DNA of 64,000 bases, from positions 186,001 to 250,000 of the forward strand of contig NZ_AUHJ01000003.1 of NCBI RefSeq assembly GCF_000423125.1, read 5' to 3'. The stretch's first letter is position 1; each line of letters starts with the position of its first letter. The notes beneath the pieces are model-generated. The model had not been told where the DNA came from. It ran no database searches and saw only the letters and a list, made by a program, of their open reading frames with translations. Positions 1 to 64,000 of the stretch are shown here, one piece after another. The position numbers were made by a program, and so were the translations under genes. The stretch is from Haliea salexigens DSM 19537. Lineage in GTDB: Bacteria > Pseudomonadota > Gammaproteobacteria > Pseudomonadales > Halieaceae.

Positions 1-105
1 CCCCCAGCCAATGCAGGAGGCGGCAAAACCACTGGCGCGCAACGCCGCGGCCAGTGAGCCGCCGATCAGCCCCAGCCCGAGCACAACCACCGTCGGCTGC
101 GCCAC
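1..105 (-). CDS. tyrA: Prephenate dehydrogenase, N-terminal fragment (gene runs off the window)
   Basis: Only the first 35 codons are inside the window. They read as a GTG-started Rossmann nucleotide-binding segment: a hydrophobic strand VVVLGLG followed by LIGGSLAAALR, the typical NAD(P)-binding start of TyrA-type prephenate dehydrogenases, which oxidise prephenate to 4-hydroxyphenylpyruvate in tyrosine synthesis. The GTG lies two bases after the pheA stop, so the two genes are probably co-transcribed and supply phenylalanine and tyrosine together. In Pseudomonas a hisC-type aminotransferase gene sits between pheA and this enzyme; here it does not. Whether the protein is fused to EPSP synthase (AroA) at its C terminus, as in pseudomonads, cannot be seen. 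Confidence 0.75.
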   Translation of the reverse strand, partial: MAQPTVVVLGLGLIGGSLAAALRASGFAASCIGWG

Positions 106-107
106 GA

Positions 108-1226
108 TTACAGCACCGCCTGCGGGTAGGAGCCCAATGGCTTGAGCAGGATGGACTGCTCTTCCAGGTCAGTGACAATGGCGCGAATAGCATCGTCCTG
201 CATGTGTCCCTCAAACTCAATGAAGAACACATAGGCCCACTTTTCGGTCCGCGAGGGGCGGGTATCAATTCGGGTGAGGCTCACGCCGGCGCGGCGAAAG
301 GGGTCCAGCAGGGTAAACAGGGCACCGGGCTTGTTGCGACTGGAAACGATGAGGGAGGTTTTATCCCGGCCGCTGGGGGGCACTTCCTCGCGCCCCACCA
401 CAAGAAAGCGTGTGGTGTTGTCAGGGTAGTCTTCAATGTGCTCGGCAAGGCGGTCCAGATGATAGAGCTCCGCCGCCATATCGCCCGCCACTGCCGCAAC
501 ACCGGGTGTGGTCGCCGCCAGCCGGGCCGCCTCACCGTTACTGCTCACCGCCTCGCGCTTGGCCCGTGGCCAGTGTGTATCCAGCCAGTTCCGACACTGA
601 GCGAGCGCCTGCTGATGCGCACAGATCCGCGTCACATCGGCCTCGGCGGTACCCGGCGCGACCAGCAGGTGATGCACGATCCGCATCTCGACTTCGCCGG
701 AGATCTTCAGTGGCGAGTCCATGAAGTTGTCCAGCGTGTGGCTGACCATGCCCTCGGTCGAGTTTTCCACCGGGACCACCCCATAGTTGCACTCCCCGGA
801 TTCCACCTGTGCGAACACGCCATCAATGGTGTTTTGCGGCACGCAGAGCGCAGCGTGGCCAAAATGCTTGAGTGCGGCGGCCTGGGTGAACGTGCCTTCC
901 GGGCCGAGGTAAGCGACCTGCAGGGGACGCTCCAGCGCAAGGCAGGCGGACATGATCTCACGGAAAATATGCGCAACCGCGACGCCCTCCAAAGGCCCGC
1001 CGTTGCGGTCGATAATGCGCTGGAGCACCTGCGCCTCGCGCTCCGGGCGGTAGTACACCACCTCGGGGGAAACTTCGCCCCGCTCGCGCAGCGCCAGCAC
1101 TTCCTCCAGCTTGATCTCAGCCACCCGCTGGGCACACTGGGCGCGGCGCTGGATCAAACTCTGGATTTCCCGATCAATGGCGTCAATGTCCGCCCTGACC
1201 TGGTCGAGATCCCTGGTATCTGCCAT
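108..1226 (-). CDS. pheA: Bifunctional chorismate mutase / prephenate dehydratase
   Basis: P-protein of phenylalanine synthesis: it converts chorismate to prephenate and then to phenylpyruvate in the cytoplasm. Three parts are visible. Residues 1-95 are an AroQ-type helical chorismate mutase (DLDQVRADIDAIDREI and a conserved RRAQ stretch). Residues 103-280 are prephenate dehydratase, with VAYLGPEGTFTQAA and the catalytic-domain motif VPVENSTEGMV. The C-terminal ACT domain (KTSLIVSSRNKPGAL, then LTRIDTRPSR) binds phenylalanine for feedback inhibition. The usual ESRPS motif is DTRPS here, a conservative variant. The length of 372 aa is normal. It lies 15 bp after serC and 2 bp before tyrA, in one aromatic/serine operon on the minus strand. 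Confidence 0.96.
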   Translation of the reverse strand: MADTRDLDQVRADIDAIDREIQSLIQRRAQCAQRVAEIKLEEVLALRERGEVSPEVVYYRPEREAQVLQRIIDRNGGPLEGVAVAHIFREIMSACLALERPLQVAYLGPEGTFTQAAALKHFGHAALCVPQNTIDGVFAQVESGECNYGVVPVENSTEGMVSHTLDNFMDSPLKISGEVEMRIVHHLLVAPGTAEADVTRICAHQQALAQCRNWLDTHWPRAKREAVSSNGEAARLAATTPGVAAVAGDMAAELYHLDRLAEHIEDYPDNTTRFLVVGREEVPPSGRDKTSLIVSSRNKPGALFTLLDPFRRAGVSLTRIDTRPSRTEKWAYVFFIEFEGHMQDDAIRAIVTDLEEQSILLKPLGSYPQAVL

Positions 1227-1241
1227 CAGAATGCCGCCGTA

Positions 1242-2330
1242 TCAGCCGTTGCGTTGCGCGAAATCCTGCATGAAAGCGATCAGCGCATCAACTGCCGCCT
1301 CGGGCACCGCATTGTAAATACTGGCGCGCATTCCGCCCACGGAGCGATGCCCGGACAGGTTGAGCAGGCCCGCTTCGCGGGACTGCTGCAGGAAAAGCGT
1401 GTCGAGGCTGGCATCCGCCAGGGTAAAAGGCACGTTCATCTGCGAGCGGCTGGGCACTTCAACCGGGTTGGCGTAGAAGTCGCTGCCGTCGATCGCAGCG
1501 TAGAGCTTCTCGGCCTTGCGGCGGTTGATCTCCGCCATCGCGTCAAGCCCGCCCAAACCCTGCAACCAGTCGAACACCAGGCCCGCCAGGTAGAGTGCAA
1601 ACGTCGGCGGTGTGTTGTACATGGAGTCGTTGTCGGCGGCGGTTTTCCAGTCGAGCATGACCGGGCAGGCCTCGCGGGAACGACCCAGCAGGTCGCGACG
1701 CACGATAACCAGTGTGAGGCCCGCCGGGCCGATATTTTTCTGCGCGCCGGCATAAATCACCCCGAAGCGCGACACATCGATCGGCCGCGAGAGGATAGTC
1801 GATGACATGTCCGCCACCAGCGGTACCTCCACCTCCGGCACCCAGTGAAACTCCACGCCGCCAATGGTCTCATTGGGCGTGTAGTGAAAATAAGCGGCGT
1901 CCGCCGACAGCTGCCAGCTGTCCCGGGGTGGAATGCTGCTGAAATTAGTGCTTTCTGCGCTGGCCGCCACATTGACCGAGCCAAAGCGCTTGCCCTCGGC
2001 GATGGCCTTCTTGGACCACTGCCCGGTGTTCAGGTAATCCGCACTGCCACCCTCCGGCATCAGGTTCAGCGGCACGGCAGAAAACTGCAGGCTGGCACCG
2101 CCCTGGAGGAAGAGCACGGCGTAGTCGTCCGGAATCGACAGCAGGCTGCGCAGAGTGGACTCGGCCCGTTCAGCGATGCCAACAAACTCGCTGCTGCGAT
2201 GGCTCATCTCCATCACCGACAGGCCGCGACCGTGCCAGTCCAGCATATCGTTGCGGGCAGTTTCCAGCACCGGCTCCGGCAGCGCCGCCGGGCCAGCACA
2301 AAAATTGTACAAGCGCGTCATTTCAGTCAT
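1242..2330 (-). CDS. serC: Phosphoserine aminotransferase
   Basis: PLP enzyme converting 3-phosphohydroxypyruvate and glutamate to phosphoserine; it also serves pyridoxal phosphate synthesis, linking it to pdxJ further along this window. The N terminus TRLYNFCAGPAALP is the SerC hallmark. The PLP-binding lysine lies in GVIYAGAQKNIGPAG and the phosphate-binding end in SGHRSVGGMRASIYN. The length of 362 aa is standard. Translation may begin at Met1 or Met4 (MTEM). It sits 26 bp after gyrA and 15 bp before pheA; gyrA-serC-pheA is the order known from Pseudomonas. Confidence 0.97.
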   Translation of the reverse strand: MTEMTRLYNFCAGPAALPEPVLETARNDMLDWHGRGLSVMEMSHRSSEFVGIAERAESTLRSLLSIPDDYAVLFLQGGASLQFSAVPLNLMPEGGSADYLNTGQWSKKAIAEGKRFGSVNVAASAESTNFSSIPPRDSWQLSADAAYFHYTPNETIGGVEFHWVPEVEVPLVADMSSTILSRPIDVSRFGVIYAGAQKNIGPAGLTLVIVRRDLLGRSREACPVMLDWKTAADNDSMYNTPPTFALYLAGLVFDWLQGLGGLDAMAEINRRKAEKLYAAIDGSDFYANPVEVPSRSQMNVPFTLADASLDTLFLQQSREAGLLNLSGHRSVGGMRASIYNAVPEAAVDALIAFMQDFAQRNG

Positions 2331-2356
2331 TTCCTTGAAGTGAGGGGAAGGCGCGG

Positions 2357-4924
2357 TTACTCGCCGTCTTCCCCGGAATCCTCTGCAGCATCCAGCTCTG
2401 GCTCGGCTACCCGTTCCACGCTGACCAGATGTTCGTCGGCGCGGGTGCGAATCACCCGCACGCCCTGCGTATTGCGCCCCAACAATGACACTTCATCGGC
2501 TCGTGTGCGCACCAGGGTGCCCTGGTTGGAAATCAACATCAGCTCATCGCCCTCGAACACCTGGGTGGCGCCCACCAGGGCACCGTTGCGTTCGCTGGTG
2601 GACATGGCAATCACGCCCTTGTTGCCGCGGCCCTTGGTGGGGAATTCGCCGGCCTCAGTGCGCTTGCCGTAGCCATTTTCGGTCACGGTGAGGATGCGCC
2701 CGCCCGCCTGCGGCACGATCAGCGAAATCAGGCGCTGACCTTCGCCCAGACGAATACCGCGCACACCGCGCGCCGTGCGGCCCATGGCGCGCACATCATC
2801 CTCGCGGAAACGCACGGTCTTGCCGCCGCTGCTGAACAACATGACATCACAGCTGCCATCGGTCAGCGCGGTGCCCACCAGCACATCACCCTCATCCAGT
2901 GCCAGGGCACGCAAACCCACGCTGCGCTGGCGCGCGAAATCCGTCAGCGCGGTTTTCTTTACCGTGCCGTTGGCCGTGGCCATGAAGATGAACCAGCCTT
3001 CGGTATATTCATTCACCTGCAGAATCGAGGTAACACGCTCCCCGGCTTCCAGTGGCAACAGGTTGACCATCGGCCGGCCGCGGGAGTTACGCGTGGCCAG
3101 CGGAATCTGGTACACCTTGAGCCAGTAGACCTTGCCCAGATCGGTAAAACAGAGAATCGTGGCGTGGGTGCTGGCAATCACCAGATGCTCGACAAAGTCT
3201 TCATCCTTGACCGAGGTCGCGGTGCGCCCGGTACCGCCACGACGCTGGGCCTGGTAGTCCGAGAGTGGCTGGGTCTTGGCGTAGCCGAGGTGGGAAATGG
3301 TGACTACCCGATCCTCCTCGGTGATGAGATCTTCCACCGTCAAATCATGCTGTGAGGCGCTGATTTCGGTCACCCGGTCGTCGCCGAATTCGGTAACAAT
3401 TTCCTCCAGCTCTTCGCGAATCACCAGCTTCAGGCGGTCCGGGTCGGCGAGAATGTCCAGGTAGTCGGCGATTTCCCGCAGTTTTTCGTCGTATTCGTTG
3501 AGCAGCTTTTCATGCTCCAGCCCGGTCAGGCGGTGCAGGCGGAGGTCGAGAATGGCTTGGGCCTGCACCGGCGACAGGTGGTACTGGCCGTCAACCAGGC
3601 CGTACTGCGGCTCCAGCTCGTCCGGGCGGCAGGCGTCCTCGCCGGCGCGCTCCAGCATCGCCAGCACGTCGCCGGGCGCCCAGGCCTGGGCGATCAGTTT
3701 CTCGCGCGCCTCGGCGGAGCTCGGCGATGCCTTGATCAACTCGATGACCGCGTCAATGTTGGCCAGCGCTACAGCGAGACCTTCCAGTGTGTGACCGCGC
3801 TCGCGGGCCTTGCGCAGCAGGTACACCGTGCGCCGGGTGACCACTTCACGCCGGTGCCGAATGAAGGCCTCGATGATCTGCTTCAGGTTGAGCACCCGTG
3901 GCTGGCCATCTACAAGCGCCACCATGTTGATGCCAAACACCGATTGCAGCTGGGTTTGCGCGTACAGGTTGTTCAGCACCACATCGCCGATTTCGCCGCG
4001 ACGCAGCTCGATAACCACGCGCAGGCCGTCCTTGTCGGACTCGTCGCGCAGCTCGGAAATGCCCTCAATCTTCTTCTCTTTTACCAGCTCCGCAATGCGC
4101 TCAATGAGGCGTGCCTTGTTCAACTGGTAGGGGATTTCGTGGATGACAATGACATCCCGACCCTTTTTCTCCTCGTGAATCACCTCCGCTTTGGCGCGCA
4201 CGTAAATGCGCCCGCGACCCGTACGGTAGGCCTGAATAATGCCGGCACGGCCATTGATGATGCCGCCGGTGGGGAAATCCGGCCCGGGGATGAACTCCAT
4301 CAATTCATCCACGGTAATGTCCGGATTGGCCATCAGCGCCAGGCAGCCGCCCACCACTTCACGCAGGTTGTGCGGCGGGATATTGGTGGCCATGCCCACG
4401 GCAATACCCGAGGAACCATTGATGAGCAGCGTGGGGACCTTGGTGGGCAACACAACCGGGATGCGTTCGGTGCCGTCGTAGTTGTCGACGAAATCGACGG
4501 TTTCCTTGTCCAGATCAGCCAGCATGGCATGGGAGATCTTGCGCATGCGGATTTCGGTGTAGCGCATGGCGGCAGCGGAGTCGCCATCCACCGAGCCGAA
4601 GTTGCCCTGTCCATCGACCAGCATGTAACGCATGGAGAACGGCTGGGCCATGCGCACAATGGTGTCATAAACCGCCGAATCACCGTGCGGGTGGTACTTA
4701 CCGATCACGTCACCGACCACACGGGCGGACTTCTTGTAACCCTTGTTCCAGTCGTTGTTGAGCTCGTTCATGGCGAACAGCACCCGCCGGTGAACCGGTT
4801 TCAGGCCATCGCGAACATCGGGCAGGGCCCGCCCGACAATCACGCTCATCGCGTAGTCGAGGTACGACTGCTTGAGCTCGTCCTCGATGTTGACGGGAAG
4901 AATTTCCTTGGCTAATTCACCCAT
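2357..4924 (-). CDS. gyrA: DNA gyrase subunit A
   Basis: Breakage-rejoining subunit of gyrase, which introduces negative supercoils with GyrB. The reading frame is open 37 codons further upstream, but the conserved N terminus [16 protein letters not shown] starts at the ATG at 4924, so that start is chosen; the protein is 855 aa. The numbering matches E. coli exactly at the N terminus: active-site Tyr122 in AMRYTEIRM, and Ser83 and Asp87 in [10 protein letters not shown], which is the quinolone-sensitive form. The C-terminal beta-pinwheel carries the GyrA box (QRRGGTG) needed for DNA wrapping. The tail ends in a run of Glu and Asp residues, as in other GyrA proteins. It is the first gene of the minus-strand operon with serC, pheA and tyrA. 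Confidence 0.98.
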
Positions 4925-5042
4925 GTACTGAAGCTTCCTTGTATGACTGCGGGGAGCCGCCACGGCACGGCACCGGGACGAACTCAGGCCGCGCTGACAG
5001 CCCCGGCAAGGGGCCTCGACAGACGCGCGACACAAACCCCGA

Positions 5043-5088
5043 ATTATACGGGAGAAGCCGGATTGCCGCCATGTTTTTGCGGATTATA
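5043..5088 (-). promoter_or_regulatory. Putative tandem -10 elements of the gyrA operon
   Basis: Read on the minus strand, two perfect TATAAT hexamers occur at 5083-5088 and 5043-5048, 40 bp apart and 119-164 bp upstream of the gyrA ATG. Neither has a convincing TTGACA at 16-18 bp. Supercoiling-sensitive gyrase promoters often have poor -35 elements, so this is compatible with a gyrA promoter but not proof. On the plus strand a TATACT at 5123-5128 may be the -10 of mtaD. The rest of the 285-bp gap between gyrA and mtaD shows nothing else I can name. Confidence 0.45.
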
Positions 5089-5209
5089 GCGGCCGTTTGG
5101 GCGGCAATTGGCGATTTCCGGTTATACTGGCGGACGAATGCAAGCGACGATGCAACCCCACGGGGTTGGATCCGCCAACCCCGGACCAGAAGTCCCCGAT
5201 CGAGGCCTC

Positions 5210-6541
5210 ATGAACACGCCCGCCGAGACAGTCGACACCCTGCTACATCCCGGCTGGATTATCCCCGTGGCACCCGCCGGGCAGATACTCCGCAACCACA
5301 GCCTGGCCATTCGCGGCGAACAGATCGTCGCTGTGATGCCTCGTGCCGAGAGCGCAAAGCTGCAGGCTGCTGAGGTGTTCGAGCTGCCCGACCACGCCCT
5401 GCTGCCGGGGCTGATCAACGCGCACGGGCACGCCGCCATGAGCCTGCTGCGCGGCTATGCCGACGACCTGTCACTCATGCCCTGGCTGGAGCAGCATATC
5501 TGGCCCGCCGAGGGCCGGCATGTGAGCGATGAGTTTGTCGCCGATGGGGTTGCTCTGGCCATTACCGAGATGCTGCGCGCCGGCACCACCACATTTTCGG
5601 ATATGTACTTCTACCCGGACGCCTGCGCACGCGTTGCGCAGCGCATGGGCATGCGCTGCCAGATCAGCTTTCCCGTGCTGGACTTCCCCACGGCCTGGGC
5701 GCGCGATGCAGACGACTACATCAGCAAGGGTCTGGCCCTGCGCGATGCGGTCAAACACAGCCATCTGATCAGTGTGGGTTTTGGGCCGCATGCCCCCTAT
5801 ACCGTAAGTCACCCAAATCTCGCCAAGGTCGCCATGCTGGCAGCGGAGCTGGACGCCAGCATCCAGATCCACCTGCACGAGACACGCGGTGAAGTACTGC
5901 AGGCTGTGGAGGCACACGGCGAACGCCCGCTGGACAGCCTGCACCGGCTGGGACTGCTGGGGCCAAGAACCCAATGTGTACACATGACCGACCTCGGGGA
6001 GCAGGATATTGCGCTGCTCGCGGAGACCGGCGCACAGGTGGTGCACTGCCCGCAATCCAACATGAAGCTGGCCTCCGGCGCCTGCCCGGTCGCGCGGTTG
6101 CTGGCCGCGGGGGTCAACGTGGCGCTGGGTACCGACAGCGCCGCCAGCAACAACGGCCTGAACCTGTTCGGAGAAATGCGCAGCGCCGCCCTGCTCGCCA
6201 AGTTGACCAGCAGCGATGCCAGCGCCCTGTCGGCCACCCAGGCGCTGTACATGGCCACCCTGGGCGGCGCCCGGGCCCTGGGCCTGGATGAACAGATCGG
6301 CAGCCTGGAGACCGGCAAGCTCGCCGACCTGATCGCCGTGGATTTGAGCGGCCCCGAAACCCAGCCAGTCTACAACCCCGTTTCACAACTCGTGTACGCC
6401 TGCAACGGCAGCCAGGTCACGCACAGCTGGATCGGCGGGCAGCTGCGACTGCGCGAGCGCGAGCTGCAGGGCATTGACCTGGCCGCCATTACAGCGCGTA
6501 CCGAATACTGGCAACAACGCATCACGGGAACACAGCAATGA
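5210..6541 (+). CDS. mtaD: 5-methylthioadenosine/S-adenosylhomocysteine deaminase (TRZ/ATZ amidohydrolase)
   Basis: Metal-dependent amidohydrolase that deaminates methylthioadenosine (and often S-adenosylhomocysteine) to the inosine derivatives in purine/methionine salvage. Metal-binding motifs of the family are present: His72-x-His74 in [16 protein letters not shown] near 217, HCPQSN near 280 and GTDSAASNN near 305. The frame is open from 5108, but the first 34 codons are unlike the family and the ATG at 5210 gives the expected start (443 aa). Its stop overlaps the ubiG start by four bases (ATGA), so it leads an mtaD-ubiG-mupP-yciK operon. In Pseudomonas mtnA precedes mtaD; it is absent here. 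Substrate specificity between methylthioadenosine and guanine/cytosine-type substrates is inferred from context. Confidence 0.88.
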
Positions 6542-7254
6542 CCGCACGTGCCAATGTAGACCCTCAGGAAATCGCCAAATTCGAGGCGCTAGCCTCGCGC
6601 TGGTGGGACCGCAACAGCGAGTTCAAACCCCTGCACGATATCAACCCGCTGCGCGCCAATTATATCGACGAGCATTCGCCGGTTGCCGGGCAGCGCCTGG
6701 TTGATGTCGGCTGCGGCGGCGGCATACTGGCGGAATCCATGGCGCAACGCGGCGCCACCGTCACCGGCATCGATATGGGGGAAGCACCGCTTGCCGTTGC
6801 GCGCATTCACCAGCTTGAGTCCGGGGTTGACGTCGATTACCGTCAGGCGACCGCCGAGGAGCTGGCTGTCGAGCAGCCCGCCCATTACCACGTGGTTTGC
6901 TGCCTGGAGATGCTGGAACACGTGCCCGATCCGGCGGCCGTGGTCGCGGCCTGCGCCGAACTCGCAACGCCCGGCGGCAGCCTCTATTTTTCCACCATCA
7001 ACCGCAACCCGAAGGCATTTGCGTTCGCCATTGTCGGCGCGGAATACCTGCTGAAACTGCTGCCAGCGGGCACGCATGAATACAGCAAATTCATCAAGCC
7101 CTCCGAGCTCGCGGCCTGGGTACGCGCCGCGGGCCTGCGTGTCGAAGGCATGACCGGGCTGCTCTACAATCCACTGACCCGCCAGTACCGCCTCCACGAG
7201 CGCGATGTCTCGGTCAACTACATGCTGCGGGCCAGCAAACCGGCCTCCCTGTGA
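6538..7254 (+). CDS. ubiG: Ubiquinone biosynthesis O-methyltransferase
   Basis: SAM-dependent methyltransferase for both O-methylations in ubiquinone synthesis, acting at the inner face of the membrane. The 238-aa protein begins with the UbiG signature ([14 protein letters not shown], then [15 protein letters not shown]). The SAM site is [12 protein letters not shown] with acidic residue GIDMGE downstream, and [10 protein letters not shown] and [10 protein letters not shown] are also family motifs. The start codon overlaps the mtaD stop, and its own stop overlaps the GTG of mupP, so translation of the three is probably coupled. The link is logical: SAM-dependent methylation yields the S-adenosylhomocysteine that an MtaD-type deaminase can remove. 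Confidence 0.97.
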
Positions 7255-7940
7255 GGCCACCACCGCTGGAAGGGCTGCGCGCGGTGCTGTTCGATCTGGA
7301 CGGCACCCTGGTCGACACGGCCAGCGAATTCGTGGTGGTGGTGCAGGCGCTGCGCGCTGAATACGGGCTGCCGCCACTGGAAGCCGCGCTCATCGCCGCC
7401 AGTGTCTCCAACGGGGCGCGGGCGCTGGTCACCCTCGCCCTCGGCACACAGGAAACGGAGCCACATTTCGAAACCCAGCGACAGCGCCTGCTGACCCTGT
7501 ATGGCGAGGTCCTCGGCAGCACCGCCCAGCCCTATCCCGGCATTCCCGCGCTGCTTGCCGCACTCGCCGAGCGGGGCATCGCCTGGGGTGTATCCACCAA
7601 CAAACCGCGGGCCTTTGCCGCGCCGCTGATGGAGCGCCTGGCCATCCAGCCGACTATCGGCAGCCTGGTATGTCCGGACGATGTGCGCGAACGCAAGCCC
7701 CACCCCGAGGCGCTGCTGCGCAACTGCGCAGAGCTCGGCTGCCTGCCCGAGCAGGCCATTTACATTGGCGATCACCAGCGTGATATCGAAGCGGGCCGGC
7801 GCGCCGGCATGTACACCGTGGCGGCGCTCTATGGCTATATCGAGGCGGACGACAACCCCGCTCTGTGGGGGGCCGATGCGAGTGTCAGGGACAGCCGGGA
7901 CCTCGCCCTCCTGCTGTTCGGCACCCATTTAACCGCTTGA
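7251..7940 (+). CDS. mupP: HAD-family phosphatase, probable N-acetylmuramic acid 6-phosphate phosphatase
   Basis: HAD hydrolase of the phosphoglycolate-phosphatase-like type, 229 aa. The nucleophile motif is [10 protein letters not shown] (Asp15, Asp17). Motif II is GVSTNKPR, motif III lies around the KPHPE lysine, and motif IV is [16 protein letters not shown]. Gene order decides the name: in Pseudomonas the phosphatase directly after ubiG is MupP, which dephosphorylates MurNAc-6-phosphate in the anhydro-MurNAc cell-wall recycling route. The alternative is a true phosphoglycolate phosphatase (Gph); motif content alone does not separate them. It starts with a GTG overlapping the ubiG stop and is followed 9 bp later by yciK. 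Confidence 0.78.
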
Positions 7941-7949
7941 GGAACACAC

Positions 7950-8711
7950 ATGAATTGCCCAGGACTACCCGACGACTACACGCCTGCCCCAAACCTGCTG
8001 GCGGGCAAGACCCTGCTCGTGACCGGTGCCGGTGACGGCATAGGGCGTGCCGCGGCGGAATGCTTTGCCGGCCACGGCGCTACCGTCATTCTGCTCGGGC
8101 GCACACAGGAGAAGCTGGAAGCGGTCTACGACGCCATTGAGCGCGCCGGCGGCCCACAACCGGCGCTGTTCCCGCTGGACCTGTCCACCGCGGGAGAAGA
8201 CGACTACGCGAGCCTGGCAAGCGCCATTGAAAGTACCTTCGGTCGCCTTGACGGCCTGCTGCACAACGCCAGCGTGCTGGGCGAACGGCGCCCCGTGGCG
8301 AACGCTTCCTGGACGGCCTGGGCCGAGGTGATGCAGGTGAACGTCAACGCCCAGTTCCTGCTGACCCGGGCGCTGCTACCGCTGCTGGAGCAGGCCCCGC
8401 AGGCTTCAATTGTGATGACATCATCCGGCGTGGGACGGCGCGGGCGCGCCTACTGGGGCGCCTACGCCGTATCAAAGTTTGCCACGGAAGGGTTTATGCA
8501 GGTGTTGGCGGACGAACTGGAGAACACGTCACGAGTGAGGGTAAACAGCCTGAACCCGGGCGCCACCAATACCGCCATGCGCCGCACGGCCTACCCGGCG
8601 GAGGCGCCGACCACCAACCCCTCCCCCGAGGCCATCATGCCGTTGTATCTGTACCTGATGAGCGACGACAGTGCAGGGAGAACGGGCGAGGCCTTCAACG
8701 CGCAGGGATGA
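7950..8711 (+). CDS. yciK: YciK-family short-chain dehydrogenase
   Basis: NAD(P)-dependent SDR of 253 aa whose substrate is not established. The N terminus LLAGKTLLVTGAGDGIGRAA contains the TGxxxGIG cofactor motif. HNAS replaces the usual NNAG, as in YciK proteins. The catalytic Ser and YxxxK lie in MTSSGVGRRG and WGAYAVSKFA. The family's characteristic C-terminal NPGATNTAMR stretch is present. It closes the mtaD-ubiG-mupP-yciK run, the same neighbours as in Pseudomonas, and converges on rluB with only 16 bp between stops. Confidence 0.9.
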   Translation: MNCPGLPDDYTPAPNLLAGKTLLVTGAGDGIGRAAAECFAGHGATVILLGRTQEKLEAVYDAIERAGGPQPALFPLDLSTAGEDDYASLASAIESTFGRLDGLLHNASVLGERRPVANASWTAWAEVMQVNVNAQFLLTRALLPLLEQAPQASIVMTSSGVGRRGRAYWGAYAVSKFATEGFMQVLADELENTSRVRVNSLNPGATNTAMRRTAYPAEAPTTNPSPEAIMPLYLYLMSDDSAGRTGEAFNAQG

Positions 8712-8727
8712 AGGCCGGCTGGAAACG

Positions 8728-9645
8728 CTAGCGCTTCTTGTGCGGCCGCCGGGGCGGCCTGCGGCCGGCCGCCGCTGCGGGCGCCTTGCGTTTGCCGAAC
8801 TGCCGCTCCATCACTTCCTTTTCCTTGATCGTGGAGCGCTTCACCTGTTTTACCGGCAAGCGGGCCAGGTCGTACAGACCCTTGACTTCCTTGGTCTCCA
8901 GCTCGGTCCACTGGCCCTGTTTGACGCGTGACGGAATGAATACGTTGCCGTAGCGCACCCGCTTCAAGCGCGACACGGTCAAGCCCTGGGACTCCCACAG
9001 GCGTCGCACCTCGCGGTTGCGGCCTTCCATCAACACCACGTAATACCAGTGGTTGATGCCATCGCCGCCGCCATCCTGAATATCCGTGAAGCGCGCCGCG
9101 CCGTCATCGAGCATGACGCCATCGAGCAGCCGCTGGAGAATCTCCTCGTCCACGGCGCCCATCACGCGCACCATGTACTCCCGTTCAATGTTCGAAGACG
9201 GGTGCATCAGCGCATTGGCCAGCTCACCATCTGTGGTAAAGAGCAACAGGCCGGAGGTGTTGAAATCGAGGCGGCCAATGGAAATCCAGCGCCCGGATTT
9301 CAGCTTCGGCAGCCGCTCGAACACCGTGCGCCGGCCCTGCGGGTCCTTGCGGCTGCACACTTCACCGGTGGGCTTGTGGTAGATGATGCAACGCGTCTGC
9401 TCCGCGGGGGCCGCCTCGAGTGGCTTGCCATCGATGCTGATGCGGTCGCGCCCGGACACCCGGTCGCCCAGTGAGGCGCGGCGCCCTTCAACTTCCACGC
9501 GGCCCTCTTCGATCCAGCGCTCCATTTCACGCCGCGAACCGAGACCGGTGCGAGCCAGGACCTTCTGCAGCTTTTCGCCACTCACGGTTTCCGCAACCGG
9601 GGGAGTGCTTGTGTCATCGGCTGGCGTAAGACGACGGCGGCTCAT
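8728..9645 (-). CDS. rluB: 23S rRNA pseudouridine(2605) synthase
   Basis: RsuA/RluB-type pseudouridine synthase modifying helix 93 of 23S rRNA. Residues 24-70 form an S4 RNA-binding domain ([20 protein letters not shown]). The catalytic aspartate is Asp127 in [15 protein letters not shown]. The C-terminal 30 residues are a basic, Ala/Pro-rich tail ending in RRPHKKR, typical of RluB and probably rRNA-binding. It overlaps scpB by four bases as the last gene of the rnm-yciO-scpA-scpB-rluB operon; scpA-scpB-rluB linkage is common in bacteria. RluE/RluF are less likely because of the N-terminal S4 domain and this context. Confidence 0.94.
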
Positions 9646-10397
9646 TGTCCGCTCCCCGGCACACCGGGCTCTTCCGCCGCTTCATCACGGTCGACGGAGT
9701 CGGCGGAATCGCCTGCATGACCGCCGTCCTCGGCCGCTGACGGCTCCCCGTCCAGCAGGGTCTCTGGCGATGCGGCCGCTGCATCGGGGCCATTGGCCAC
9801 CTGCGCGGCGTCATTGGCGGCAGGCGCCAGCGGCTCATTGAAACCGAGTTCCGCGTTCAGCGTCTCAAGGTCGCGAATTTCCGCCAGTGCGGGTAACTGA
9901 TCCAGGTTTTTCAGGTTGAAGTAATCCAGGAATTGCCGCGTCGTGGCGTACATAGCGGGACGACCGGGCACATCGCGATGACCGACGACTCGAATCCAGT
10001 CGCGCTCGTGCAGGGTCTTGATGATGTTTGAACTCACTGCCACACCGCGAATCTCTTCGATTTCGCCGCGGGTAATGGGTTGTCGGTAGGCAATCAGCGC
10101 CAGTGTTTCCAGCAGCGCGCGCGAATATTTCTGGGGCCGCTCCTGCCACAGTCGAGCCACCCAGGGGCTCAACGACTGCCGCACCTGAAAGCGAAAACCG
10201 CTGGCGACCTCACAGAGCTCGAAACCGCGGTCTTCACAGCGCTCGCTCACCACGCCCAGCGCCTCGCGAATGTCAGCCGCGGAGGGACGTTCACCTTCTT
10301 CAAACAGCTCACCGAGCTGCGCCACGGTCAGTGCGCGACCGGCAGCCAGTAGCGCCCCTTCGATGATCTGCACCAGCATGGATGCCGAATCGGACAT
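9642..10397 (-). CDS. scpB: Segregation and condensation protein B
   Basis: Winged-helix dimeric partner of the ScpA kleisin, part of the SMC-ScpAB chromosome condensation complex. Residues 1-165 carry the two winged-helix domains, with [18 protein letters not shown] at the start and [19 protein letters not shown] and GEIEEIRGV as the recognisable ScpB core. From about 195 the tail is acidic and low in complexity (Ala, Asp, Glu, Pro), longer than in many homologues; the total is 251 aa. The start overlaps the scpA stop by one base and the end overlaps rluB by four. Confidence 0.94.
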
Positions 10398-11236
10398 TAT
10401 TCGGACCTCGCCTTGACGTGAATGGGGCCGAAATTCTCGGTTTGCACAATCTCCACCAGCGCCTCCTTGATCAGCTCCATCACGGCGAGAAAGGTGACAA
10501 CCACACCCAGCCGGCCCTCACGGGCGGAAAACAACGAGACAAAGGGCACGAACTGACGTCCCGAGAGCTTTTCCAGCACCTCGGACATGCGCTCACGCGT
10601 CGACAGCGCCTCACGCTGGATATGGTGGCTTTCGAACATGTCGGCGCGCCGCAACACTTCGCTGAGTGCCAGCAGCAACTCGCGCATGTCCACTTCCGGG
10701 TCGGGACGGGCGCGGTCGAGATCCGGCGGCTCGGCGCTGCCCACCCAGGTATCGCGTTCCAGCCGGGGCAGCTCCTCGATGTCCTCTGCGGCCTTCTTGA
10801 AGCGCTCGTACTCCTGCAAGCGGCGGATCAGCTGGGCGCGGGGGTCTTCCTCGTCGTCCTCCACGTCCACTGCTCGCGGCAGCAACATGCGCGATTTGAT
10901 TTCCGCCAGCAGGGCTGCCATCAGCAGATATTCGGCGGCGAGTTCGAACTGCATGGCGTCCATGAGTTCGACATAGCGCATGTACTGCTCGGTAATTTCG
11001 GAAACGTCGATTTCCAGGATATCGAGGTTCTGGCGCCGGATCAGGTAGAGCAGCAGATCCAACGGCCCTTCGAAGGCCTCGAGGAATACCTCCAGCGCCT
11101 GCGGCGGGATGTACAGGTCCTTCGGCAGCTCGGTCATCGCCTTGCCAAGCACCACGGCGAAGGGCATTTCCCCCTGCTGCGGCCGGGCGCTTGAGGGGCT
11201 GTCAGTGGCGGCAGCGGCTGGCGTGGTCTCGTTCAC
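10397..11236 (-). CDS. scpA: Segregation and condensation protein A (kleisin)
   Basis: Kleisin subunit bridging the heads of SMC in chromosome condensation. The conserved N-terminal helix motif is FLEAFEGPLDLLLYLIRRQN at about 50-70, followed by EITEQYMRYVELM and LLMAALLAEIKSRMLLP. The C-terminal winged helix that touches the SMC head includes VVVTFLAVMELIKE near 250. The first 40 residues are a poorly conserved Ala/Thr/Ser-rich lead, so an internal start such as the Met at 34 is possible. The gene lies 39 bp after yciO and overlaps scpB by one base. Presence of ScpAB implies an SMC (rather than only MukBEF) system in this organism. Confidence 0.95.
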   Translation of the reverse strand: MNETTPAAAATDSPSSARPQQGEMPFAVVLGKAMTELPKDLYIPPQALEVFLEAFEGPLDLLLYLIRRQNLDILEIDVSEITEQYMRYVELMDAMQFELAAEYLLMAALLAEIKSRMLLPRAVDVEDDEEDPRAQLIRRLQEYERFKKAAEDIEELPRLERDTWVGSAEPPDLDRARPDPEVDMRELLLALSEVLRRADMFESHHIQREALSTRERMSEVLEKLSGRQFVPFVSLFSAREGRLGVVVTFLAVMELIKEALVEIVQTENFGPIHVKARSE

Positions 11237-11275
11237 GAAAAATCCTGTACCGGGTCAAAGCGGGAGTATACCCGA

Positions 11276-11899
11276 TCAGACTTCGAAAGGCGTCACATCG
11301 CCTTTGCCGGCCCGCAGAATGATGGGCAGTTCGTCCGCCAGATCCACCACAGTGGTGGGCTCCAACCCGCAGTAGCCGCCGTCGATCACCAGGTCGACCT
11401 CGTGCTCGAGTACATCGCGGATCTCGTAGGGGTCGATCAGCGGCAATTCATCATCCGGCATGATCAGTGTCACGCTCATCATGGGCTCGCCAAGGTCGGC
11501 CAACAGCGCCATGGCCACGATGTTGTCCGGGATGCGCAGGCCCACGGTTTTGCGCTTGGGGTGCATGAGGCGGCGCGGCACTTCCGAGGTGGCCCGCAGA
11601 ATGAAAGTATAGGCACCCGGCGTGCAGGCCTTGAGCAGCCTGTAGACGGTGTTATCGACCCGGGCGTAATTGGCGATGTCAGAAAGATCGCGGCAGACCA
11701 GAGTGAAGTTGTGCCGGTCGTCGAGACGCCGGATACGCCGAATGCGATCCAGTGCGGCCTTGTCGCCAATCTGGCAACCCAGCGCGTAGGCGGAGTCGGT
11801 GGGATAGACCACCACACCGCCGCCGCGCACGATGTCCGCGGCCTGGCGAATCAATCGCGCCTGCGGGTTTTCCGGGTGGATCTGAAAAAACTGGCTCAC
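11276..11899 (-). CDS. yciO: YciO/Sua5/YrdC-family protein
   Basis: A 207-aa relative of the threonylcarbamoyl-AMP synthase fold (Sua5/YrdC domain); YciO itself has a debated role and binds RNA/nucleotides. GGGVVVYPTDSAYALGCQ at about 27-44 is the family's nucleotide-binding N terminus, and MHPKRKTVGLRIP and SVTLIMPDDELPL follow. The frame opens earlier at 11947, but a GTG at 11899 overlaps the rnm stop as GTGA and starts the protein at SQFFQIHPENPQ, the usual YciO beginning, so I use it. It is second in the rnm-yciO-scpA-scpB-rluB operon; rnm (yciV) and yciO are also adjacent in E. coli. Confidence 0.92.
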   Translation of the reverse strand: MSQFFQIHPENPQARLIRQAADIVRGGGVVVYPTDSAYALGCQIGDKAALDRIRRIRRLDDRHNFTLVCRDLSDIANYARVDNTVYRLLKACTPGAYTFILRATSEVPRRLMHPKRKTVGLRIPDNIVAMALLADLGEPMMSVTLIMPDDELPLIDPYEIRDVLEHEVDLVIDGGYCGLEPTTVVDLADELPIILRAGKGDVTPFEV

Positions 11900-12762
11900 A
11901 TTAACTCCCCTGCCGCGCAGCCATCGGGCGGCAGCCAGCGCTGCCACACGCCGCGCAAACCACCGAGATGGCGCAATTCTACACCGACTTCGGCGCCCCA
12001 GGCCGCATCCTGGTGGAAATCACTGCCCGCGGACACTTCCAGCCCGGTCTCCAGCGCAAGCTGGCGTAACTGGCGGCTCTGGTCAGGGGTCTGGCGACCG
12101 TTGAGTATCTCCACGGCGTTGCCGCCAGCGCTCGTGAAATCAGCCACCAGCCGCCGCAGCTTGCTGCGCGTCAACTTGTATTTGAGCGGATGCGCCAGCA
12201 CTGCCACGCCCCCGGCCGCCACGATCCATGCTGTTACCTCCGCAAGCTCGGGCCAGAAGGCCTTGACGTCCCCGGGCTTGCCCTGCCCGAGGTAGCGGTC
12301 GAATGCCTTGGCAACGCTGCTTACATGCCCGCGGGTGACCATCCAGGCCGCGAAATGCGGGCGCCCCAGCTGGCTTTCGCCCGCCTCTGCCAGAGCGCCT
12401 TGCAGCGCGCCGGGGAAACCGAGCTTCGCCAGGCGCTCGGCAATAACGCGGGCTCTTTCCGAGCGTGCCGCCGCAAGCCGCGCCAGGCCCGCGGCCAACA
12501 CGGGGTGGTCGCAGTCCATGCCCAGTCCCACCACGTGCACGGTCACACCGGACCAGACGCAGGACAACTCCACACCCGGTACTACGCGCATCTCGCCGGC
12601 AGTGGCGTTATACTCTGCCGCCACCGCTCGATAACCCGCCACCGTATCGTGATCGGTTATCGCCAGCAGGCGTATACCCCTGTCACGCGCCCGCTCCAGC
12701 AATGCGACGGGAGACAGGGCGCCGTCAGAAGCGGTGGTGTGGGTATGGAAGTCGATCAACAC
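11896..12762 (-). CDS. rnm: PHP-domain 3',5'-nucleoside bisphosphate phosphatase / 5'-3' exoribonuclease
   Basis: PHP phosphoesterase (YciV/TrpH, RNase AM) that removes 5' nucleotides from short RNAs and hydrolyses pAp-type bisphosphates. The N terminus MLIDFHTHTTASDGALSP holds the HxH metal pair; LLAITDHDTVAGY adds the second motif, and further metal ligands lie in VPGVELSC, VLAHPLKY and AGSDFHQDA. The length of 288 aa is normal. It is the first gene of the minus-strand operon, and the adjacent divergent gene is yciB. In Pseudomonas and E. coli this cluster is likewise flanked by yciO and other yci genes. Confidence 0.94.
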   Translation of the reverse strand: MLIDFHTHTTASDGALSPVALLERARDRGIRLLAITDHDTVAGYRAVAAEYNATAGEMRVVPGVELSCVWSGVTVHVVGLGMDCDHPVLAAGLARLAAARSERARVIAERLAKLGFPGALQGALAEAGESQLGRPHFAAWMVTRGHVSSVAKAFDRYLGQGKPGDVKAFWPELAEVTAWIVAAGGVAVLAHPLKYKLTRSKLRRLVADFTSAGGNAVEILNGRQTPDQSRQLRQLALETGLEVSAGSDFHQDAAWGAEVGVELRHLGGLRGVWQRWLPPDGCAAGELM

Positions 12763-12861
12763 AGACTCTACACTCCAAAATCGCGGAAACGGCTGGCGCG
12801 CAGCGCAGTGGCCCTGCCGCCTGAAGCGTCCATCCTAACATGCCAAGGCCAGGCTGATTTC

Positions 12862-13452
12862 ATGAGACAACTGCTGGAATTCCTCCCCATCGCGCTGTTC
12901 TTCATCGTCTACCAGATGGACGGCGACACTGTCACCCTGTACGGGTGGAGCCACACCATCGACGGCATATTCACCGCCACTGCGGTGTTGATGGCCGCGA
13001 CCGTACTACAACTACTGCTCACCTGGGTGATCACTCGCCAGCTGGAAAAACGGCTGCTCTGGGTGGGACTCGCGGTGTGCGGATTCGGCGCCGCCACCCT
13101 GTTCCTGCACAATGAACTGTTTATCATGTGGAAGCCGACCATTTTCAACTGGGCCCTGGCGCTGGCCTTCGCCGCCTCGCAATTCATCGGCAAGCGGAAC
13201 CTCATGGAGCGCACCCTGGGCAGCCAGATCCAGCTACCGCACCCGGTGTGGACCCGGCTCAACCTGCTCTGGGTCGCGCATTTCACGGTGGTCGGCGGCC
13301 TCAATCTTGTGGTTGCCTACGGCTACAGTGAGGCCACCTGGGTAAGCTACAAACTCTACTCCGCCATCCTTTTCACCGTACTGCTCACCGGGCTAACGGC
13401 GTGGCTGGTGGCGCCCCACCTGAAAGACCAACCCGCTGAGAACCAGGAGTAA
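12862..13452 (+). CDS. yciB: Inner membrane septation protein A family (YciB)
   Basis: Polytopic inner-membrane protein of the YciB/IspZ/septation protein A family, linked to envelope integrity and interaction with cell-division proteins. The product is 196 aa with about five membrane segments. Conserved stretches are the start [17 protein letters not shown], then [18 protein letters not shown] and the [11 protein letters not shown] loop. The frame is open back to 12190, but that part is antisense to rnm; the ATG at 12862 gives the exact family N terminus. yciI follows 8 bp later, the same pair as in E. coli. Confidence 0.95.
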
Positions 13453-13460
13453 TACGCTGC

Positions 13461-13760
13461 ATGCTCTACGCCATCATGTGTGAAGACGTCGACAACAGCC
13501 TGTCGCTGCGTCAGGCCGCCCGCCCCGCCCATCTGGAACGTATCCAGCAGCTGGTCGATGACGGCAGGTTACTGGCTGCAGGGCCCCACCCGGCGCTGGA
13601 CACTGAGGACCCGGGTAGCGCGGGCTTTACCGGCAGCCTGATCATCGCCGAGTTTGACAGCCTGGAAGCAGCCAGAGACTGGGCAGACAGCGACCCGTAC
13701 GTGGCCGCTGGCGTGTTCCGGCGGGTTGTCGTCAAACCCTACAAGCGCGTGCTGCCCTGA
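13461..13760 (+). CDS. yciI: YciI-like protein
   Basis: Small 99-aa protein of the YCII fold (ferredoxin-like, dimeric). The family includes a dechlorinating-type enzyme and has a conserved His-Asp pair; the biochemical role of YciI is unknown. The start [17 protein letters not shown] and the motif [22 protein letters not shown] contain the His, and the conserved [13 protein letters not shown] contains the Asp. It is 8 bp after yciB and overlaps nothing downstream; the next gene begins 58 bp later behind its own ribosome-binding site. Confidence 0.93.
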
Positions 13761-13818
13761 GCGGCATGCAGTGGTAAACTGGCGAGCTACTGATCGCCTG
13801 CAGAGAAGGACCCGCGTT

Positions 13819-14493
13819 TTGCAGCACATTCTGATAGTTTCCCTGTTCGCCATCCTCTGCAGCGCCACGGCGCAGGCACAGGATACCCGCTACATCAGCG
13901 ACACCCAGTACATTCCCGTGCGCAGTGGTGCGGGCAACGAGTTCCGTATCATTCACCGCGGCATCCCCTCCGGCACTCAGCTCACGGTGAGTCGCGAGTC
14001 GGAAGACGGTACCTGGGCAGAAATCACCACCGAGGGCGGCACCACCGGCTGGGTGCGTTCGCAATACCTGATGGCCAGTGTTCCGGCCAGAAACCAGGTG
14101 GACTCGGCGCGCTCGCGTGCGGAGCAACTGGCGGAGCAGAATGCAGCGCTCACAGAGGAATTGAACCAGCTGAAACAGGTGCGCGGCGAGCTTGAGACCA
14201 GCATCGACAGCGCTGATGGCACACTGCAGGCGGTGACCGAAGAGCTGGCGCAATTGAAGCAGATTTCCGGACGCTCACTGGAATTGGACGCCGAAAACCG
14301 GCGCCTGGTGGAAGATGTGGAGAACCTGCGCGCACAGGCCGACATGCTCGGCGCGGAGAACCAGCGCCTGCAGGAAAACCTGCGCAGCAGCGCATTTATC
14401 GACGGCGCCCTGGCCGTACTGCTGGGGGTGGTGATCACCCTGGTCGTGCCACGCCTGTGGCCAAAGCGCCGGCGCAATGATGGCTGGGCCTGA
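13819..14493 (+). CDS. Exported SH3-domain, coiled-coil protein with C-terminal membrane anchor (YgiM-like)
   Basis: A 224-aa envelope protein of the TIGR04211 type, related to E. coli YgiM. A short signal peptide (QHILIVSLFAILCSATAQAQ) is followed by a bacterial SH3 domain at about 23-90 (YIPVRSGAGNEFRI, GWVRSQYL). A long coiled coil of leucine/glutamine/glutamate heptads spans 100-190, a single hydrophobic anchor GALAVLLGVVITLVV spans about 195-215, and a basic tail follows. The frame is open upstream inside yciI, but AGAAGGA at 13803-13809 sits correctly before a TTG at 13819, giving the signal peptide as N terminus; the TTG start is therefore my choice. The function is unknown; the domains suggest a periplasm-facing structural or cell-wall role. 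Confidence 0.82.
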   Translation: MQHILIVSLFAILCSATAQAQDTRYISDTQYIPVRSGAGNEFRIIHRGIPSGTQLTVSRESEDGTWAEITTEGGTTGWVRSQYLMASVPARNQVDSARSRAEQLAEQNAALTEELNQLKQVRGELETSIDSADGTLQAVTEELAQLKQISGRSLELDAENRRLVEDVENLRAQADMLGAENQRLQENLRSSAFIDGALAVLLGVVITLVVPRLWPKRRRNDGWA

Positions 14494-14517
14494 GTACCAC
14501 AACGGAGAATTCCACTG

Positions 14518-15093
14518 ATGAAATATACCCTCAGTCTGCTGGCTGTGTTGATGCTGGCGATGAACCCGGCCTGGTCGCAACAGGCGGCAGGCAATGACCC
14601 CATCGTGACCATCAAGACCAGCGAAGGCGACATTACCCTGCGCCTGTTTCGGGAAAAGTCGCCGGTGACCGTTGCCAACTTCCTCAGCTACGTGGACAGC
14701 GGACACTACGAGGGCACGATCTTCCACCGGGTCATCCCCGATTTCATGGTACAGGGTGGCGGGTTCCTGCCCGACATGACCGAAAAAGCAACCGGCGAGC
14801 CGATTGTCAATGAATCGCGCAACCGTCTGCACAACGTCCGCGGCACCGTGGCCATGGCGCGCACGGGCGACCCGGACTCGGCGACTGCACAGTTCTTCAT
14901 CAACCAGCGCAGCAACCTGCGACTGGACTGGTCGCCGGGCCAGGAGGGTTATACGGTATTCGGGGAAGTCATCGAAGGCATGTCTGTGGTGGACTACATC
15001 GCGTCCAGCCCCGTGCGCCAGTGGGGAGGCTACCAGGACGTTCCCGTGGAGCCCATCCTGATCGAGAGCGTTCAGCGCGCGGGCGGCGAATGA
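14518..15093 (+). CDS. Periplasmic cyclophilin-type peptidyl-prolyl isomerase
   Basis: Cyclophilin accelerating proline isomerisation during folding of exported proteins. Residues 1-20 are a signal peptide ending at WSQ-Q. The catalytic core follows: TIFHRVIPDFMVQGGG with the active-site Arg/Phe, NVRGTVAMAR, and DSATAQFFIN. At 191 aa it corresponds to PpiA-sized enzymes. It lies 24 bp after the SH3 protein gene, and its stop overlaps the pdxJ start (ATGA), so these are likely co-transcribed. The signal peptide separates it from cytoplasmic PpiB. Confidence 0.93.
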   Translation: MKYTLSLLAVLMLAMNPAWSQQAAGNDPIVTIKTSEGDITLRLFREKSPVTVANFLSYVDSGHYEGTIFHRVIPDFMVQGGGFLPDMTEKATGEPIVNESRNRLHNVRGTVAMARTGDPDSATAQFFINQRSNLRLDWSPGQEGYTVFGEVIEGMSVVDYIASSPVRQWGGYQDVPVEPILIESVQRAGGE

Positions 15094-15860
15094 CTGCACT
15101 CAGCGTCAACCTGAACAAAATTGCGCTGATTCGCAACTCGCGCGATACCCGCAACCCCGACATACCGCTGCACGCGCAGCTCTGTATCGACGCCGGGGCC
15201 GATGGCATCACGGTGCACCCGCGTCCCGACCAGCGACATATCAGGGTGCAGGATTGCCACGACCTGGCTGCCATGCTCAGCGTGGAATTCAACATCGAGG
15301 GCAACCCGATGACCGGGCCGCGCAAGAGTGACCGCGCGGGTGTCAGCGATTACCCCGGCTTTATGGCGCTGGTGCGCGAGATCCGCCCCGCACAGGCAAC
15401 GCTGGTGCCGGACGGGGACAACCAGCTCACCTCCGACCACGGTTTCGACCTGCACAAGGACGGCGACAGGATTGCGCCGCTGGTAGCGGAGCTCAAGGCA
15501 CTGGGGATCCGCACCAGCCTCTTCATGGACCCGGAGCCGGCACAAATGCGTCTCGCCGCGGAGCTGGGTGCCGATCGCGTTGAACTGTATACCGAAAGCT
15601 ACGCTCAGGCCTTTGCCAACGGCACGGAGATCGACGCCGTGCTGCAGCGTTACATCCGCGCTGCGGAAGCGGCGGCCGAAGCCGGGCTGGGGGTGAACGC
15701 CGGGCATGATCTGGACCTGCACAACCTGCCGGCATTCAGCCGCCTGCCGGGCCTGCTCGAAGTCTCGATTGGGCATGCCCTGACGGTCGATGCCCTGCGC
15801 CTGGGCCTCGCCAACGCCATTGCCGCCTATCAGCGCGCGCTGGGCAAAACGGTCGCCTGA
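15090..15860 (+). CDS. pdxJ: Pyridoxine 5'-phosphate synthase
   Basis: TIM-barrel enzyme condensing 1-deoxyxylulose 5-phosphate with 3-amino-2-oxopropyl phosphate in the DXP-dependent vitamin B6 route. The N terminus TALSVNLNKIALIRNSR, then GADGITVHPRPDQRHIR and VEFNIEGNP, and the C-terminal GVNAGHDLDLHNL and EVSIGHALTVDAL are all PdxJ signatures. The RNSR form and 256-aa length are typical of the proteobacterial class. The ATG at 15090 overlaps the cyclophilin stop; an upstream extension of the frame is disregarded. Six bases later a pseudouridine synthase gene begins. SerC in the first operon acts in the same B6 pathway. Confidence 0.96.
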   Translation: MTALSVNLNKIALIRNSRDTRNPDIPLHAQLCIDAGADGITVHPRPDQRHIRVQDCHDLAAMLSVEFNIEGNPMTGPRKSDRAGVSDYPGFMALVREIRPAQATLVPDGDNQLTSDHGFDLHKDGDRIAPLVAELKALGIRTSLFMDPEPAQMRLAAELGADRVELYTESYAQAFANGTEIDAVLQRYIRAAEAAAEAGLGVNAGHDLDLHNLPAFSRLPGLLEVSIGHALTVDALRLGLANAIAAYQRALGKTVA

Positions 15861-15865
15861 GCGGC

Positions 15866-16537
15866 GTGAGCAGTGAAGATGAGCTACCACCCTACCTGGT
15901 GCCGCACAGCCAGGAACCGATTCACATTTTGTACGCCGATGATGACTTGCTGCTGGTGCGCAAGCCGCACCTGCTGCTCAGTGTGCCGGGGCGCCACCCC
16001 CTCAACCGCGACTGCCTGATCAGCCGACTGCAGCAGACCTACCCACAAGCCAGTATGGTGCATCGCCTTGACCTGGACACCTCGGGCATCATGGTGATTC
16101 CACTGAACCGCGCCTGCCACGCACACCTGAGCCGCCAGTTCCAGGAAAGGCTCGTATACAAGCGCTACGAGGCGGTGGTGTGGGGGGTGGTGGCACGCGA
16201 CCGCGGCGAAATCAGCCTGCCCATCGTCAGCGACTGGGAGCGCCGGCCGCTGCAGAAGATCTGCTTCGATACGGGTCGCGAAGCCATTACCTGGTTTGAA
16301 GTGGTGGCGCGCGAAGCCGACCGCACAAGGCTGCAGCTCATGCCCCAGACAGGCCGCTCACACCAGCTGCGTATTCACTGCCGGGAGCTCGGCCACCCTA
16401 TTCTCGGCTGCGACATGTATGCCCATGAAGCCGCCCTGGCCATGGCGCCGCGCCTGTTGCTGCATGCGAGCGAGCTCGGCTTCACGCACCCCACCACCGG
16501 CGATTGGCTACAGGAAGCCTGCCCGCCCGATTTCTGA
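15866..16537 (+). CDS. RluA-family pseudouridine synthase
   Basis: RluA-type pseudouridine synthase without an S4 domain, 223 aa. The catalytic Asp69 is in the MVHRLDLDTSGIM motif, and RLQLMPQTGRSHQLRIH is the conserved C-terminal binding stretch. Compactness and lack of S4 match RluA itself (dual 23S U746 / tRNA U32) and similar short paralogues, but the exact target cannot be assigned by eye. Translation starts with a GTG six bases after the pdxJ stop. It ends 4 bp from the convergent sseA. Confidence 0.85.
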   Translation: MSSEDELPPYLVPHSQEPIHILYADDDLLLVRKPHLLLSVPGRHPLNRDCLISRLQQTYPQASMVHRLDLDTSGIMVIPLNRACHAHLSRQFQERLVYKRYEAVVWGVVARDRGEISLPIVSDWERRPLQKICFDTGREAITWFEVVAREADRTRLQLMPQTGRSHQLRIHCRELGHPILGCDMYAHEAALAMAPRLLLHASELGFTHPTTGDWLQEACPPDF

Positions 16538-16541
16538 GGCG

Positions 16542-17363
16542 TTAACCAGCCGGTAGATAGCTGCACCAATCCGACCAGCTGCCGGCATACAGCAGTGCAT
16601 GCTCATCTCCTGTGCGTGCCAGTGCGAAGAGATTGACGCAGGCGGTGACACCGCTGCCGCAGTACACCACGCGTGGCGCGCCTTCGGGCAGCGCCGCAAA
16701 GTGCTGAGCCAGTTGCCTGTCATCCAGCAAAAATCCCCGGGCATCCGATACCCCTTGCCAGGGCATATTCAGCGCGCCGGGAATATGCCCCGCCACCGGA
16801 TCAAGTGGTTCTTCCAGGCCCGCAAACCGCGCCGGATCGCGCGAGTCCAGCAGCACCGAGCTGGCGGCCTGCATTGCCCCCAGTCCGGCAATATCCACTA
16901 CACCTGTATAGCCCTCCACTGTGGGCACGGCGCAGGGTTGGGGCTGTGGCACGCACTGCTCGCTGGTGCCGCCGGCAGCCAGCCAGGCGGCATAGCCGCC
17001 ATCGAGCAACTCGGGCGGGCGATAACCCAGGGAGCGCAGCAACCACCAGAAACGCGCGGCAAAGGCGAAGCGGGAGGCATCGTAAGCCACTACCCGGGTG
17101 CCCGGTGCAATACCCAGTGACGCCAGCTTTGCGACCAGCTGCTGCGCGGCGGGCAGTGGATGCCGCCCGCCGTGCGGCCCCACAGGGCCGGAGAGATCCC
17201 TTTCCAGGTGCAGGTAATGCGCACCGGGAATGTGCCCGCGCAAATAATCCTCGTATCCCGCCGCGGGCTGACCCAGCACGAAACGGCAGTCGACGACCAC
17301 GGCATCCGTTACCGCGGCAAGTGCCTGGGCATTGATCAGATTGGCTGTCGAGGGCGAACTCAT
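16542..17363 (-). CDS. sseA: 3-mercaptopyruvate sulfurtransferase
   Basis: Two-rhodanese-domain sulfurtransferase of 273 aa moving sulfur from 3-mercaptopyruvate (or thiosulfate) to thiols or cyanide. The first, inactive rhodanese domain covers about 10-135 (VVVDCRFVLGQPAAG, RGHIPGAHYLHLERDL). The second ends with the active loop CGSGVTA, in which Cys235 is the nucleophile; this loop sequence is the mercaptopyruvate type rather than the CRKGVTA thiosulfate type. The gene stands alone, divergent from the DUF2244 gene across a 133-bp gap containing an inverted repeat. Confidence 0.9.
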   Translation of the reverse strand: MSSPSTANLINAQALAAVTDAVVVDCRFVLGQPAAGYEDYLRGHIPGAHYLHLERDLSGPVGPHGGRHPLPAAQQLVAKLASLGIAPGTRVVAYDASRFAFAARFWWLLRSLGYRPPELLDGGYAAWLAAGGTSEQCVPQPQPCAVPTVEGYTGVVDIAGLGAMQAASSVLLDSRDPARFAGLEEPLDPVAGHIPGALNMPWQGVSDARGFLLDDRQLAQHFAALPEGAPRVVYCGSGVTACVNLFALARTGDEHALLYAGSWSDWCSYLPAG

Positions 17364-17412
17364 GCTTCAAGTGTAGCGCCAAGGGCCGGCCGCGCCCAGC
17401 GTACACGCGGCG

Positions 17413-17438
17413 TTTTGTCGCTGGTCAAAACAGCGACA
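17413..17438. promoter_or_regulatory. Interleaved inverted repeats between sseA and the DUF2244 gene
   Basis: TGTCGCTG at 17416-17423 is repeated in inverse as CAGCGACA at 17431-17438, a perfect 8-bp pair with a 7-bp spacer. A second pair, TTTTG at 17413-17417 and CAAAA at 17426-17430, interlocks with it, so only one of the two hairpins could form at a time. The site is 50 bp upstream of sseA and 59 bp upstream of the DUF2244 start. An operator for one or both genes is the simplest reading; no regulator can be named. Confidence 0.4.
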
Positions 17439-17496
17439 TGCATGCCAGCGCGCCGCGACTGTACTAGACTGGGACAAATTTTGCAGAGGCCGCCGC

Positions 17497-18000
17497 GTGG
17501 TCATTCGCAACTGCGACGGTGAAACCGTCACCATCGTCGCCAAACCCAACCAGTCCGCAAGCTGGCGCACCAACAAGCTGGTGCTGCTGGCGCTCGCCAT
17601 ACCCTCGCTGGGGGCTGGCATCGGCTTTGCGCTGGCGGGCGCCTGGGTCATTCTGCCCTTCGCCGGACTGGAGCTGGCAGCGCTGGGAGGCTCGCTCTAT
17701 TACGTCAACTGGAAACTGCAGTATCGTCATGTCATCACCCTGGACGCGAGCACGGTGCGCATCGACAAGGGCTTTTACCTGCCACGGCAAAGCTGGACTT
17801 TCCCCCGCGCACAAACCGGCTTGAGCATCCAGCCGGAGCGCCACCCCTGGGACGCGCCAGGACTCAGCCTGCAAAGTGCCGGCGAATCTATCCGCGTGGG
17901 GGAGTTTCTCAACCGGGATGACGGGCTCCTGCTACAACAGCAGCTGCAGCGGGAGCTGCGCGTGCGCAGTTTCGCCCCGCACGCCAGCCAGGCGTTTTAG
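17497..18000 (+). CDS. DUF2244 membrane protein
   Basis: Conserved protein of unknown function, 167 aa. Two adjacent hydrophobic segments, about residues 27-45 and 48-68 ([19 protein letters not shown] and [19 protein letters not shown]), form a hairpin in the membrane. The C-terminal half is soluble and predicted beta-rich. The family's conserved points are visible: a C-terminal region with [10 protein letters not shown], and [10 protein letters not shown]. Translation begins at a GTG with AGAGG ten bases upstream. In other proteobacteria DUF2244 genes lie near cytochrome oxidase or redox genes; no such link is present here. Confidence 0.8.
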
Positions 18001-18042
18001 GGGGCGCCCGGCTAGGGGCGCCTGGCCGGGGGCGCCCAGCCG
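18001..18042. repeat. Three 14-bp direct repeats, very GC-rich
   Basis: Directly after the DUF2244 stop, three 14-bp units lie head to tail at 18001-18014, 18015-18028 and 18029-18042. All start with GGGGCGCC, and they differ only at a few positions in their second half. A partial fourth begins at 18043 (GGGC). Each unit contains the palindrome GGCGCC, so the array can also fold on itself. It may serve as a terminator of the upstream gene; no T run follows immediately (a short TTTTT lies at 18059-18063). The rest of the gap to rimO shows nothing I can name. Confidence 0.7.
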
Positions 18043-18188
18043 GGGCAGCATTACCACGTTTTTCACTCTGCACGACGGTAGCCTATCGGGTATCATCGCG
18101 CCCACGAGCAACGCCTCCCGCCAGCGCACACAACGCCCCCTGCCGGCGTGGTGAAACCGCCGCAGGCGAGTCCTCCACAGGAAACAGC

Positions 18189-19514
18189 ATGAGCAACACC
18201 GACAAGAAAACCATTGGTTTCGTCAGCCTGGGCTGCCCCAAGGCCCTGGTGGATTCGGAGCGCATCCTGACCCAGCTCAAACTGGATGGCTACGACATTG
18301 TACCCACCTACGAAGATGCACAACTCGTGGTGGTCAATACCTGCGGTTTTATCGACAGCGCCAAACAGGAATCGCTGAACGCCATTGGCGAGGCCTTGAG
18401 CGAGAACGGTCGGGTGATCGTGACCGGCTGTATGGGCAAAGGGGCCGATGCCGATGCCATCCGCCAGTTGCACCCGAAAGTGCTCAGCGTGACCGGGCCT
18501 GCCGCCTATGAAGAGGTGGTCGGTGCAGTACACCAGTACGTGCCGCACACGCCGGTGCATGACCCCTATACCGACCTGGTGCCACCACAGGGCGTAAAAC
18601 TGACGCCGCGCCATTACGCCTACCTGAAAATATCGGAGGGCTGTAACCACCGCTGCAGCTTCTGCATCATCCCGCACATGCGCGGCGATCTGGTGAGCCG
18701 CCCGATCGGTGAGGTGATGGAAGAAGCCGAGCGGCTAGCGCGGGCGGGAGTGCGGGAACTGCTGGTCATTTCCCAGGACACCAGCGCCTACGGCGTCGAC
18801 CTGAAATACCGCACAGGCTTCTGGAACGGCCGGCCAATGAAAACCAGCATGCAGTCGCTGTGCGAAGGCCTCGCCGAGTTCGGCATCTGGGTACGGCTGC
18901 ACTACGTCTACCCCTACCCGCATGTTGACCATGTGTTGCCGCTGATGGCGGATGGCAAGATTCTTCCCTATCTCGATATTCCCTTTCAACACGGCAGCCC
19001 CAGTGTGCTCAAGCGCATGAAGCGGCCGGCGGCCGCGGAAAAATCCCTGGAGCGTATTCATCGCTGGCGCGAGACCTGCCCGGACATCACCCTGCGCAGC
19101 ACCTTTATCGTCGGCTTCCCGGGGGAAACCGATGCCGACTTCGACGTGCTGCTGGACTTCCTGCGCGAGGCCCAGCTCGACCGCGTAGGCTGTTTCCAGT
19201 ACTCGCCGGTCGCCGGGGCACCCGCCAACGATCTGCCGGACCCGGTACCGGCGGCGGTCAAACAGGAGCGCTGGGAGCGTTTTATGGCCCTGCAACAGGA
19301 GATCAGTGCGGCGAAGTTGCAGGCCAAAATCGGACGCAGGATCGAAATCCTCATCGACGAAGTGGACGACGAAGGCGCCATCGGCCGCTCCACGGCGGAC
19401 GCCCCGGAAATTGACGGCAAGGTCTACCTCGACGGCGTCACCGATCTCCAGCCCGGGGACTTCGTGGAAGCCGAAGTCACTGCCGCCGACGATTACGACC
19501 TCTGGGCCGGCTAG
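18189..19514 (+). CDS. rimO: Ribosomal protein S12 methylthiotransferase
   Basis: Radical-SAM enzyme that adds a methylthio group to the conserved aspartate of ribosomal protein S12. The 441-aa protein has the N-terminal MTTase domain with three cluster cysteines ([28 protein letters not shown]). The radical-SAM CxxxCxxC appears as CNHRCSFC near residue 155, and a C-terminal TRAM domain spans about 375-440. The VDSERI and [11 protein letters not shown] sequences are RimO rather than MiaB. It is followed 7 bp later by rsmE, another translation-apparatus modification gene. Confidence 0.96.
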
Positions 19515-19521
19515 CACTGCA

Positions 19522-20229
19522 GTGAACCTGCTGCTGTTCAGGCCCCATGAGTGCTCGCCCGAGGGGCAGCTGCGCGTCACCGGCCGCCGCGCGCAACACC
19601 TGCGACAGGTGCTGCAGGCCAAACCCGGCGACGAACTGCAGGTGGGGCAAATCGATGGACTTATCGGCACGGCGGAGCTTGCAGCCATTGACGCGCACAG
19701 CGCCACGCTGCAGGTACAGCTACACCACGCCGCACCGACCAAACTCCCGGTGACACTGCTGGTAGCCTTGCCGCGACCGAAAATGCTACGGCGTATTCTG
19801 CGCAGTGCGGCGGAATTCGGCGTACGCGAGATTCACCTGCTGAACAGCTACCGCGTGGAGAAAAGCTACTGGCAAACCCCGGTGCTGGCGCCGGATGTGA
19901 TCGAGGAGTATCTGCTGCAGGGGCTGGAACAGGCGCGCGACACCGTATTGCCGGGGGTGCATTTGCAGCGACGTTTCAAGCCGTTTGTCGAGGATGTACT
20001 TCCGGGACTTATCGCAGGACAGTGCGCTTTGCTCGCCCATCCGGGCGCGGGACCGCTCGCACCCACAGCTTTGACGGAAAACACCGTGCTCGTTGTCGGG
20101 CCCGAGGGCGGCTTCATTCCCTATGAAGTGGAGAAGTTACTGATGGCGGGTTGTCGTCAGATAACACTGGGCGACCGCATTCTCCGGGTGGAGAATGCGG
20201 TCGCGGCACTGCTTGCGCGAGCGCTGTAG
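19522..20229 (+). CDS. rsmE: 16S rRNA (uracil-1498-N3)-methyltransferase
   Basis: SPOUT-class methyltransferase for U1498 of 16S rRNA, 235 aa. An N-terminal PUA-like domain is followed by the knotted SAM-binding domain, with VGPEGGFIPYEVEKL and LGDRILRVENAVAAL as the knot motifs. The frame opens much earlier inside rimO, but the GTG at 19522 gives the family start NLLLFRPHE, 7 bp after the rimO stop. It converges on a TonB-receptor gene with 6 bp between stops. The codons for the last knot motif form a perfect 15-bp inverted repeat, described separately. Confidence 0.93.
   Translation: MNLLLFRPHECSPEGQLRVTGRRAQHLRQVLQAKPGDELQVGQIDGLIGTAELAAIDAHSATLQVQLHHAAPTKLPVTLLVALPRPKMLRRILRSAAEFGVREIHLLNSYRVEKSYWQTPVLAPDVIEEYLLQGLEQARDTVLPGVHLQRRFKPFVEDVLPGLIAGQCALLAHPGAGPLAPTALTENTVLVVGPEGGFIPYEVEKLLMAGCRQITLGDRILRVENAVAALLARAL
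20171..20204. repeat. Perfect 15-bp inverted repeat inside the 3' end of rsmE
   Basis: Bases 20171-20185 (GCGACCGCATTCTCC) are the exact reverse complement of 20190-20204, with a GGGT loop. The palindrome lies within codons of the conserved GDRILRVENAVAA motif, 25 bp before the rsmE stop, and 32 bp past the end of the convergent TonB-receptor gene. It has no T run. It may act as a bidirectional terminator or mRNA 3'-end stabiliser embedded in the coding sequence, because the two genes leave almost no space between them. Confidence 0.75.
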
Positions 20230-20235
20230 GCGCGC

Positions 20236-22710
20236 CTAGAACCGGTACTGGATTTCAGCCCCGTACATGCGTGGCGGCGCCACCGCAAAACCACCGGTAC
20301 CGGAGGATTCCACCAGGGCGATACCCCCGTTGATGTAGTCCTCGTCGGTGAGGTTGGTGCCGTAGAGCGAAGCGCTCCAGCGTTCATCAATTGAAGTCCA
20401 GCCGAGCCGGGCACTGAGTTCGAACTGTTCATCCTCAAACCAGAGGCCGGTGGTACAGCTCAGCGCATCGAAACAGAACTCCATATCGAACTTCCAGCTG
20501 GCCTGGATGCGCGGCAGGAAGGTGCCCCAGGCGGTATCCAGTGCGTACTGCGCTGACAGCAGGTAGCTCTGCTCGGGCAGGCGTGGCAGGTTTTCACTGG
20601 AACGGTCGTTGGGGCAGGAATCGACCTGTATCAGGCTGAGGTCGGCGCGCACGCAGTTCGCGGCCGGTGGCTGTGCAGTGTCAGCAATGGTGATCTGCGT
20701 GTCCATGAACTCCTTGATTTCACCATCCGTGAAGGTCGCGTTAAAGCCGATAATCAACCTGTCGGTCGCCAACCAGGTGGTTTCCAGTTCAAACCCCTTG
20801 ATAGTCGAATCTGCCGCGTTGATGGTGGCAGGTGACGGCGAGTTCACCTCCGGGTTGATGACCAGCGTGGTCAACTGGCGGTTGGTGTAGTCGCTATAAA
20901 ATAGCGCGCCGTTGAGCCGCAACCGGCGATCGAGCAGGTCCAGTTTGAAACCCAGCTCGATATTCTGCACTTCCTCCGGCTCGAAAGGCTCGAGCTCGCC
21001 GGTGGGCGACTCGGACAGCCCCCCGGACAGGAAGCCCTCGCTGTAGGTGAGATACAGGCTGCCCTGATCCAGCCACTCACTCTCCCCGATCAGATACTGA
21101 ATGCTGGCCATGGGGGTGACATCGCTGTTGGAGATCTTGCGCTGGCGCACGTCACTCTCATCGAGAATAAAAGCCGGGTTGTACTCGAACCCGGGGCGCT
21201 GCACCACGAAAAGACCGCCTCCCACCGGGATTGCCGCGCCGCCGTTGGCATCCAGCGTACTGGTGTCTATCGCGTAGTCCTGTACCCGCAGGTCGCGGCT
21301 TTCATCGGTGTAGCGCAGCCCGAGCGTGGTGCGCCACTGCGGCGTGAACTCCCACTCCACCTGCGCATAAGCAGCGACGGCATCGTTCTTCGCGGTCAGG
21401 CTGCTGGGTGAAATATTGAGAAAGAACAGGTTAGCGATCGCCGGATCGAACGGACCCAGGAAACTGATGCTCTGCCGCCCGCCGCTCTCTTCCTGATACC
21501 AGAACAGCCCGGTGACATACTGCATGCGATCATCGAAGGCACTGCCGATGAGCTGGAACTCCTGGCTGTACTGGTCGCTTTCTCCGGCACCACCCTGCGG
21601 GTGTACCGTATTGGTGCGGTGCAGAAACGGTATACCCGTATGATCGAGCTCATCATTCTGTGACGCTTCGGTGAAGCGATAGGCACTGATGCTCTTGAGA
21701 GAAAGGTCCGGATTGATGGCCCACTCCGCCACCAGGGACGCCCCGCGGTTCTCGGCCTTGTAGTCACCGCCGAGGTCGGAGATCACAGTGCGCGGATCGC
21801 CGCCACCGGCCTGCGCTGCGTCCTCACAGAAATCAGCCAACGTGCGGCCCGTGGCGGGACCAATCGCGATGGCGTTGAACAGGGCCGCCTGCCAGCCGTT
21901 GGCACCTTCAACGTTGACGCATTTCTGCGGGCGCATTTTCTGATCCGTGTCGGCCCAGTTCAGGTTCAGGTCGAGCACCAGGTCTTCCGTGGCTGTCCAG
22001 CGGGTCTGCCAGATCAGGCTCTGACGATCCTCATCCATGTAATCTTCGCCGTCGAAGAGATTTTCAATCTGGCCATCGCGCTTGCGGGTCACGCCTGAAA
22101 GGCGGGTCCAGACTGAATCGGTCAGCGGTACGTTGAGCACAAACTCCGTATCCAGGCGGTCGTAATTACCCACCCGCAGGCCCACCGAACCTTCAAAATC
22201 CTCCACCGGCTTATTGGTGGTAAACACCAGCGCGCCACCGGTGGTGTTTTTGCCAAACAGGGTGCCCTGGGGGCCACGCAGCACCTGCACGGACTGTATG
22301 TCGTTCAGGTCCAGCAGCGCGCCATCCGGTCGGCCGAGGTAAACATCGTCGATATAAATCCCCACGCCGGAGTCGATGTTCTCCCCCGTGTTGCGCTGGC
22401 CGACACCGCGAATGTACACGCTCGCCAGCGGTGCCGAGCCGTTGGCTTCGACCACGTCGATATTGGGCGCCAGCGTGTTGAGGTCGGCAAGGTTGCGTAC
22501 GCCCGCCTCGCGCAGGGCCGTGGCATCCAGCGCGGTCACCGCCAGCGGCGTTTCCTGCAGGCTCTCGGCGCGCTTGCGCGCTGTCACAACCACCTCCTCA
22601 AGCACCATGCCCTGGGCGAGCACGGAGTTGGGAACAGCCGCCGAGCAGGCGGCCGCCACGGCCAGTGACAGAACAGATATCCGAGACGTTTTCTGCTTCA
22701 CCATCAACAT
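20236..22710 (-). CDS. TonB-dependent outer membrane receptor
   Basis: Outer-membrane beta-barrel transporter of 824 aa that imports a ligand with energy from TonB-ExbBD. Residues 1-33 are a signal peptide (hydrophobic LSLAVAAACSAAV, then VLAQ). A TonB-box-like VVVTARKR follows, then a plug domain with VYIRGVGQRN, SVQVLRGPQGTLFGKNTTGG and the rest of the barrel. The C terminus is YRF, ending in the aromatic residue needed for barrel assembly. An upstream Fur box indicates iron control, so the ligand is likely a ferric siderophore or heme-like compound; the specific ligand is unknown. GAGGTG lies before the ATG at 22710. No partner uptake genes adjoin it. Confidence 0.93.
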   Translation of the reverse strand: MLMVKQKTSRISVLSLAVAAACSAAVPNSVLAQGMVLEEVVVTARKRAESLQETPLAVTALDATALREAGVRNLADLNTLAPNIDVVEANGSAPLASVYIRGVGQRNTGENIDSGVGIYIDDVYLGRPDGALLDLNDIQSVQVLRGPQGTLFGKNTTGGALVFTTNKPVEDFEGSVGLRVGNYDRLDTEFVLNVPLTDSVWTRLSGVTRKRDGQIENLFDGEDYMDEDRQSLIWQTRWTATEDLVLDLNLNWADTDQKMRPQKCVNVEGANGWQAALFNAIAIGPATGRTLADFCEDAAQAGGGDPRTVISDLGGDYKAENRGASLVAEWAINPDLSLKSISAYRFTEASQNDELDHTGIPFLHRTNTVHPQGGAGESDQYSQEFQLIGSAFDDRMQYVTGLFWYQEESGGRQSISFLGPFDPAIANLFFLNISPSSLTAKNDAVAAYAQVEWEFTPQWRTTLGLRYTDESRDLRVQDYAIDTSTLDANGGAAIPVGGGLFVVQRPGFEYNPAFILDESDVRQRKISNSDVTPMASIQYLIGESEWLDQGSLYLTYSEGFLSGGLSESPTGELEPFEPEEVQNIELGFKLDLLDRRLRLNGALFYSDYTNRQLTTLVINPEVNSPSPATINAADSTIKGFELETTWLATDRLIIGFNATFTDGEIKEFMDTQITIADTAQPPAANCVRADLSLIQVDSCPNDRSSENLPRLPEQSYLLSAQYALDTAWGTFLPRIQASWKFDMEFCFDALSCTTGLWFEDEQFELSARLGWTSIDERWSASLYGTNLTDEDYINGGIALVESSGTGGFAVAPPRMYGAEIQYRF

Positions 22711-22724
22711 CTATTGCACCTCAC

Positions 22725-22743
22725 TATTATGATTATCATTATC
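22725..22743 (-). promoter_or_regulatory. Fur box upstream of the TonB receptor
   Basis: The 19 bases at 22725-22743 match 16 of 19 positions of the palindromic Fur consensus, including an intact ATGATTATCATTAT core. The site ends 15 bp upstream of the receptor ATG, where Fe-Fur would block transcription start or early elongation. The surrounding 150 bp to msrA have no gene. Confidence 0.8.
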
Positions 22744-22866
22744 GCGCGATCGCTCATACTAACAGCGATTAGTCTGGATTAAAGCAAGCTTTGCGTCGCG
22801 CCGACAAGGCGACAAAATACCGCGATCGGGGCAGTGTGGCAGGCTTGGGGCACCGCCCCTCACGTT

Positions 22867-23532
22867 TCAGGTTTCGCGCCCGGCGTGCACGCCAACCGGA
22901 CAGCTTACCCCCGTACCACCCAGGCCACAGTAGCCACCCGGATTCTTCGCCAGGTACTGCTGGTGGTACTCTTCGGCGTAATAAAACGGGGGCGCCGGAG
23001 ATATCTCGGTGGTGATCGCACCGTAGCCGGACTGCTCCAGTGCCCGCTGGAAGTCATCCCTGCTCGCCAGCGCCTGTGCCTGCTGCTCGTTGCCGTAGGT
23101 GTAAATGGCGGAGCGATATTGTGTGCCCCGGTCATTGCCCTGCCGCATGCCCTGCGTGGGGTCGTGGCCCTCCCAGAAGCGCTGCAGGAGCTCGGCATAG
23201 CTGACCTGCGCGGGATCAAACACCACCAGCACAACCTCGGTGTGCCCGGTACCACCGCTGCACACTTCTTGATAAGCGGGGTTGGGCGTATGGCCGCCGG
23301 CATAGCCCGCTGCAGTGGTGTACACACCGGGCAATTGCCAGAACAAGCGTTCTACGCCCCAGAAGCAGCCCATGCCGAATACAGCCTGCTGCAACGGCGC
23401 AGGGAAAGGCCCTTGTAGCGGGTGGCCGTTGACGAAGTGCGCAGCGGGCACAGGCATGGCTTCGCTGCGGCCCGGCAAGGCAGACCCGGCATCGGGCAAT
23501 GCGTGTTTCTTGCGAATATCAAACAGACTCAT
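22867..23532 (-). CDS. msrA: Peptide methionine-S-sulfoxide reductase A
   Basis: Repairs the S epimer of methionine sulfoxide in proteins, with thioredoxin as reductant. The catalytic Cys56 lies in [32 protein letters not shown] and [17 protein letters not shown] follow. C-terminal resolving cysteines occur in GGYCG and GVSCPVG. The ATG at 23532 is chosen, with AGAGGTGA just upstream, giving 221 aa; the frame stays open further upstream without family similarity. The N-terminal 45 residues before the core are typical of the longer E. coli-like MsrA. Confidence 0.96.
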
Positions 23533-23735
23533 GCGGTTCACCTCTACCTGACAGAAAGCCCAGTGTACTGCCCTTCCCGTTTCTGGTGTAGCGGGTGTAA
23601 GCTGCCCGAACGGCATTCCCGCAGCGCTGCCACTGTACTGTCACACTTTTGCCCTAACGTGCAGGCAGAAGCACCCCGGCGCAGTGAACCAAAGTGTAGA
23701 CGCCGGGTCTGACTGGGAAGAACAAGGACTGCAAA

Positions 23736-23927
23736 ATGAATACACACAACGAAACATTCAACCCGGGGGCACTGTGTAGCCGCAAACTGTGGCGACTTGT
23801 CTCTGGGAAGGAACAACAGCCGCAACTGGACGAGGGCAGCCTGCGCAGCGCCGTTGCGGAACTGGCCGAACGGCGCACTTATCTCACTGAGCTGGAACGC
23901 CTGGGCAAGCTCGACCCGCGGCACTGA
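23736..23927 (+). CDS. Small hypothetical protein, 63 aa
   Basis: I do not recognise this protein. AAGGA at 23724-23728 precedes the ATG at good distance, and the stop is 13 bp before the next gene, so it looks like the first gene of the small-protein/VWA/J-domain run. The sequence is soluble and charged. Its C-terminal half (SLRSAVAELAERRTYLTELERLGKL) should form one or two amphipathic helices, a possible coiled-coil docking segment. A single cysteine is at residue 15. The antisense frames are not better candidates. Confidence 0.6.
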   Translation: MNTHNETFNPGALCSRKLWRLVSGKEQQPQLDEGSLRSAVAELAERRTYLTELERLGKLDPRH

Positions 23928-23940
23928 CGCAGCCTCCGCC

Positions 23941-24627
23941 ATGGCGAAACCTCCTGCGCAAAACTCCAGTTCACAAGACATCCAGGCTTTTCTCGGCACC
24001 GCCAAGGCCGTGGCGGTGTTTGCGCAACGACAGCCACGGCTTGTCTTCGCCATCGACGCCACCGCCAGCCGCGAGCCCACCTGGGCCATGGCGCGCGACC
24101 GACAGGCCGCCATGTTCCACAGTGCCAGCAAGCTTGCCGCGATCAGTATCCAGCTGTGCTATTACCGTGGTTTCCAGGAATTCAAGGCGAGTCCGTGGCT
24201 GACTGACAGCGACGCCCTGGCGCAACAAATGGCGCGTGTGCGCTGCCAGGGCGGTCACACGCAAATCAGACGCCTGCTGCGTCACGCCCTCACCGTACAC
24301 CAGGAAAATCCCATCCGCGGCCTGGTATTTATTGGCGATGCGCTGGAAGAGCCGGCAGATGATGTCTGCCAGCTCGCGGGACAGTGCGGCCTGCGCAAGC
24401 TCCCGCTGTTTCTGTTCCAGGAAGGTCGCGACCCCGCTGTGCAGAAAACCTTTCAGTCCATGGCGCGCGTAAGTGGCGGGGCCTGGGCGCGTTTCGATCA
24501 GCACAGTGCGAACACCTTGGCAGATCTGCTTGGCGCCGTGGCCTGCTATGCCTCGGGTGGCCGCGAAGCGCTGGAGAATCACCCCGGCCAAGGTGCTAGA
24601 CTGCTGCTTCAACAGTTGAAACCCTGA
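23941..24627 (+). CDS. VWA-like domain protein
   Basis: Cytoplasmic protein of 228 aa. After a 30-residue lead, PRLVFAIDATASREPTW gives a hydrophobic strand plus D39-A-T41-A-S43, a metal-site motif of the von Willebrand A fold (DxTxS form). GLVFIGDALEEPADD near 130 and LPLFLFQEGRDP near 165 are the expected further strands of the same Rossmann-like fold. Nothing suggests secretion. It is 13 bp after the 63-aa gene and 8 bp before a J-domain gene; the fixed neighbourhood suggests a complex that handles a protein client. The specific function is unknown. Confidence 0.72.
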   Translation: MAKPPAQNSSSQDIQAFLGTAKAVAVFAQRQPRLVFAIDATASREPTWAMARDRQAAMFHSASKLAAISIQLCYYRGFQEFKASPWLTDSDALAQQMARVRCQGGHTQIRRLLRHALTVHQENPIRGLVFIGDALEEPADDVCQLAGQCGLRKLPLFLFQEGRDPAVQKTFQSMARVSGGAWARFDQHSANTLADLLGAVACYASGGREALENHPGQGARLLLQQLKP

Positions 24628-24635
24628 GGGCCTAC

Positions 24636-25355
24636 GTGCCGAGACTTCTGCTCCTGCTGGCCATTGCCGCAGTCCTTTACATCCTCTATGTCCGCGCGCG
24701 ATCGCTGCCACCCCACAAGCGCAAGGCACAGTACATCAAGCTCGGGCTGGCGGCAGTCGCTATTGTCGTTTTATTTCTTACGCTAACCGGGCGCATGCAT
24801 TGGGTCGGCGCTGCGCTCACCGGCCTGCTGGTGGCCGGCAGGCAGCTACTGCCCCTGCTGATACGGCTGTTCCCGATGCTCTCTTCACTGCGCAACTCAT
24901 CGGCAAGCGCGGGGCAGGGCCGACAATCCACTGTAGACAGCGCCGTGCTGCGTATGCATCTGGACCATGACAGCGGCAAGCTCAGTGGCGAGGTGCTGAC
25001 CGGCCCGTTCAAGGACTGGCGACTCGATGAACTGGATCGCACGCAACTGGAAACCCTACTGCAGTATTGCCGGCAGGAAGACAGTGATTCTGTACAACTT
25101 CTGGACAGCTACCTGCAGCAGCGCTTCCCGGGCGAGACTGATTTTGGTCAGCAGAGCTCCAAGCCGCCGCCCCACAGCCAGAGCGGACTCAGCCGTAGCG
25201 AAGCGCTGGCTATTCTAGGCCTCGGCGATGAGGCCACGGATGATGATATTGTTGCCGCGCACCGCAGCCTGATGCAAAAACTGCATCCAGACCGCGGCGG
25301 CAACCACTACCTTGCCGCCAAGGTGAACGAAGCCAAAGACTTCCTGCTGGGGTAA
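24636..25355 (+). CDS. Membrane-anchored J-domain protein
   Basis: Hsp70 co-chaperone of 239 aa. Hydrophobic stretches at about 3-17, 36-52 and 56-78 anchor it to the inner membrane, and the J domain sits at the extreme C terminus (about 187-239) with the HPD triad in LMQKLHPDRGG. This layout resembles the TIM14/Pam18 and DjlA-like classes rather than DnaJ, since zinc fingers are lacking. Translation starts at a GTG 8 bp after the VWA gene. It probably recruits DnaK to the membrane; the client may be the VWA protein or the downstream envelope protease. Confidence 0.85.
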   Translation: MPRLLLLLAIAAVLYILYVRARSLPPHKRKAQYIKLGLAAVAIVVLFLTLTGRMHWVGAALTGLLVAGRQLLPLLIRLFPMLSSLRNSSASAGQGRQSTVDSAVLRMHLDHDSGKLSGEVLTGPFKDWRLDELDRTQLETLLQYCRQEDSDSVQLLDSYLQQRFPGETDFGQQSSKPPPHSQSGLSRSEALAILGLGDEATDDDIVAAHRSLMQKLHPDRGGNHYLAAKVNEAKDFLLG

Positions 25356-25440
25356 AACAGACGGCGCAATGCAGGCTGGTGTACATCGTGACGACTCTTT
25401 ACACTGCGCGCCGCACACGGTTAAGAGGAGCCCGAGAGCC

Positions 25441-25761
25441 ATGAGTGAGGTATTTGTCGTCCGCAATCAGCTTGGCCACTACTGGGGCAAAAGCAAAAGC
25501 TGGGTAGACGGTCGCGACGCCCGTCAGGTGGCGCGCCTGAAGCATCACGATGAAGGCGTCAACCTGCTGTTCGAGCTCAGCAGCAAGGATGTGGCACTGC
25601 GCGGGGAAGTCGTGGCGGCGCAAACCGATGAGCGCGGCGAACCGGCCATAGAAGCCAGCCATCACCCGCTGCCGGACGCGGAGCAGGATTTACTCACAGA
25701 GACGGAACAGAATCCATCAGCTACCGGTCAAATCGGGGCTGAAACAACCACCACGAGGTGA
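25441..25761 (+). CDS. Conserved hypothetical protein, 106 aa
   Basis: No function is recognised. The first 60 residues ([25 protein letters not shown]) look like a compact beta-rich domain; a GLY-x-WGK-type opening and [14 protein letters not shown] are distinctive. The last 40 residues are acidic and low in complexity (Asp, Glu, Thr), probably disordered. An AGAGGAG at 25424-25430 precedes the ATG at 25441. It ends 10 bp before htpX, so the two are probably translated from one message. Confidence 0.65.
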
Positions 25762-25771
25762 AACAACGACC

Positions 25772-26653
25772 ATGAGAATCCTGCTCTTCCTTGCCACAAA
25801 CATCGCGGTACTGGTACTGGTCAGCATTATTTTCAATCTGCTGGGCCTTGAGGGCATTCTTGCCGCGAACGGCGTTGACCTGAACCTGGGTCCGCTGCTG
25901 ATCTTCTGCGCCCTGTTCGGGTTCGGCGGCTCACTTATTTCGCTGTTTCTCTCCAAGTGGCTGGCCAAGCGGGGCACCGGAACCCACATCATCGAACAGC
26001 CACGCAATCGAGACGAGCAGTGGCTGCTCGATACCGTGCGGGAGCTCGCCGAAGAGGCCGGCATCGGCATGCCCGAAGTGGGGGTTTTCCCCTCGGAGGC
26101 AGCCAATGCCTTTGCCACCGGCTGGAACCGCAACGCGGCACTGGTCGCGGTTTCCAGCGGCATGCTGGAGCGCTTCCAGCCCGCTGAGGTGCGCGCTGTC
26201 ATGGCACACGAAATCGGCCACGTAGCCAACGGCGATATGGTGACACTCACCCTGATCCAGGGCGTGGTCAACACCTTCGTCATGTTTCTGGCGCGCATTA
26301 TCGGCCACACCGTGGACCGCGTCATTTTCAAGACGGAGCGCGGTTACGGCATTGGCTATTACGTGGTCACGATCGTTGCGGAACTGGTGTTGGGCTTCCT
26401 CGCCAGCATGATCGTGTTCTGGTTCTCGCGCTGGCGCGAATACCGTGCGGATGCCGCCGGCGCAAGGCTGGCCGGTGGCGGCGCGATGGTGGCAGCCCTG
26501 CAGCGCCTGCGTGCCGAGCAGGGCCTGCCCCAGGACCTGCCGGGCGAGCTGACCGCCTTTGGCATCAGCGAGCAGATGAAGGAGGGTTTCTCCGCCCTCT
26601 TCCGTTCACATCCGCCGCTGGAGGATCGTATCAGGGCCCTGCAGCAGGGCTGA
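25772..26653 (+). CDS. htpX: Membrane zinc metalloprotease HtpX
   Basis: Inner-membrane M48 protease that degrades misfolded membrane proteins, overlapping with FtsH. The 293-aa product has two N-terminal membrane helices (3-22 and about 40-60). The zinc site HEIGH is at 146-150 with the third ligand region [13 protein letters not shown] near 225, and two more helices lie between. It follows a J-domain gene and the 106-aa gene, a plausible membrane-quality-control run. Its 3' end overlaps the convergent EthD-type gene by 23 bp. Confidence 0.96.
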
Positions 26654-27344
26654 ACCAGTACGCGCTCATCGGCACCACGTCGATCCTGTCGAAGTCGATG
26701 AAGCGCGCACAACTTTCCATCATGGCATTCTGGTTTGCCTCCAGCGTCGCGTCGTCCTGCGCGGCGTAGAAGCTGTGCGCGGATGTCATGGCGTCGGCGG
26801 GGAAGTCTTCCTCGACGATCGCGTCCAGCGTCGGGCCACCCTCATCGAGGGCACAGACCACCAGATTCTGACGGTACCCGAAGGTAGACTGGGTATCGAT
26901 GGCCACCTGCCAGTGGCTGCCTTTCCAGATATTGAGCCACTCAGGCACCGTCAACCGGGGAGGACGCTGCAGCAGGGCAACCTGGCAGAAGCCGGTCACC
27001 CGCGCGTCAGCGCCCGGCGGATGCGTGTCGTTGACAATCGGCTCGGCCTCGGCCACCAGCCACGCGTGGCTGCGGGCAACCAGCTCGGGTACCAGTGCCG
27101 CTGGTTGCGGCCTGCGCCAGGCATCGTCGAGCCAGACTGAAAGCAGCGCGTCCGGCAAGGGGCCGCCACTGGCGAGGCGTTTGTCCGCTGCAGGCGCCAC
27201 AGCGGAATCCACTACTGCCAGACGCAATCCACGCACAGACTCCAAACGCTGCAATGCCGGCACCAGGTCTGCCAGCAGTCCCGCACGAAACGCATCTTCT
27301 CCCACTGCGGCCACACGCCACAGGCAATACTGTACTTTCTCCAT
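26631..27344 (-). CDS. EthD-domain protein, tandem form
   Basis: A 237-aa protein resembling two EthD/dimeric alpha-beta barrel units in one chain: [20 protein letters not shown] opens the first, and [20 protein letters not shown] with the trailing FGYRQNLV opens the second. EthD proteins accompany catabolic oxygenase and dehydrogenase systems; activity here is not known. The ATG at 27344 is preceded by a strong AGGAGG. The gene is 8 bp after an SDR gene and surely co-transcribed with it. Confidence 0.75.
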
Positions 27345-27352
27345 GAAACCTC

Positions 27353-28123
27353 CTAGGACAAGCCAACCGGTGGCGTAATGGTGGAGCAATTGTCGATCAA
27401 CATCTCGGTACCGTTGACGAACCAGGACTCATCCGCAGCGAGATAGAGCACCATCTGGGCGATATCCTCGGGGTTGCACATGTCAGCATCCTTCAGCGAC
27501 GCCAGCTCCTCCTCGGAGGCGGAATCCTTGCCGGTGGCCGCCTTGATCACCATGGGCGTGCGCACCCCATCGGGGTGAATCGAGTTGCAGCGAATACCGT
27601 TACCCCGCTCCTTGCAGTACATGGCAATGGATTTGGTGATGGAGCGCACAGCACCCTTGCTGGCGCTGTAAGCTGCGGCAAAAGAAATGCCCTGAATGGC
27701 CGCCACCGACGACATGTTGACGATGGAACCGCCACCGCTTTGCTCCATGGCGGGAATGGCGTGTTTGCAGCCGAGAAAAACACCCTCACTGTTGACCGAC
27801 TGCACCTTGCGGAACATGGCCAGATCGGTGTCCACAATCGAGGCGATGGTCAACATACCGGCGTTGTTAACCAGAATGTCCAGGCGCCCGAACACCTTCA
27901 GGGTATCGGCAATAACCTGACGCCAGTTGTCCTCGTCTGACACATCCAGGCGCATGAATCGGGCTTGCTCGCCGATGCTGTCGGCAACGGCCTGACCGTC
28001 AGCTTCATTCAGATCGGCGACAACCACCGACGCGCCTTCCGCGGCCAGCAAAATGGCATCCGCCTTGCCCATGCCACTGGCGGCACCCGTGACAATGGCG
28101 ACTTTTCCGGCGACTCGTCCCAT
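27353..28123 (-). CDS. Short-chain dehydrogenase, classical SDR
   Basis: NAD(P)-dependent alcohol/ketone oxidoreductase, 256 aa. Cofactor motif TGAASGMG begins near residue 12; the acidic DLNEADG after strand 2 suggests NAD preference. NNAG lies at about 86, and the catalytic Ser/Tyr/Lys lie in NMSSVAAIQG and YSASKGAVRS. The C-terminal region contains WFVNGTEMLIDNCST. Such SDRs act on hydroxysteroids, cyclic alcohols and hydroxyacyl compounds; the co-transcribed EthD gene and nearby ketosteroid isomerase favour a polycyclic or steroid-like substrate, but that is inference. Confidence 0.88.
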   Translation of the reverse strand: MGRVAGKVAIVTGAASGMGKADAILLAAEGASVVVADLNEADGQAVADSIGEQARFMRLDVSDEDNWRQVIADTLKVFGRLDILVNNAGMLTIASIVDTDLAMFRKVQSVNSEGVFLGCKHAIPAMEQSGGGSIVNMSSVAAIQGISFAAAYSASKGAVRSITKSIAMYCKERGNGIRCNSIHPDGVRTPMVIKAATGKDSASEEELASLKDADMCNPEDIAQMVLYLAADESWFVNGTEMLIDNCSTITPPVGLS

Positions 28124-28317
28124 ACTGCTGCTCCTTCGCCCCTTGTGGGCCTGCTAAAACTGTGAGCGCTGGAGTTAAGCAAATGCCCCTGCGAAGCTCA
28201 ATGCGCCGCGTGAAAAACAGGGATGCATGGCTGCTCTGTTGAACCGATTGCGGGCCTCGCACAACACCGCTCGTAATAGTATTCTCATCCCCCACCACGA
28301 CTCGCCTGGAGCTCACC

Positions 28318-29055
28318 ATGACCGCCTCTCAACGCTCTCCCCGCCTGCCCGCCTGGCTGCTCATATTCACGGCACTGCTTCTGCTGGCATTGCCCGTGGC
28401 GGTACTGGTCGTGCGCGCCGGCCTGTGGCAGCAGGGACTGCTGCTGTACGCGCTGGCCTGTTTACTGGCGACCGTGTCGGCCCTGATACTGGCGCTACTG
28501 TGCGTACTGCCGCGCTACCGGTCGCAACGCAAGCAACTGCTGCTCGGCATCGCCTGCGCACTGCCCGGCACCCTGCTGTTCCTCTCCCTCGCGGCAGGGC
28601 GCGGCGACTACCCCGCCATTCACGACATCACCACGGACTTGAGTGACCCGCCGACCTTCTCTCACGCTGCCACACTGCGTGGGCCGGAGAGCAATTCGCT
28701 GGACATCAAACCCGACAGCCTGGGCGCACAACAGGAAGCCTACCCGGATCTGCAATCCCTGCGCAGCGAGCGCAGTGCGCGCAACGCCTACCGTCACGCC
28801 CTTGCCATCGCCGAACAGCTGGGCTGGGAGGTCGTCTGGCAGGACCCTGATGCCTGGCGTTTCGAAGCGGTCGACACCACCGCCATCATGGGTTTCAAGG
28901 ACGATGTTGCGGTACGCATTCGCTCTACTGCCGAGGGCAGCGTTGTCGACCTGCGTTCCGTTTCCCGCGTCGGGGTGGGTGATATCGGCGCCAATGCACA
29001 GCGCATTCGCGCCTTCCAGACAGCTTTCACCGAGGATAAAGGGGGACAGCTGTGA
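28318..29055 (+). CDS. DUF1499 membrane protein
   Basis: A 245-aa protein with three N-terminal membrane helices (about 13-32, 38-62 and 74-88) and a soluble DUF1499 domain from about 100 on. DUF1499 landmarks are SDPPTF, the YPDLQSL motif, and near the end DDVAVRIR, VDLRSVSRVGVGDIGANAQRI. The biochemical role is unknown; the domain is found in plant and bacterial envelope proteins. Its stop overlaps the GTG of the following protease gene (GTGA), so the two are coupled. Confidence 0.85.
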   Translation: MTASQRSPRLPAWLLIFTALLLLALPVAVLVVRAGLWQQGLLLYALACLLATVSALILALLCVLPRYRSQRKQLLLGIACALPGTLLFLSLAAGRGDYPAIHDITTDLSDPPTFSHAATLRGPESNSLDIKPDSLGAQQEAYPDLQSLRSERSARNAYRHALAIAEQLGWEVVWQDPDAWRFEAVDTTAIMGFKDDVAVRIRSTAEGSVVDLRSVSRVGVGDIGANAQRIRAFQTAFTEDKGGQL

Positions 29056-30101
29056 AACAGTGGTGGGCCGCGTTGGCGCTGGCACTGCTGTGGCCCGTAG
29101 CCCTTGCGGCGAATGTGGACTACCTGAGTTTCGCCACCGAGGACGAAGCCAACAGCACGGAAATTTTCAGCAAGGCGAGTCCGGCGGTCGTGTTCGTGAC
29201 CAACAAGGCGCTGCGACGCGACCTGTTTTCGCTTAACGTACACGAGATACCGCGTGGTTCGGGAACGGGTTTCGTCTGGGATCCAAGCGGCCTGATCGTG
29301 ACCAATTTTCACGTCATCGCCGGGGCTCACCGCTTGACAGTCACCCTGCAGGACCGCAGTGAGTTCGATGCCGAGGTCATCGGTGTGGCGCCGGAGAAGG
29401 ATCTCGCGGTGCTGCGTATCCAGAACCCGCCGGCGGGCCTGATCACGCTGCCGCTGGGCGACTCATCGGAACTCAGTGTCGGGCGTAAAGTGCTCGCGAT
29501 CGGCAACCCCTTCGGTCTGGATACCACCCTCACCACTGGTGTCGTCAGTGCGCTGGGGCGCGAGATCCGTGCCCCGGGCAACCGCACCATCCGCGGCGTG
29601 ATTCAAACGGATGCCGCCATCAACCCGGGCAACTCGGGAGGCCCTCTCCTGAACTCCCTGGGTCAACTGGTCGGCGTGAATACGGCAATCTACAGTCCCA
29701 GCGGCGCCAGCGCGGGCATCGGCTTTGCCATTCCCGTGAATACGGTCAGGGAGGTCGTGCCACAGCTGATCAGCTACGGTCGCATCCAGCGGCCCAGCCT
29801 GGGCCTGGAGCTTGCGAGCGACCGCTGGATACGCCGCTACCGCATCGAGGGGCTGCCAGTTGTGCGCGTATTCCCCGGCTTGCCGGCGGATCGTGCGGGC
29901 ATACGCGGCGCCTACCGCAATGCCCGTGGCGAAATCCTCCTGGGTGACATCATCACCGCCGTCGATGGCAAAGCCGTGCGCAGCAACGACGACTACCTGA
30001 GCCTGATCGAGCAGCACACACCTGGCGACACGATCACCATTTCGCTGCGCCGAGGCGACGAGCAGCGCGATGTCAGCGTCGAGTTGAGTGATTCAGACTA
30101 A
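29052..30101 (+). CDS. Periplasmic trypsin-like serine protease with one PDZ domain (DegS/DegP-like)
   Basis: S1C-type protease, 349 aa. A signal peptide ends at ALAAN. The protease domain carries His87 (TNFHVIAGA), Asp117 (EKDLAVLRI) and Ser195 (NPGNSGGPL), the intact triad. One PDZ-like domain covers about 245-345 with GLPADRAGIRGA, making it shaped like DegS or a short DegP. Lack of a retained N-terminal helix (the lead is cleavable) and the coupling to DUF1499 rather than to rseP argue against the classical sigma-E DegS. Its role is probably envelope protein quality control. Confidence 0.9.
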   Translation: MKQWWAALALALLWPVALAANVDYLSFATEDEANSTEIFSKASPAVVFVTNKALRRDLFSLNVHEIPRGSGTGFVWDPSGLIVTNFHVIAGAHRLTVTLQDRSEFDAEVIGVAPEKDLAVLRIQNPPAGLITLPLGDSSELSVGRKVLAIGNPFGLDTTLTTGVVSALGREIRAPGNRTIRGVIQTDAAINPGNSGGPLLNSLGQLVGVNTAIYSPSGASAGIGFAIPVNTVREVVPQLISYGRIQRPSLGLELASDRWIRRYRIEGLPVVRVFPGLPADRAGIRGAYRNARGEILLGDIITAVDGKAVRSNDDYLSLIEQHTPGDTITISLRRGDEQRDVSVELSDSD

Positions 30102-30103
30102 AC

Positions 30104-30135
30104 GCAGCAACGCCCCCGGGGAAGGGGCGGGCTGC
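30104..30135. terminator. GC-rich hairpin between the protease and SDR genes
   Basis: GCAGC at 30104-30108 and CGCCCC at 30111-30116 pair with GGGGCG at 30124-30129 and GCTGC at 30131-30135, two stacked stems around a small bulge, just after the protease stop. No T run follows on either strand. It sits between two convergent genes, 14 bp before the SDR stop. Confidence 0.55.
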
Positions 30136-30148
30136 GCACAGTGACGTA

Positions 30149-30898
30149 TCAGGACAACATACCACCGTCGACCCGGATGTCTTCACCGGTGATATGTACC
30201 GCATCTTCAGAGGCGAGCATGGCAATGACACCGGCCATCACCTCCGCATCCTTGGCTCCGGACAGGGAGGTGATGCGTGCAATCAGCTCGAAGTCCATGT
30301 TGGGTGGCCACTCAATCCCGGTGGTCATGCCGCTGTTGATATCCCCTGGACACACGCAGTTGGCACGCACACCGCGCTTGGCGAATTCCACCGCAATACT
30401 GCGCGTCATCGCCAGAACGCCACCCTTGCTGGCAGAATAAGCCGCTCCGCACGGCAAACCCGTGAGAGCCGCTGTAGAAGCAGCGTTGACAATACTGCCC
30501 TTCGTTTCCATAAGATGTGGCAGCACTTCCCGACACAATAGCAGCGTACCGGTAAGGTTCACCGCAATGACTCGCTGGAAGGCCTCAACAGCGATCGCGT
30601 CTGTGTCGTCGAAACGTAGAATGCCCGCCATATTGACCAACGCGTAGAGGCTTCCGTAGTGCGCCACACAGGCCGCGACCGTTTCCTTGACCTGGGTTTC
30701 ATCCGCGACATCACAGCACCGTGCTGTAGCCTCACCGCCGGCCGCCTCGATGCTCGCCACCGTTTCATCCAGCCCCGGCTGGCTGATATCCACGCAGTAC
30801 ACGCTGCCTCCCTCGGCGGCGATACGCACCGCGGCGGCACGTCCAATTCCACTGCCGGCACCCGTGACCATGACCACCCTGTTACTGAAACGCTGCAT
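30149..30898 (-). CDS. Short-chain dehydrogenase, classical SDR (second copy)
   Basis: A 249-aa SDR: TGAGSGIGRAAA cofactor loop, Asp after strand 2 (YCVDISQ, NAD-type). NMAG replaces NNAG at about 91, AASTAALTGLP carries the Ser, and YSASKGGVLAM carries the Tyr and Lys. The end DAVHITGEDIRVDGGML is typical of FabG-like and hydroxysteroid-dehydrogenase-like members. The 3-oxoacyl-ACP reductase identity is unlikely away from a fatty-acid cluster. A perfect 10-bp palindrome TTATCGATAA lies at 30911-30920, 12 bp upstream of its ATG. The gap to the acyl-CoA dehydrogenase (259 bp) must hold two divergent promoters; I see no other clear feature in it. Confidence 0.86.
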   Translation of the reverse strand: MQRFSNRVVMVTGAGSGIGRAAAVRIAAEGGSVYCVDISQPGLDETVASIEAAGGEATARCCDVADETQVKETVAACVAHYGSLYALVNMAGILRFDDTDAIAVEAFQRVIAVNLTGTLLLCREVLPHLMETKGSIVNAASTAALTGLPCGAAYSASKGGVLAMTRSIAVEFAKRGVRANCVCPGDINSGMTTGIEWPPNMDFELIARITSLSGAKDAEVMAGVIAMLASEDAVHITGEDIRVDGGMLS

Positions 30899-31157
30899 CG
30901 TCTGTCCTCGTTATCGATAATCAGCCGGCGAGCATGTACCAGAGGTGGCAGAAGCGTCAATTCGCGCGGTACGCAGCACTGAACTCAGCCGCCGAGATTG
31001 CACATCCGAACAGGGTTTGCTGCTCTATACCAGCTCCGTATCTAGACCTCCCTTGCGCGGTCAATCGTTGCTTATGGCCGCCCGGTCATTACCCTTGGCA
31101 CACTCGAAGCGCGCCCCGCAGGGAAAGCGCGCACGGCCGTCATACAGGAGATACAGC

Positions 31158-32366
31158 GTGGAAGACCTGGACCAGTTCAGAGAAGAGACGCGGCAGTGGC
31201 TGGAAGCCAATTGTCCGGCTTCACAGCGGCTGCCCAATACGCCCGAAGAACAGTACTGGGGCGGCCGCCGTGGCAGCTTTGCCAGCGAAGATGCCAGGGT
31301 CTGGTTTGAGCGCATGCGCGACCGCGGCTGGACGGCGCCGGAATGGCCAGAGGCCTATGGCGGCGGCGGCCTGACCCCGCAGCAGGGACGGGTGTTGAAA
31401 GAAGAGATGAAGCGCATCAAGGCGCGCACGCCCCTCTACAGCCTGGGGCTGTGGATGCTCGGCCCGGCACTGCTCGAATACGGTAGCGAAGAGCAGAAGC
31501 AGCAACACCTGCGCGCTATCGTCAACGGCGAATTCCGCTGGTGCCAGGGCTACTCTGAACCGGCTGCCGGCTCTGACCTCGCCAGCCTGCAAACCCGCGC
31601 CGAAGACCAGGGCGACCACTTCCTGGTCAATGGCAGCAAGATCTGGACGACTGGCGCAGACCGCTCGGACTGGATTTTCTGCCTGGTGCGTACCAATCCC
31701 CATGTAAAAAAACAGGAAGGCATCAGCTTCCTCTTGATCGACATGGCAAGCCCCGGCGTCAGCACGACACCCATTGAACTGATCAGCGGCGAGTCGGAGT
31801 TCTGCCAGACGTTCTTCGACAATGTGCGCGTGCCCAAGAGCAACCTGGTCGGCGAACTGAATCACGGTTGGTCGGTCGCCAAAGCGCTGCTGGTGCACGA
31901 GCGCAAACTGATGGCGGAAATTGGCGGCGACTCCCCACGCCAGGAAATCGCGCCCGTCGAGGCCGCGCGGCGCTACCTCGAATTCAGCGCCGGGCGCATC
32001 GCCGACAACCAACTGCGCAGCGACCTCGCCGACTACGAAATGCGTATGCACGCCATCGGCCTGACCCACATGCGCAGCTTTGAAGAGCGCGCTGCAGGCA
32101 TCAAGGGAAGTGTCGGCCTGGCGATGAAGTACCTCGGTACCGAAGCCGTGAAAGACAAAAACGAGCTGCTGCTGGCAATCATGGGAACGCGCGCCCTGGG
32201 CTGGGAAGCGCCCGGATTCACCACGGAAGAGCTCGACACAACGCGGCTCTGGGCCATGTCCAAGGCCATGACCATTGCCGGCGGCACCAGTGAGGTGCAG
32301 TTGAATGTCATCGCCAACCACGTCCTGCAACTGCCGCAGGCACCGAAAGCCGCGACCGAGTCCTGA
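31158..32366 (+). CDS. Acyl-CoA dehydrogenase, subunit 1 of an adjacent pair
   Basis: FAD enzyme of 402 aa that desaturates an acyl-CoA thioester. FRWCQGYSEPAAGSDLASLQ holds the FAD/substrate motif and NGSKIWTTGADRSD follows. Near the C terminus AGGTSEVQLNVIANHVLQLP shows Gly where medium-chain enzymes carry the catalytic Glu before GTS, so the base must lie elsewhere, as in the steroid-type heteromeric enzymes. A GTG at 31158 behind AGGAG (31146-31150) is chosen; the frame is open upstream. The partner gene follows 10 bp later. Confidence 0.9.
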   Translation: MEDLDQFREETRQWLEANCPASQRLPNTPEEQYWGGRRGSFASEDARVWFERMRDRGWTAPEWPEAYGGGGLTPQQGRVLKEEMKRIKARTPLYSLGLWMLGPALLEYGSEEQKQQHLRAIVNGEFRWCQGYSEPAAGSDLASLQTRAEDQGDHFLVNGSKIWTTGADRSDWIFCLVRTNPHVKKQEGISFLLIDMASPGVSTTPIELISGESEFCQTFFDNVRVPKSNLVGELNHGWSVAKALLVHERKLMAEIGGDSPRQEIAPVEAARRYLEFSAGRIADNQLRSDLADYEMRMHAIGLTHMRSFEERAAGIKGSVGLAMKYLGTEAVKDKNELLLAIMGTRALGWEAPGFTTEELDTTRLWAMSKAMTIAGGTSEVQLNVIANHVLQLPQAPKAATES

Positions 32367-32376
32367 GGAGTACAGC

Positions 32377-33516
32377 ATGGCACTGGTATTGAATGAAGAG
32401 CAGCGTTTGCTGGCCGAGACCGCACGCGAGTTTCTGCAAAAGCAGGCACCGGTGAGCGCACTGCGCGCGCTGCGTGACAGCCGCGACCCACTGGGTTACG
32501 ACGCCACGCTATGGCAGCAAATGGCCGAGCTGGGCTGGGCCAGCGTGATCCTGCCGGAGGACTTTGGCGGCCTCGACTTCGGCTTCAGTGGCCTCGGCGT
32601 AGTACTGCAGGAGAGCGGCCGCACACTGACGGCGAGCCCGCTGTTCGCCACCGCGGTTGTGGGCGCATCGGCCCTGTTGCTCGGCGGCAGCACGGACCAG
32701 AAAGCCGAGTATCTGCCCCAGGTCGCAGCGGGTGAGGTCACGTTGGCCCTCGCGCTGGAGGAATCAGCGCACCATCGACCCCAGCATATAGGCACGCGGC
32801 TGGAAACGGTGGGCGATGGTTTTGCGCTCAACGGAGAAAAGGTATTTGTGCTCGACGGCCACTCGGCAGATACCCTGCTGGTGGTGGCCCGCAGCAGCGG
32901 TGAACCCGCCGCCCGCGACGGCCTCTCGGTGGTTATGGTGCCGCGCGACACAGCCGGTGTTGCCATCGAGCGCACCGTCATGGCCGACAGCCGGAATGCA
33001 GCCAATATCCGCTTTACCGATGTCGCCATTTCCAGCGCGCAGGTGATCGGTAACGTCGGCGAAGCCGGGTCATGGCTGGAGGACGTGCTTGATCGTGGCC
33101 GAATCGCCATGGCCGCGGAGATGCTGGGGAGCGTTGAGGAAGTTTTCGCACGTACCGTGGCATGGCTCAAGGAGAGAGTGCAGTTTGGCGTACCCATTGG
33201 CAGCTTCCAGGCCCTGCAGCACCGCGCGGCGCGCCTGCAGACCGAGCTGGAGCTGGCGCAGTCTGTTGTGTTGCAGGCTCTGGCTACCGTGGATGAGCAG
33301 CCCCGGCAGCTGGCGCTGATGGCCAGTCTGGCCAAGGCCAATCTGAATGAACTGGCCAAGCTTGCCACCAATGAAGCTGTGCAAATGCACGGAGGCATCG
33401 GTGTGACCGATGAGCTGGAAATCGGTTTCTTCCTCAAGCGCGCACGCACGGCCATGCAGATATTCGGCGATACCGGCTTCCACAAAGACCGCTACGCGAC
33501 ACTGTGTGGCTACTGA
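32377..33516 (+). CDS. Acyl-CoA dehydrogenase, subunit 2 of the pair
   Basis: A 379-aa paralogue: LNEEQRLLAETAREFL opens the fold, and the C terminus has EAVQMHGGIGVTDELEIG followed by TAMQIFGDTGFHKDRYA, again without a Glu at the canonical base position. It is divergent in the substrate-loop region (ALALEESAHHRP). Two adjacent, differing dehydrogenase genes that each lack the standard base are the pattern of alpha2-beta2 heterotetramers acting on bulky CoA esters. The gene starts 10 bp after subunit 1 and is followed by the ketosteroid isomerase gene after 36 bp. Confidence 0.9.
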   Translation: MALVLNEEQRLLAETAREFLQKQAPVSALRALRDSRDPLGYDATLWQQMAELGWASVILPEDFGGLDFGFSGLGVVLQESGRTLTASPLFATAVVGASALLLGGSTDQKAEYLPQVAAGEVTLALALEESAHHRPQHIGTRLETVGDGFALNGEKVFVLDGHSADTLLVVARSSGEPAARDGLSVVMVPRDTAGVAIERTVMADSRNAANIRFTDVAISSAQVIGNVGEAGSWLEDVLDRGRIAMAAEMLGSVEEVFARTVAWLKERVQFGVPIGSFQALQHRAARLQTELELAQSVVLQALATVDEQPRQLALMASLAKANLNELAKLATNEAVQMHGGIGVTDELEIGFFLKRARTAMQIFGDTGFHKDRYATLCGY

Positions 33517-33552
33517 CACAACACGACACTGTTTAGAGCCCGGAGGGCAATT

Positions 33553-33915
33553 ATGGACAATGCAGACAAGATCGCCATGGTGGAACGTTACGTTCAGGCG
33601 TTTGAAAAGGGTGACGTAGAGATCATTCGCAGCATGTACGCACAGGACGCGGTTGTGGAGGACCCGGTGGGCACTGACGCCCACCACGGGCTGGATGCTA
33701 TCTGCGCATTCTATCAGGGAGCACTGGGAGCCGGCGCCAAACTGCGCCTGTCAGGGCAGGCGCGTTGCGCGGGTAACGCGGTTGCTTTCCCGTTTCATGT
33801 GGTGATGCCGGGCATGCAGATTGACGTCATCGATGTCTTCGAGTTCAACGACGAGGGCAAGATCAGCAGCATGAAGGCCTACTGGGGGCCCGACAACCTG
33901 CGCAAGGACGGCTGA
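33553..33915 (+). CDS. ksi: Delta-5-3-ketosteroid isomerase
   Basis: SnoaL/NTF2-fold isomerase of 120 aa that moves the steroid double bond from position 5 to 4. The catalytic residues of the Comamonas and Pseudomonas enzymes can be placed: Tyr13 in VERYVQAF (their Tyr14/16), Asp37 in VVEDPVG (Asp38/40), and Asp94 in DVIDVFEF (Asp99/103). The conserved AYWGPDNL end is also present. GGAGGG lies before the ATG. It closes the acyl-CoA dehydrogenase run; its stop abuts the convergent MFP gene. This is the strongest clue for steroid or related terpenoid breakdown in the window. A different small polar substrate cannot be excluded, since NTF2 folds are versatile. Confidence 0.85.
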   Translation: MDNADKIAMVERYVQAFEKGDVEIIRSMYAQDAVVEDPVGTDAHHGLDAICAFYQGALGAGAKLRLSGQARCAGNAVAFPFHVVMPGMQIDVIDVFEFNDEGKISSMKAYWGPDNLRKDG

Positions 33916-34977
33916 CTAGCGCTCACTGCTCTGCGCCAGCAGCTCGTCACCGGCCTGCAGCCCGGCAACCACCTCGACGCGGCCATCGCCGTCGCGTTTC
34001 CCCACGCGCAGGAAGCGTCGCTCAGGCCCTTCGGGGCCCGCGACCGTGGCCACCCAAAGCTGACCGACCTGCGCCAGCAATGCCTCGGGCACACGCATCC
34101 GTCGCTCGCTGCCCGCCGGCACGTCAACCCGCGCATAGAGCCCCGGCAACAAGCGGTCGTCGTAGGGCAACCGGATCTTGACCAGAAAGCTGCGCGAGCC
34201 AGGCTCGGCTGCTGGCACAATTTCCTCGATGCTACCCTGCACGACGCTATCCAGCGCCGGCAAGCTCACAGACACAGCCTGCCCCACGGCAAGCGTTACC
34301 GCCAACTGCTCGCGCACGCTGGCTTCGACCCGCAGCGACAGCGGATTATAGAGCGACAACAGTGTAGTTCCCGGTGCGGCCATATCACCGGGCTCGGCAA
34401 AGCGATCAACCACCCGCCCGTCGAGTGGCGAGTGAATAGAGGCATAGGCCAGCGCCGCGCGCGCCTCTTCCAGCCCCTGCTCCATGCGTTGCAGGTCAGC
34501 TTGCAGGCTGTCCCGCGTTGCCTGCGCTGCCTCCCGGTCAGACGCCGACAACAGACCGCGCTGCTGCAACTCGATACTGCGCTGCAGGTTGCGCTCTGCT
34601 TCGGTGAAGCGCGCCCGCGCCGCCGTGATCTGGTTGCCGGCCTGGGCGACCCGCGCTTCCAGGTCGGTCCTCTCCAGTTCCAGCAGTAGCTGCCCTTCTC
34701 TGACCGTATCACCGGCCCGCACCAGAATACGCTCGATGCGGGCGATGATCCGCGATGCCACAAGCGTTGCCTGCTTCGCCTCCACGGAACCTGGCACCGG
34801 CTCGGTGACCGCAACCAGCTCCTCCACGACCCGAAAGGCCGGTTGTTGTGCCTGCTCGGGCCGGGGCTTGAGCCCGGGCGCAAGCCGGTTATCGAAGACG
34901 CCCGCCATCCACGCCACCAGCAGCACCAGTACCGCTGTTGCCGCCACGGCGGGCGCCCATCGCAAAATACTACGCAT
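33916..34977 (-). CDS. RND efflux membrane-fusion protein
   Basis: Periplasmic adaptor, 353 aa. A single N-terminal anchor (AVAATAVLVLLVAWMAGV) is followed by a barrel-sandwich hybrid with two lipoyl-like halves and VRAGDTVREGQLLLELE, a helical hairpin at about 100-190 with Arg/Glu/Gln heptads, and beta-barrel and membrane-proximal domains to the end. It starts at an ATG 8 bp inside the RND gene (start and stop interleave as ATGCGTAG) and is third in the arsR-RND-MFP operon. No outer-membrane channel gene adjoins, so TolC-like protein from elsewhere must complete the pump. Confidence 0.93.
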   Translation of the reverse strand: MRSILRWAPAVAATAVLVLLVAWMAGVFDNRLAPGLKPRPEQAQQPAFRVVEELVAVTEPVPGSVEAKQATLVASRIIARIERILVRAGDTVREGQLLLELERTDLEARVAQAGNQITAARARFTEAERNLQRSIELQQRGLLSASDREAAQATRDSLQADLQRMEQGLEEARAALAYASIHSPLDGRVVDRFAEPGDMAAPGTTLLSLYNPLSLRVEASVREQLAVTLAVGQAVSVSLPALDSVVQGSIEEIVPAAEPGSRSFLVKIRLPYDDRLLPGLYARVDVPAGSERRMRVPEALLAQVGQLWVATVAGPEGPERRFLRVGKRDGDGRVEVVAGLQAGDELLAQSSER

Positions 34978-37900
34978 CGCCTGAAACCTCCCCGCGCTCG
35001 CGGTCAAAGACCAGCAGATACACCACCGGTACCACCACCAACGTCAACAGGGTCGACGCGATGATGCCGAAAATAATAGCCAGGGCCAGGCCACTGAAGA
35101 CCGGGTCGAGAATAATCACGAGATTGCCCAACAGCGTTGTACCCGCCGTCAACAGCACCGGGCGCATGCGCACATGCCCCGCCTCCAGCAGAGCATCGAC
35201 AATTGAGGCGCCGCGACTGCGCGCCTGGGTGACAAACTCAACAAGAATCAGTGAATTGCGCACCACGATCCCCGCCAGCGCAATCATGCCGATCATGGCC
35301 GTTGCCGTGAACAGAACCGGATCGGGGGCGCCTGCCACGGTGCGCTCACCCACCGTGTTCAACCACCAGAACCCGGGCATGATGCCGATCACCGTTAACG
35401 GAATGGCCGCCATGATGATCAGCGACAGCGCCGATGAAGCCGTTTGCACCCGCAGCAGGAAGAAAATCGCCAACAGGGCAAAGGCAAAGGCCAGCCCCAT
35501 ATCGCGGAACACATCTACCGTGATGCGCCATTCGCCCTCTCCAGTCCAGCGTACCTCGATGTCTGGCGGCAGAGCCCAGCCATCGCCGCCGCCTGCGGTG
35601 AGAAACGTACGTCCCTGCCAATCATTGGCGCTGCCTTCACCAGCGCCCTCATCGGCGACAATGTCGGCAATCACGTCAGCCGGTGGGCGCCCTGACAGCT
35701 CGGCGGTGACATAAACCACCGGGCGCAGATCCTTGCGGTAAATGGCCTGATCAGCCGTCAGTTGCCGAAAGTTACCCAGCTCACCCAGCGCCACCAGTGG
35801 CTGCGGTGCGGCGTCGAGACCGCTGGCCTTGCTGGCCTGGGTAATACCGGCACGCCCTTTCACCTGCAGGCGCGCAAAGTCGTGCGGGGAGATGCGCTCT
35901 TCCGGCGCCAGACGCAGCAACAGCGGCAGGGGTTTGGCCTCGCTCGCCTGTTGCAGAAAACCCGCAACGACGCCTTCATTGGCCATCGCAATGGCGTCGT
36001 TGATATCCGCTGTCGACACACCGGAAAGGGCCGCCCTGGGCTTGTCGACAACAAAACGCCAGCGCGGTTGTGCTGCCTGCACCGAGGTATCCACCTCAAC
36101 CACGTGTGCTTCGCGCGCCAGGCGCGCCGCAAGCTGCCGGGCAGCGACCTGCTGCCGGTCATACGGTGTGAGCGTCGCGCCGTAGACTTCCGCCACCAGC
36201 GTGCTCATCACCGGCGGGCCGGGCGGCACCTCAACCACCTGCAGGTTGACGCCCTCCTTCTGCAGCGGTGCCAACAATTCGCGCAGACGCAGCACAACAC
36301 CGTGGGACTGCTGCTCGCGCCGGCCCTTGTCTACCAGAACCACCCGGATATCCGCCAGGTGCGGCGCCACCCTCTGGTAGTGACGGCGCACCATGCCATT
36401 GAAGTCAATCGGCGAAGGCTCACCCACGAACACCGCCGCTGCTTCCACTTCCGGCACGCGCAGCAGTGTTTGCACCACGCGCTGGCTCAGCGCCGCTGTC
36501 TGTTCCAGCGTGGCAGATTCAGGCAGATCCACCAGCACCTGCACTTCGTTCTTGTTGTCGTAGGGCAGCAGCTTCAAGGGCACCAGCCGCAACAGGGGCA
36601 AGCTCGCGGCGCCCATGAACATTACCAGCACCACCCAGACCACCAGCCGTGCCCTGCCGCGCCGTATCAACACAGGACGCATAAACCGGGCGTAGGCACC
36701 GCCAGCAGGGGCGGGGTCTCCCGCGATTGCCTCCAGAGCGGGGCTATCGACAGAGGGCAACAGGCGCTCGGCGAGCCAGGGCGTCACCAGAAACGCGACC
36801 AGTGTGCTGCTGATGACCGCCACAGGCACATTAAAGGCCATGGGCGCCATATACGGCCCCATCATGCCGGTGATAAAGGCCAGCGGCAGGAAAGCGACCA
36901 CAATGGTCAACGTGGACATCAGCAGGGGGACCCGAATTTCCGCCATGGCGTCGACGATGCGCCGTGTCCGCGGTCCGCTGCCGCCGGCAAAGTTACGCGC
37001 AATATTGTCCACCCCGGTAATCGGGTCATCCACCAGCAGGCCCAGCGCGAGAATCAGCGCAAACAGCGTCACCCGGTTGATGGTGTAACCAAAAGTCATA
37101 TCCAGTGCCAGGGTGAAGCCGTAGCAAATGGGCACGGCGAGCCCCACCACCAGGCCCGCGCGCCACCCCAGGAACACGCTGATGAAAACCACCACTGTCA
37201 CGATGGCAAAGCCGAGGCTGCTGGCCAGATTATTGACCTTTTCGTTGGCGGTTTGCCCGTAGTCGCGCAGCACGCGTAGCTGCATTTCGGCGGGCAGTAG
37301 TTCCCGTTGCAGGGTATTGAGCTCCGCGTGGACCCGCTGCGCCAGCCCCACGGCATTGGTGCCGGGCTTCTTGGCAACGTTCAGCGTGACCATCGGGTAG
37401 CGGGCAGCGGCGTCGGGACCGGCAGCCGTGCGCTCCCCGGCGAAGCTGATCCAGGTGTAGTGGCTGGGCTCCTGCGGGCCGTCGACAATGCGCGCAACAT
37501 CGCGCAGATACACCGGTACGCCGTCGATCACATTCACTACCAGCTCGGGAAGTTCCTGTGCACCGCGCAGTGCATCGCCGCTCTCAAGCAGGATAGACGT
37601 ATTGTTGTGAGTCCAGCGTCCGGCGGGTTGCAGCAGGTTGGATACCGACAACGCCGTATGTACCTCCGACGCGCTGGTGCGCCGTGCGGCCAGGCGCTCC
37701 GGGTCCAGCAGTATCTGCACCTGCCGCGCGCGTCCACCGGTCACCGTCACTTCACCCGAGTCCCGCAGGCGTTGCAGGCGGGTACTCAACTCATCGGCCA
37801 CGCGACGCAGATCGTAGTCACTGTAGAGCTCCGGAGCATCCGACCACAGCGCCAGTACCACGATCGCGACATCATCCACCTCGACCGGGCGCAGGTGCCA

Positions 37901-38287
37901 CTGACTGACTACAGCAGGCAGCAAGTGTGGATTGGAGTAGAGCTTGTTGTAGGTGTTGAGTAATGCCGCTTCACGCTCTTCGCCCACGTAGAAGGAGAGC
38001 GTGACGGTGGTACGGCCAGCCGTTGTGGTGGAGTAGACGTGTTCAACGCCCGGTATCTGGGCCAGCAGCTTTTCCAGTGGAACCGCCACCTGCCGCTCGA
38101 CTTGCGTGGCGGAGAGTCCTGGCGCCTCGACAAACACATCCACGACGGGTACGACAATCTGCGGCTCTTCCTCTCGCGGCGTCAGCCACAGTGACAGGAT
38201 TCCAGCCAGCAGCCCCACCACGAACAACAGCCTGGGCAAGCCACCACCGAGTGTGTACGCCACAACCCGATCCAGCGGGTGGCTCAT
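34970..38287 (-). CDS. RND efflux transporter permease
   Basis: AcrB-superfamily inner-membrane pump, 1105 aa, with two repeats of a membrane helix bundle and large periplasmic loops. MSHPLDRVVAYTLGG starts it; the first helix is LLFVVGLLAGILSLWL. The PREEEPQI sequence, GLSATQVERQVAVPLE and the proton-relay region LALGLLVDDPITGVDNIARN (with the two Asp residues of helix 4) are visible. It belongs to the HAE1-like, drug or organic-solute class rather than heavy-metal CusA, as metal-binding methionine clusters are not seen. The ATG at 38287 overlaps the arsR stop (ATGA). Confidence 0.93.
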   Translation of the reverse strand: MSHPLDRVVAYTLGGGLPRLLFVVGLLAGILSLWLTPREEEPQIVVPVVDVFVEAPGLSATQVERQVAVPLEKLLAQIPGVEHVYSTTTAGRTTVTLSFYVGEEREAALLNTYNKLYSNPHLLPAVVSQWHLRPVEVDDVAIVVLALWSDAPELYSDYDLRRVADELSTRLQRLRDSGEVTVTGGRARQVQILLDPERLAARRTSASEVHTALSVSNLLQPAGRWTHNNTSILLESGDALRGAQELPELVVNVIDGVPVYLRDVARIVDGPQEPSHYTWISFAGERTAAGPDAAARYPMVTLNVAKKPGTNAVGLAQRVHAELNTLQRELLPAEMQLRVLRDYGQTANEKVNNLASSLGFAIVTVVVFISVFLGWRAGLVVGLAVPICYGFTLALDMTFGYTINRVTLFALILALGLLVDDPITGVDNIARNFAGGSGPRTRRIVDAMAEIRVPLLMSTLTIVVAFLPLAFITGMMGPYMAPMAFNVPVAVISSTLVAFLVTPWLAERLLPSVDSPALEAIAGDPAPAGGAYARFMRPVLIRRGRARLVVWVVLVMFMGAASLPLLRLVPLKLLPYDNKNEVQVLVDLPESATLEQTAALSQRVVQTLLRVPEVEAAAVFVGEPSPIDFNGMVRRHYQRVAPHLADIRVVLVDKGRREQQSHGVVLRLRELLAPLQKEGVNLQVVEVPPGPPVMSTLVAEVYGATLTPYDRQQVAARQLAARLAREAHVVEVDTSVQAAQPRWRFVVDKPRAALSGVSTADINDAIAMANEGVVAGFLQQASEAKPLPLLLRLAPEERISPHDFARLQVKGRAGITQASKASGLDAAPQPLVALGELGNFRQLTADQAIYRKDLRPVVYVTAELSGRPPADVIADIVADEGAGEGSANDWQGRTFLTAGGGDGWALPPDIEVRWTGEGEWRITVDVFRDMGLAFAFALLAIFFLLRVQTASSALSLIIMAAIPLTVIGIMPGFWWLNTVGERTVAGAPDPVLFTATAMIGMIALAGIVVRNSLILVEFVTQARSRGASIVDALLEAGHVRMRPVLLTAGTTLLGNLVIILDPVFSGLALAIIFGIIASTLLTLVVVPVVYLLVFDRERGEVSGDA

Positions 38288-38604
38288 GACCTGCCCTGTT
38301 CCTCGCCACAATACAGGGTATGCAGGACCTGCAGAATTGCGGCCACCTCACCCGCAGCAAGCGAGTAATAAACCTGCTGCCCCTCCCGCCGCGCCGTGAC
38401 CAGGCCGGCCTCGCGCAAGCGCGCAAGGTGCTGAGACAGGGCCGACTGCGACAGTTCGATGTCGGCATTCAACGCTCCCACAGAACGCTCACCCTCCACG
38501 AGTGCACAGAGAACCAGCAAACGTTGCTCGTTGGCGAGTTCCTTCAGCAGGGCGACTGCCTGCTTGGCCTGCGCGGCCATTGCACCTGGATCCATCTCCG
38601 CCAT
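38284..38604 (-). CDS. ArsR-family repressor with a persulfide-sensor-like cysteine pair
   Basis: A 106-aa winged-helix repressor. The recognition helix lies in LSQSALSQHLARLREAGLV at about 51-69. It has just two cysteines, Cys33 in LVLCALV and Cys99 in HTLYCG, separated by 66 residues. That is the spacing and local sequence of SqrR, BigR and YgaV, which bind DNA when reduced and release it when the cysteines form a tetrasulfide or disulfide. No metal-binding ELCVCDL motif is present, so a classical arsenite/zinc sensor is unlikely. It leads the arsR-RND-MFP operon and probably represses it at the palindrome just upstream. Confidence 0.88.
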   Translation of the reverse strand: MAEMDPGAMAAQAKQAVALLKELANEQRLLVLCALVEGERSVGALNADIELSQSALSQHLARLREAGLVTARREGQQVYYSLAAGEVAAILQVLHTLYCGEEQGRS

Positions 38605-38637
38605 GACTGCTTCACCCCGGCTGCTTGCGCCAACAAT

Positions 38638-38657
38638 ATATTAGATTTAATTAATAT
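38638..38657 (-). promoter_or_regulatory. Putative ArsR operator
   Basis: ATATTA (38638-38643) and TAATAT (38652-38657) form a perfect inverted repeat with an 8-bp spacer in an AT-rich island inside GC-rich DNA, 33 bp upstream of the arsR ATG. Size and symmetry fit ArsR-family winged-helix dimers. The remaining gap up to the class II aldolase gene (38734) has no further recognisable feature. Confidence 0.6.
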
Positions 38658-38733
38658 GTAAAGTCTTTGACGCCAACCACAGGTCAAAACCGTCTACACT
38701 GCAGAAGTAATATACAGAGAAAAGGGCCAGAAT

Positions 38734-39525
38734 ATGAATACTGCAAATGCCATCATCATGAACCGGGACACCACCGGCATGGGAGGTGAATCCACCGAGA
38801 AATCCAGCAGCGAGCTGCGCACCGAGCGCAAGCAGCGCCTCGCGGCAGCACTGCGCCTGTTCGGCAAGTTCGGCTTCGACGAGGGTGTGGCCGGCCACGT
38901 CACCGTGCGGGACCCCGAGCACAGTGACCACTTCTGGGTAAACCCCATGGGCCGCTCGTTCAAGCAGATGCGCGTATCCGACTTGTTGCTGGTCAGCCAC
39001 ACCGGCGAGGTGGTGGAAGGCGACGGCCTGCTCAATGGCGCTGCTTTTACTATCCACTCACGTATTCACATGGCCAACCCGCGGGTAACAGCGGCGGCCC
39101 ACTCACACTCCCTGTATGGCAAGGCCTGGGCATCCCTGGGGCGGCCACTGGACCCGATTACGCAGGACGCCTGCGCATTCTTCGAAGACCATGTACTGTT
39201 CGATGACTTCACCGGCGTGGTACTGGATACCGGTGAAGGCGAGCGCATTGCGAAGGCACTGGACGACAACAAGGCGGCCATCCTGCAGAACCACGGTCTG
39301 CTGACGGTGGGCGAAACCGTTGACGAGGCTGCCTGGTGGTTTATCACCATGGAGCGTTCCTGCCAGGCACAACTGCTGGCCGAAGCCGCCGGTACACCGC
39401 GGTTGATTGACGCCGATTGCGCCCGGCAGACGCGCGCCACGGTGGGATCCCCACTGGCCGGCTGGTTCAGTTTCCAGCCGCTATATGACGTTATCGTGGC
39501 GGAGCAACCCGAATTACTCGAATAG
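38734..39525 (+). CDS. Class II aldolase/adducin-family protein
   Basis: Zinc-dependent aldolase fold, 263 aa. Family motifs are GVAGHVTVRDPE near 53, VNPMGRSFKQMRVSDLLLV, the metal-binding AHSHSLYGKAW and the later QNHGLLTVGETVDEAAW. The group includes L-fuculose-phosphate aldolase and many paralogues of unassigned substrate, often found in aromatic or steroid catabolism clusters. The first 25 residues are a variable lead. AAAAGGGCC upstream of the ATG may be the ribosome-binding site. It is divergent from the arsR operon. Confidence 0.87.
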   Translation: MNTANAIIMNRDTTGMGGESTEKSSSELRTERKQRLAAALRLFGKFGFDEGVAGHVTVRDPEHSDHFWVNPMGRSFKQMRVSDLLLVSHTGEVVEGDGLLNGAAFTIHSRIHMANPRVTAAAHSHSLYGKAWASLGRPLDPITQDACAFFEDHVLFDDFTGVVLDTGEGERIAKALDDNKAAILQNHGLLTVGETVDEAAWWFITMERSCQAQLLAEAAGTPRLIDADCARQTRATVGSPLAGWFSFQPLYDVIVAEQPELLE

Positions 39526-39615
39526 GGTACTCGAATACGCTACACGAACAAGCGGCTACGATCGCCCGCGCGGGGATGCTATCCTGCGCGTGGCTTTCAT
39601 CCACACGGATACCGC

Positions 39616-40524
39616 ATGTCACGAACGTTCTGGTACAAAATCCTGTTGGCTGCGTTTCTTATCACCCTCGCCGTCATCCAGTTCATTCCCCCTGCCCCCG
39701 TGCAGGTGCCGGTGGAGCTGCCCGCCGCCGAGCGCGAAGACGCGCGCTTATTGGCATTCGAGGGTATTCACAACTTCCGCGACATGGGCGGTTACACCAC
39801 CGAGGACGGACACAGCGTTGCCTGGGGCAGGCTTTACCGCTCCGGGCATCTGGCCAACGCGTCGCGCAGTGATCTACAGCAGCTACAGCGCCTGCAACTC
39901 GACACCCTGATCGATTTTCGCTCCCGTGCCGAGCGTGAAGACGAACCCAGCCGCCTACCCGAAGACACCACGTTCACGCAGTTGAGCATCCCCATTCTCG
40001 ATTCCGGCAACGATGCCCTGATACATGACCTGCGTGCCAGGATCGACAGCGACGATCTCGCGGGCTTTAACGCCGATGACTTCATGCTGCAGGCCAACCG
40101 CCAGTTTGCGGACGAATTCACGCCCCAGTACCGCAGCTTCATGCAGGCCGTACTCGCCGCCGAGGGCCGTCCGCTGGCCTGGCACTGCACGGCGGGGAAA
40201 GATCGCACCGGGTTCGCCGCCGCAATACTGCTGAGAATTCTGGGCGTACCTAAAGAGCAGATCATGGCGGATTACCTGGCGAGTCGTGAACCGTCACTGG
40301 AGGCCCGCAGCCAGGACCTGATGCTGCTGCGGGTATTCAAGGGCGAGGCGGCAGCATCCACCGTGGAAACCATGCTCGGTGTCGATGCGCGTTGGCTGCA
40401 GGCCGGGTTCGACGAGATAGACGCCCGCTGGGGGAGTTTTGACGCGTACGTGCGCGACGGCCTCCAGCTGACGTCCAACGACATCCAGAATCTGCGCCGC
40501 CATTTACTGGCGGGGGCCGGGTAG
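39616..40524 (+). CDS. Membrane-anchored dual-specificity/lipid phosphatase of the PTP superfamily
   Basis: A 302-aa protein with an N-terminal membrane anchor (ILLAAFLITLAVIQFIPP at 9-26) and a phosphatase domain outside the cytoplasm. The P-loop is HCTAGKDRTG with Cys191 and Arg197; NFRDMGGY near 53 and LIDFRSRAE near 99 are the partner motifs. The KDR form of the P-loop is typical of the LipA-like tyrosine/phosphoinositide phosphatases. It is 17 bp before cardiolipin synthase, which hints at a phospholipid-linked substrate; that is inference from position only. Confidence 0.85.
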   Translation: MSRTFWYKILLAAFLITLAVIQFIPPAPVQVPVELPAAEREDARLLAFEGIHNFRDMGGYTTEDGHSVAWGRLYRSGHLANASRSDLQQLQRLQLDTLIDFRSRAEREDEPSRLPEDTTFTQLSIPILDSGNDALIHDLRARIDSDDLAGFNADDFMLQANRQFADEFTPQYRSFMQAVLAAEGRPLAWHCTAGKDRTGFAAAILLRILGVPKEQIMADYLASREPSLEARSQDLMLLRVFKGEAAASTVETMLGVDARWLQAGFDEIDARWGSFDAYVRDGLQLTSNDIQNLRRHLLAGAG

Positions 40525-40541
40525 GCGGTTTGGGGCTGGAA

Positions 40542-41972
40542 ATGTACACCGAGATCATCGCCGTTGCGGTGGTTCTGTTCTATGCACTGGGTATCGTCTC
40601 TGCCGTCGAGGCCATCATCAATGTACGCACGGCGCAGGGGGCCATCGCCTGGGCGATTTCCCTGCTCGCGGTGCCCTATCTTGCAGTGCCCTGCTATCTG
40701 GTATTCGGGCGCACCAAGTTCGACGGTTATCTGGAGCAGCGCAATGCCGTGGAGCAGGAAACCCGCGAGCTGTTGCAACAAACAAGAGCCGAGGTATCCA
40801 AACATCTGGTTTTCAGCTCCCCCGCCGAACCCGTCTACAACGCCCTCTTCAACCTCACGGGTATTCCTGCTGCCGGGGGCAATGCTGTGGAGCTGCTGGT
40901 TGATGGCCAGCAGACCTTCGACAGTATTCTCCGCGGCCTGGAATCCGCCCAACACCACATCCTGCTCGAGTCTTACATTATCCGCGACGACAACCTGGGC
41001 AGGCGCATCGGCCGGGTCCTGTCGGACAAGGCGCGCGCCGGTGTCAGCGTACACCTGCTCTACGATGAGATAGGCAGCCGCAATTTTCACCGCACGGGGC
41101 TGTGTCGCCAGCTGCGCCAGACCGGCGTGCAGGTTGCCGCTTTCAATACCACACAGGGGCGCCGCAACCGCTTCCAGCTCAACTTCCGCAATCACCGCAA
41201 GATCGTCGTTGTCGACGGGCACGTGGCCTGGGTCGGTGGCCACAATATTGGCGACGAGTACCTGGGGCTGGATCCGGATATCGGGCACTGGCGTGACACG
41301 CACCTGCGCCTGCAGGGCCCCGCCGTGTTGGGCGTGGAACTGGCCTTTGCCACCGACTGGCGCTGGGCCACGCAAACCTCACTGAGCGTCGTACAGCCGG
41401 ACGCGGAGGATGCCCACCACGGCACAGAGAATGTGCTCGTATTCCCGTCCGACCCCTCCAGCATACTGGAACAAGCCGGGCTCATGTTCCTGCAGCTCAT
41501 TGTGGCCGCGCAGAAGAGAATCTGGATCGCGAGCCCCTACTTCGTCCCCGACAGAAGCATCGTGTCGGCCCTGCAGCTCGCCGCGCTACGCGGTGTCGAT
41601 GTGCGTGTCATGATTCCCGATGAACCCGATGGACCGGTCGTGGGCATGGCCAACTGGTCGTTCACCCGTGAACTGCTGCCCGCGGGCGTGAAGGTGTACC
41701 GCTACCAGGGTGGCTTCCTGCACCAGAAGGTACTGTTGATGGACCACCACCTCGCTGGTATCGGCACCGCCAATTTTGACAACCGCTCTTTCCGGCTCAA
41801 TTTCGAGATTACACTGCTGGTGGACGGCGAGCACTTCGCCAGCGAGGTGCAGGCCATGCTTGAGGCTGATCTGTTGAAATGTCGCGAGGTAACGCCTGCT
41901 GAAATTGCGGCCAAGCCCGCCTGGTTCCCGCTTGCCATGGGCGCCGCTCGCCTGTTTTCACCTGTACTGTAA
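40542..41972 (+). CDS. cls: Cardiolipin synthase (phospholipase D type)
   Basis: Joins two phosphatidylglycerol molecules, or PG and PE, into cardiolipin at the inner membrane. Two N-terminal membrane helices occur (about 6-24 and 35-60), then two HKD motifs: NHRKIVVVDGHVAWVGGHN near 210 and HQKVLLMDHHLAGIGTANFDNRS near 390. The length of about 476 aa is usual for ClsA-type enzymes. The frame also allows a TTG start four codons upstream (40530); the ATG at 40542 is preferred. It follows the PTP-type phosphatase by 17 bp. Confidence 0.94.
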   Translation: MYTEIIAVAVVLFYALGIVSAVEAIINVRTAQGAIAWAISLLAVPYLAVPCYLVFGRTKFDGYLEQRNAVEQETRELLQQTRAEVSKHLVFSSPAEPVYNALFNLTGIPAAGGNAVELLVDGQQTFDSILRGLESAQHHILLESYIIRDDNLGRRIGRVLSDKARAGVSVHLLYDEIGSRNFHRTGLCRQLRQTGVQVAAFNTTQGRRNRFQLNFRNHRKIVVVDGHVAWVGGHNIGDEYLGLDPDIGHWRDTHLRLQGPAVLGVELAFATDWRWATQTSLSVVQPDAEDAHHGTENVLVFPSDPSSILEQAGLMFLQLIVAAQKRIWIASPYFVPDRSIVSALQLAALRGVDVRVMIPDEPDGPVVGMANWSFTRELLPAGVKVYRYQGGFLHQKVLLMDHHLAGIGTANFDNRSFRLNFEITLLVDGEHFASEVQAMLEADLLKCREVTPAEIAAKPAWFPLAMGAARLFSPVL

Positions 41973-42001
41973 GTGCGGAGCATGCACCCGAAAACAGACG
42001 T

Positions 42002-43390
42002 TTAATCCGGCCAGGACTTCTCGTCGATATCCAGATCGCGCCAGTCACCCGGTCGCAGGCGGGGTTCCTCACCCTGGCGCAACTGGGTGTCGTAGTCGCG
42101 TAGCAGGCGCATGCCAATACGGTACATCCACACCAGGCCAACCAGGTTCACCAGCGCCAGCAAGCCCATGGTGAGCTCGGCAAAACCGAACACCGTGCTC
42201 AGATCCTGCAGGGATCCCCAGAACACCAGCCCCAGCACCGCAACGCGGAAAATATTGGCGACTGTCGGGTTGTCGTCACTGAAAAAACTCAGGCTGTTAT
42301 CGCCGAGATAATAGTTGTAAAGAATGGAACTGAACGCAAACAGCACCAGCGCAACGGACACAAAGGTGGCACCCCAGTCGCCCACATGACTCCCCATGGC
42401 AAGCTGGGTCAACAGCACGCCATCCACATCCGGGGCACCCGGCTGGTAGACATCAGACAGCAGAATGATCACCGCGGTGCAGCTGCACATGATCATGGTG
42501 TCAATGAACACGCTGAACGCCTGCACCACACCCTGGTTGGCCGGGTGCGGCACATGCGCCACAGCCGCCACGTTGGGGGCACTGCCCAGCCCCGCCTCGT
42601 TGCTGAACAGGCCGCGCTTTACCCCCTGCAGAATGACGGCGCCGAGCCCGCCGCCCACCGCCTGCTCAATGCCGAACGCACTTTGCACTATGGACCAGAG
42701 CGCTGCGGGCACCTCGGTGATGTGCAAGGCAATCACCACCAGGGCCGCAAGAAAATACATGAGTGCCATGACCGGCACGATAACCTCGGACACGAGGGCA
42801 ATCCGACGAATACCACCGAATATGACGCTGCCAAGTACCAGCACCATCATCGCGCCGGTGGCCCAGGTGGCCACGCCGAACGATTCGGCCAGCGATGTGG
42901 CTACCACATAAGACTGCACGGCATTAAAGCCCAGGCCGAAGGTCAGCAACAGCAACACGGAGTAGACCGCTGCGAGACCGCGCTGGCGAACACCGTGGGT
43001 CAGGTAATAGGCGGGCCCGCCACGAAAGCTGCCATCCGGCTCCGTGCGTTTGAACAACTGTGCCAGGGAACACTCGAAAAAACTGGTCGCCATACCCATG
43101 AGGCCGATCAGCCACATCCAGAACACGGCACCCGAGCCACCCAGCGTGATCGCCACCGCAACGCCGGCGATATTGCCACTGCCTACGCGCCCCGCTACCG
43201 ATACCACCAGGGCCTGGAAGGAACTTACCTGGCCGCGTTCATGGTGCATGCCACCGCGCAGCACGCCGAACATACGCCCGAAGTAGCGAAACTGCACGCC
43301 GCGTGAGGCAACCGTGAACAACAATCCGACCGCGACCAGGACCAGCACGAGCACCTGGCCCCAGAGAAAATCATTGACGGCAGTGAACAT
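42002..43390 (-). CDS. Alanine or glycine:cation symporter (AGCS family)
   Basis: Sodium-coupled symporter for alanine, glycine or D-amino acids, 462 aa with about ten or eleven membrane helices. FRYFGRMFGVLRGG in the first cytoplasmic loop, VAGRVGSGNIAGVAVAITLG and FSNEAGLGSAPNVAA are the AGCS signature motifs. It lies 50 bp after an NSS-family transporter gene read the same way; both probably take up amino acids with sodium, which fits a marine habitat. Confidence 0.94.
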   Translation of the reverse strand: MFTAVNDFLWGQVLVLVLVAVGLLFTVASRGVQFRYFGRMFGVLRGGMHHERGQVSSFQALVVSVAGRVGSGNIAGVAVAITLGGSGAVFWMWLIGLMGMATSFFECSLAQLFKRTEPDGSFRGGPAYYLTHGVRQRGLAAVYSVLLLLTFGLGFNAVQSYVVATSLAESFGVATWATGAMMVLVLGSVIFGGIRRIALVSEVIVPVMALMYFLAALVVIALHITEVPAALWSIVQSAFGIEQAVGGGLGAVILQGVKRGLFSNEAGLGSAPNVAAVAHVPHPANQGVVQAFSVFIDTMIMCSCTAVIILLSDVYQPGAPDVDGVLLTQLAMGSHVGDWGATFVSVALVLFAFSSILYNYYLGDNSLSFFSDDNPTVANIFRVAVLGLVFWGSLQDLSTVFGFAELTMGLLALVNLVGLVWMYRIGMRLLRDYDTQLRQGEEPRLRPGDWRDLDIDEKSWPD

Positions 43391-43440
43391 AGGAACTCCG
43401 CAGGCTCAAACCCAAGTGTGCCTGGCGCCACGGCATGACC

Positions 43441-44790
43441 TCAGCCGGCAACGCCTCGCACAAAAATGACCACCAGCGCAGGTGGCACCACAAAACGGAT
43501 CATGAAGCGCCAGAGCCCATAGCTGGCGCCGCTCATGCTCCAGAGTTCGTCGCGACTGGCCCGCGCGGTCGTGATCCAACCTGCAAACACCGCGATCATG
43601 AGGCCACCCAGGGGCAACAGGATCTGGTTGGAAAAGTAATCCATGGTGTCGTTGAAATTCCGCCCACCGAGGTTGAAGTCGACCCACACGTTGTAGGACA
43701 GAATGCTCAGCACGCTGAATACGGCAACCGACGCGATCACCAACAGGGCACTGCGGTGCCGCGGCATACCGTAGCGCTCTTCTATCCAGGCATTCACACA
43801 CTCCACCAGCCCGACCATGGAGGTAATACCGGCCACCGAGAGCATGGTGAAAAAGAGTACGCTGAACACATGTCCGCCGGGCATCTGGGCAAAGGCCACC
43901 GGCAGGGTTTGAAAAATGAGGCCCGCACCGGCCGCCGGGTCCAGCCCGTAATTGAACACAGCCGGGAAAATCACCAGGCCTGCCAGCAGGGCCACCACAG
44001 TGTCCGCCACCACAATAATCAAAGCAGACTGGCCGATGGAGATGGATCTGGGCAGGTAGGACCCGTAGATCATCATGCCACCCATGGCCACACCAATGGA
44101 GAAGAAAGCCTGACCAATCGCGGCCAGCACTGCGTCGGGACCGATCTTGCTGAAATCCGGAGTAAACAGCCACTCAATCGCAGCGTGGAAGCCCCCCGCA
44201 AAATAGTTGTAGCCCGCAAGGCCCACCAGGAGCAGGAACATCAATGGCATCATCACGACCACGGCGCGCTCGATACCATCCTTGACGCCGGCATAGATAA
44301 TCAACCCGGTGATACCCAGGCCGACCAGGGTCCAGAACAGCATACCCAACGTATCGCCCTGAACCGCGGTAAACTGCGCGGCGGCGTTCACGGCATCGAC
44401 ATCGGTAAACCCGGTCGTCACTGCCTTGAACAGGTACCAGAGCACCCAGCCCACGATCACTGCGTAGACGATCTCGATAGTGTAGGCCGCCAGCAGCCCC
44501 ATGCCACCGACCCACTGCCACTGGCGACTGCGACCACTCTCTGTGGCCACGACGGCCATGGCTTCGGGCGGGCTTGCCTGGCCGCGACGTCCCACCATAA
44601 GCTCGGCAATCAGGATGGGCATACCAATACAGAAGGCGCACACCAGATAAACAATGACAAAGGCAGCGCCGCCATTTTCCCCCGTGATGTAGGGAAACCG
44701 CCAGATGTTCCCCAGGCCCACCGCAAACCCGACGGCCGCCATGAGGAACGCAAACCGCGAAGACCAGTGATCCGCTGCCGCTACTGCCAT
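43441..44790 (-). CDS. Sodium-dependent transporter of the NSS (SNF) family
   Basis: LeuT-like symporter, 449 aa, twelve-helix class. WSSRFAFLMAAVGFAVGLGN contains the first sodium site and helix 1, and WRFPYITGENGGAAFVIVYL follows. Later motifs are LAAIGQAFFSIGVAMGGMMIYGSYL and SVAGITSMVGLVECVNAW. Substrates of the bacterial family are amino acids or related amines; the exact substrate cannot be told. It is followed 50 bp later by the AGCS gene and preceded by the aminopeptidase gene with a 60-bp gap. Confidence 0.93.
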   Translation of the reverse strand: MAVAAADHWSSRFAFLMAAVGFAVGLGNIWRFPYITGENGGAAFVIVYLVCAFCIGMPILIAELMVGRRGQASPPEAMAVVATESGRSRQWQWVGGMGLLAAYTIEIVYAVIVGWVLWYLFKAVTTGFTDVDAVNAAAQFTAVQGDTLGMLFWTLVGLGITGLIIYAGVKDGIERAVVVMMPLMFLLLVGLAGYNYFAGGFHAAIEWLFTPDFSKIGPDAVLAAIGQAFFSIGVAMGGMMIYGSYLPRSISIGQSALIIVVADTVVALLAGLVIFPAVFNYGLDPAAGAGLIFQTLPVAFAQMPGGHVFSVLFFTMLSVAGITSMVGLVECVNAWIEERYGMPRHRSALLVIASVAVFSVLSILSYNVWVDFNLGGRNFNDTMDYFSNQILLPLGGLMIAVFAGWITTARASRDELWSMSGASYGLWRFMIRFVVPPALVVIFVRGVAG

Positions 44791-44850
44791 GGTGCTCTAC
44801 TCTCCGGGTTATGGTTATTCTGCGCAGTGTACACAAAAGCCCTCAAGGCA

Positions 44851-46635
44851 TCAGCTGGCAATCAATGGCGCGCAGGCCTGCTCCAGCCATTGCCGGTCAA
44901 GCTCGTCCAGCAGGGGCGCCACCGTATCTTCCACGCGCCGGTGATAGGCATCGATCCAGGCCTGTTCAGCAGGCGATAGCAGGCCCACTTCTATCAGGCG
45001 CCGGTCAAAAGGTACCAGTGTCAACACGTCAAAGCCGTACATCGGCGTTTCCAGCTCGCCGTTCAATGCCTGCACCACCACCAGGTTTTCACAGCGAATA
45101 CCGAACTCGCCGTCGCGATAGTAGCCCGGTTCGTTGCTGAGGATCATGCCCGGCTCAAGCGTTGCTGCGCTCCACGCCCGGCTGATCCGCTGCGGCCCTT
45201 CATGCACGCTGAGAAACGCCCCGACACCGTGACCGGTTCCGTGGTCGTAATCGAAGCCTTCGCGCCAGAGCGGCTGGCGTGCCAGCACGTCGAGGTGCGT
45301 ACCGGTGGTACCGCGGGGGAAGTGTGCCTGGTCGAGTGCAATGTGGCCCTGCAATACCAGTGTGAAGAGCTTGCGCACCCCCGCCGCCGGCGTGCCAATG
45401 GCCACCGTGCGGGTGATGTCGGTTGTGCCGTCAGTATACTGACCCCCGGAGTCCACCAGATACACAGAGTCGGGCGGCAACCGGGCAGGCGTGGCGTTGC
45501 GATGATTGTAGTGGCACATGGCGGCGTTGCCCCCGGCCGCCGAGATGGTCTCGAACGAAGGCCCCTGGAAGTGCTCGCCCTCCTCACGGAAGGCGAGCAG
45601 CTGATCGGCGAGTCCCGCCTCGTCGTGATACTCGCCATGCTGCAGCTGCGCATCCAGCCAGGCGAGGAAACGGACCACGGCAACGGCGTCGCGCACGTGC
45701 GCCGCGCGAGCGCCCGCAATCTCCACCGCGTTCTTGCAGGCTTTGGGCAGCAGCACCGGGTCGGGCGCGGCGATCAGGGTTGCACAGCCCTCTTCCAGAA
45801 GTTGTTGCGACCAGGCATTGGCCGTGTGGGGATCCGCCACCACACGCTGGCCAGCCTGGCCGGCGAGAAGTGTCGCGGCCTCCTGTGGTGCGTGCAGACG
45901 CACGTCCGCTCCGCAGTGCGCCTGCCAGCCCGGGGGCATACGCTGTGGGTCCACGATAAGGTCCACCGAGGCGTCACGCCAAATCAGCGCCATCGCCTGC
46001 AATACCGGCAGGCAGGGCACATCCAGACCGCGCACATTCAGCAACCAGGATACGGAGTCCGGCGCGAATACCAGTGCGGCATCGGCGCGGTGGCCTTCCA
46101 GGCTTGCCGCGATGCGCGCGCGCTTGCTGGCGCTGGACTCACCGCTGAACGAGTCATCCAGCAACAGCGCCGGACGCACGTCTGGCGCGGGACGATCGTG
46201 CCAGCAACGGTCGACCAGGTTGTCCGCATCCGCACACAACACCACACCCGAGGCCTGCAATGTGTCCTCGGCGTCGCGGTACCACTGCAGGCTGTGCAGC
46301 CGTGGGTCTACCGCAACCCGCGCTCCGGAGCGCAATGCCGCGGCCAGCCAGCTGGCCGGGGGCGTGTTGATCAGGTGTTGATAACTGAAATGGGCCGCAT
46401 CCACCTGTTGTCGGACCTGCACGGTGTAGCGCCCGTCGACAAAAATCGCCGCACTGTCGCGCAGCACCACAACCACGCCCGCCGAGCCGGTAAATCCGGA
46501 CACCCAGAGCAGGCGTTCATTGTGTAGCGGAATATATTCGCCGAGGTGTTCATCGGCACGGGGGATGACCAGGGCATCGTAACCCCGCTCTTCCATCAGT
46601 TTGCGCAGGGCTTGCAGCCGGGTTGCAGTCGTCAT
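44851..46635 (-). CDS. Xaa-Pro aminopeptidase, long M24B form
   Basis: Aminopeptidase P-type enzyme of 594 aa removing N-terminal residues before proline. Two N-terminal creatinase-like domains (to about 305) precede the pita-bread domain. Metal ligands sit in LVDSGGQYTDGTTDITRT (two Asp), HGTGHGVGAFLSVHEGP (His), and SNEPGYYRDGEFGIRCEN (two Glu). The long three-domain form is shared with eukaryotic cytosolic APP. The ATG at 46635 is chosen; a TTG at 46665 adjoining the rubredoxin stop is an alternative. With the downstream amino-acid symporters it suggests peptide use. Confidence 0.92.
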   Translation of the reverse strand: MTTATRLQALRKLMEERGYDALVIPRADEHLGEYIPLHNERLLWVSGFTGSAGVVVVLRDSAAIFVDGRYTVQVRQQVDAAHFSYQHLINTPPASWLAAALRSGARVAVDPRLHSLQWYRDAEDTLQASGVVLCADADNLVDRCWHDRPAPDVRPALLLDDSFSGESSASKRARIAASLEGHRADAALVFAPDSVSWLLNVRGLDVPCLPVLQAMALIWRDASVDLIVDPQRMPPGWQAHCGADVRLHAPQEAATLLAGQAGQRVVADPHTANAWSQQLLEEGCATLIAAPDPVLLPKACKNAVEIAGARAAHVRDAVAVVRFLAWLDAQLQHGEYHDEAGLADQLLAFREEGEHFQGPSFETISAAGGNAAMCHYNHRNATPARLPPDSVYLVDSGGQYTDGTTDITRTVAIGTPAAGVRKLFTLVLQGHIALDQAHFPRGTTGTHLDVLARQPLWREGFDYDHGTGHGVGAFLSVHEGPQRISRAWSAATLEPGMILSNEPGYYRDGEFGIRCENLVVVQALNGELETPMYGFDVLTLVPFDRRLIEVGLLSPAEQAWIDAYHRRVEDTVAPLLDELDRQWLEQACAPLIAS

Positions 46636-46661
46636 CAGGGATTTCCAGAATGTGGTTAGGC

Positions 46662-46841
46662 TCAACCTTCCATAAGGTCAAAATCGGCCTTGGAGATACC
46701 GCAGTCGGGGCACTCCCAGTCATCAGGCAGATCTTCCCAGAGAGTACCGGGCGCAATGCCGTCCTCCGGAATACCCAGGGCTTCATCGTAGATAAAACCG
46801 CAAATGACACACTCGTACTTGCGCTGGCCGGGCTTGCTCAT
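46662..46841 (-). CDS. rubA: Rubredoxin
   Basis: Small one-iron electron carrier of 59 aa. The two CxxCG knuckles are [15 protein letters not shown] and [13 protein letters not shown], with LPDDWECP typical of rubredoxins that donate electrons to alkane hydroxylase or oxidative-stress enzymes. The ATG at 46841 has an AGGA upstream. It stands between gspN and the aminopeptidase gene, and no rubredoxin reductase or hydroxylase is adjacent, so its partner cannot be named. Confidence 0.95.
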
Positions 46842-46878
46842 AACACGTGATCCTGTAGGTGGTTCGAAGTCAGTGACC

Positions 46879-47634
46879 CTACTGCGGGAGAGAGCCATCG
46901 AGGCGTAAATCGTAGCCCGCCGCCACTGGCCGCGCCAGCAGGGCGAGCGCTTCCTGTAACAGAGGATCCCAGGCTTCGTCATGGGTCAGTAAAATGGCGA
47001 TGCTATAGTCGCGCTGTCGCAACTGCAACTCTCCCTCGGCACGCAGGGGGCCGGCGAGCGTGACGATGGTGCCGGCCAGCACCCCGGGGGCGGTATCCTG
47101 TATATCCGCGGCGTAGCTGCCCAGCGGCAGCAGACCCTGAGGTGAATCCCAGGCCGCCTGCTGCCAGGTCAGCCGCGCGGTCGCCTGCAACGGCAAACCG
47201 TCGCGCAGTTGCAGCCTCTCGGCCTGGGCTGTCATTCGCCCACTGAGGGCTATCGGTGCCAGGTGTCGCAACAGCGCTGCATCAAATCGCGCCTCGACAT
47301 CGGACAGGATGACCTCGCGTTCGCCTCGCCAGGTGATAACAGCCGCCAGTTCCTGGTCACTCCAGCGGGAGTGTATACGCAGTGTCGGGGCCGCCACGAG
47401 CAACGACAGTGGACGCAAGGACCAGGTCACCTCGCCCAGATGCAGAATGCCGGCATCCGTGGCCACCCGCACGCGGCTGGCGCGGCCACTCCACACCGTA
47501 CCTGACAAGCCGTCAGCCGCGACCGGCGTACCGGCGAGAACACGATTCAGCACGTGCGCAGGCGCGCCCGCCAGCAGCAGGACAATCAACAACAGCAGGG
47601 CGGCGACCCCCGCGAGCAGCTGCGCGCGGCTCAT
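46879..47634 (-). CDS. gspN: Type II secretion protein N
   Basis: Accessory component of the type II secretion complex, 251 aa. The N-terminal membrane anchor is [18 protein letters not shown] (about 5-24); the rest is periplasmic and beta-rich. GspN occurs in some but not all systems and is thought to contact the secretin or inner platform. The start overlaps gspM by four bases and it ends the gsp operon, 37 bp before rubredoxin. Confidence 0.85.
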
Positions 47635-48104
47635 GGCTGACCGATCCGCACCGTCGCGTTGACCAGTCCCGCGCTGCCCGCCTGCGTGATCGCGACTTCT
47701 GCGAACACCAGGCCCTCCCGCATTTCGAGCTGATGCAGCCAGGCCGCAAGATCGGCAAAACGGGCGTTTTCCAGGCGCACCTGCAGGTCGCCCCGCGCAC
47801 CCGGTTGCAACCTGCTCACTGACAGGCCGTAACGGGCGGTGCTTTGATTGACCACCGCGGCGAGATTGCTGCCCGAGCGCGCCGGCGTACTACCCTCCCG
47901 CGCCTGCAACACCAGCGCTGACAGCGCATCCACACGCACCAGTGTTTCCGCTGTCGCGCTGTTCTGCTCCACCATGCGATCGCGCTTGGCAGCCACCGGC
48001 GACCACAAGGCTACCCAAAGCAACCACACCACCACAGCCACCGCCAGCACCAGCACACTGGACTGCTCCCGCACCGTGAGGCGCACCCACCAGGCTTTCA
48101 TCAC
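47631..48104 (-). CDS. gspM: Type II secretion protein M
   Basis: Bitopic inner-membrane protein of 157 aa. Residues 1-15 are cytoplasmic, SVLVLAVAVVVWLLWVALW (15-34) crosses the membrane, and a ferredoxin-like periplasmic domain covers about 75-155, with a coiled linker between. GspM stabilises GspL and the pseudopilus platform. It overlaps gspL and gspN by four bases each. The lysine/arginine cluster after the helix (AAKRDRM) is as expected. Confidence 0.87.
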   Translation of the reverse strand: MMKAWWVRLTVREQSSVLVLAVAVVVWLLWVALWSPVAAKRDRMVEQNSATAETLVRVDALSALVLQAREGSTPARSGSNLAAVVNQSTARYGLSVSRLQPGARGDLQVRLENARFADLAAWLHQLEMREGLVFAEVAITQAGSAGLVNATVRIGQP

Positions 48105-49294
48105 GCGCCCCTCACCCGGATGCGGGCTCGCACCCCGTCACCTTGCGCACTGCTGCTCTCCATTTCAGCCGCCAGACCCGCATCCGTAAGCCCCGCGCGC
48201 AGCTGTTCAACCGCGGAGAAATCGCTGGCAACGATATTGAGGCGCATCTCGCCACCCCGCTGGTTGTAGTTCAGGCTGAGTACCCGCGTGGCCGGGCGCT
48301 CGGCAATCACGCGACCGGCGCGCTCCAGCAATGGCACAAAACTGCCTGCACCGGGCCCACCCCGCAGGCTGTCCAGCTGCCGTTGCAGCTGTCGCTCCGC
48401 GTCCACCAGCGCACCCTGCGGCACGGCCTGGCGGTAACTCGTCTCCAGCGCACCGCGCAATGCCAGATTCTCGCTTGCCAGGGCGCGGTAGTCCGCCCAT
48501 GTCGCCGCCAGTTGCAAGACAAACGCGCCGAGCAGGAAACCGGCGGCGACTCGCCAGTAGTTCCACCATTGCACCAGCGGCAGACGCGACGCATAGGCGC
48601 CCTGCCGGAGGCTCAATGCCGCTTCATCGGCAGACAAGAGCAGCGCGCTGCACAGATTGCCCTGACGCCACTGCACGCGCTCACGCAGCAACGCTGGCAG
48701 CAAATCGAGTGCGGCCGCATGGTCAGCCGCATAGAAAATGATAGTCTCGGGCAGCTCTGCTTCGGCCGCAGCCGCGAGCACGACGGGCAACAGTTCGCAC
48801 TCCACCGTGTAGCCTTCTGCCTCACCGCTGCGCACCAGTACCTGCTCGCCATCCATAACCAGGCACCATTCACCCGCGCGCCACGGGAGCAGCAGCGTTT
48901 CTGGCACCCACCGCGGCAAATCCGGCAGGTGCGCCAGACGCTGCGCCCAGTACGCCATCGCCCGGTGGCTGCACAGCGCCACCGCATAACGGGTTTTGTC
49001 CAGTGCCCGCGAGGCGAAATGCAGAGCGTCTACGTCTTCCGCAACCTGCTCCTCGAACATGAACGGCAATGCCCGCGCCAGATGCTTCTTCTCTGCCGCT
49101 GTTACCTCCAGCGATAGTAAGCGCACATCGGCACCCGGGGCTGCGAAGCATGCCTGCCAGCGCGAACTGCGCAGACTGGCGGCGAAGCTTGCTACCTCTT
49201 CGGCACTGCCCAGCGGCCGCGGCTGCTCACCCGCACCGGGCGGATACCAGACAAGCGCATCATCCATCAGGCGCACGATGGCTAGGTTCTGCAC
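48101..49294 (-). CDS. gspL: Type II secretion protein L
   Basis: Inner-membrane anchor for the secretion ATPase GspE, 397 aa. An actin-like cytoplasmic domain (to about 240) is followed by a membrane helix (VAAGFLLGAFVLQLAATWA), a coiled linker and a ferredoxin-like periplasmic domain. The frame opens earlier, but the GTG at 49294 with GGAG upstream begins the family-like QNLAIVRLMDDAL; I choose it. It follows gspK after 43 bp and overlaps gspM. Confidence 0.88.
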   Translation of the reverse strand: MQNLAIVRLMDDALVWYPPGAGEQPRPLGSAEEVASFAASLRSSRWQACFAAPGADVRLLSLEVTAAEKKHLARALPFMFEEQVAEDVDALHFASRALDKTRYAVALCSHRAMAYWAQRLAHLPDLPRWVPETLLLPWRAGEWCLVMDGEQVLVRSGEAEGYTVECELLPVVLAAAAEAELPETIIFYAADHAAALDLLPALLRERVQWRQGNLCSALLLSADEAALSLRQGAYASRLPLVQWWNYWRVAAGFLLGAFVLQLAATWADYRALASENLALRGALETSYRQAVPQGALVDAERQLQRQLDSLRGGPGAGSFVPLLERAGRVIAERPATRVLSLNYNQRGGEMRLNIVASDFSAVEQLRAGLTDAGLAAEMESSSAQGDGVRARIRVRGA

Positions 49295-49337
49295 AGAGTT
49301 TTCTCCGTTGTCATCAATCCGGGGAATGGGGAGCGGG

Positions 49338-50369
49338 TCACAGGCTGCCCATCGCTCGCACGATTGGCCGCACCTCGCGCTTGTCGCGCTGCAGGACACT
49401 GTACAAGCGCATCTTGCGCTCGGCAACTTCCACCTCCGCAGACAGCAGGAACCAGGAGGAGCTTTCCCCCAACAGGCTACCCGCGTCGGTCATGGTCTTC
49501 TCGCCGAAAACGGAATTGGCGAGGAAAGTCTCAAGGTCGGCAAACCCGCCTTCCTCCTGCTGCGTCTGCCAAAGTGCTTCGCCCTGGGCTTCGCTGAGGG
49601 GGACAAGCTCGCCGTCACCGTTGATCGCGCGCAGCAAGGGCAGCGATGCCGTGTGAATATTAAGCGGTGCCGGTGTGCGCGGCCAGACCGTGACCCACGG
49701 CGCCAGTGCAACATACAGTTGCGGTGTCATGTTGGCGACCGCACGCAGTTCGCTGACGCTCGCCATGGGGTGGTTGGCCGCGCGGTAGGCGGGCGTCTGC
49801 CCGGTGTAAACATCATCCTCCGCGCCGAAGGCAAGGGGAATGCTGTCCTCGTCAAGCCAGTCGCCGATAGCACGCGTGACCGCCACCGCCTCGGCCTGCC
49901 CAAGCGCAGCTTCCGGCAGTGCCTGCAGCAGGCGGATGAAAAAGGCCTCGGCGGGAGTGAAGCGCTCGCCCGCCTCTCCCGGCTCAATGGGCGCCAGCGC
50001 ATTGAGGTTGAAGCGCCCCTGCAGGTCCTGCAGCGACCCGACAAGCCAACCGCCCTCGTCCAGTGGATACGGGGTCGCCTGCTGCGCCCAGATTTCATTC
50101 CTGTCATCGCGCGGCTGCGCACGGGACTGGTCGGCGTCGTGATCCATCACCAGGGCCACCGCGGCAAGCTCCTCTGCTCCGCGCAGGTACGCGTATCCCT
50201 GATCCTGTAAAAACAGGTTCGCGCCCCGCTGCGCAAACAGGGCGAACTCACGCTGCATGGCGACCATAAGGGCAGCGCACAGCCCGAACACCAACAGGGC
50301 GACCACCAGCGCCACGCCGCGCTCCGCCAGCGCCGTCCCGGGGCTACAACGGCGGCGGTGGTAATTCAT
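49338..50369 (-). CDS. gspK: Type II secretion minor pseudopilin K
   Basis: Large minor pseudopilin that caps the pseudopilus tip, 343 aa. The prepilin-type lead ends in ERG before VALVVALLVFGLCAAL; position 5 of the mature protein is Val, not the usual Glu, which is normal for GspK. The large alpha/beta head follows, with the calcium-type loop region DWLDEDSIPLAFGAEDD and conserved VSELRAVANMTPQLY. The ATG at 50369 lies inside the end of gspJ (26-bp overlap). Confidence 0.9.
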   Translation of the reverse strand: MNYHRRRCSPGTALAERGVALVVALLVFGLCAALMVAMQREFALFAQRGANLFLQDQGYAYLRGAEELAAVALVMDHDADQSRAQPRDDRNEIWAQQATPYPLDEGGWLVGSLQDLQGRFNLNALAPIEPGEAGERFTPAEAFFIRLLQALPEAALGQAEAVAVTRAIGDWLDEDSIPLAFGAEDDVYTGQTPAYRAANHPMASVSELRAVANMTPQLYVALAPWVTVWPRTPAPLNIHTASLPLLRAINGDGELVPLSEAQGEALWQTQQEEGGFADLETFLANSVFGEKTMTDAGSLLGESSSWFLLSAEVEVAERKMRLYSVLQRDKREVRPIVRAMGSL

Positions 50370-50994
50370 ACAACATCCGCAGGTCGCCGAGATCATCCAG
50401 TTCCAGCGTCAGTTCCAGCGCCGCCGGGGGCGCCAGTGTAGCGTTCGGCTGACTGGTATCCACCACCCAGTTGTCAGGCCAGTTGCGCGTATCAACCTCA
50501 GTGCCCCGGGCGCCCGGCTGCAAGGCCGCCACCGAGGCCAGAAACGTGATCTGAACCCCTGTCACCCCCTCCAGCAAGCGCACCCGCTGCGGCTCGGTCG
50601 AACCCGCACGGTCCAGCACGGCATAGCTCTCGCGCCACAGGCTGTCTTCCTGCCACACATAGTTGACCCGCTGCAGCGTGCTGCGCGGCTGATCCGTCGG
50701 GTTATGCCAGCCGGTGCGGGTGAAGCTGAGCAGAAAGCGCGCTGCCGGACCACCCATCAGGGCCGGCTCCTGGTCACCGAACTCATCCCGGACGGGGCGG
50801 TCGACGAAATGTCGCAGGTCGCGCTGCAGTATCTGCAGGGCACGATTCAACTCCCACGTGCGCTCAGCAACCCCGCGGGTACTCTCGACGCCGTTGATAA
50901 CGGTAGACAGGCCGGTGTACGCCACCGCAGCCACGAAAGCCGTTATCGCCAATGCGATCAGCACTTCCACCAGGGTAAAGCCGCTAACTCGCAA
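50344..50994 (-). CDS. gspJ: Type II secretion minor pseudopilin J
   Basis: Minor pseudopilin of the tip complex, 216 aa. SGFTLVEVLIALAITAF is the class III signal and helix, with Gly at -1 and Glu5. The best start is a TTG at 50994, which puts only four residues before the cleavage Gly and overlaps gspI by 11 bp; the frame continues upstream but would be unlike the family. Conserved RDLRHFVDRPVRDEFGD follows. The TTG start is inferred. Confidence 0.88.
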   Translation of the reverse strand: MRVSGFTLVEVLIALAITAFVAAVAYTGLSTVINGVESTRGVAERTWELNRALQILQRDLRHFVDRPVRDEFGDQEPALMGGPAARFLLSFTRTGWHNPTDQPRSTLQRVNYVWQEDSLWRESYAVLDRAGSTEPQRVRLLEGVTGVQITFLASVAALQPGARGTEVDTRNWPDNWVVDTSQPNATLAPPAALELTLELDDLGDLRMLYELPPPPL

Positions 50995-51451
50995 AACGGA
51001 AACCCCCTGCCCGCTGCCGCGCCACGATGCCCTGCCGCTCGCCACCCGGCGCGGCGAGGAAAGCAACCAGGGAATAGAGCAGCGGCCCGCCATCCTCCTC
51101 CCCGGCACGCACAGTAATTTCCACCCGGTAGAAACCCTGCACCTGGGTGGGCGTGCTTTCCAGCCGCCAGTGCCAGGGGCGGCCGGCAAACTCCTCACTG
51201 CCGCTGTCGGAGCCCCGCAACAGCTCACCCCGTGCGGCGCTCAACAGGCGCAACTCCACCAGCTTGTTGTTGGCTACCAGCTGAGCCAGCGACTTGTCAC
51301 GCAAGTAGCCGGTGCCGTCCACCTGCTGATGCAGGGCGAACAACAACGCGGGCAGGGCCAGCGCCACGATCGCCAGTGCCACCATCACCTCCACCAGCGT
51401 GAAGCCACGCACGCTCCGGGCCCGGCAACTAGCGCGAGGGATACGCGTCAT
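50984..51451 (-). CDS. gspI: Type II secretion minor pseudopilin I
   Basis: Minor pseudopilin starting the tip assembly, 155 aa. RGFTLVEVMVALAIVALALP carries the Gly(-1)/Glu5 signature. The rest is the short GspI globular head ending in GGFRFAS. The ATG at 51451 overlaps the gspH end by 23 bp; a second ATG three codons upstream is possible. Neighbours are gspH and gspJ as in the standard order. Confidence 0.9.
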   Translation of the reverse strand: MTRIPRASCRARSVRGFTLVEVMVALAIVALALPALLFALHQQVDGTGYLRDKSLAQLVANNKLVELRLLSAARGELLRGSDSGSEEFAGRPWHWRLESTPTQVQGFYRVEITVRAGEEDGGPLLYSLVAFLAAPGGERQGIVARQRAGGFRFAS

Positions 51452-52031
51452 CGACCTCACCGCGGGGCAACATGGTCATACGCCCCAGCAAGTCCCACTC
51501 CAGCCGCCAGAGCACCTCCGCCGTGTCTCGAGCGCGCCACTCCAGCGCGCCCGGCGCCACTTCGCCACTGGCGTAGAACACCACCTGGGGTGCGGCGTCC
51601 TCGGCCAGCGGCGCAGCCAGCAAATCAGCAGTGGGGATATCATCCAGCAGCAACACCAGTTCGACCTCCGCAGGCAGCGTACGCGGCGCCAGCACCTCGC
51701 GCGCCAGCGCCGGTGACCGCCAGCCCTCGGCACGCCGCTCACGCCAGTCGTAGAGGTATTGAGTTTGCGCACCACGCGCATCCACCGCCAGCACCAGGCC
51801 CATGTCCCGCCCCGCCATCTGCGCCTCTTCCAGGGCGAACTCCGCGACATTGCGCAACTCACGCACCTGGGACTCAAGCACCTGTTGCTGTCCGCCATCA
51901 CCCACGTTGAGGGTGGCAAGCGACGTCATCAGCACAATCACAAACAGAACAACCAGCAGTTCAACCAGGCTGAAAGCGCGACACCGTGCGGCACACGGCC
52001 GTGACAACCACGCGCCCACCTGCCGCTGCAT
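51429..52031 (-). CDS. gspH: Type II secretion minor pseudopilin H
   Basis: Minor pseudopilin connecting the tip to the GspG shaft, 200 aa. The signal is CRAFSLVELLVVLFVIVLM, so the residue before the cleaved bond is Ala rather than Gly; Glu5 is kept. Prepilin peptidases usually need Gly(-1), but Ala is tolerated. The long 20-residue lead before it is unusual. Conserved FALEEAQMAGRD and WRSPALAREVL help the assignment. It starts 4 bp after gspG. Confidence 0.86.
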   Translation of the reverse strand: MQRQVGAWLSRPCAARCRAFSLVELLVVLFVIVLMTSLATLNVGDGGQQQVLESQVRELRNVAEFALEEAQMAGRDMGLVLAVDARGAQTQYLYDWRERRAEGWRSPALAREVLAPRTLPAEVELVLLLDDIPTADLLAAPLAEDAAPQVVFYASGEVAPGALEWRARDTAEVLWRLEWDLLGRMTMLPRGEVDDAYPSR

Positions 52032-52035
52032 GGAA

Positions 52036-52485
52036 TCAGTCCTGTTCCTTCCAGTTGCCGATATCGGCGTTCTGGCCTTCGCCTCCCGACAGGCCATCGG
52101 CGCCGAGGCTGTAAATATCCACTTCACCGTTTTCGCCCGGGCTCAGAAACAGGTAGGGGCGCCCCCAGGGATCCAGCGGCACTTCCGGCAGGTAACCACC
52201 GTCCTTGAAATTACGTGGCTGCGGATCGAGATTGCTCGCCTCGACCAGCGCATCGAGGCCCTGCTCGGTGGTTGGATAGACGTAGTTGTCGAGGCGATAG
52301 ATTTTCAGCGCGGTCTCGATCGCCTTGAAATCGGCGTGAACTTTCTGGATGCGCGCTTCATCCGCCCGGTTGAGCACCGTGGGTGCCACAACACTGATCA
52401 GCAGCCCCATGATCACCAGCACCACCAGAATTTCCACCAGCGAGAAACCGCTGTGCGCCCGCCTTGCTGTCGTCGGCAATTTCAT
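52036..52485 (-). CDS. gspG: Type II secretion major pseudopilin G
   Basis: Major pseudopilin forming the piston shaft, 149 aa. GFSLVEILVVLVIMGLLIS has Gly(-1), mature Phe1 and Glu5. The head has the conserved YRLDNYVYPTTEQGLDALVE and YLPEVPLDPWGRPY motifs, and a C-terminal calcium-site stretch DIYSLGADGLSGGEGQNADI. The ATG at 52485 is 4 bp after gspF. It is the clearest GspG landmark of the operon. Confidence 0.96.
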   Translation of the reverse strand: MKLPTTARRAHSGFSLVEILVVLVIMGLLISVVAPTVLNRADEARIQKVHADFKAIETALKIYRLDNYVYPTTEQGLDALVEASNLDPQPRNFKDGGYLPEVPLDPWGRPYLFLSPGENGEVDIYSLGADGLSGGEGQNADIGNWKEQD

Positions 52486-52489
52486 ATCA

Positions 52490-53710
52490 CTATCGCACCA
52501 TCGTATTGAGATCAAAAATCGGCAACAGAATGGCCATGACTATGACCAACACCATGCCGCCCATAAACACCACGAGCAGGGGTTCGAGCAGGCTCATGAG
52601 TGTTCCCAGTGTCATTTCCAGTTCGCGCTCCTGATTGCTGGCCGATCGCGCCAGCATGGTTTCCAGTTCGCCACTGGCTTCGCCGCTGGCCACCATGTGC
52701 ACCATCATCGGCGGGAACCGGCCATTCTCTCGCAGCGCTCGGTGCAGGCTGCTCCCCTCCTGCACCCGCTCAGCCACGCGGGCACTGTCTTCTCGCAGCA
52801 CCAGGTTGGTCAACACCTGCCCGGCAATGCGCAGCGACTCCAGCAGGGGCACCCCGCTGGCCATGAGAATGCTCAGGGTCGAAGCAAAACGCGCCGTGTC
52901 CATCGCTATCACCAGCCGGGAGAAACCCGGCACGCGCAGCAACAGGGCATGCCAGCGCCGGCGACGCTGAGGCTGGCGCAGCCAGCGCCGCAGCCCGAAC
53001 ACCAAAAGCACCACGGCCACCAGCACCCACAGCGCGTAGTCGCGCGAAAAATCGCTGGCGACAATCAAGCCTCGGGTCAGCAGTGGCAACTCGCGGTTGG
53101 TGTGCGCAAAAATGCCGATCAGCTCCGGTACGACAAAAATCATCAGTGCCACAACCACCGCCAGCGCCACGGCGATCAGGATAAACGGATAGATCATGGC
53201 CATTTTCAGCTTTTGCGCGGTGTACTGGCGCTGTTCGTTGTAATCGGCCAACTGCGCCAGCACCGGACCGAGAAAACCCGCATGCTCCCCGGCGTTGACC
53301 ATGGCCCGGTACATTTCGTTGAACACCAGCGGGAACTCACCCATGGCATAGGCGAGCGTATGACCCTCCGCGACCCTGGAGCGCACCTGCAACAACAGCC
53401 CCTGCGTCCGGCCCTTGCGGCTCTGCTCGGCGGCTGCCTGCAAACATTCGTCCAGCGGCAAATTGGACTGCACCAGTGTGGCGAGCTGCCGGGTCACCAG
53501 CGCCAGTTCGGCAACACTGATACGCGGCTGCAGAAACGACCACCCTGAACGCGGCTTGCTCTCCGCCTGGCGGTTTGCCACCACAACGTCAACCGGGCGC
53601 AGCTTCTGCGTGCGCAGCTGGCCGCGCACCTGGCGCTCGGAATCACCTTCGAGCACGCCCTTGACCAGCTTGCCGCTGGCATCCAGTGCCCGGTAACGAT
53701 ATGCGGTCAT
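52490..53710 (-). CDS. gspF: Type II secretion inner-membrane platform protein F
   Basis: Polytopic platform protein of 406 aa with two related cytoplasmic GspF domains separated by membrane helices. TAYRYRALDASGKLVKGV is the family start; LALVTRQLATLVQSNLPLDE opens the first domain and RFASTLSILMASGVPLLESL the second. GGMVLVIVMAILLPIFDLN is the last helix. It works with GspE and GspL to add pseudopilin subunits. It follows gspE after 14 bp. Confidence 0.95.
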   Translation of the reverse strand: MTAYRYRALDASGKLVKGVLEGDSERQVRGQLRTQKLRPVDVVVANRQAESKPRSGWSFLQPRISVAELALVTRQLATLVQSNLPLDECLQAAAEQSRKGRTQGLLLQVRSRVAEGHTLAYAMGEFPLVFNEMYRAMVNAGEHAGFLGPVLAQLADYNEQRQYTAQKLKMAMIYPFILIAVALAVVVALMIFVVPELIGIFAHTNRELPLLTRGLIVASDFSRDYALWVLVAVVLLVFGLRRWLRQPQRRRRWHALLLRVPGFSRLVIAMDTARFASTLSILMASGVPLLESLRIAGQVLTNLVLREDSARVAERVQEGSSLHRALRENGRFPPMMVHMVASGEASGELETMLARSASNQERELEMTLGTLMSLLEPLLVVFMGGMVLVIVMAILLPIFDLNTMVR

Positions 53711-53724
53711 AAGCGCCTATCGGC

Positions 53725-55230
53725 TCAGGTGACAGCGGTGACGCGCAGCACTTCTTCGATGCTGGTTTCACCGCTCAGGATGCGCCGGCGACCGTCCTCC
53801 TGAATCCCCGGATAGTGCTTGCGCGCTTCGAGCAGCATCTGCTGCTCGCTCGCGCCCTCGTGAATCATCAGGCGCAGCGCGTCCGTCACCTCGATAAGTT
53901 CATAGATACCTGTGCGCCCACGGTAGCCGCCGAAATTGCACTGCTCGCACCCCTTGGCCCGATAGACACTGACCGCTGCCGTGGTATCCGCAGAGAGTCC
54001 CAGTAGCGTGCGCTCGGAATCTGCCAGTTGATGTGGCTCCTTGCAGTCGCGGCAAAGCAACCGCACCAGACGCTGGGCCATCACGCCAATCAGGCTTGAT
54101 GACAGCAGGAAAGGCTCAATACCCATGTCCTGCAGACGCGTCACCGCGCCGATGGCGGTATTGGTGTGCAGCGTGGACAGCACCAGGTGGCCGGTGAGGG
54201 ACGCCTGCACCGCGATTTCCGCCGTTTCCAGGTCGCGAATCTCGCCGACCATCACCACGTCAGGGTCCTGCCGCAGAATAGCCCGCAGGCCGCGCGCAAA
54301 GGTCATGTCGACCTTGGGATTGACCTGCGTCTGCCCCACACCTGGCAGCATGTACTCCACCGGGTCTTCTATGGTGAGGATATTGCGCGTGGCCTGGTTG
54401 ATATGCGACAGGCCGGCATACAGCGTTGTGGTTTTACCCGACCCCGTGGGGCCGGTTACCAGGATGATGCCGTGTGGACTGCGCAGAGCCTTTTCATAAC
54501 TGTGCAGCACCTGCTCATTCATATTCAATTGCCGCAGTTCCAACTGCCCGGCCTGCTTGTCCAGCAGGCGCAGCACCACGCGTTCACCGTGGGCAGAGGG
54601 CATGGTCGACATGCGGATATCAATGGCGTGCCCGGCTATTCGCACGGAAATGCGGCCATCCTGGGGCACCCGCTTTTCGGCGATGTCCAGCTTCGCCATC
54701 ACTTTCAGCCGCGACACCAGCAGCGGCGCCAGCATCCGCTTCGGGGACAGCACCTCCGCCAGCACGCCATCCACCCGATAGCGCACGCTGAGCCGGTCCT
54801 CGAAGGTTTCAATATGGATGTCCGAGGCCTGCTCACGCACGGCCTGGGAGAGGATGGCGTTGATCAGACGAATGATGGGCGCATCGTCCTCGGCGTCCAT
54901 CAAATCGCCCGCGTCCGGTATTTCATCGGCGAGACGGCTGAGGTCGACGTCGGCACTGATGTCTTCCGCCATCTGCACCGCCGCGTTGTTGTCGCGTTGG
55001 TAAGCGCGGGAGAGGCGCCGCTGGAACTCGGCATCCGACACCGTCTCGCATTCGAACGGGGCGCCCAGCCAGCGACGAATCTCCAGCAACAAGGGGGCCT
55101 CAAGAGGGCCACGGTGCACGAGCACCGCTCCCTGCGCCCGGTTATCAACCAGCACGCCAAACTGCTTGGCAAACCCGAAGGGCAGGTTTGCCCTCGGCGG
55201 CTCGGGCACCGCGACCTCCGCGGAGGTCAT
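53725..55230 (-). CDS. gspE: Type II secretion ATPase E
   Basis: Hexameric cytoplasmic ATPase of 501 aa driving pseudopilus growth. Walker A is [10 protein letters not shown] at about 260-269, with [10 protein letters not shown] and VRYRVDGVL before it and the Asp box [13 protein letters not shown] after it. A zinc-binding tetracysteine is formed by LLCRDCKEP and CEQCNFGG near 395-435. An N-terminal N1E-type region docks on GspL. The start ATG shares one base with the gspD stop. Confidence 0.96.
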
Positions 55231-57266
55231 CAGTCGGCCTCCACAGCCGCCGGCGTGTTACCCGACTCGTCGCGGATTTCCTCCAACTGCCGGATTTGTT
55301 CTTCCCACTCGGGCAATACCGGCACGCTGCTGTCATCAAGGAACATCAGGCCCCGCTCGCGACGCAGCACCTGCTGGTCGCGGATATAGCGGTACTTGTC
55401 TGCCGTGGCGCCGGCGAGTTGTTCGTCATCGCGAATGATCGTGGGCCGAATGAAAATAAGCAGGTTGGTTTTAATGACCTGTACTGCGTCATTGCGGAAC
55501 AGGCGCCCGAGCAGCGGAATATCGCCGAGCAGCGGCACCTTCTGGCTGGCGTCCTGCACATCGTCCTTGATCAGACCGCCGAGCACCACAACGCGTCCAT
55601 CCGCCGCCAACACCTTGGTTTGCAGTACGCGCTCGTTGGTGATCAGGTCAGACGCCTGTAACACCACGGACGTGTTGCTGAGACTGGAGACTTCCTGGGA
55701 GATATCCAACACCACAGAGTCTCCCTCGTTGATGTGGGGCGTCACCTTGAGCGTAATGCCCACATTCTCCCGCTCAATGGTCTGGAACGGGTTTTGTGCA
55801 CCATCGCCGGTACCGGTGCTGGTAAATGAACCGGTCACAAACGGCACGTTCTGGCCCACGGTGATGTAGGCTTCCTGATTGTCCAGCGTCAGCAGGCTGG
55901 GTGTTGACAGGATGTTGGCGTTGGATTTCTCCTTCAGGGCGTTGAGAATCACGGTCATCGACAGATTGTCATCAATCACGCCCCAGCCCAGGGAAACACC
56001 CGGTGACTGAGCCAGCGCGCCCGCCAGGGCGCCCACGTTGAAGTCGCCCGTGGTCACGCCGCCGTCGGTCCCGTCACCGCCATCTTCCGGCAGAATGGCC
56101 CCGGCTATGCGTCGCGCCCGCGCATCGTCAGCACTGATACTGCTGCCGAAAAAGCCGTTGTCGTTGGCAAACAGCCACTGCAGGCCCAGATCCTGGCCGT
56201 CACGCACTTCCATCTCGACGATGATGGCCTCCACCAGCACCTGGGCGCGGCGTATGTCGAGGCGCGCCACAACCGCCTCCAGCGCCGCCATCTTGTCGGT
56301 CGGCGCGGTAATAATCAGGGCATTGGTATTGGCGTCGGCCTCGATGGTCGCGCTGGTTTCAGATGCACGCTGCGCGCGCCCCGCCTCGCCGGCATCCACC
56401 CGGCCGATGTTCTGCATGACCTTGGTCAGCACCTCGGCAATGTCCTCCGCCTTGGCGTACTCCAGGTAGATCACCTTTACGTTGCCGCTTTGCTCGAGAG
56501 GCGTGTCGAGATAGCGGATCAGCTGCGTCATGCGCGCACGCTCCAGCTCATCGGCACTGATCAACACACTGTTGGTGCGCGCATCCGCTACCAGCATGAC
56601 CTCAACCTCATTGCCCTGCTGCGCCTCTGAGGTGTTGAGCTGGTCGAGCATACGCACCACGTCTTCAGCGACGCCATAGCGCAGCTTGATGACCTCGGTC
56701 TCCTGCGTTGCCGTGCGGTCCATGCGCTCGATGATCGCCGCGATGCGATCAATGTTGGAGGCCACATCCGAAATGATAATGGCATTGCTCGGCGCGTACG
56801 CCGCCATATGTGCCTGTTGCGGCACCAGGGGCCGCAGCACGGGTATCAGCTTGGCGGCGGAAATGTTCTTCAGGCGCATGACCTGCGTGACATATTCGTC
56901 ATTGCCGCGCCGTCCCTCGTCGTCGCGCACCGTCACCGGTGCCGAGCGGGCGTCTTTGCTCTGTATCACCCGCACTACCCCGCCGGAGCGGACTGCGGTG
57001 TAACCATGCACTTCCAGTATGGACAGGAAGAGATCATAGAGCTCAGTGCGCGACACCGGCTTGGAGGACACCACCTTGACCTTGCCCTTGACTGCCGGGT
57101 CCACCACGATCGTGATGTCGGTCGCCTCCGCCACGAACTTGATCAGCTCCTGAATATCGGCCTCTTTCAGGTTGACCGTGAAATCCTGGGCGCTCGCGAC
57201 AGCTGCCCACAGGGCAGCCAGCAGATAAAACAGCGGTACTCGCAGTGCCCGCAACATGGTTCTCAC
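55230..57266 (-). CDS. gspD: Type II secretion secretin D
   Basis: Outer-membrane channel of the secretion system, 678 aa. A signal peptide ends at VASAQD; the N0 domain ([19 protein letters not shown]) and N1-N3 repeats follow, then the secretin core with [14 protein letters not shown] and [20 protein letters not shown]. Translation uses a GTG with AAGGA ten bases upstream; an ATG three codons later lacks such spacing. No pilotin gene is adjacent, so assembly may use a distant one. Confidence 0.95.
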
Positions 57267-57302
57267 TGATTCTATGTCCTTAACCGAATAGCCGTGACTC
57301 TA

Positions 57303-58364
57303 TCACCGATCCGTCGACGCAGCATCAAGGCTCACACTGAGTGCCACCGCTTCACCGGCGCGCAGTAGCTCGAACGAGACCTCGCTTGCGGAGCGCATGG
57401 CCTGGTAGAGCCGCATGGTGTTTGCCGGATCTGACAGGGACAGGCCATTCACCGCCAGCACAAGGTCACCGGCGCGAAATCCCAGCTGCTCGAACTGCGC
57501 CCGATCCCGTCCCGGTGTCACCCGATAGCCCTGCAGGGCGCCCTCCTCGCGCACCGCGCTGATGCGCACCAGATCGGCCAGTGACTGGGGGTCCTCATAC
57601 AGCTGGTCGCGATAGCCCGCCGCCAGCGCCGCGGATTCCGCATCGCTGCGCCGGTCGATAACCGCGGCCGCAACCGGCGCCGTGCGCGTGTCACCGGCAG
57701 CCATTGCGCGGCGCCCCGTGAGCTGCGCATCAAGTTCGTTTGGAGGGTACAGGCGCAGAAGCTCGTAGGTGCCGCCGTTGTCCAGAACCACCTGCTGCGG
57801 CATGACCTTGGCCAGCACCACATTGCCGCCGACAGGCAACTCGTCGTCCACGGAATAAATTGCCTGCCGGCCGCGATACTCAATCACCGCGCTGCCCTCA
57901 CCGGCTGCATTGAAGGCAATGATGCCACGGAGGGTAAGCTCGAGCCGGCTTTCCCGGGCTCCTCGCTCGATACCCTCGCGGGCTGCACGCGCCTCGCTGG
58001 GGAGTGGGGCCACCTCTTCCACCACGGATCCTGCGCCGGGCTCACCGAACAGCGCCCAGCCACGCAGTGCCTCAATGTCTACAGGCGTTCGCTCGCCGGG
58101 CGCTGAGATTGCCTCCGCCGGGGGATTGATAACGCCACCCGACAACGCTGTTGCTGGCGCTGCGGGGAACAGCGCCCAGAACAACTGCGCCAGTGCCGCC
58201 ATCAGCCAGCATACCGCGAGTGCCAGCACACCCCGGCGCAACCAGCGCACACAGCGCGGCTCTGCCAGCATCGCCAGCAGCCGCTGCGCACCGGCCACCC
58301 ACTTCCCTGCAACGCTGCCCTGATTCAGTGAACCTGCGGCCAATGCTCTCTCCCGGTGTGCCAC
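57303..58364 (-). CDS. gspC: Type II secretion protein C
   Basis: Inner-membrane component linking the platform to the secretin, 353 aa. One membrane helix (GVLALAVCWLMAALAQLFW) follows a 44-residue cytoplasmic start. A periplasmic homology region is near 120-200 (ELTLRGIIAFNAAGEGSAVIEY), and a PDZ domain spans about 260-345 (GYRVTPGRDRAQFEQLGFRAGDLV, NGLSLSDP). It is the first gene of the gspCDEFGHIJKLMN operon. Translation begins at a GTG at 58364, and the upstream DNA carries the PhoB-type sites. Confidence 0.93.
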   Translation of the reverse strand: MAHRERALAAGSLNQGSVAGKWVAGAQRLLAMLAEPRCVRWLRRGVLALAVCWLMAALAQLFWALFPAAPATALSGGVINPPAEAISAPGERTPVDIEALRGWALFGEPGAGSVVEEVAPLPSEARAAREGIERGARESRLELTLRGIIAFNAAGEGSAVIEYRGRQAIYSVDDELPVGGNVVLAKVMPQQVVLDNGGTYELLRLYPPNELDAQLTGRRAMAAGDTRTAPVAAAVIDRRSDAESAALAAGYRDQLYEDPQSLADLVRISAVREEGALQGYRVTPGRDRAQFEQLGFRAGDLVLAVNGLSLSDPANTMRLYQAMRSASEVSFELLRAGEAVALSVSLDAASTDR

Positions 58365-58416
58365 CGTCCGCCGGCGGCGGCCTCATGGATGTAACGGCCC
58401 GATTATAGGGTGCGCC

Positions 58417-58422
58417 ATTAAA
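58417..58422 (-). promoter_or_regulatory. Putative -10 element of the gsp operon
   Basis: On the minus strand TTTAAT lies exactly 10 bp after the last TGTCA-type half-site heptamer, the spacing of E. coli Pho promoters in which the box takes the place of the -35. A second, better hexamer TATAAT at 58402-58407 lies 15 bp further downstream and is an alternative. Confidence 0.5.
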
Positions 58423-58428
58423 AGATAA

Positions 58429-58472
58429 AACCGTGACGGTTGCGTGACAGGCAGATGACAAGGGCATGACAG
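58429..58472 (-). promoter_or_regulatory. Tandem Pho boxes (PhoB binding sites) upstream of the type II secretion operon
   Basis: Read on the minus strand, the half-sites CTGTCA, TTGTCA, CTGTCA and CCGTCA begin at 58472, 58461, 58450 and 58439: four direct repeats at exactly 11-bp spacing. PhoB dimers bind two such repeats, consensus CTGTCA plus an AT-rich spacer, so this is two complete boxes. The spacers here are less AT-rich than usual. Orientation and position put them immediately upstream of gspC rather than cysK. Phosphate-starvation control of the whole gsp operon is the inference. Confidence 0.8.
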
Positions 58473-58560
58473 CCGACACGGCCGCAAGGCGGCCAATGGA
58501 CAGCGACAGGCCAGTTGACTACCCTTGCTCGCAGCTGACCCCCTTTCAGGAGCACGACCG

Positions 58561-59529
<969 letters not shown>

Positions 59530-59530
59530 A

Positions 59531-59552
59531 AGGGGCGCGGTTCAGCGCCCCT
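59531..59552. terminator. Bidirectional terminator between cysK and the GNAT gene
   Basis: AGGGGCGC (59531-59538) and GCGCCCCT (59545-59552) form a perfect 8-bp stem with a 6-base loop directly after the cysK stop; the loop holds the stop codon of the convergent GNAT gene. On the minus strand the stem is followed by TTTC, a weak T run; on the plus strand no T run follows. Confidence 0.7.
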
Positions 59553-60141
59553 CACGCAACTGTGCCAGGCGGCGCTTGACTGCCGGCCACTCGGTATCCA
59601 GCACGCTGAAGTAGACCGAATCCCGGGAAAAGTCGTTCTGCACAATACGGTGCTTGCGCAGCACCCCTTCGCGCATGGCGCCGATGCGCTCCAGCGCACG
59701 CTGTGATCGCAAATTGCGTGCGTCCGCCTTGAACTCCACCCGCAAACACCGCAGCCGTTCAAAGGCGTGACGCAGCAGCAGCAGTTTAGCCTCGGTGTTG
59801 ACCCCGGTGCGCTGCCACTCCTGGCCCAGCCAGGTCCAGCCGATTTCCAGGCTGCGATGCTCCGGCAGCATGTTCAGATAGCGCGTACTGCCCACCACCT
59901 TGCCTTTCGCGTTCTCGACAATGGCCCAGGCTTGCTCACCGGGCGCACTGGTGGCCTCGTCGATCCAATGACGGGTATCCGCCAGATCGATAAAACAGCC
60001 GCGCGGCATGAATGCCCAGTCCGCTGCGTGACAGCCGCGCAAAAACAATCCCTGGGCGTGCTGCTGGGTAAGCGGCTCCAGCCTGACCAACTCCCCACGC
60101 AGAACCGTGTTACCGGCATCGGGGCCCGGCGGCATGCTCAT
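59542..60141 (-). CDS. GNAT-family N-acetyltransferase
   Basis: Acetyl-CoA-dependent acetyltransferase of the RimJ/RimL-like class, 199 aa. LRGELVRLEPLTQQHAQGL opens the fold, and WLGQEWQRTGVNTEAKLLLL carries the acetyl-CoA pocket. RVEFKADARNLRSQRALERI and GVLRKHRI are characteristic of the proteins with DUF-type RimL similarity. The substrate may be an amino group of a protein or small metabolite. It overlaps the quinone oxidoreductase gene by four bases (ATGA), so it is translated second from a common message. Confidence 0.86.
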   Translation of the reverse strand: MSMPPGPDAGNTVLRGELVRLEPLTQQHAQGLFLRGCHAADWAFMPRGCFIDLADTRHWIDEATSAPGEQAWAIVENAKGKVVGSTRYLNMLPEHRSLEIGWTWLGQEWQRTGVNTEAKLLLLRHAFERLRCLRVEFKADARNLRSQRALERIGAMREGVLRKHRIVQNDFSRDSVYFSVLDTEWPAVKRRLAQLREGR

Positions 60142-61121
60142 GGCAGTATGATCGTCGAACCGGTGGTCACCCGTCCCTCGAGGTCGCGGTGGGCGCGTGC
60201 AACGTCAGCCAAGGGGTAGCGCTGACCAATCGTCACGGTCAATACGCCCGCCAGTAATCGATCGAACACTGCGGCGGACGACTGCCGCAACTCCTCCGTA
60301 GTGGCGGTGTAGGTCAGCAGCGTCGGGCGCGTCACATACAGCGACCCCAGGGTGGCGAGGGTCTGCAAATCCAGCGGTGCCGGCTTGCCGGAGGCGTTGC
60401 CGAAACTCACCAGCATACCCCGCGGCTGCAAACAGGCCAGCGATACGTCGAAGGTATCGCGGCCTACGCCGTCATAGACGACCGGCACGCCCTGCCCGTC
60501 AGTAAGCTCCCGTACGCGCTGGGCCACGTCTTCCTGCGCGTAATTGATCACATGGGCGTAACCCTGCGCCCGGGCGAGCTCCGCTTTCGCCTCTGAGCTA
60601 ACAGTGCCAATCGCGTTGACACCCAGGCTCTTCGCCCACTGCCCGAACAACAGCCCCACGCCACCCGCCGCCGCATGAAACAGGCAGGTCTGGCCAGATT
60701 GCAGCGGAAACACCCGCTGCAACAGGAACTCTGTCGTCTGGCCCTTGAGCAAAGCTGCCGCGGCCGTTGCAAAATCGATGCCCTCAGGAATGGCGACCAG
60801 TCGCGCAGAGGGCAGATTCACCGCCTCGGCGTAGGCACCAAACAGGGCAGAGCAATAGGCCACGCGGTCACCCACGGCGAACTCCGCCCCCTCCCCCACC
60901 GCAGTCACCACGCCGGCAGCTTCCATACCCAGCCCACTGGGCAGCGGAATGGGATAGGCACCACTGCGGTGGTAGGTATCAATGAAGTTGAGCCCAATGG
61001 CCCGCTGAGCCACAGTCACCATGCCAGGCCCCGGTGGCGGCAGCTCAACATCGACCAGCTGCATGACCTCGGGCCCACCTGTGTGCTCAATGCGCACTGC
61101 CTTTACTGACTGTGTACTCAT
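60138..61121 (-). CDS. qor: Quinone oxidoreductase (NADPH, zinc-free MDR family)
   Basis: NADPH-dependent quinone reductase of the medium-chain family, 327 aa. VKAVRIEHTGGPEVMQ is the family start, IGLNFIDTYHRSGAYP the catalytic-domain motif, and FHAAAGGVGLLFGQWAKSLG the cofactor-binding loop. The zinc-binding cysteines of alcohol dehydrogenases are missing, as expected for Qor. The ATG at 61121 is preferred to an opening 56 codons earlier, which has no family match. Confidence 0.92.
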   Translation of the reverse strand: MSTQSVKAVRIEHTGGPEVMQLVDVELPPPGPGMVTVAQRAIGLNFIDTYHRSGAYPIPLPSGLGMEAAGVVTAVGEGAEFAVGDRVAYCSALFGAYAEAVNLPSARLVAIPEGIDFATAAAALLKGQTTEFLLQRVFPLQSGQTCLFHAAAGGVGLLFGQWAKSLGVNAIGTVSSEAKAELARAQGYAHVINYAQEDVAQRVRELTDGQGVPVVYDGVGRDTFDVSLACLQPRGMLVSFGNASGKPAPLDLQTLATLGSLYVTRPTLLTYTATTEELRQSSAAVFDRLLAGVLTVTIGQRYPLADVARAHRDLEGRVTTGSTIILP

Positions 61122-61289
61122 ACAACCGTCTACTTGCCCTGTGTGAAACGCTAGTGTGCCAAACAAGCCCACTGAGGGAAACGGAAGTTTGCCTGCTGTC
61201 ACGCGGTCGGGTATTGGCCTGTGGCATGCTACACTGCCCCCTTCACCTGCGCCGGCTACAGACCGGCGCCGCAGCCTGAGACTACCCAT

Positions 61290-62615
61290 GTGTTAGAAGA
61301 TCTTGCCCTTGACCGCAGCCTGCAACTGGCACTGGAAGACCTCGGCTTCGGCAAGCCGACGGCCGTGCAGCAGGATGTTATTCCGCTCGCCCTGAGCGGC
61401 AGTGACCTGCGTGTCAGCGCCCCGACCGGCAGTGGCAAGACACTCGCCTACCTGCTGCCCGGATTGCAGCGCCTGCTACAGGCACCACTGCCGACTGACG
61501 GCGGCACTTTGCTACTGGTGCTGGTGCCCACGCGAGAGCTTGCGCGCCAGGTTCTGAAAACGGCACGCCAGCTGCTGGGCAAAAGCACACTGCGTGCCGA
61601 CGCCCTCACCGGCGGTGCCGACTTCAAATACCAGAAATCCCTGTTGCGCAAGAACCCGGAAGTGGTCATCGCGACGCCAGGGAGGCTGCTGGAGCATTGC
61701 GAGCATGGCAGCGCCGATCTGCGCGGCCTGCAAGTGCTGGTCATTGATGAAGCAGACCGCATGCTCGACCTGGGCTTTCGCGACGATGTGCTGAAAATTG
61801 CCGGCTTCTGCCCCGCCGAGCGCCAGACACTCCTCCTGTCTGCCACGCTGCACGCCCGCGGCCTGAGTGATATGAGCGCCGCCCTGCAGCAAGACCCGGT
61901 TGCTGTGAGCTGCGGCGACATCCGCAGCGCACACGAAAGTATTCACCACCAGCGCATCCTGGCCGACAGCCAGGAGCACAAGGACAAGCTGCTGCTCGCA
62001 CTGCTGCATGACAGCGGTCGCAAGCAGCTGGTGTTTGCCAACAAACGCAGCACGGCGTCACGCCTGGCTGATTTTCTGCGCCACCACGGCCTGCGTGCGG
62101 GGTGCCTGCACGGCGAAATGACCACCGAGGAACGCAAGGCGATCGTGACGCGTTTTGAGCAGGGCGGCGTCAGCACCGTCACCGCCAGCGATGTCGCTGC
62201 GCGGGGGCTGGATATCCAGGGTATCGACACGGTCATCAACTACGACTTGCCGCGCAATGGCGACGACTACCTGCACCGCACCGGCCGCACCGGCAGGGCC
62301 GACAGCAAGGGTACCGCGATCTCGCTGGTGACCGCGGCTGACTGGAACCTCATGATCAGCATACAGCGCTACCTGAATATCACCATGGAACCGCGCGCCC
62401 TGGCCGGCCTGAAAGCGCGCTACGCGGGGCCAAAGAAGATGAAGTCGTCAGGCAAAGCCAGCGGCAGCAAGAAAAAGGCGCCGGTTGCTAAGAAGAAAGT
62501 ACGCGCCCGCGACAGCAAGGCAAAAGGCAAGCCGCGCAAGACAACCAGCGCCTGGCCGGCGAACGACGGTTTCGCGCCGCTGATGAAAAAGCGGCGCGAG
62601 CCGAACGACGAATGA
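61290..62615 (+). CDS. srmB: DEAD-box ATP-dependent RNA helicase, SrmB-like
   Basis: RNA helicase for 50S ribosome assembly, 441 aa. Q-motif region FGKPTAVQQDVIPLAL, Walker A APTGSGKT (44-51), DEAD in VIDEADRMLDLGF, SAT in LLLSATLHARG, and motif VI DYLHRTGRTGRAD are all present. The stretch KGTAISLVTAADWNLM and the trailing IQRYLNITMEPRAL match SrmB better than RhlE or DeaD. The last 55 residues are a Lys/Ser-rich basic tail. A GTG at 61290 is chosen; an ATG at 61221 would add 23 unrelated residues. Confidence 0.9.
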   Translation: MLEDLALDRSLQLALEDLGFGKPTAVQQDVIPLALSGSDLRVSAPTGSGKTLAYLLPGLQRLLQAPLPTDGGTLLLVLVPTRELARQVLKTARQLLGKSTLRADALTGGADFKYQKSLLRKNPEVVIATPGRLLEHCEHGSADLRGLQVLVIDEADRMLDLGFRDDVLKIAGFCPAERQTLLLSATLHARGLSDMSAALQQDPVAVSCGDIRSAHESIHHQRILADSQEHKDKLLLALLHDSGRKQLVFANKRSTASRLADFLRHHGLRAGCLHGEMTTEERKAIVTRFEQGGVSTVTASDVAARGLDIQGIDTVINYDLPRNGDDYLHRTGRTGRADSKGTAISLVTAADWNLMISIQRYLNITMEPRALAGLKARYAGPKKMKSSGKASGSKKKAPVAKKKVRARDSKAKGKPRKTTSAWPANDGFAPLMKKRREPNDE

Positions 62616-62619
62616 GCTT

Positions 62620-64000
62620 TCAGTCTACAGGCGTGGGCGCATAGCGCTCGAACCAGCCGAGAATAGCCGCCACCTTGGCGATGAGCTGGCTGGGACGACG
62701 GGCGATGGAGTGCGATGCGCCGGGGACCCGCACCATCGCGGTTTCGACACCACTCAGCTTCAAGGCCTGATAGTACTGTTCGGTTTCCGACATGGGCGTA
62801 CGCAGGTCCTCCTCGCCTGTCAGCAGCAGCGTGGGTGTTGTCACGTTGCCGACCAGGGAAAGCGGTGAGCGCCGCCAGTAGGCCTCGGGGTTTTCCCAGG
62901 GCATGTCCCCAAACCAGTAGCGCGCAAAGACGGGTGACTGGTCCGCCGTCAGCACAAAGCTGGCCCAGTTGATCACCGGCTTGGCAACGACCGCCGCCCG
63001 AAAGCGCTGGGTTTTGCCGACTATCCATGCCGTCAGTGTGCCACCACCACTACCACCTGTGACGTACAATTGCTGCGGGTCCACATAGCCTTCGGCGATC
63101 ACCGCATCAACGCCGGACATGAGGTCGTCGTAATCCTCGCCCGGATAGTTGTGGTGGATGAGATTGGCAAACTCTTCGCCGTAGCTGGTACTGCCTCGTG
63201 GATTCACATACAGCACAACGTAGCCGGCCGCCGCAAACAACTGCAACTCGGCCGCAAAGCGCGGACCGTAGTTGGCAAAGGGTCCGCCGTGAATTTCCAG
63301 TAGCAACGGATAGCGCTTTTGCGGGTCAAAATCCGGCGGGGTGACCACCCAGGCTTGAATATCACGTCCGTCAAACGAGGACGGATAGGTCAGTTCGCGT
63401 ACCTCGCCGAGGGTGCGGTAACCAAGGAGATTGCTGTTCAGCGTGGTGAGCGTACTTAGGCGGTCACTGCCGACACGCCCAGCCTTCAACTCTGCCGGTG
63501 CCTGCGGGGTAACCGCGGTATACACAAAGCGGTCGCCGCCAACCGCGTAGTCAGCACCCGCGTAGGGACGACCGAGCTGCTTGCCACCGAGATCGCGGGC
63601 GAGGATGCGCATGCGGCCCTTGAGATCGGTCATGGCGAGATGCGTGTCGCCTCGATCGTCATAGTAAAAGAAGATGTGCTTGCCATCGGCGGACCACTGG
63701 GGGTGCTCAATGCTGCGATCAAGGTCCGGCAGCAACTCCCGACGCTGTTCGCCTGCCACGCTCATCACATAGAGCCTGTCCCGGTGATACCCCATCCCCT
63801 TGTCATCCCAACCGGTCCACGCCAGCCAGCGCCCGTCTGGCGATACGGTGACTTCCTTGTCCGGCCCCTGTCGATCGGTCAGGGGCGCCATGACGCCGGA
63901 CTGCAGGTCAACCCGGTACAGCTCGGTATTCTGGGTATCCATTGCCCAGTCGGCGTGGCGATTGGCAGACAGGTACAGCGCCGAGCCATCGGCCGCCCAG
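62620..64000 (-). CDS. S9-family prolyl oligopeptidase-like peptidase, C-terminal part (5' end beyond window)
   Basis: Acylaminoacyl-peptidase or dipeptidyl-peptidase-like serine hydrolase. The window contains at least 460 codons; the frame is still open at 64000. The N-terminal side is a beta propeller (WAADGSALYLSANRHADW, WLAWTGWDDKG, HPQWSADGKHIFFYYDD). The hydrolase domain has the nucleophile in VTGGSGGGTL, the Asp in LLTGEEDLRTP and the His in GASHSIARRP. No signal peptide can be seen because the start is outside. The Met at 63942 is internal, not the start. Confidence 0.93.
   Translation of the reverse strand, partial: WAADGSALYLSANRHADWAMDTQNTELYRVDLQSGVMAPLTDRQGPDKEVTVSPDGRWLAWTGWDDKGMGYHRDRLYVMSVAGEQRRELLPDLDRSIEHPQWSADGKHIFFYYDDRGDTHLAMTDLKGRMRILARDLGGKQLGRPYAGADYAVGGDRFVYTAVTPQAPAELKAGRVGSDRLSTLTTLNSNLLGYRTLGEVRELTYPSSFDGRDIQAWVVTPPDFDPQKRYPLLLEIHGGPFANYGPRFAAELQLFAAAGYVVLYVNPRGSTSYGEEFANLIHHNYPGEDYDDLMSGVDAVIAEGYVDPQQLYVTGGSGGGTLTAWIVGKTQRFRAAVVAKPVINWASFVLTADQSPVFARYWFGDMPWENPEAYWRRSPLSLVGNVTTPTLLLTGEEDLRTPMSETEQYYQALKLSGVETAMVRVPGASHSIARRPSQLIAKVAAILGWFERYAPTPVD

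What the first reader, a model, noticed from the sequence alone, without database searches (positions are those of the whole stretch)
58402..58472. Double Pho box controls a complete type II secretion operon
Four TGTCA-type half-sites (CTGTCA, TTGTCA, CTGTCA, CCGTCA on the minus strand) repeat at exactly 11 bp, with a -10-like TTTAAT 10 bp after the last heptamer. This reproduces Pho-promoter geometry directly upstream of gspC. The only well-known phosphate-starvation-induced type II system is Hxc of Pseudomonas aeruginosa, a second, specialised copy that secretes an alkaline phosphatase. If this is the organism's main or only T2SS, general protein secretion here would be coupled to phosphorus scarcity, a plausible adaptation to phosphate-poor seawater. 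The architecture is seen; the regulation is inferred.
Basis: partly seen in the sequence, partly recalled or inferred. Interest (0 to 1): 0.85.

Follow-up and report, generated by a model that had tools for sequence, protein, structure and literature searches.

The report
Phosphate-starvation switch on secretion operon
In this marine bacterium the genes for a protein-export machine sit behind a DNA switch of the kind bacteria use to sense phosphate shortage; similar wiring has been reported in other bacteria, so this is a well-supported new example rather than a new kind of thing.

Summary
Observation confirmed. Minus strand 58472-58433 carries four TGTCA-type heptamers at 11 bp (27/28 consensus matches; 0 sites at 25 or more in 38.4 Mb simulated), 10 bp before TTTAAT and 25 bp before TATAAT, upstream of a complete gspC-N operon in a Haliea relative that has phoB-phoR-pst. 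Across nine genomes the GTCA cores are conserved (0.88) and the spacers are not (0.38). Pho-type sites precede gspC in 44 of 123 Halieaceae genomes, by clade. TTTAAT/TTCAAT at the 10-bp position accompanies the TATAAT promoter in 14 of 14 genomes with a site and 0 of 31 without. Most likely PhoB-P activates the operon on top of a basal promoter. Against: models trained on phoB/pstS boxes do not list this site (GC-rich spacers); two PhoX and two PhoD genes show no Pho box; the genome has a second T2SS without one. Pho-controlled type II secretion is already reported in Caulobacter and Pseudomonas aeruginosa, so this is a new member of a known kind. Regulation is inferred, not measured.

The parts
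58433..58472 (-). four tandem Pho-box-type heptamers CTGTCAT gccc TTGTCAT ctgc CTGTCAC gcaa CCGTCAC, 11-bp period (proposed PhoB sites)
   Evidence: conserved cores in relatives
58417..58422 (-). TTTAAT, proposed -10 of the PhoB-dependent promoter (P1), 10 bp after the last heptamer
58402..58407 (-). TATAAT, proposed -10 of a basal promoter (P2), also present in relatives without a Pho-type site
57303..58364 (-). gspC
   Evidence: TIGR01713 above cut-off
55230..57266 (-). gspD (secretin)
   Evidence: TIGR02517 above cut-off
53725..55230 (-). gspE
   Evidence: TIGR02533 above cut-off
52490..53710 (-). gspF
   Evidence: TIGR02120 above cut-off
52036..52515 (-). gspG
   Evidence: TIGR01710
51429..52127 (-). 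gspH (ORF start uncertain)
   Evidence: TIGR01708 just below cut-off (74.4 against 80 bits); PF12019
50984..51460 (-). gspI
   Evidence: TIGR01707
50344..51228 (-). gspJ (ORF start uncertain)
   Evidence: TIGR01711
49338..50396 (-). gspK
   Evidence: NF037980
48101..49426 (-). gspL (ORF start uncertain)
   Evidence: TIGR01709
47631..48104 (-). gspM
   Evidence: PF04612
46879..47634 (-). gspN
   Evidence: PF01203
58561..59529 (+). divergent neighbour, cysteine synthase (cysK family); not part of the proposed regulation
   Evidence: TIGR01139; neighbour not conserved with the site

Best explanation
The gspC promoter is a two-start promoter. A basal sigma-70-type promoter (TATAAT at 58407-58402) gives background T2SS expression. 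Immediately upstream, a tandem array of four 11-bp Pho repeats binds phosphorylated PhoB when phosphate is scarce; the last heptamer takes the place of a -35 element, 10 bp before TTTAAT, and PhoB recruits RNA polymerase there (or also helps the basal promoter), raising transcription of the whole gspC-N operon. Shown: the repeats, their spacing, both hexamers, the operon, the phoB-phoR-pst genes, and selection on the cores in relatives. Inferred: that PhoB binds here, that it activates rather than represses or merely binds, and that secretion rises in low phosphate.
For: 27/28 heptamer match and no simulated equal; best fourfold TGTCA site of the genome; heptamer-only matrix trained on phoB/pstS/porin/ppk sites (no gspC sites in training) ranks it first in 235,011 bases of this genome; phoB, phoR, pstS, ppk and a porin of the same genome carry TGTCA-type boxes and PhoB passes TIGR02154; GTCA cores 0.88 mean pairwise identity against 0.38 in spacers and 0.33 in the 5' flank over nine genomes, own included; 44 of 123 family genomes have a site at p<=0.02 in the promoter-proximal range, where about 2-3 are expected by chance; 6 label changes on a GspD tree of 74 labelled rows; the 10-bp hexamer TTTAAT/TTCAAT in 14 of 14 site-bearing genomes with the basal promoter and 0 of 31 without a site, and TTCAAT/TTAAAT at the same 10 bp in 7 genomes of other clades; phoB boxes of 21 genomes also peak at 10 bp; in 17 of 24 site-bearing named loci the cysteine synthase is not the neighbour, so the site travels with gspC.
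Against: Covariance-free profiles built from 28 and 23 phoB/pstS/porin/ppk sites list 3 and 6 sites in the genome and not this one; with spacers scored it is ninth in 235 kb. Its linkers are GC-rich, whereas the Pho-box definition quoted in PMC3511308 has A/T-rich linkers. Two PhoX and two PhoD phosphatase genes show no Pho-type box, so no co-regulated secreted phosphatase was found. The site is absent from 79 of 123 family genomes by my threshold. The pstS-side boxes do not peak cleanly at 10 bp (offset 8 first, 10 second). Conserved PhoB binding without detectable regulation is known in E. coli (rmf, PMC10294691).
Confidence: 0.77

Rival explanations
1. PhoB binds but has little effect, or represses the basal TATAAT promoter, so the T2SS is not phosphate-induced.
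For: The TATAAT promoter is conserved and perfect; PhoB is a dual regulator and some conserved sites showed no regulation in E. coli (PMC10294691); hxcR of P. fluorescens SBW25 is not Pi-induced (PMC2225411).
Against: A -10-like hexamer at the canonical 10 bp is present in 14 of 14 site-bearing genomes of that promoter type and 0 of 31 others; in the Congregibacter/Pseudohaliea/Chromatocurvus group my scan saw the 10-bp hexamer without a TATAAT promoter.
Confidence: 0.13
2. Another OmpR-family response regulator that prefers TGTCA repeats with GC-rich linkers binds here, not PhoB.
For: Linkers differ from phoB/pstS boxes; a second set of GC-linked fourfold sites stands before a PAP2-glycosyltransferase gene pair, so a separate subtype of site exists.
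Against: At the same place in Parahaliea relatives the linkers are AT-rich (e.g. ATTTCATAAAACTGTCAC), as in pstS boxes; heptamers and 10-bp geometry equal those of phoB.
Confidence: 0.07
3. The site serves the divergent cysteine synthase gene.
For: The gene is divergent in this genome and in 7 of 24 site-bearing named loci.
Against: In 17 of 24 it is not the neighbour (no tblastn hit at E<=1e-10); repeats and both -10 hexamers point to gspC.
Confidence: 0.02
4. Chance repeat without function.
For: Site missing in many family members (79 of 123).
Against: Simulation, core-against-spacer conservation, clade-wise distribution.
Confidence: 0.01

Closest known systems
Caulobacter crescentus gspC-N T2SS in the PhoB regulon
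   Same: gspC-N operon reported among PhoB-regulon genes and up in phosphate starvation (PMC11208175, one passage; PMC2996285, passages); also expressed in rich medium, 1.7-fold up in poor medium for gspE/gspL
   Different: Alphaproteobacterium; secreted lipoprotein ElpS known there; no promoter architecture was seen in the passages I read; here no substrate is known and no expression measured
Hxc T2SS of Pseudomonas aeruginosa (and P. fluorescens)
   Same: T2SS linked to phosphate limitation (PMC9769906, passages)
   Different: Hxc is an extra system with phosphatases LapA/LapB; the operon here is the family-wide gspC-N system (134 of 140 genomes). In P. fluorescens SBW25 hxcR is not Pi-induced (PMC2225411)
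Classical Pho promoters (pstS, phoB)
   Same: 11-bp direct repeats of TGTCA heptamers; -10 ten bp after the last heptamer
   Different: Four repeats, GC-rich linkers, and an adjacent TATAAT promoter 15 bp downstream

Membership tests
Pho-box promoter | two or more 7-bp TGTCA-type direct repeats at 11 bp | tested here: met
   four repeats, 27/28
Pho-box promoter | A/T-rich 4-bp linkers (definition as quoted in PMC3511308) | tested here: not met
   linkers gccc, ctgc, gcaa; met at the orthologous place in Parahaliea relatives
Pho-box promoter | -10 hexamer at fixed spacing (10 bp) after the last heptamer | tested here: met
   TTTAAT, 5/6; phoB boxes of 21 genomes peak at 10
Pho-box promoter | scores with known Pho boxes of the genome | tested here: inconclusive
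   not listed by R1/R2; first by heptamer-only score, ninth with spacers
Pho regulon membership | PhoB/PhoR present | tested here: met
   TIGR02154 above cut-off, PhoR domain PF11808
Pho regulon membership | PhoB binds and changes expression | not testable with these tools
   no binding or expression data
Type II secretion system | gspC-N core genes | tested here: met
   prepilin peptidase gspO not looked for
Hxc-type specialised T2SS | extra copy with a linked Pho-controlled alkaline phosphatase | tested here: not met
   PhoX and PhoD genes lie on other contigs without Pho-type boxes and no PF00245 phosphatase was found

The most novel reading that the evidence does not exclude
In Halieaceae the general gspC-N T2SS has been put under, or released from, phosphate control several times by gain and loss of a Pho-type promoter beside a basal one; in some lineages (Congregibacter, Pseudohaliea and Chromatocurvus relatives) the basal TATAAT promoter is not seen, so their secretion of exoenzymes could depend on phosphate stress, and in others (Kineobactrum sediminis, some Luminiphilus relatives) the phosphate-controlled system is the only T2SS that I detected.
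Probability: 0.3. Interest if true: 0.6.

Novelty: new member of a known kind. Interest (0 to 1): 0.42.

Why it matters
Type II secretion releases the enzymes with which marine bacteria break down polymers. If phosphate stress raises this whole export route, carbon turnover by abundant Halieaceae would be tied to phosphorus supply. The family offers a natural comparison: relatives with and without the Pho-type promoter before the same operon, with the -10 hexamer coming and going together with it.

Tried and rejected
Rejected: chance; control of the divergent cysteine synthase; 'only T2SS of the organism'. Led nowhere: models R1 and R2 with spacers did not list the gspC site; no Pho-type box at the second T2SS (best score 12.3, inside the preceding ORF, 235 bp before gspE) or at PhoX/PhoD; no paper on Pho control of type II secretion in Halieaceae appeared in the listings, which search one open-access library and of which searches showed only part of the papers found. 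A second fourfold match in the window around 23615 (22/28) was looked at by eye only. My register-finding misplaces the last heptamer in several rows (it takes TTTTGCCAT as a repeat in the Congregibacter group and stops early in G020); and reading by eye replace it there. The PAP2 query was translated out of frame by mistake and is disregarded; the glycosyltransferase query stands.

Full report
What is there. On the minus strand upstream of gspC four heptamers, CTGTCAT, TTGTCAT, CTGTCAC and CCGTCAC (58472-58433), start exactly 11 bp apart; 10 bp further lies TTTAAT (58422-58417) and 25 bp further TATAAT (58407-58402). The array matches 27 of 28 positions of a Pho heptamer consensus (recalled from general knowledge); 38.4 Mb of first-order Markov sequence had none at 25 or more. 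Family models identify gspC, D, E, F and G to N (GspH just under its NCBIfam cut-off, GspM and GspN by Pfam), so the operon is complete apart from a prepilin peptidase gene, which I did not look for.

Which organism. GspD is 99% identical to that of Haliea alexandrii (the list may leave out the window's own record). The genome has 4,258,722 bases in 76 contigs. It encodes PhoB (TIGR02154), PhoR, PstS and ppk.

Rank in the genome. TGTCA-N6-TGTCA occurs exactly at 8 places, two of them the overlapping gspC pairs; others lie before pstS and a porin gene, and three (C1:191839, C9:95105, C5:231851) have no assigned phosphate gene, while C15:22666 lies before a DUF885 protein. Matches with one mismatch (80 on each strand in all, against 65 and 63 for the reversed control) include phoB and ppk; only part of that list was shown. 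The fourfold pattern with up to 3 mismatches has 7 matches, control 0, and the gspC site alone has 1 mismatch. Scored by heptamers only, with a matrix trained without gspC sites, the gspC array ranks first in 235,011 bases (two, three or four repeats); scored with linkers it is ninth. That set was chosen to contain TGTCA sites and is not the whole genome. The profiles R1 and R2, which model the AT-rich linkers of phoB and pstS boxes, list 3 and 6 sites at E up to 10 and not gspC; several listed sites were in their training sets. This result is against the finding and stands.

Conservation. Over nine genomes (own, seven others of the genus, and G132) mean pairwise identity is 0.88 in the 16 GTCA columns, 0.38 in the 12 linker columns, 0.33 in the 5' flank and 0.96 in the promoter stretch after the array; no one of 20,000 relabellings of core and linker columns equalled the difference. 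The number of repeats varies from 2 to 4.

Distribution. 134 of 140 family genomes encode this GspD (78 of 78 good ones). Regions upstream were taken for 130 of the 134; seven were too short or without a gspC frame, leaving 123. With p<=0.02 and a promoter-proximal place, 44 of 123 have a Pho-type site: 8 of 8 in the genus, and members of codes g3, g6, g7, g11, g19, g21, g24, g25, g26 and g27; none of 8 in g9 and none of the g23 genomes examined. Several g21 sites are weaker in form. Among named loci 24 of 77 have a site, 50 not, 3 undecided, with 6 changes on a GspD tree (FastTree): the Haliea-Kineobactrum-Parahaliea group (missing in Sediminihaliea), the NOR5-3/Pseudohaliea/Chromatocurvus group, Halioglobus pacificus, and some Luminiphilus and related MAGs. 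The tree cannot tell gain from loss.

Two promoters. Of 45 genomes in which a search expression found the TTTTA...TATAAT promoter, all 14 with a site have TTTAAT or TTCAAT 15 bp upstream of TATAAT, which is 10 bp after the last heptamer, and 0 of 31 without a site do. The 14 are one clade, so they are not independent; but TTCAAT or TTAAAT also stands 10 bp after the heptamer in 7 genomes of other groups, six of which show no TATAAT, and Halioglobus pacificus has both. The phoB boxes of 21 genomes peak at the same 10 bp; 12 pstS-side boxes do not peak cleanly (8 first, 10 second).

Target. The cysteine synthase is the divergent neighbour in 7 of 24 site-bearing named loci and was not found in 17, so the site goes with gspC.

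A second T2SS. Contig C6 carries genes for GspE, GspF and a GspD-family secretin, with pseudopilin-like genes between (GspE and GspF there are below the NCBIfam cut-offs, GspD above). The secretin-last order recalls Xanthomonas Xps (from memory). No Pho-type box precedes it. Its secretin is found in 71 of 140 family genomes and is missing in 19 of the 44 site-bearing ones, some of them incomplete; G054, the Kineobactrum sediminis genome, is 99% complete.

Substrates. Two PhoX and two PhoD genes have no Pho-type box (best score 9.1, inside a gene) and no PF00245 phosphatase was found. So a Hxc-like partner is not shown.

Literature, as far as seen. Passages of PMC11208175 list the Caulobacter T2SS in the PhoB regulon; passages of PMC2996285 describe ElpS secretion in phosphate starvation and gsp expression also in rich medium. 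Passages of PMC9769906 report Hxc and Xcp proteins up in low phosphate; PMC2225411 reports hxcR not Pi-induced. PMC10294691 passages warn that conserved PhoB binding can be without effect and that spacing to the promoter is strict. Hence the kind is known, and the member is new as far as the searches named in Tried and rejected show.

Verdict. The sequence evidence for a PhoB-type promoter beside a basal promoter before the gspC-N operon is strong; the regulation itself is unmeasured.

Noticed in passing
L042:4462-4501 (G000 contig C8) and L326-L334: Another GC-linked fourfold TGTCA-type site lies just before a PAP2-phosphatase gene followed by a glycosyltransferase; in 9 of 12 relatives' loci fetched the glycosyltransferase is encoded beside the matching site. 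It may be a phosphate-starvation lipid-remodelling unit (inference).
   Followed up: partly
L035:5835-5868 minus (G000 contig C5:231834-231867): A strong Pho-type box (fourth in R2) before a small exported protein and a second, lipoprotein-like ORF of unknown role.
   Followed up: partly
L039 and L321 (G000 contig C6): A second T2SS cluster with the secretin gene last and an MshE-type c-di-GMP-binding motif in its GspE (NF053729).
   Followed up: partly
G084:C365:16734-16804 and G012:C1:2394004-2394085: Long runs of TGTCA repeats at 11 bp, five or more in a row or on both strands; genes beside them not identified.
   Followed up: no
window 23604-23640, plus strand: A weaker fourfold TGTCA-like match (22/28) before an unidentified gene.
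   Followed up: no
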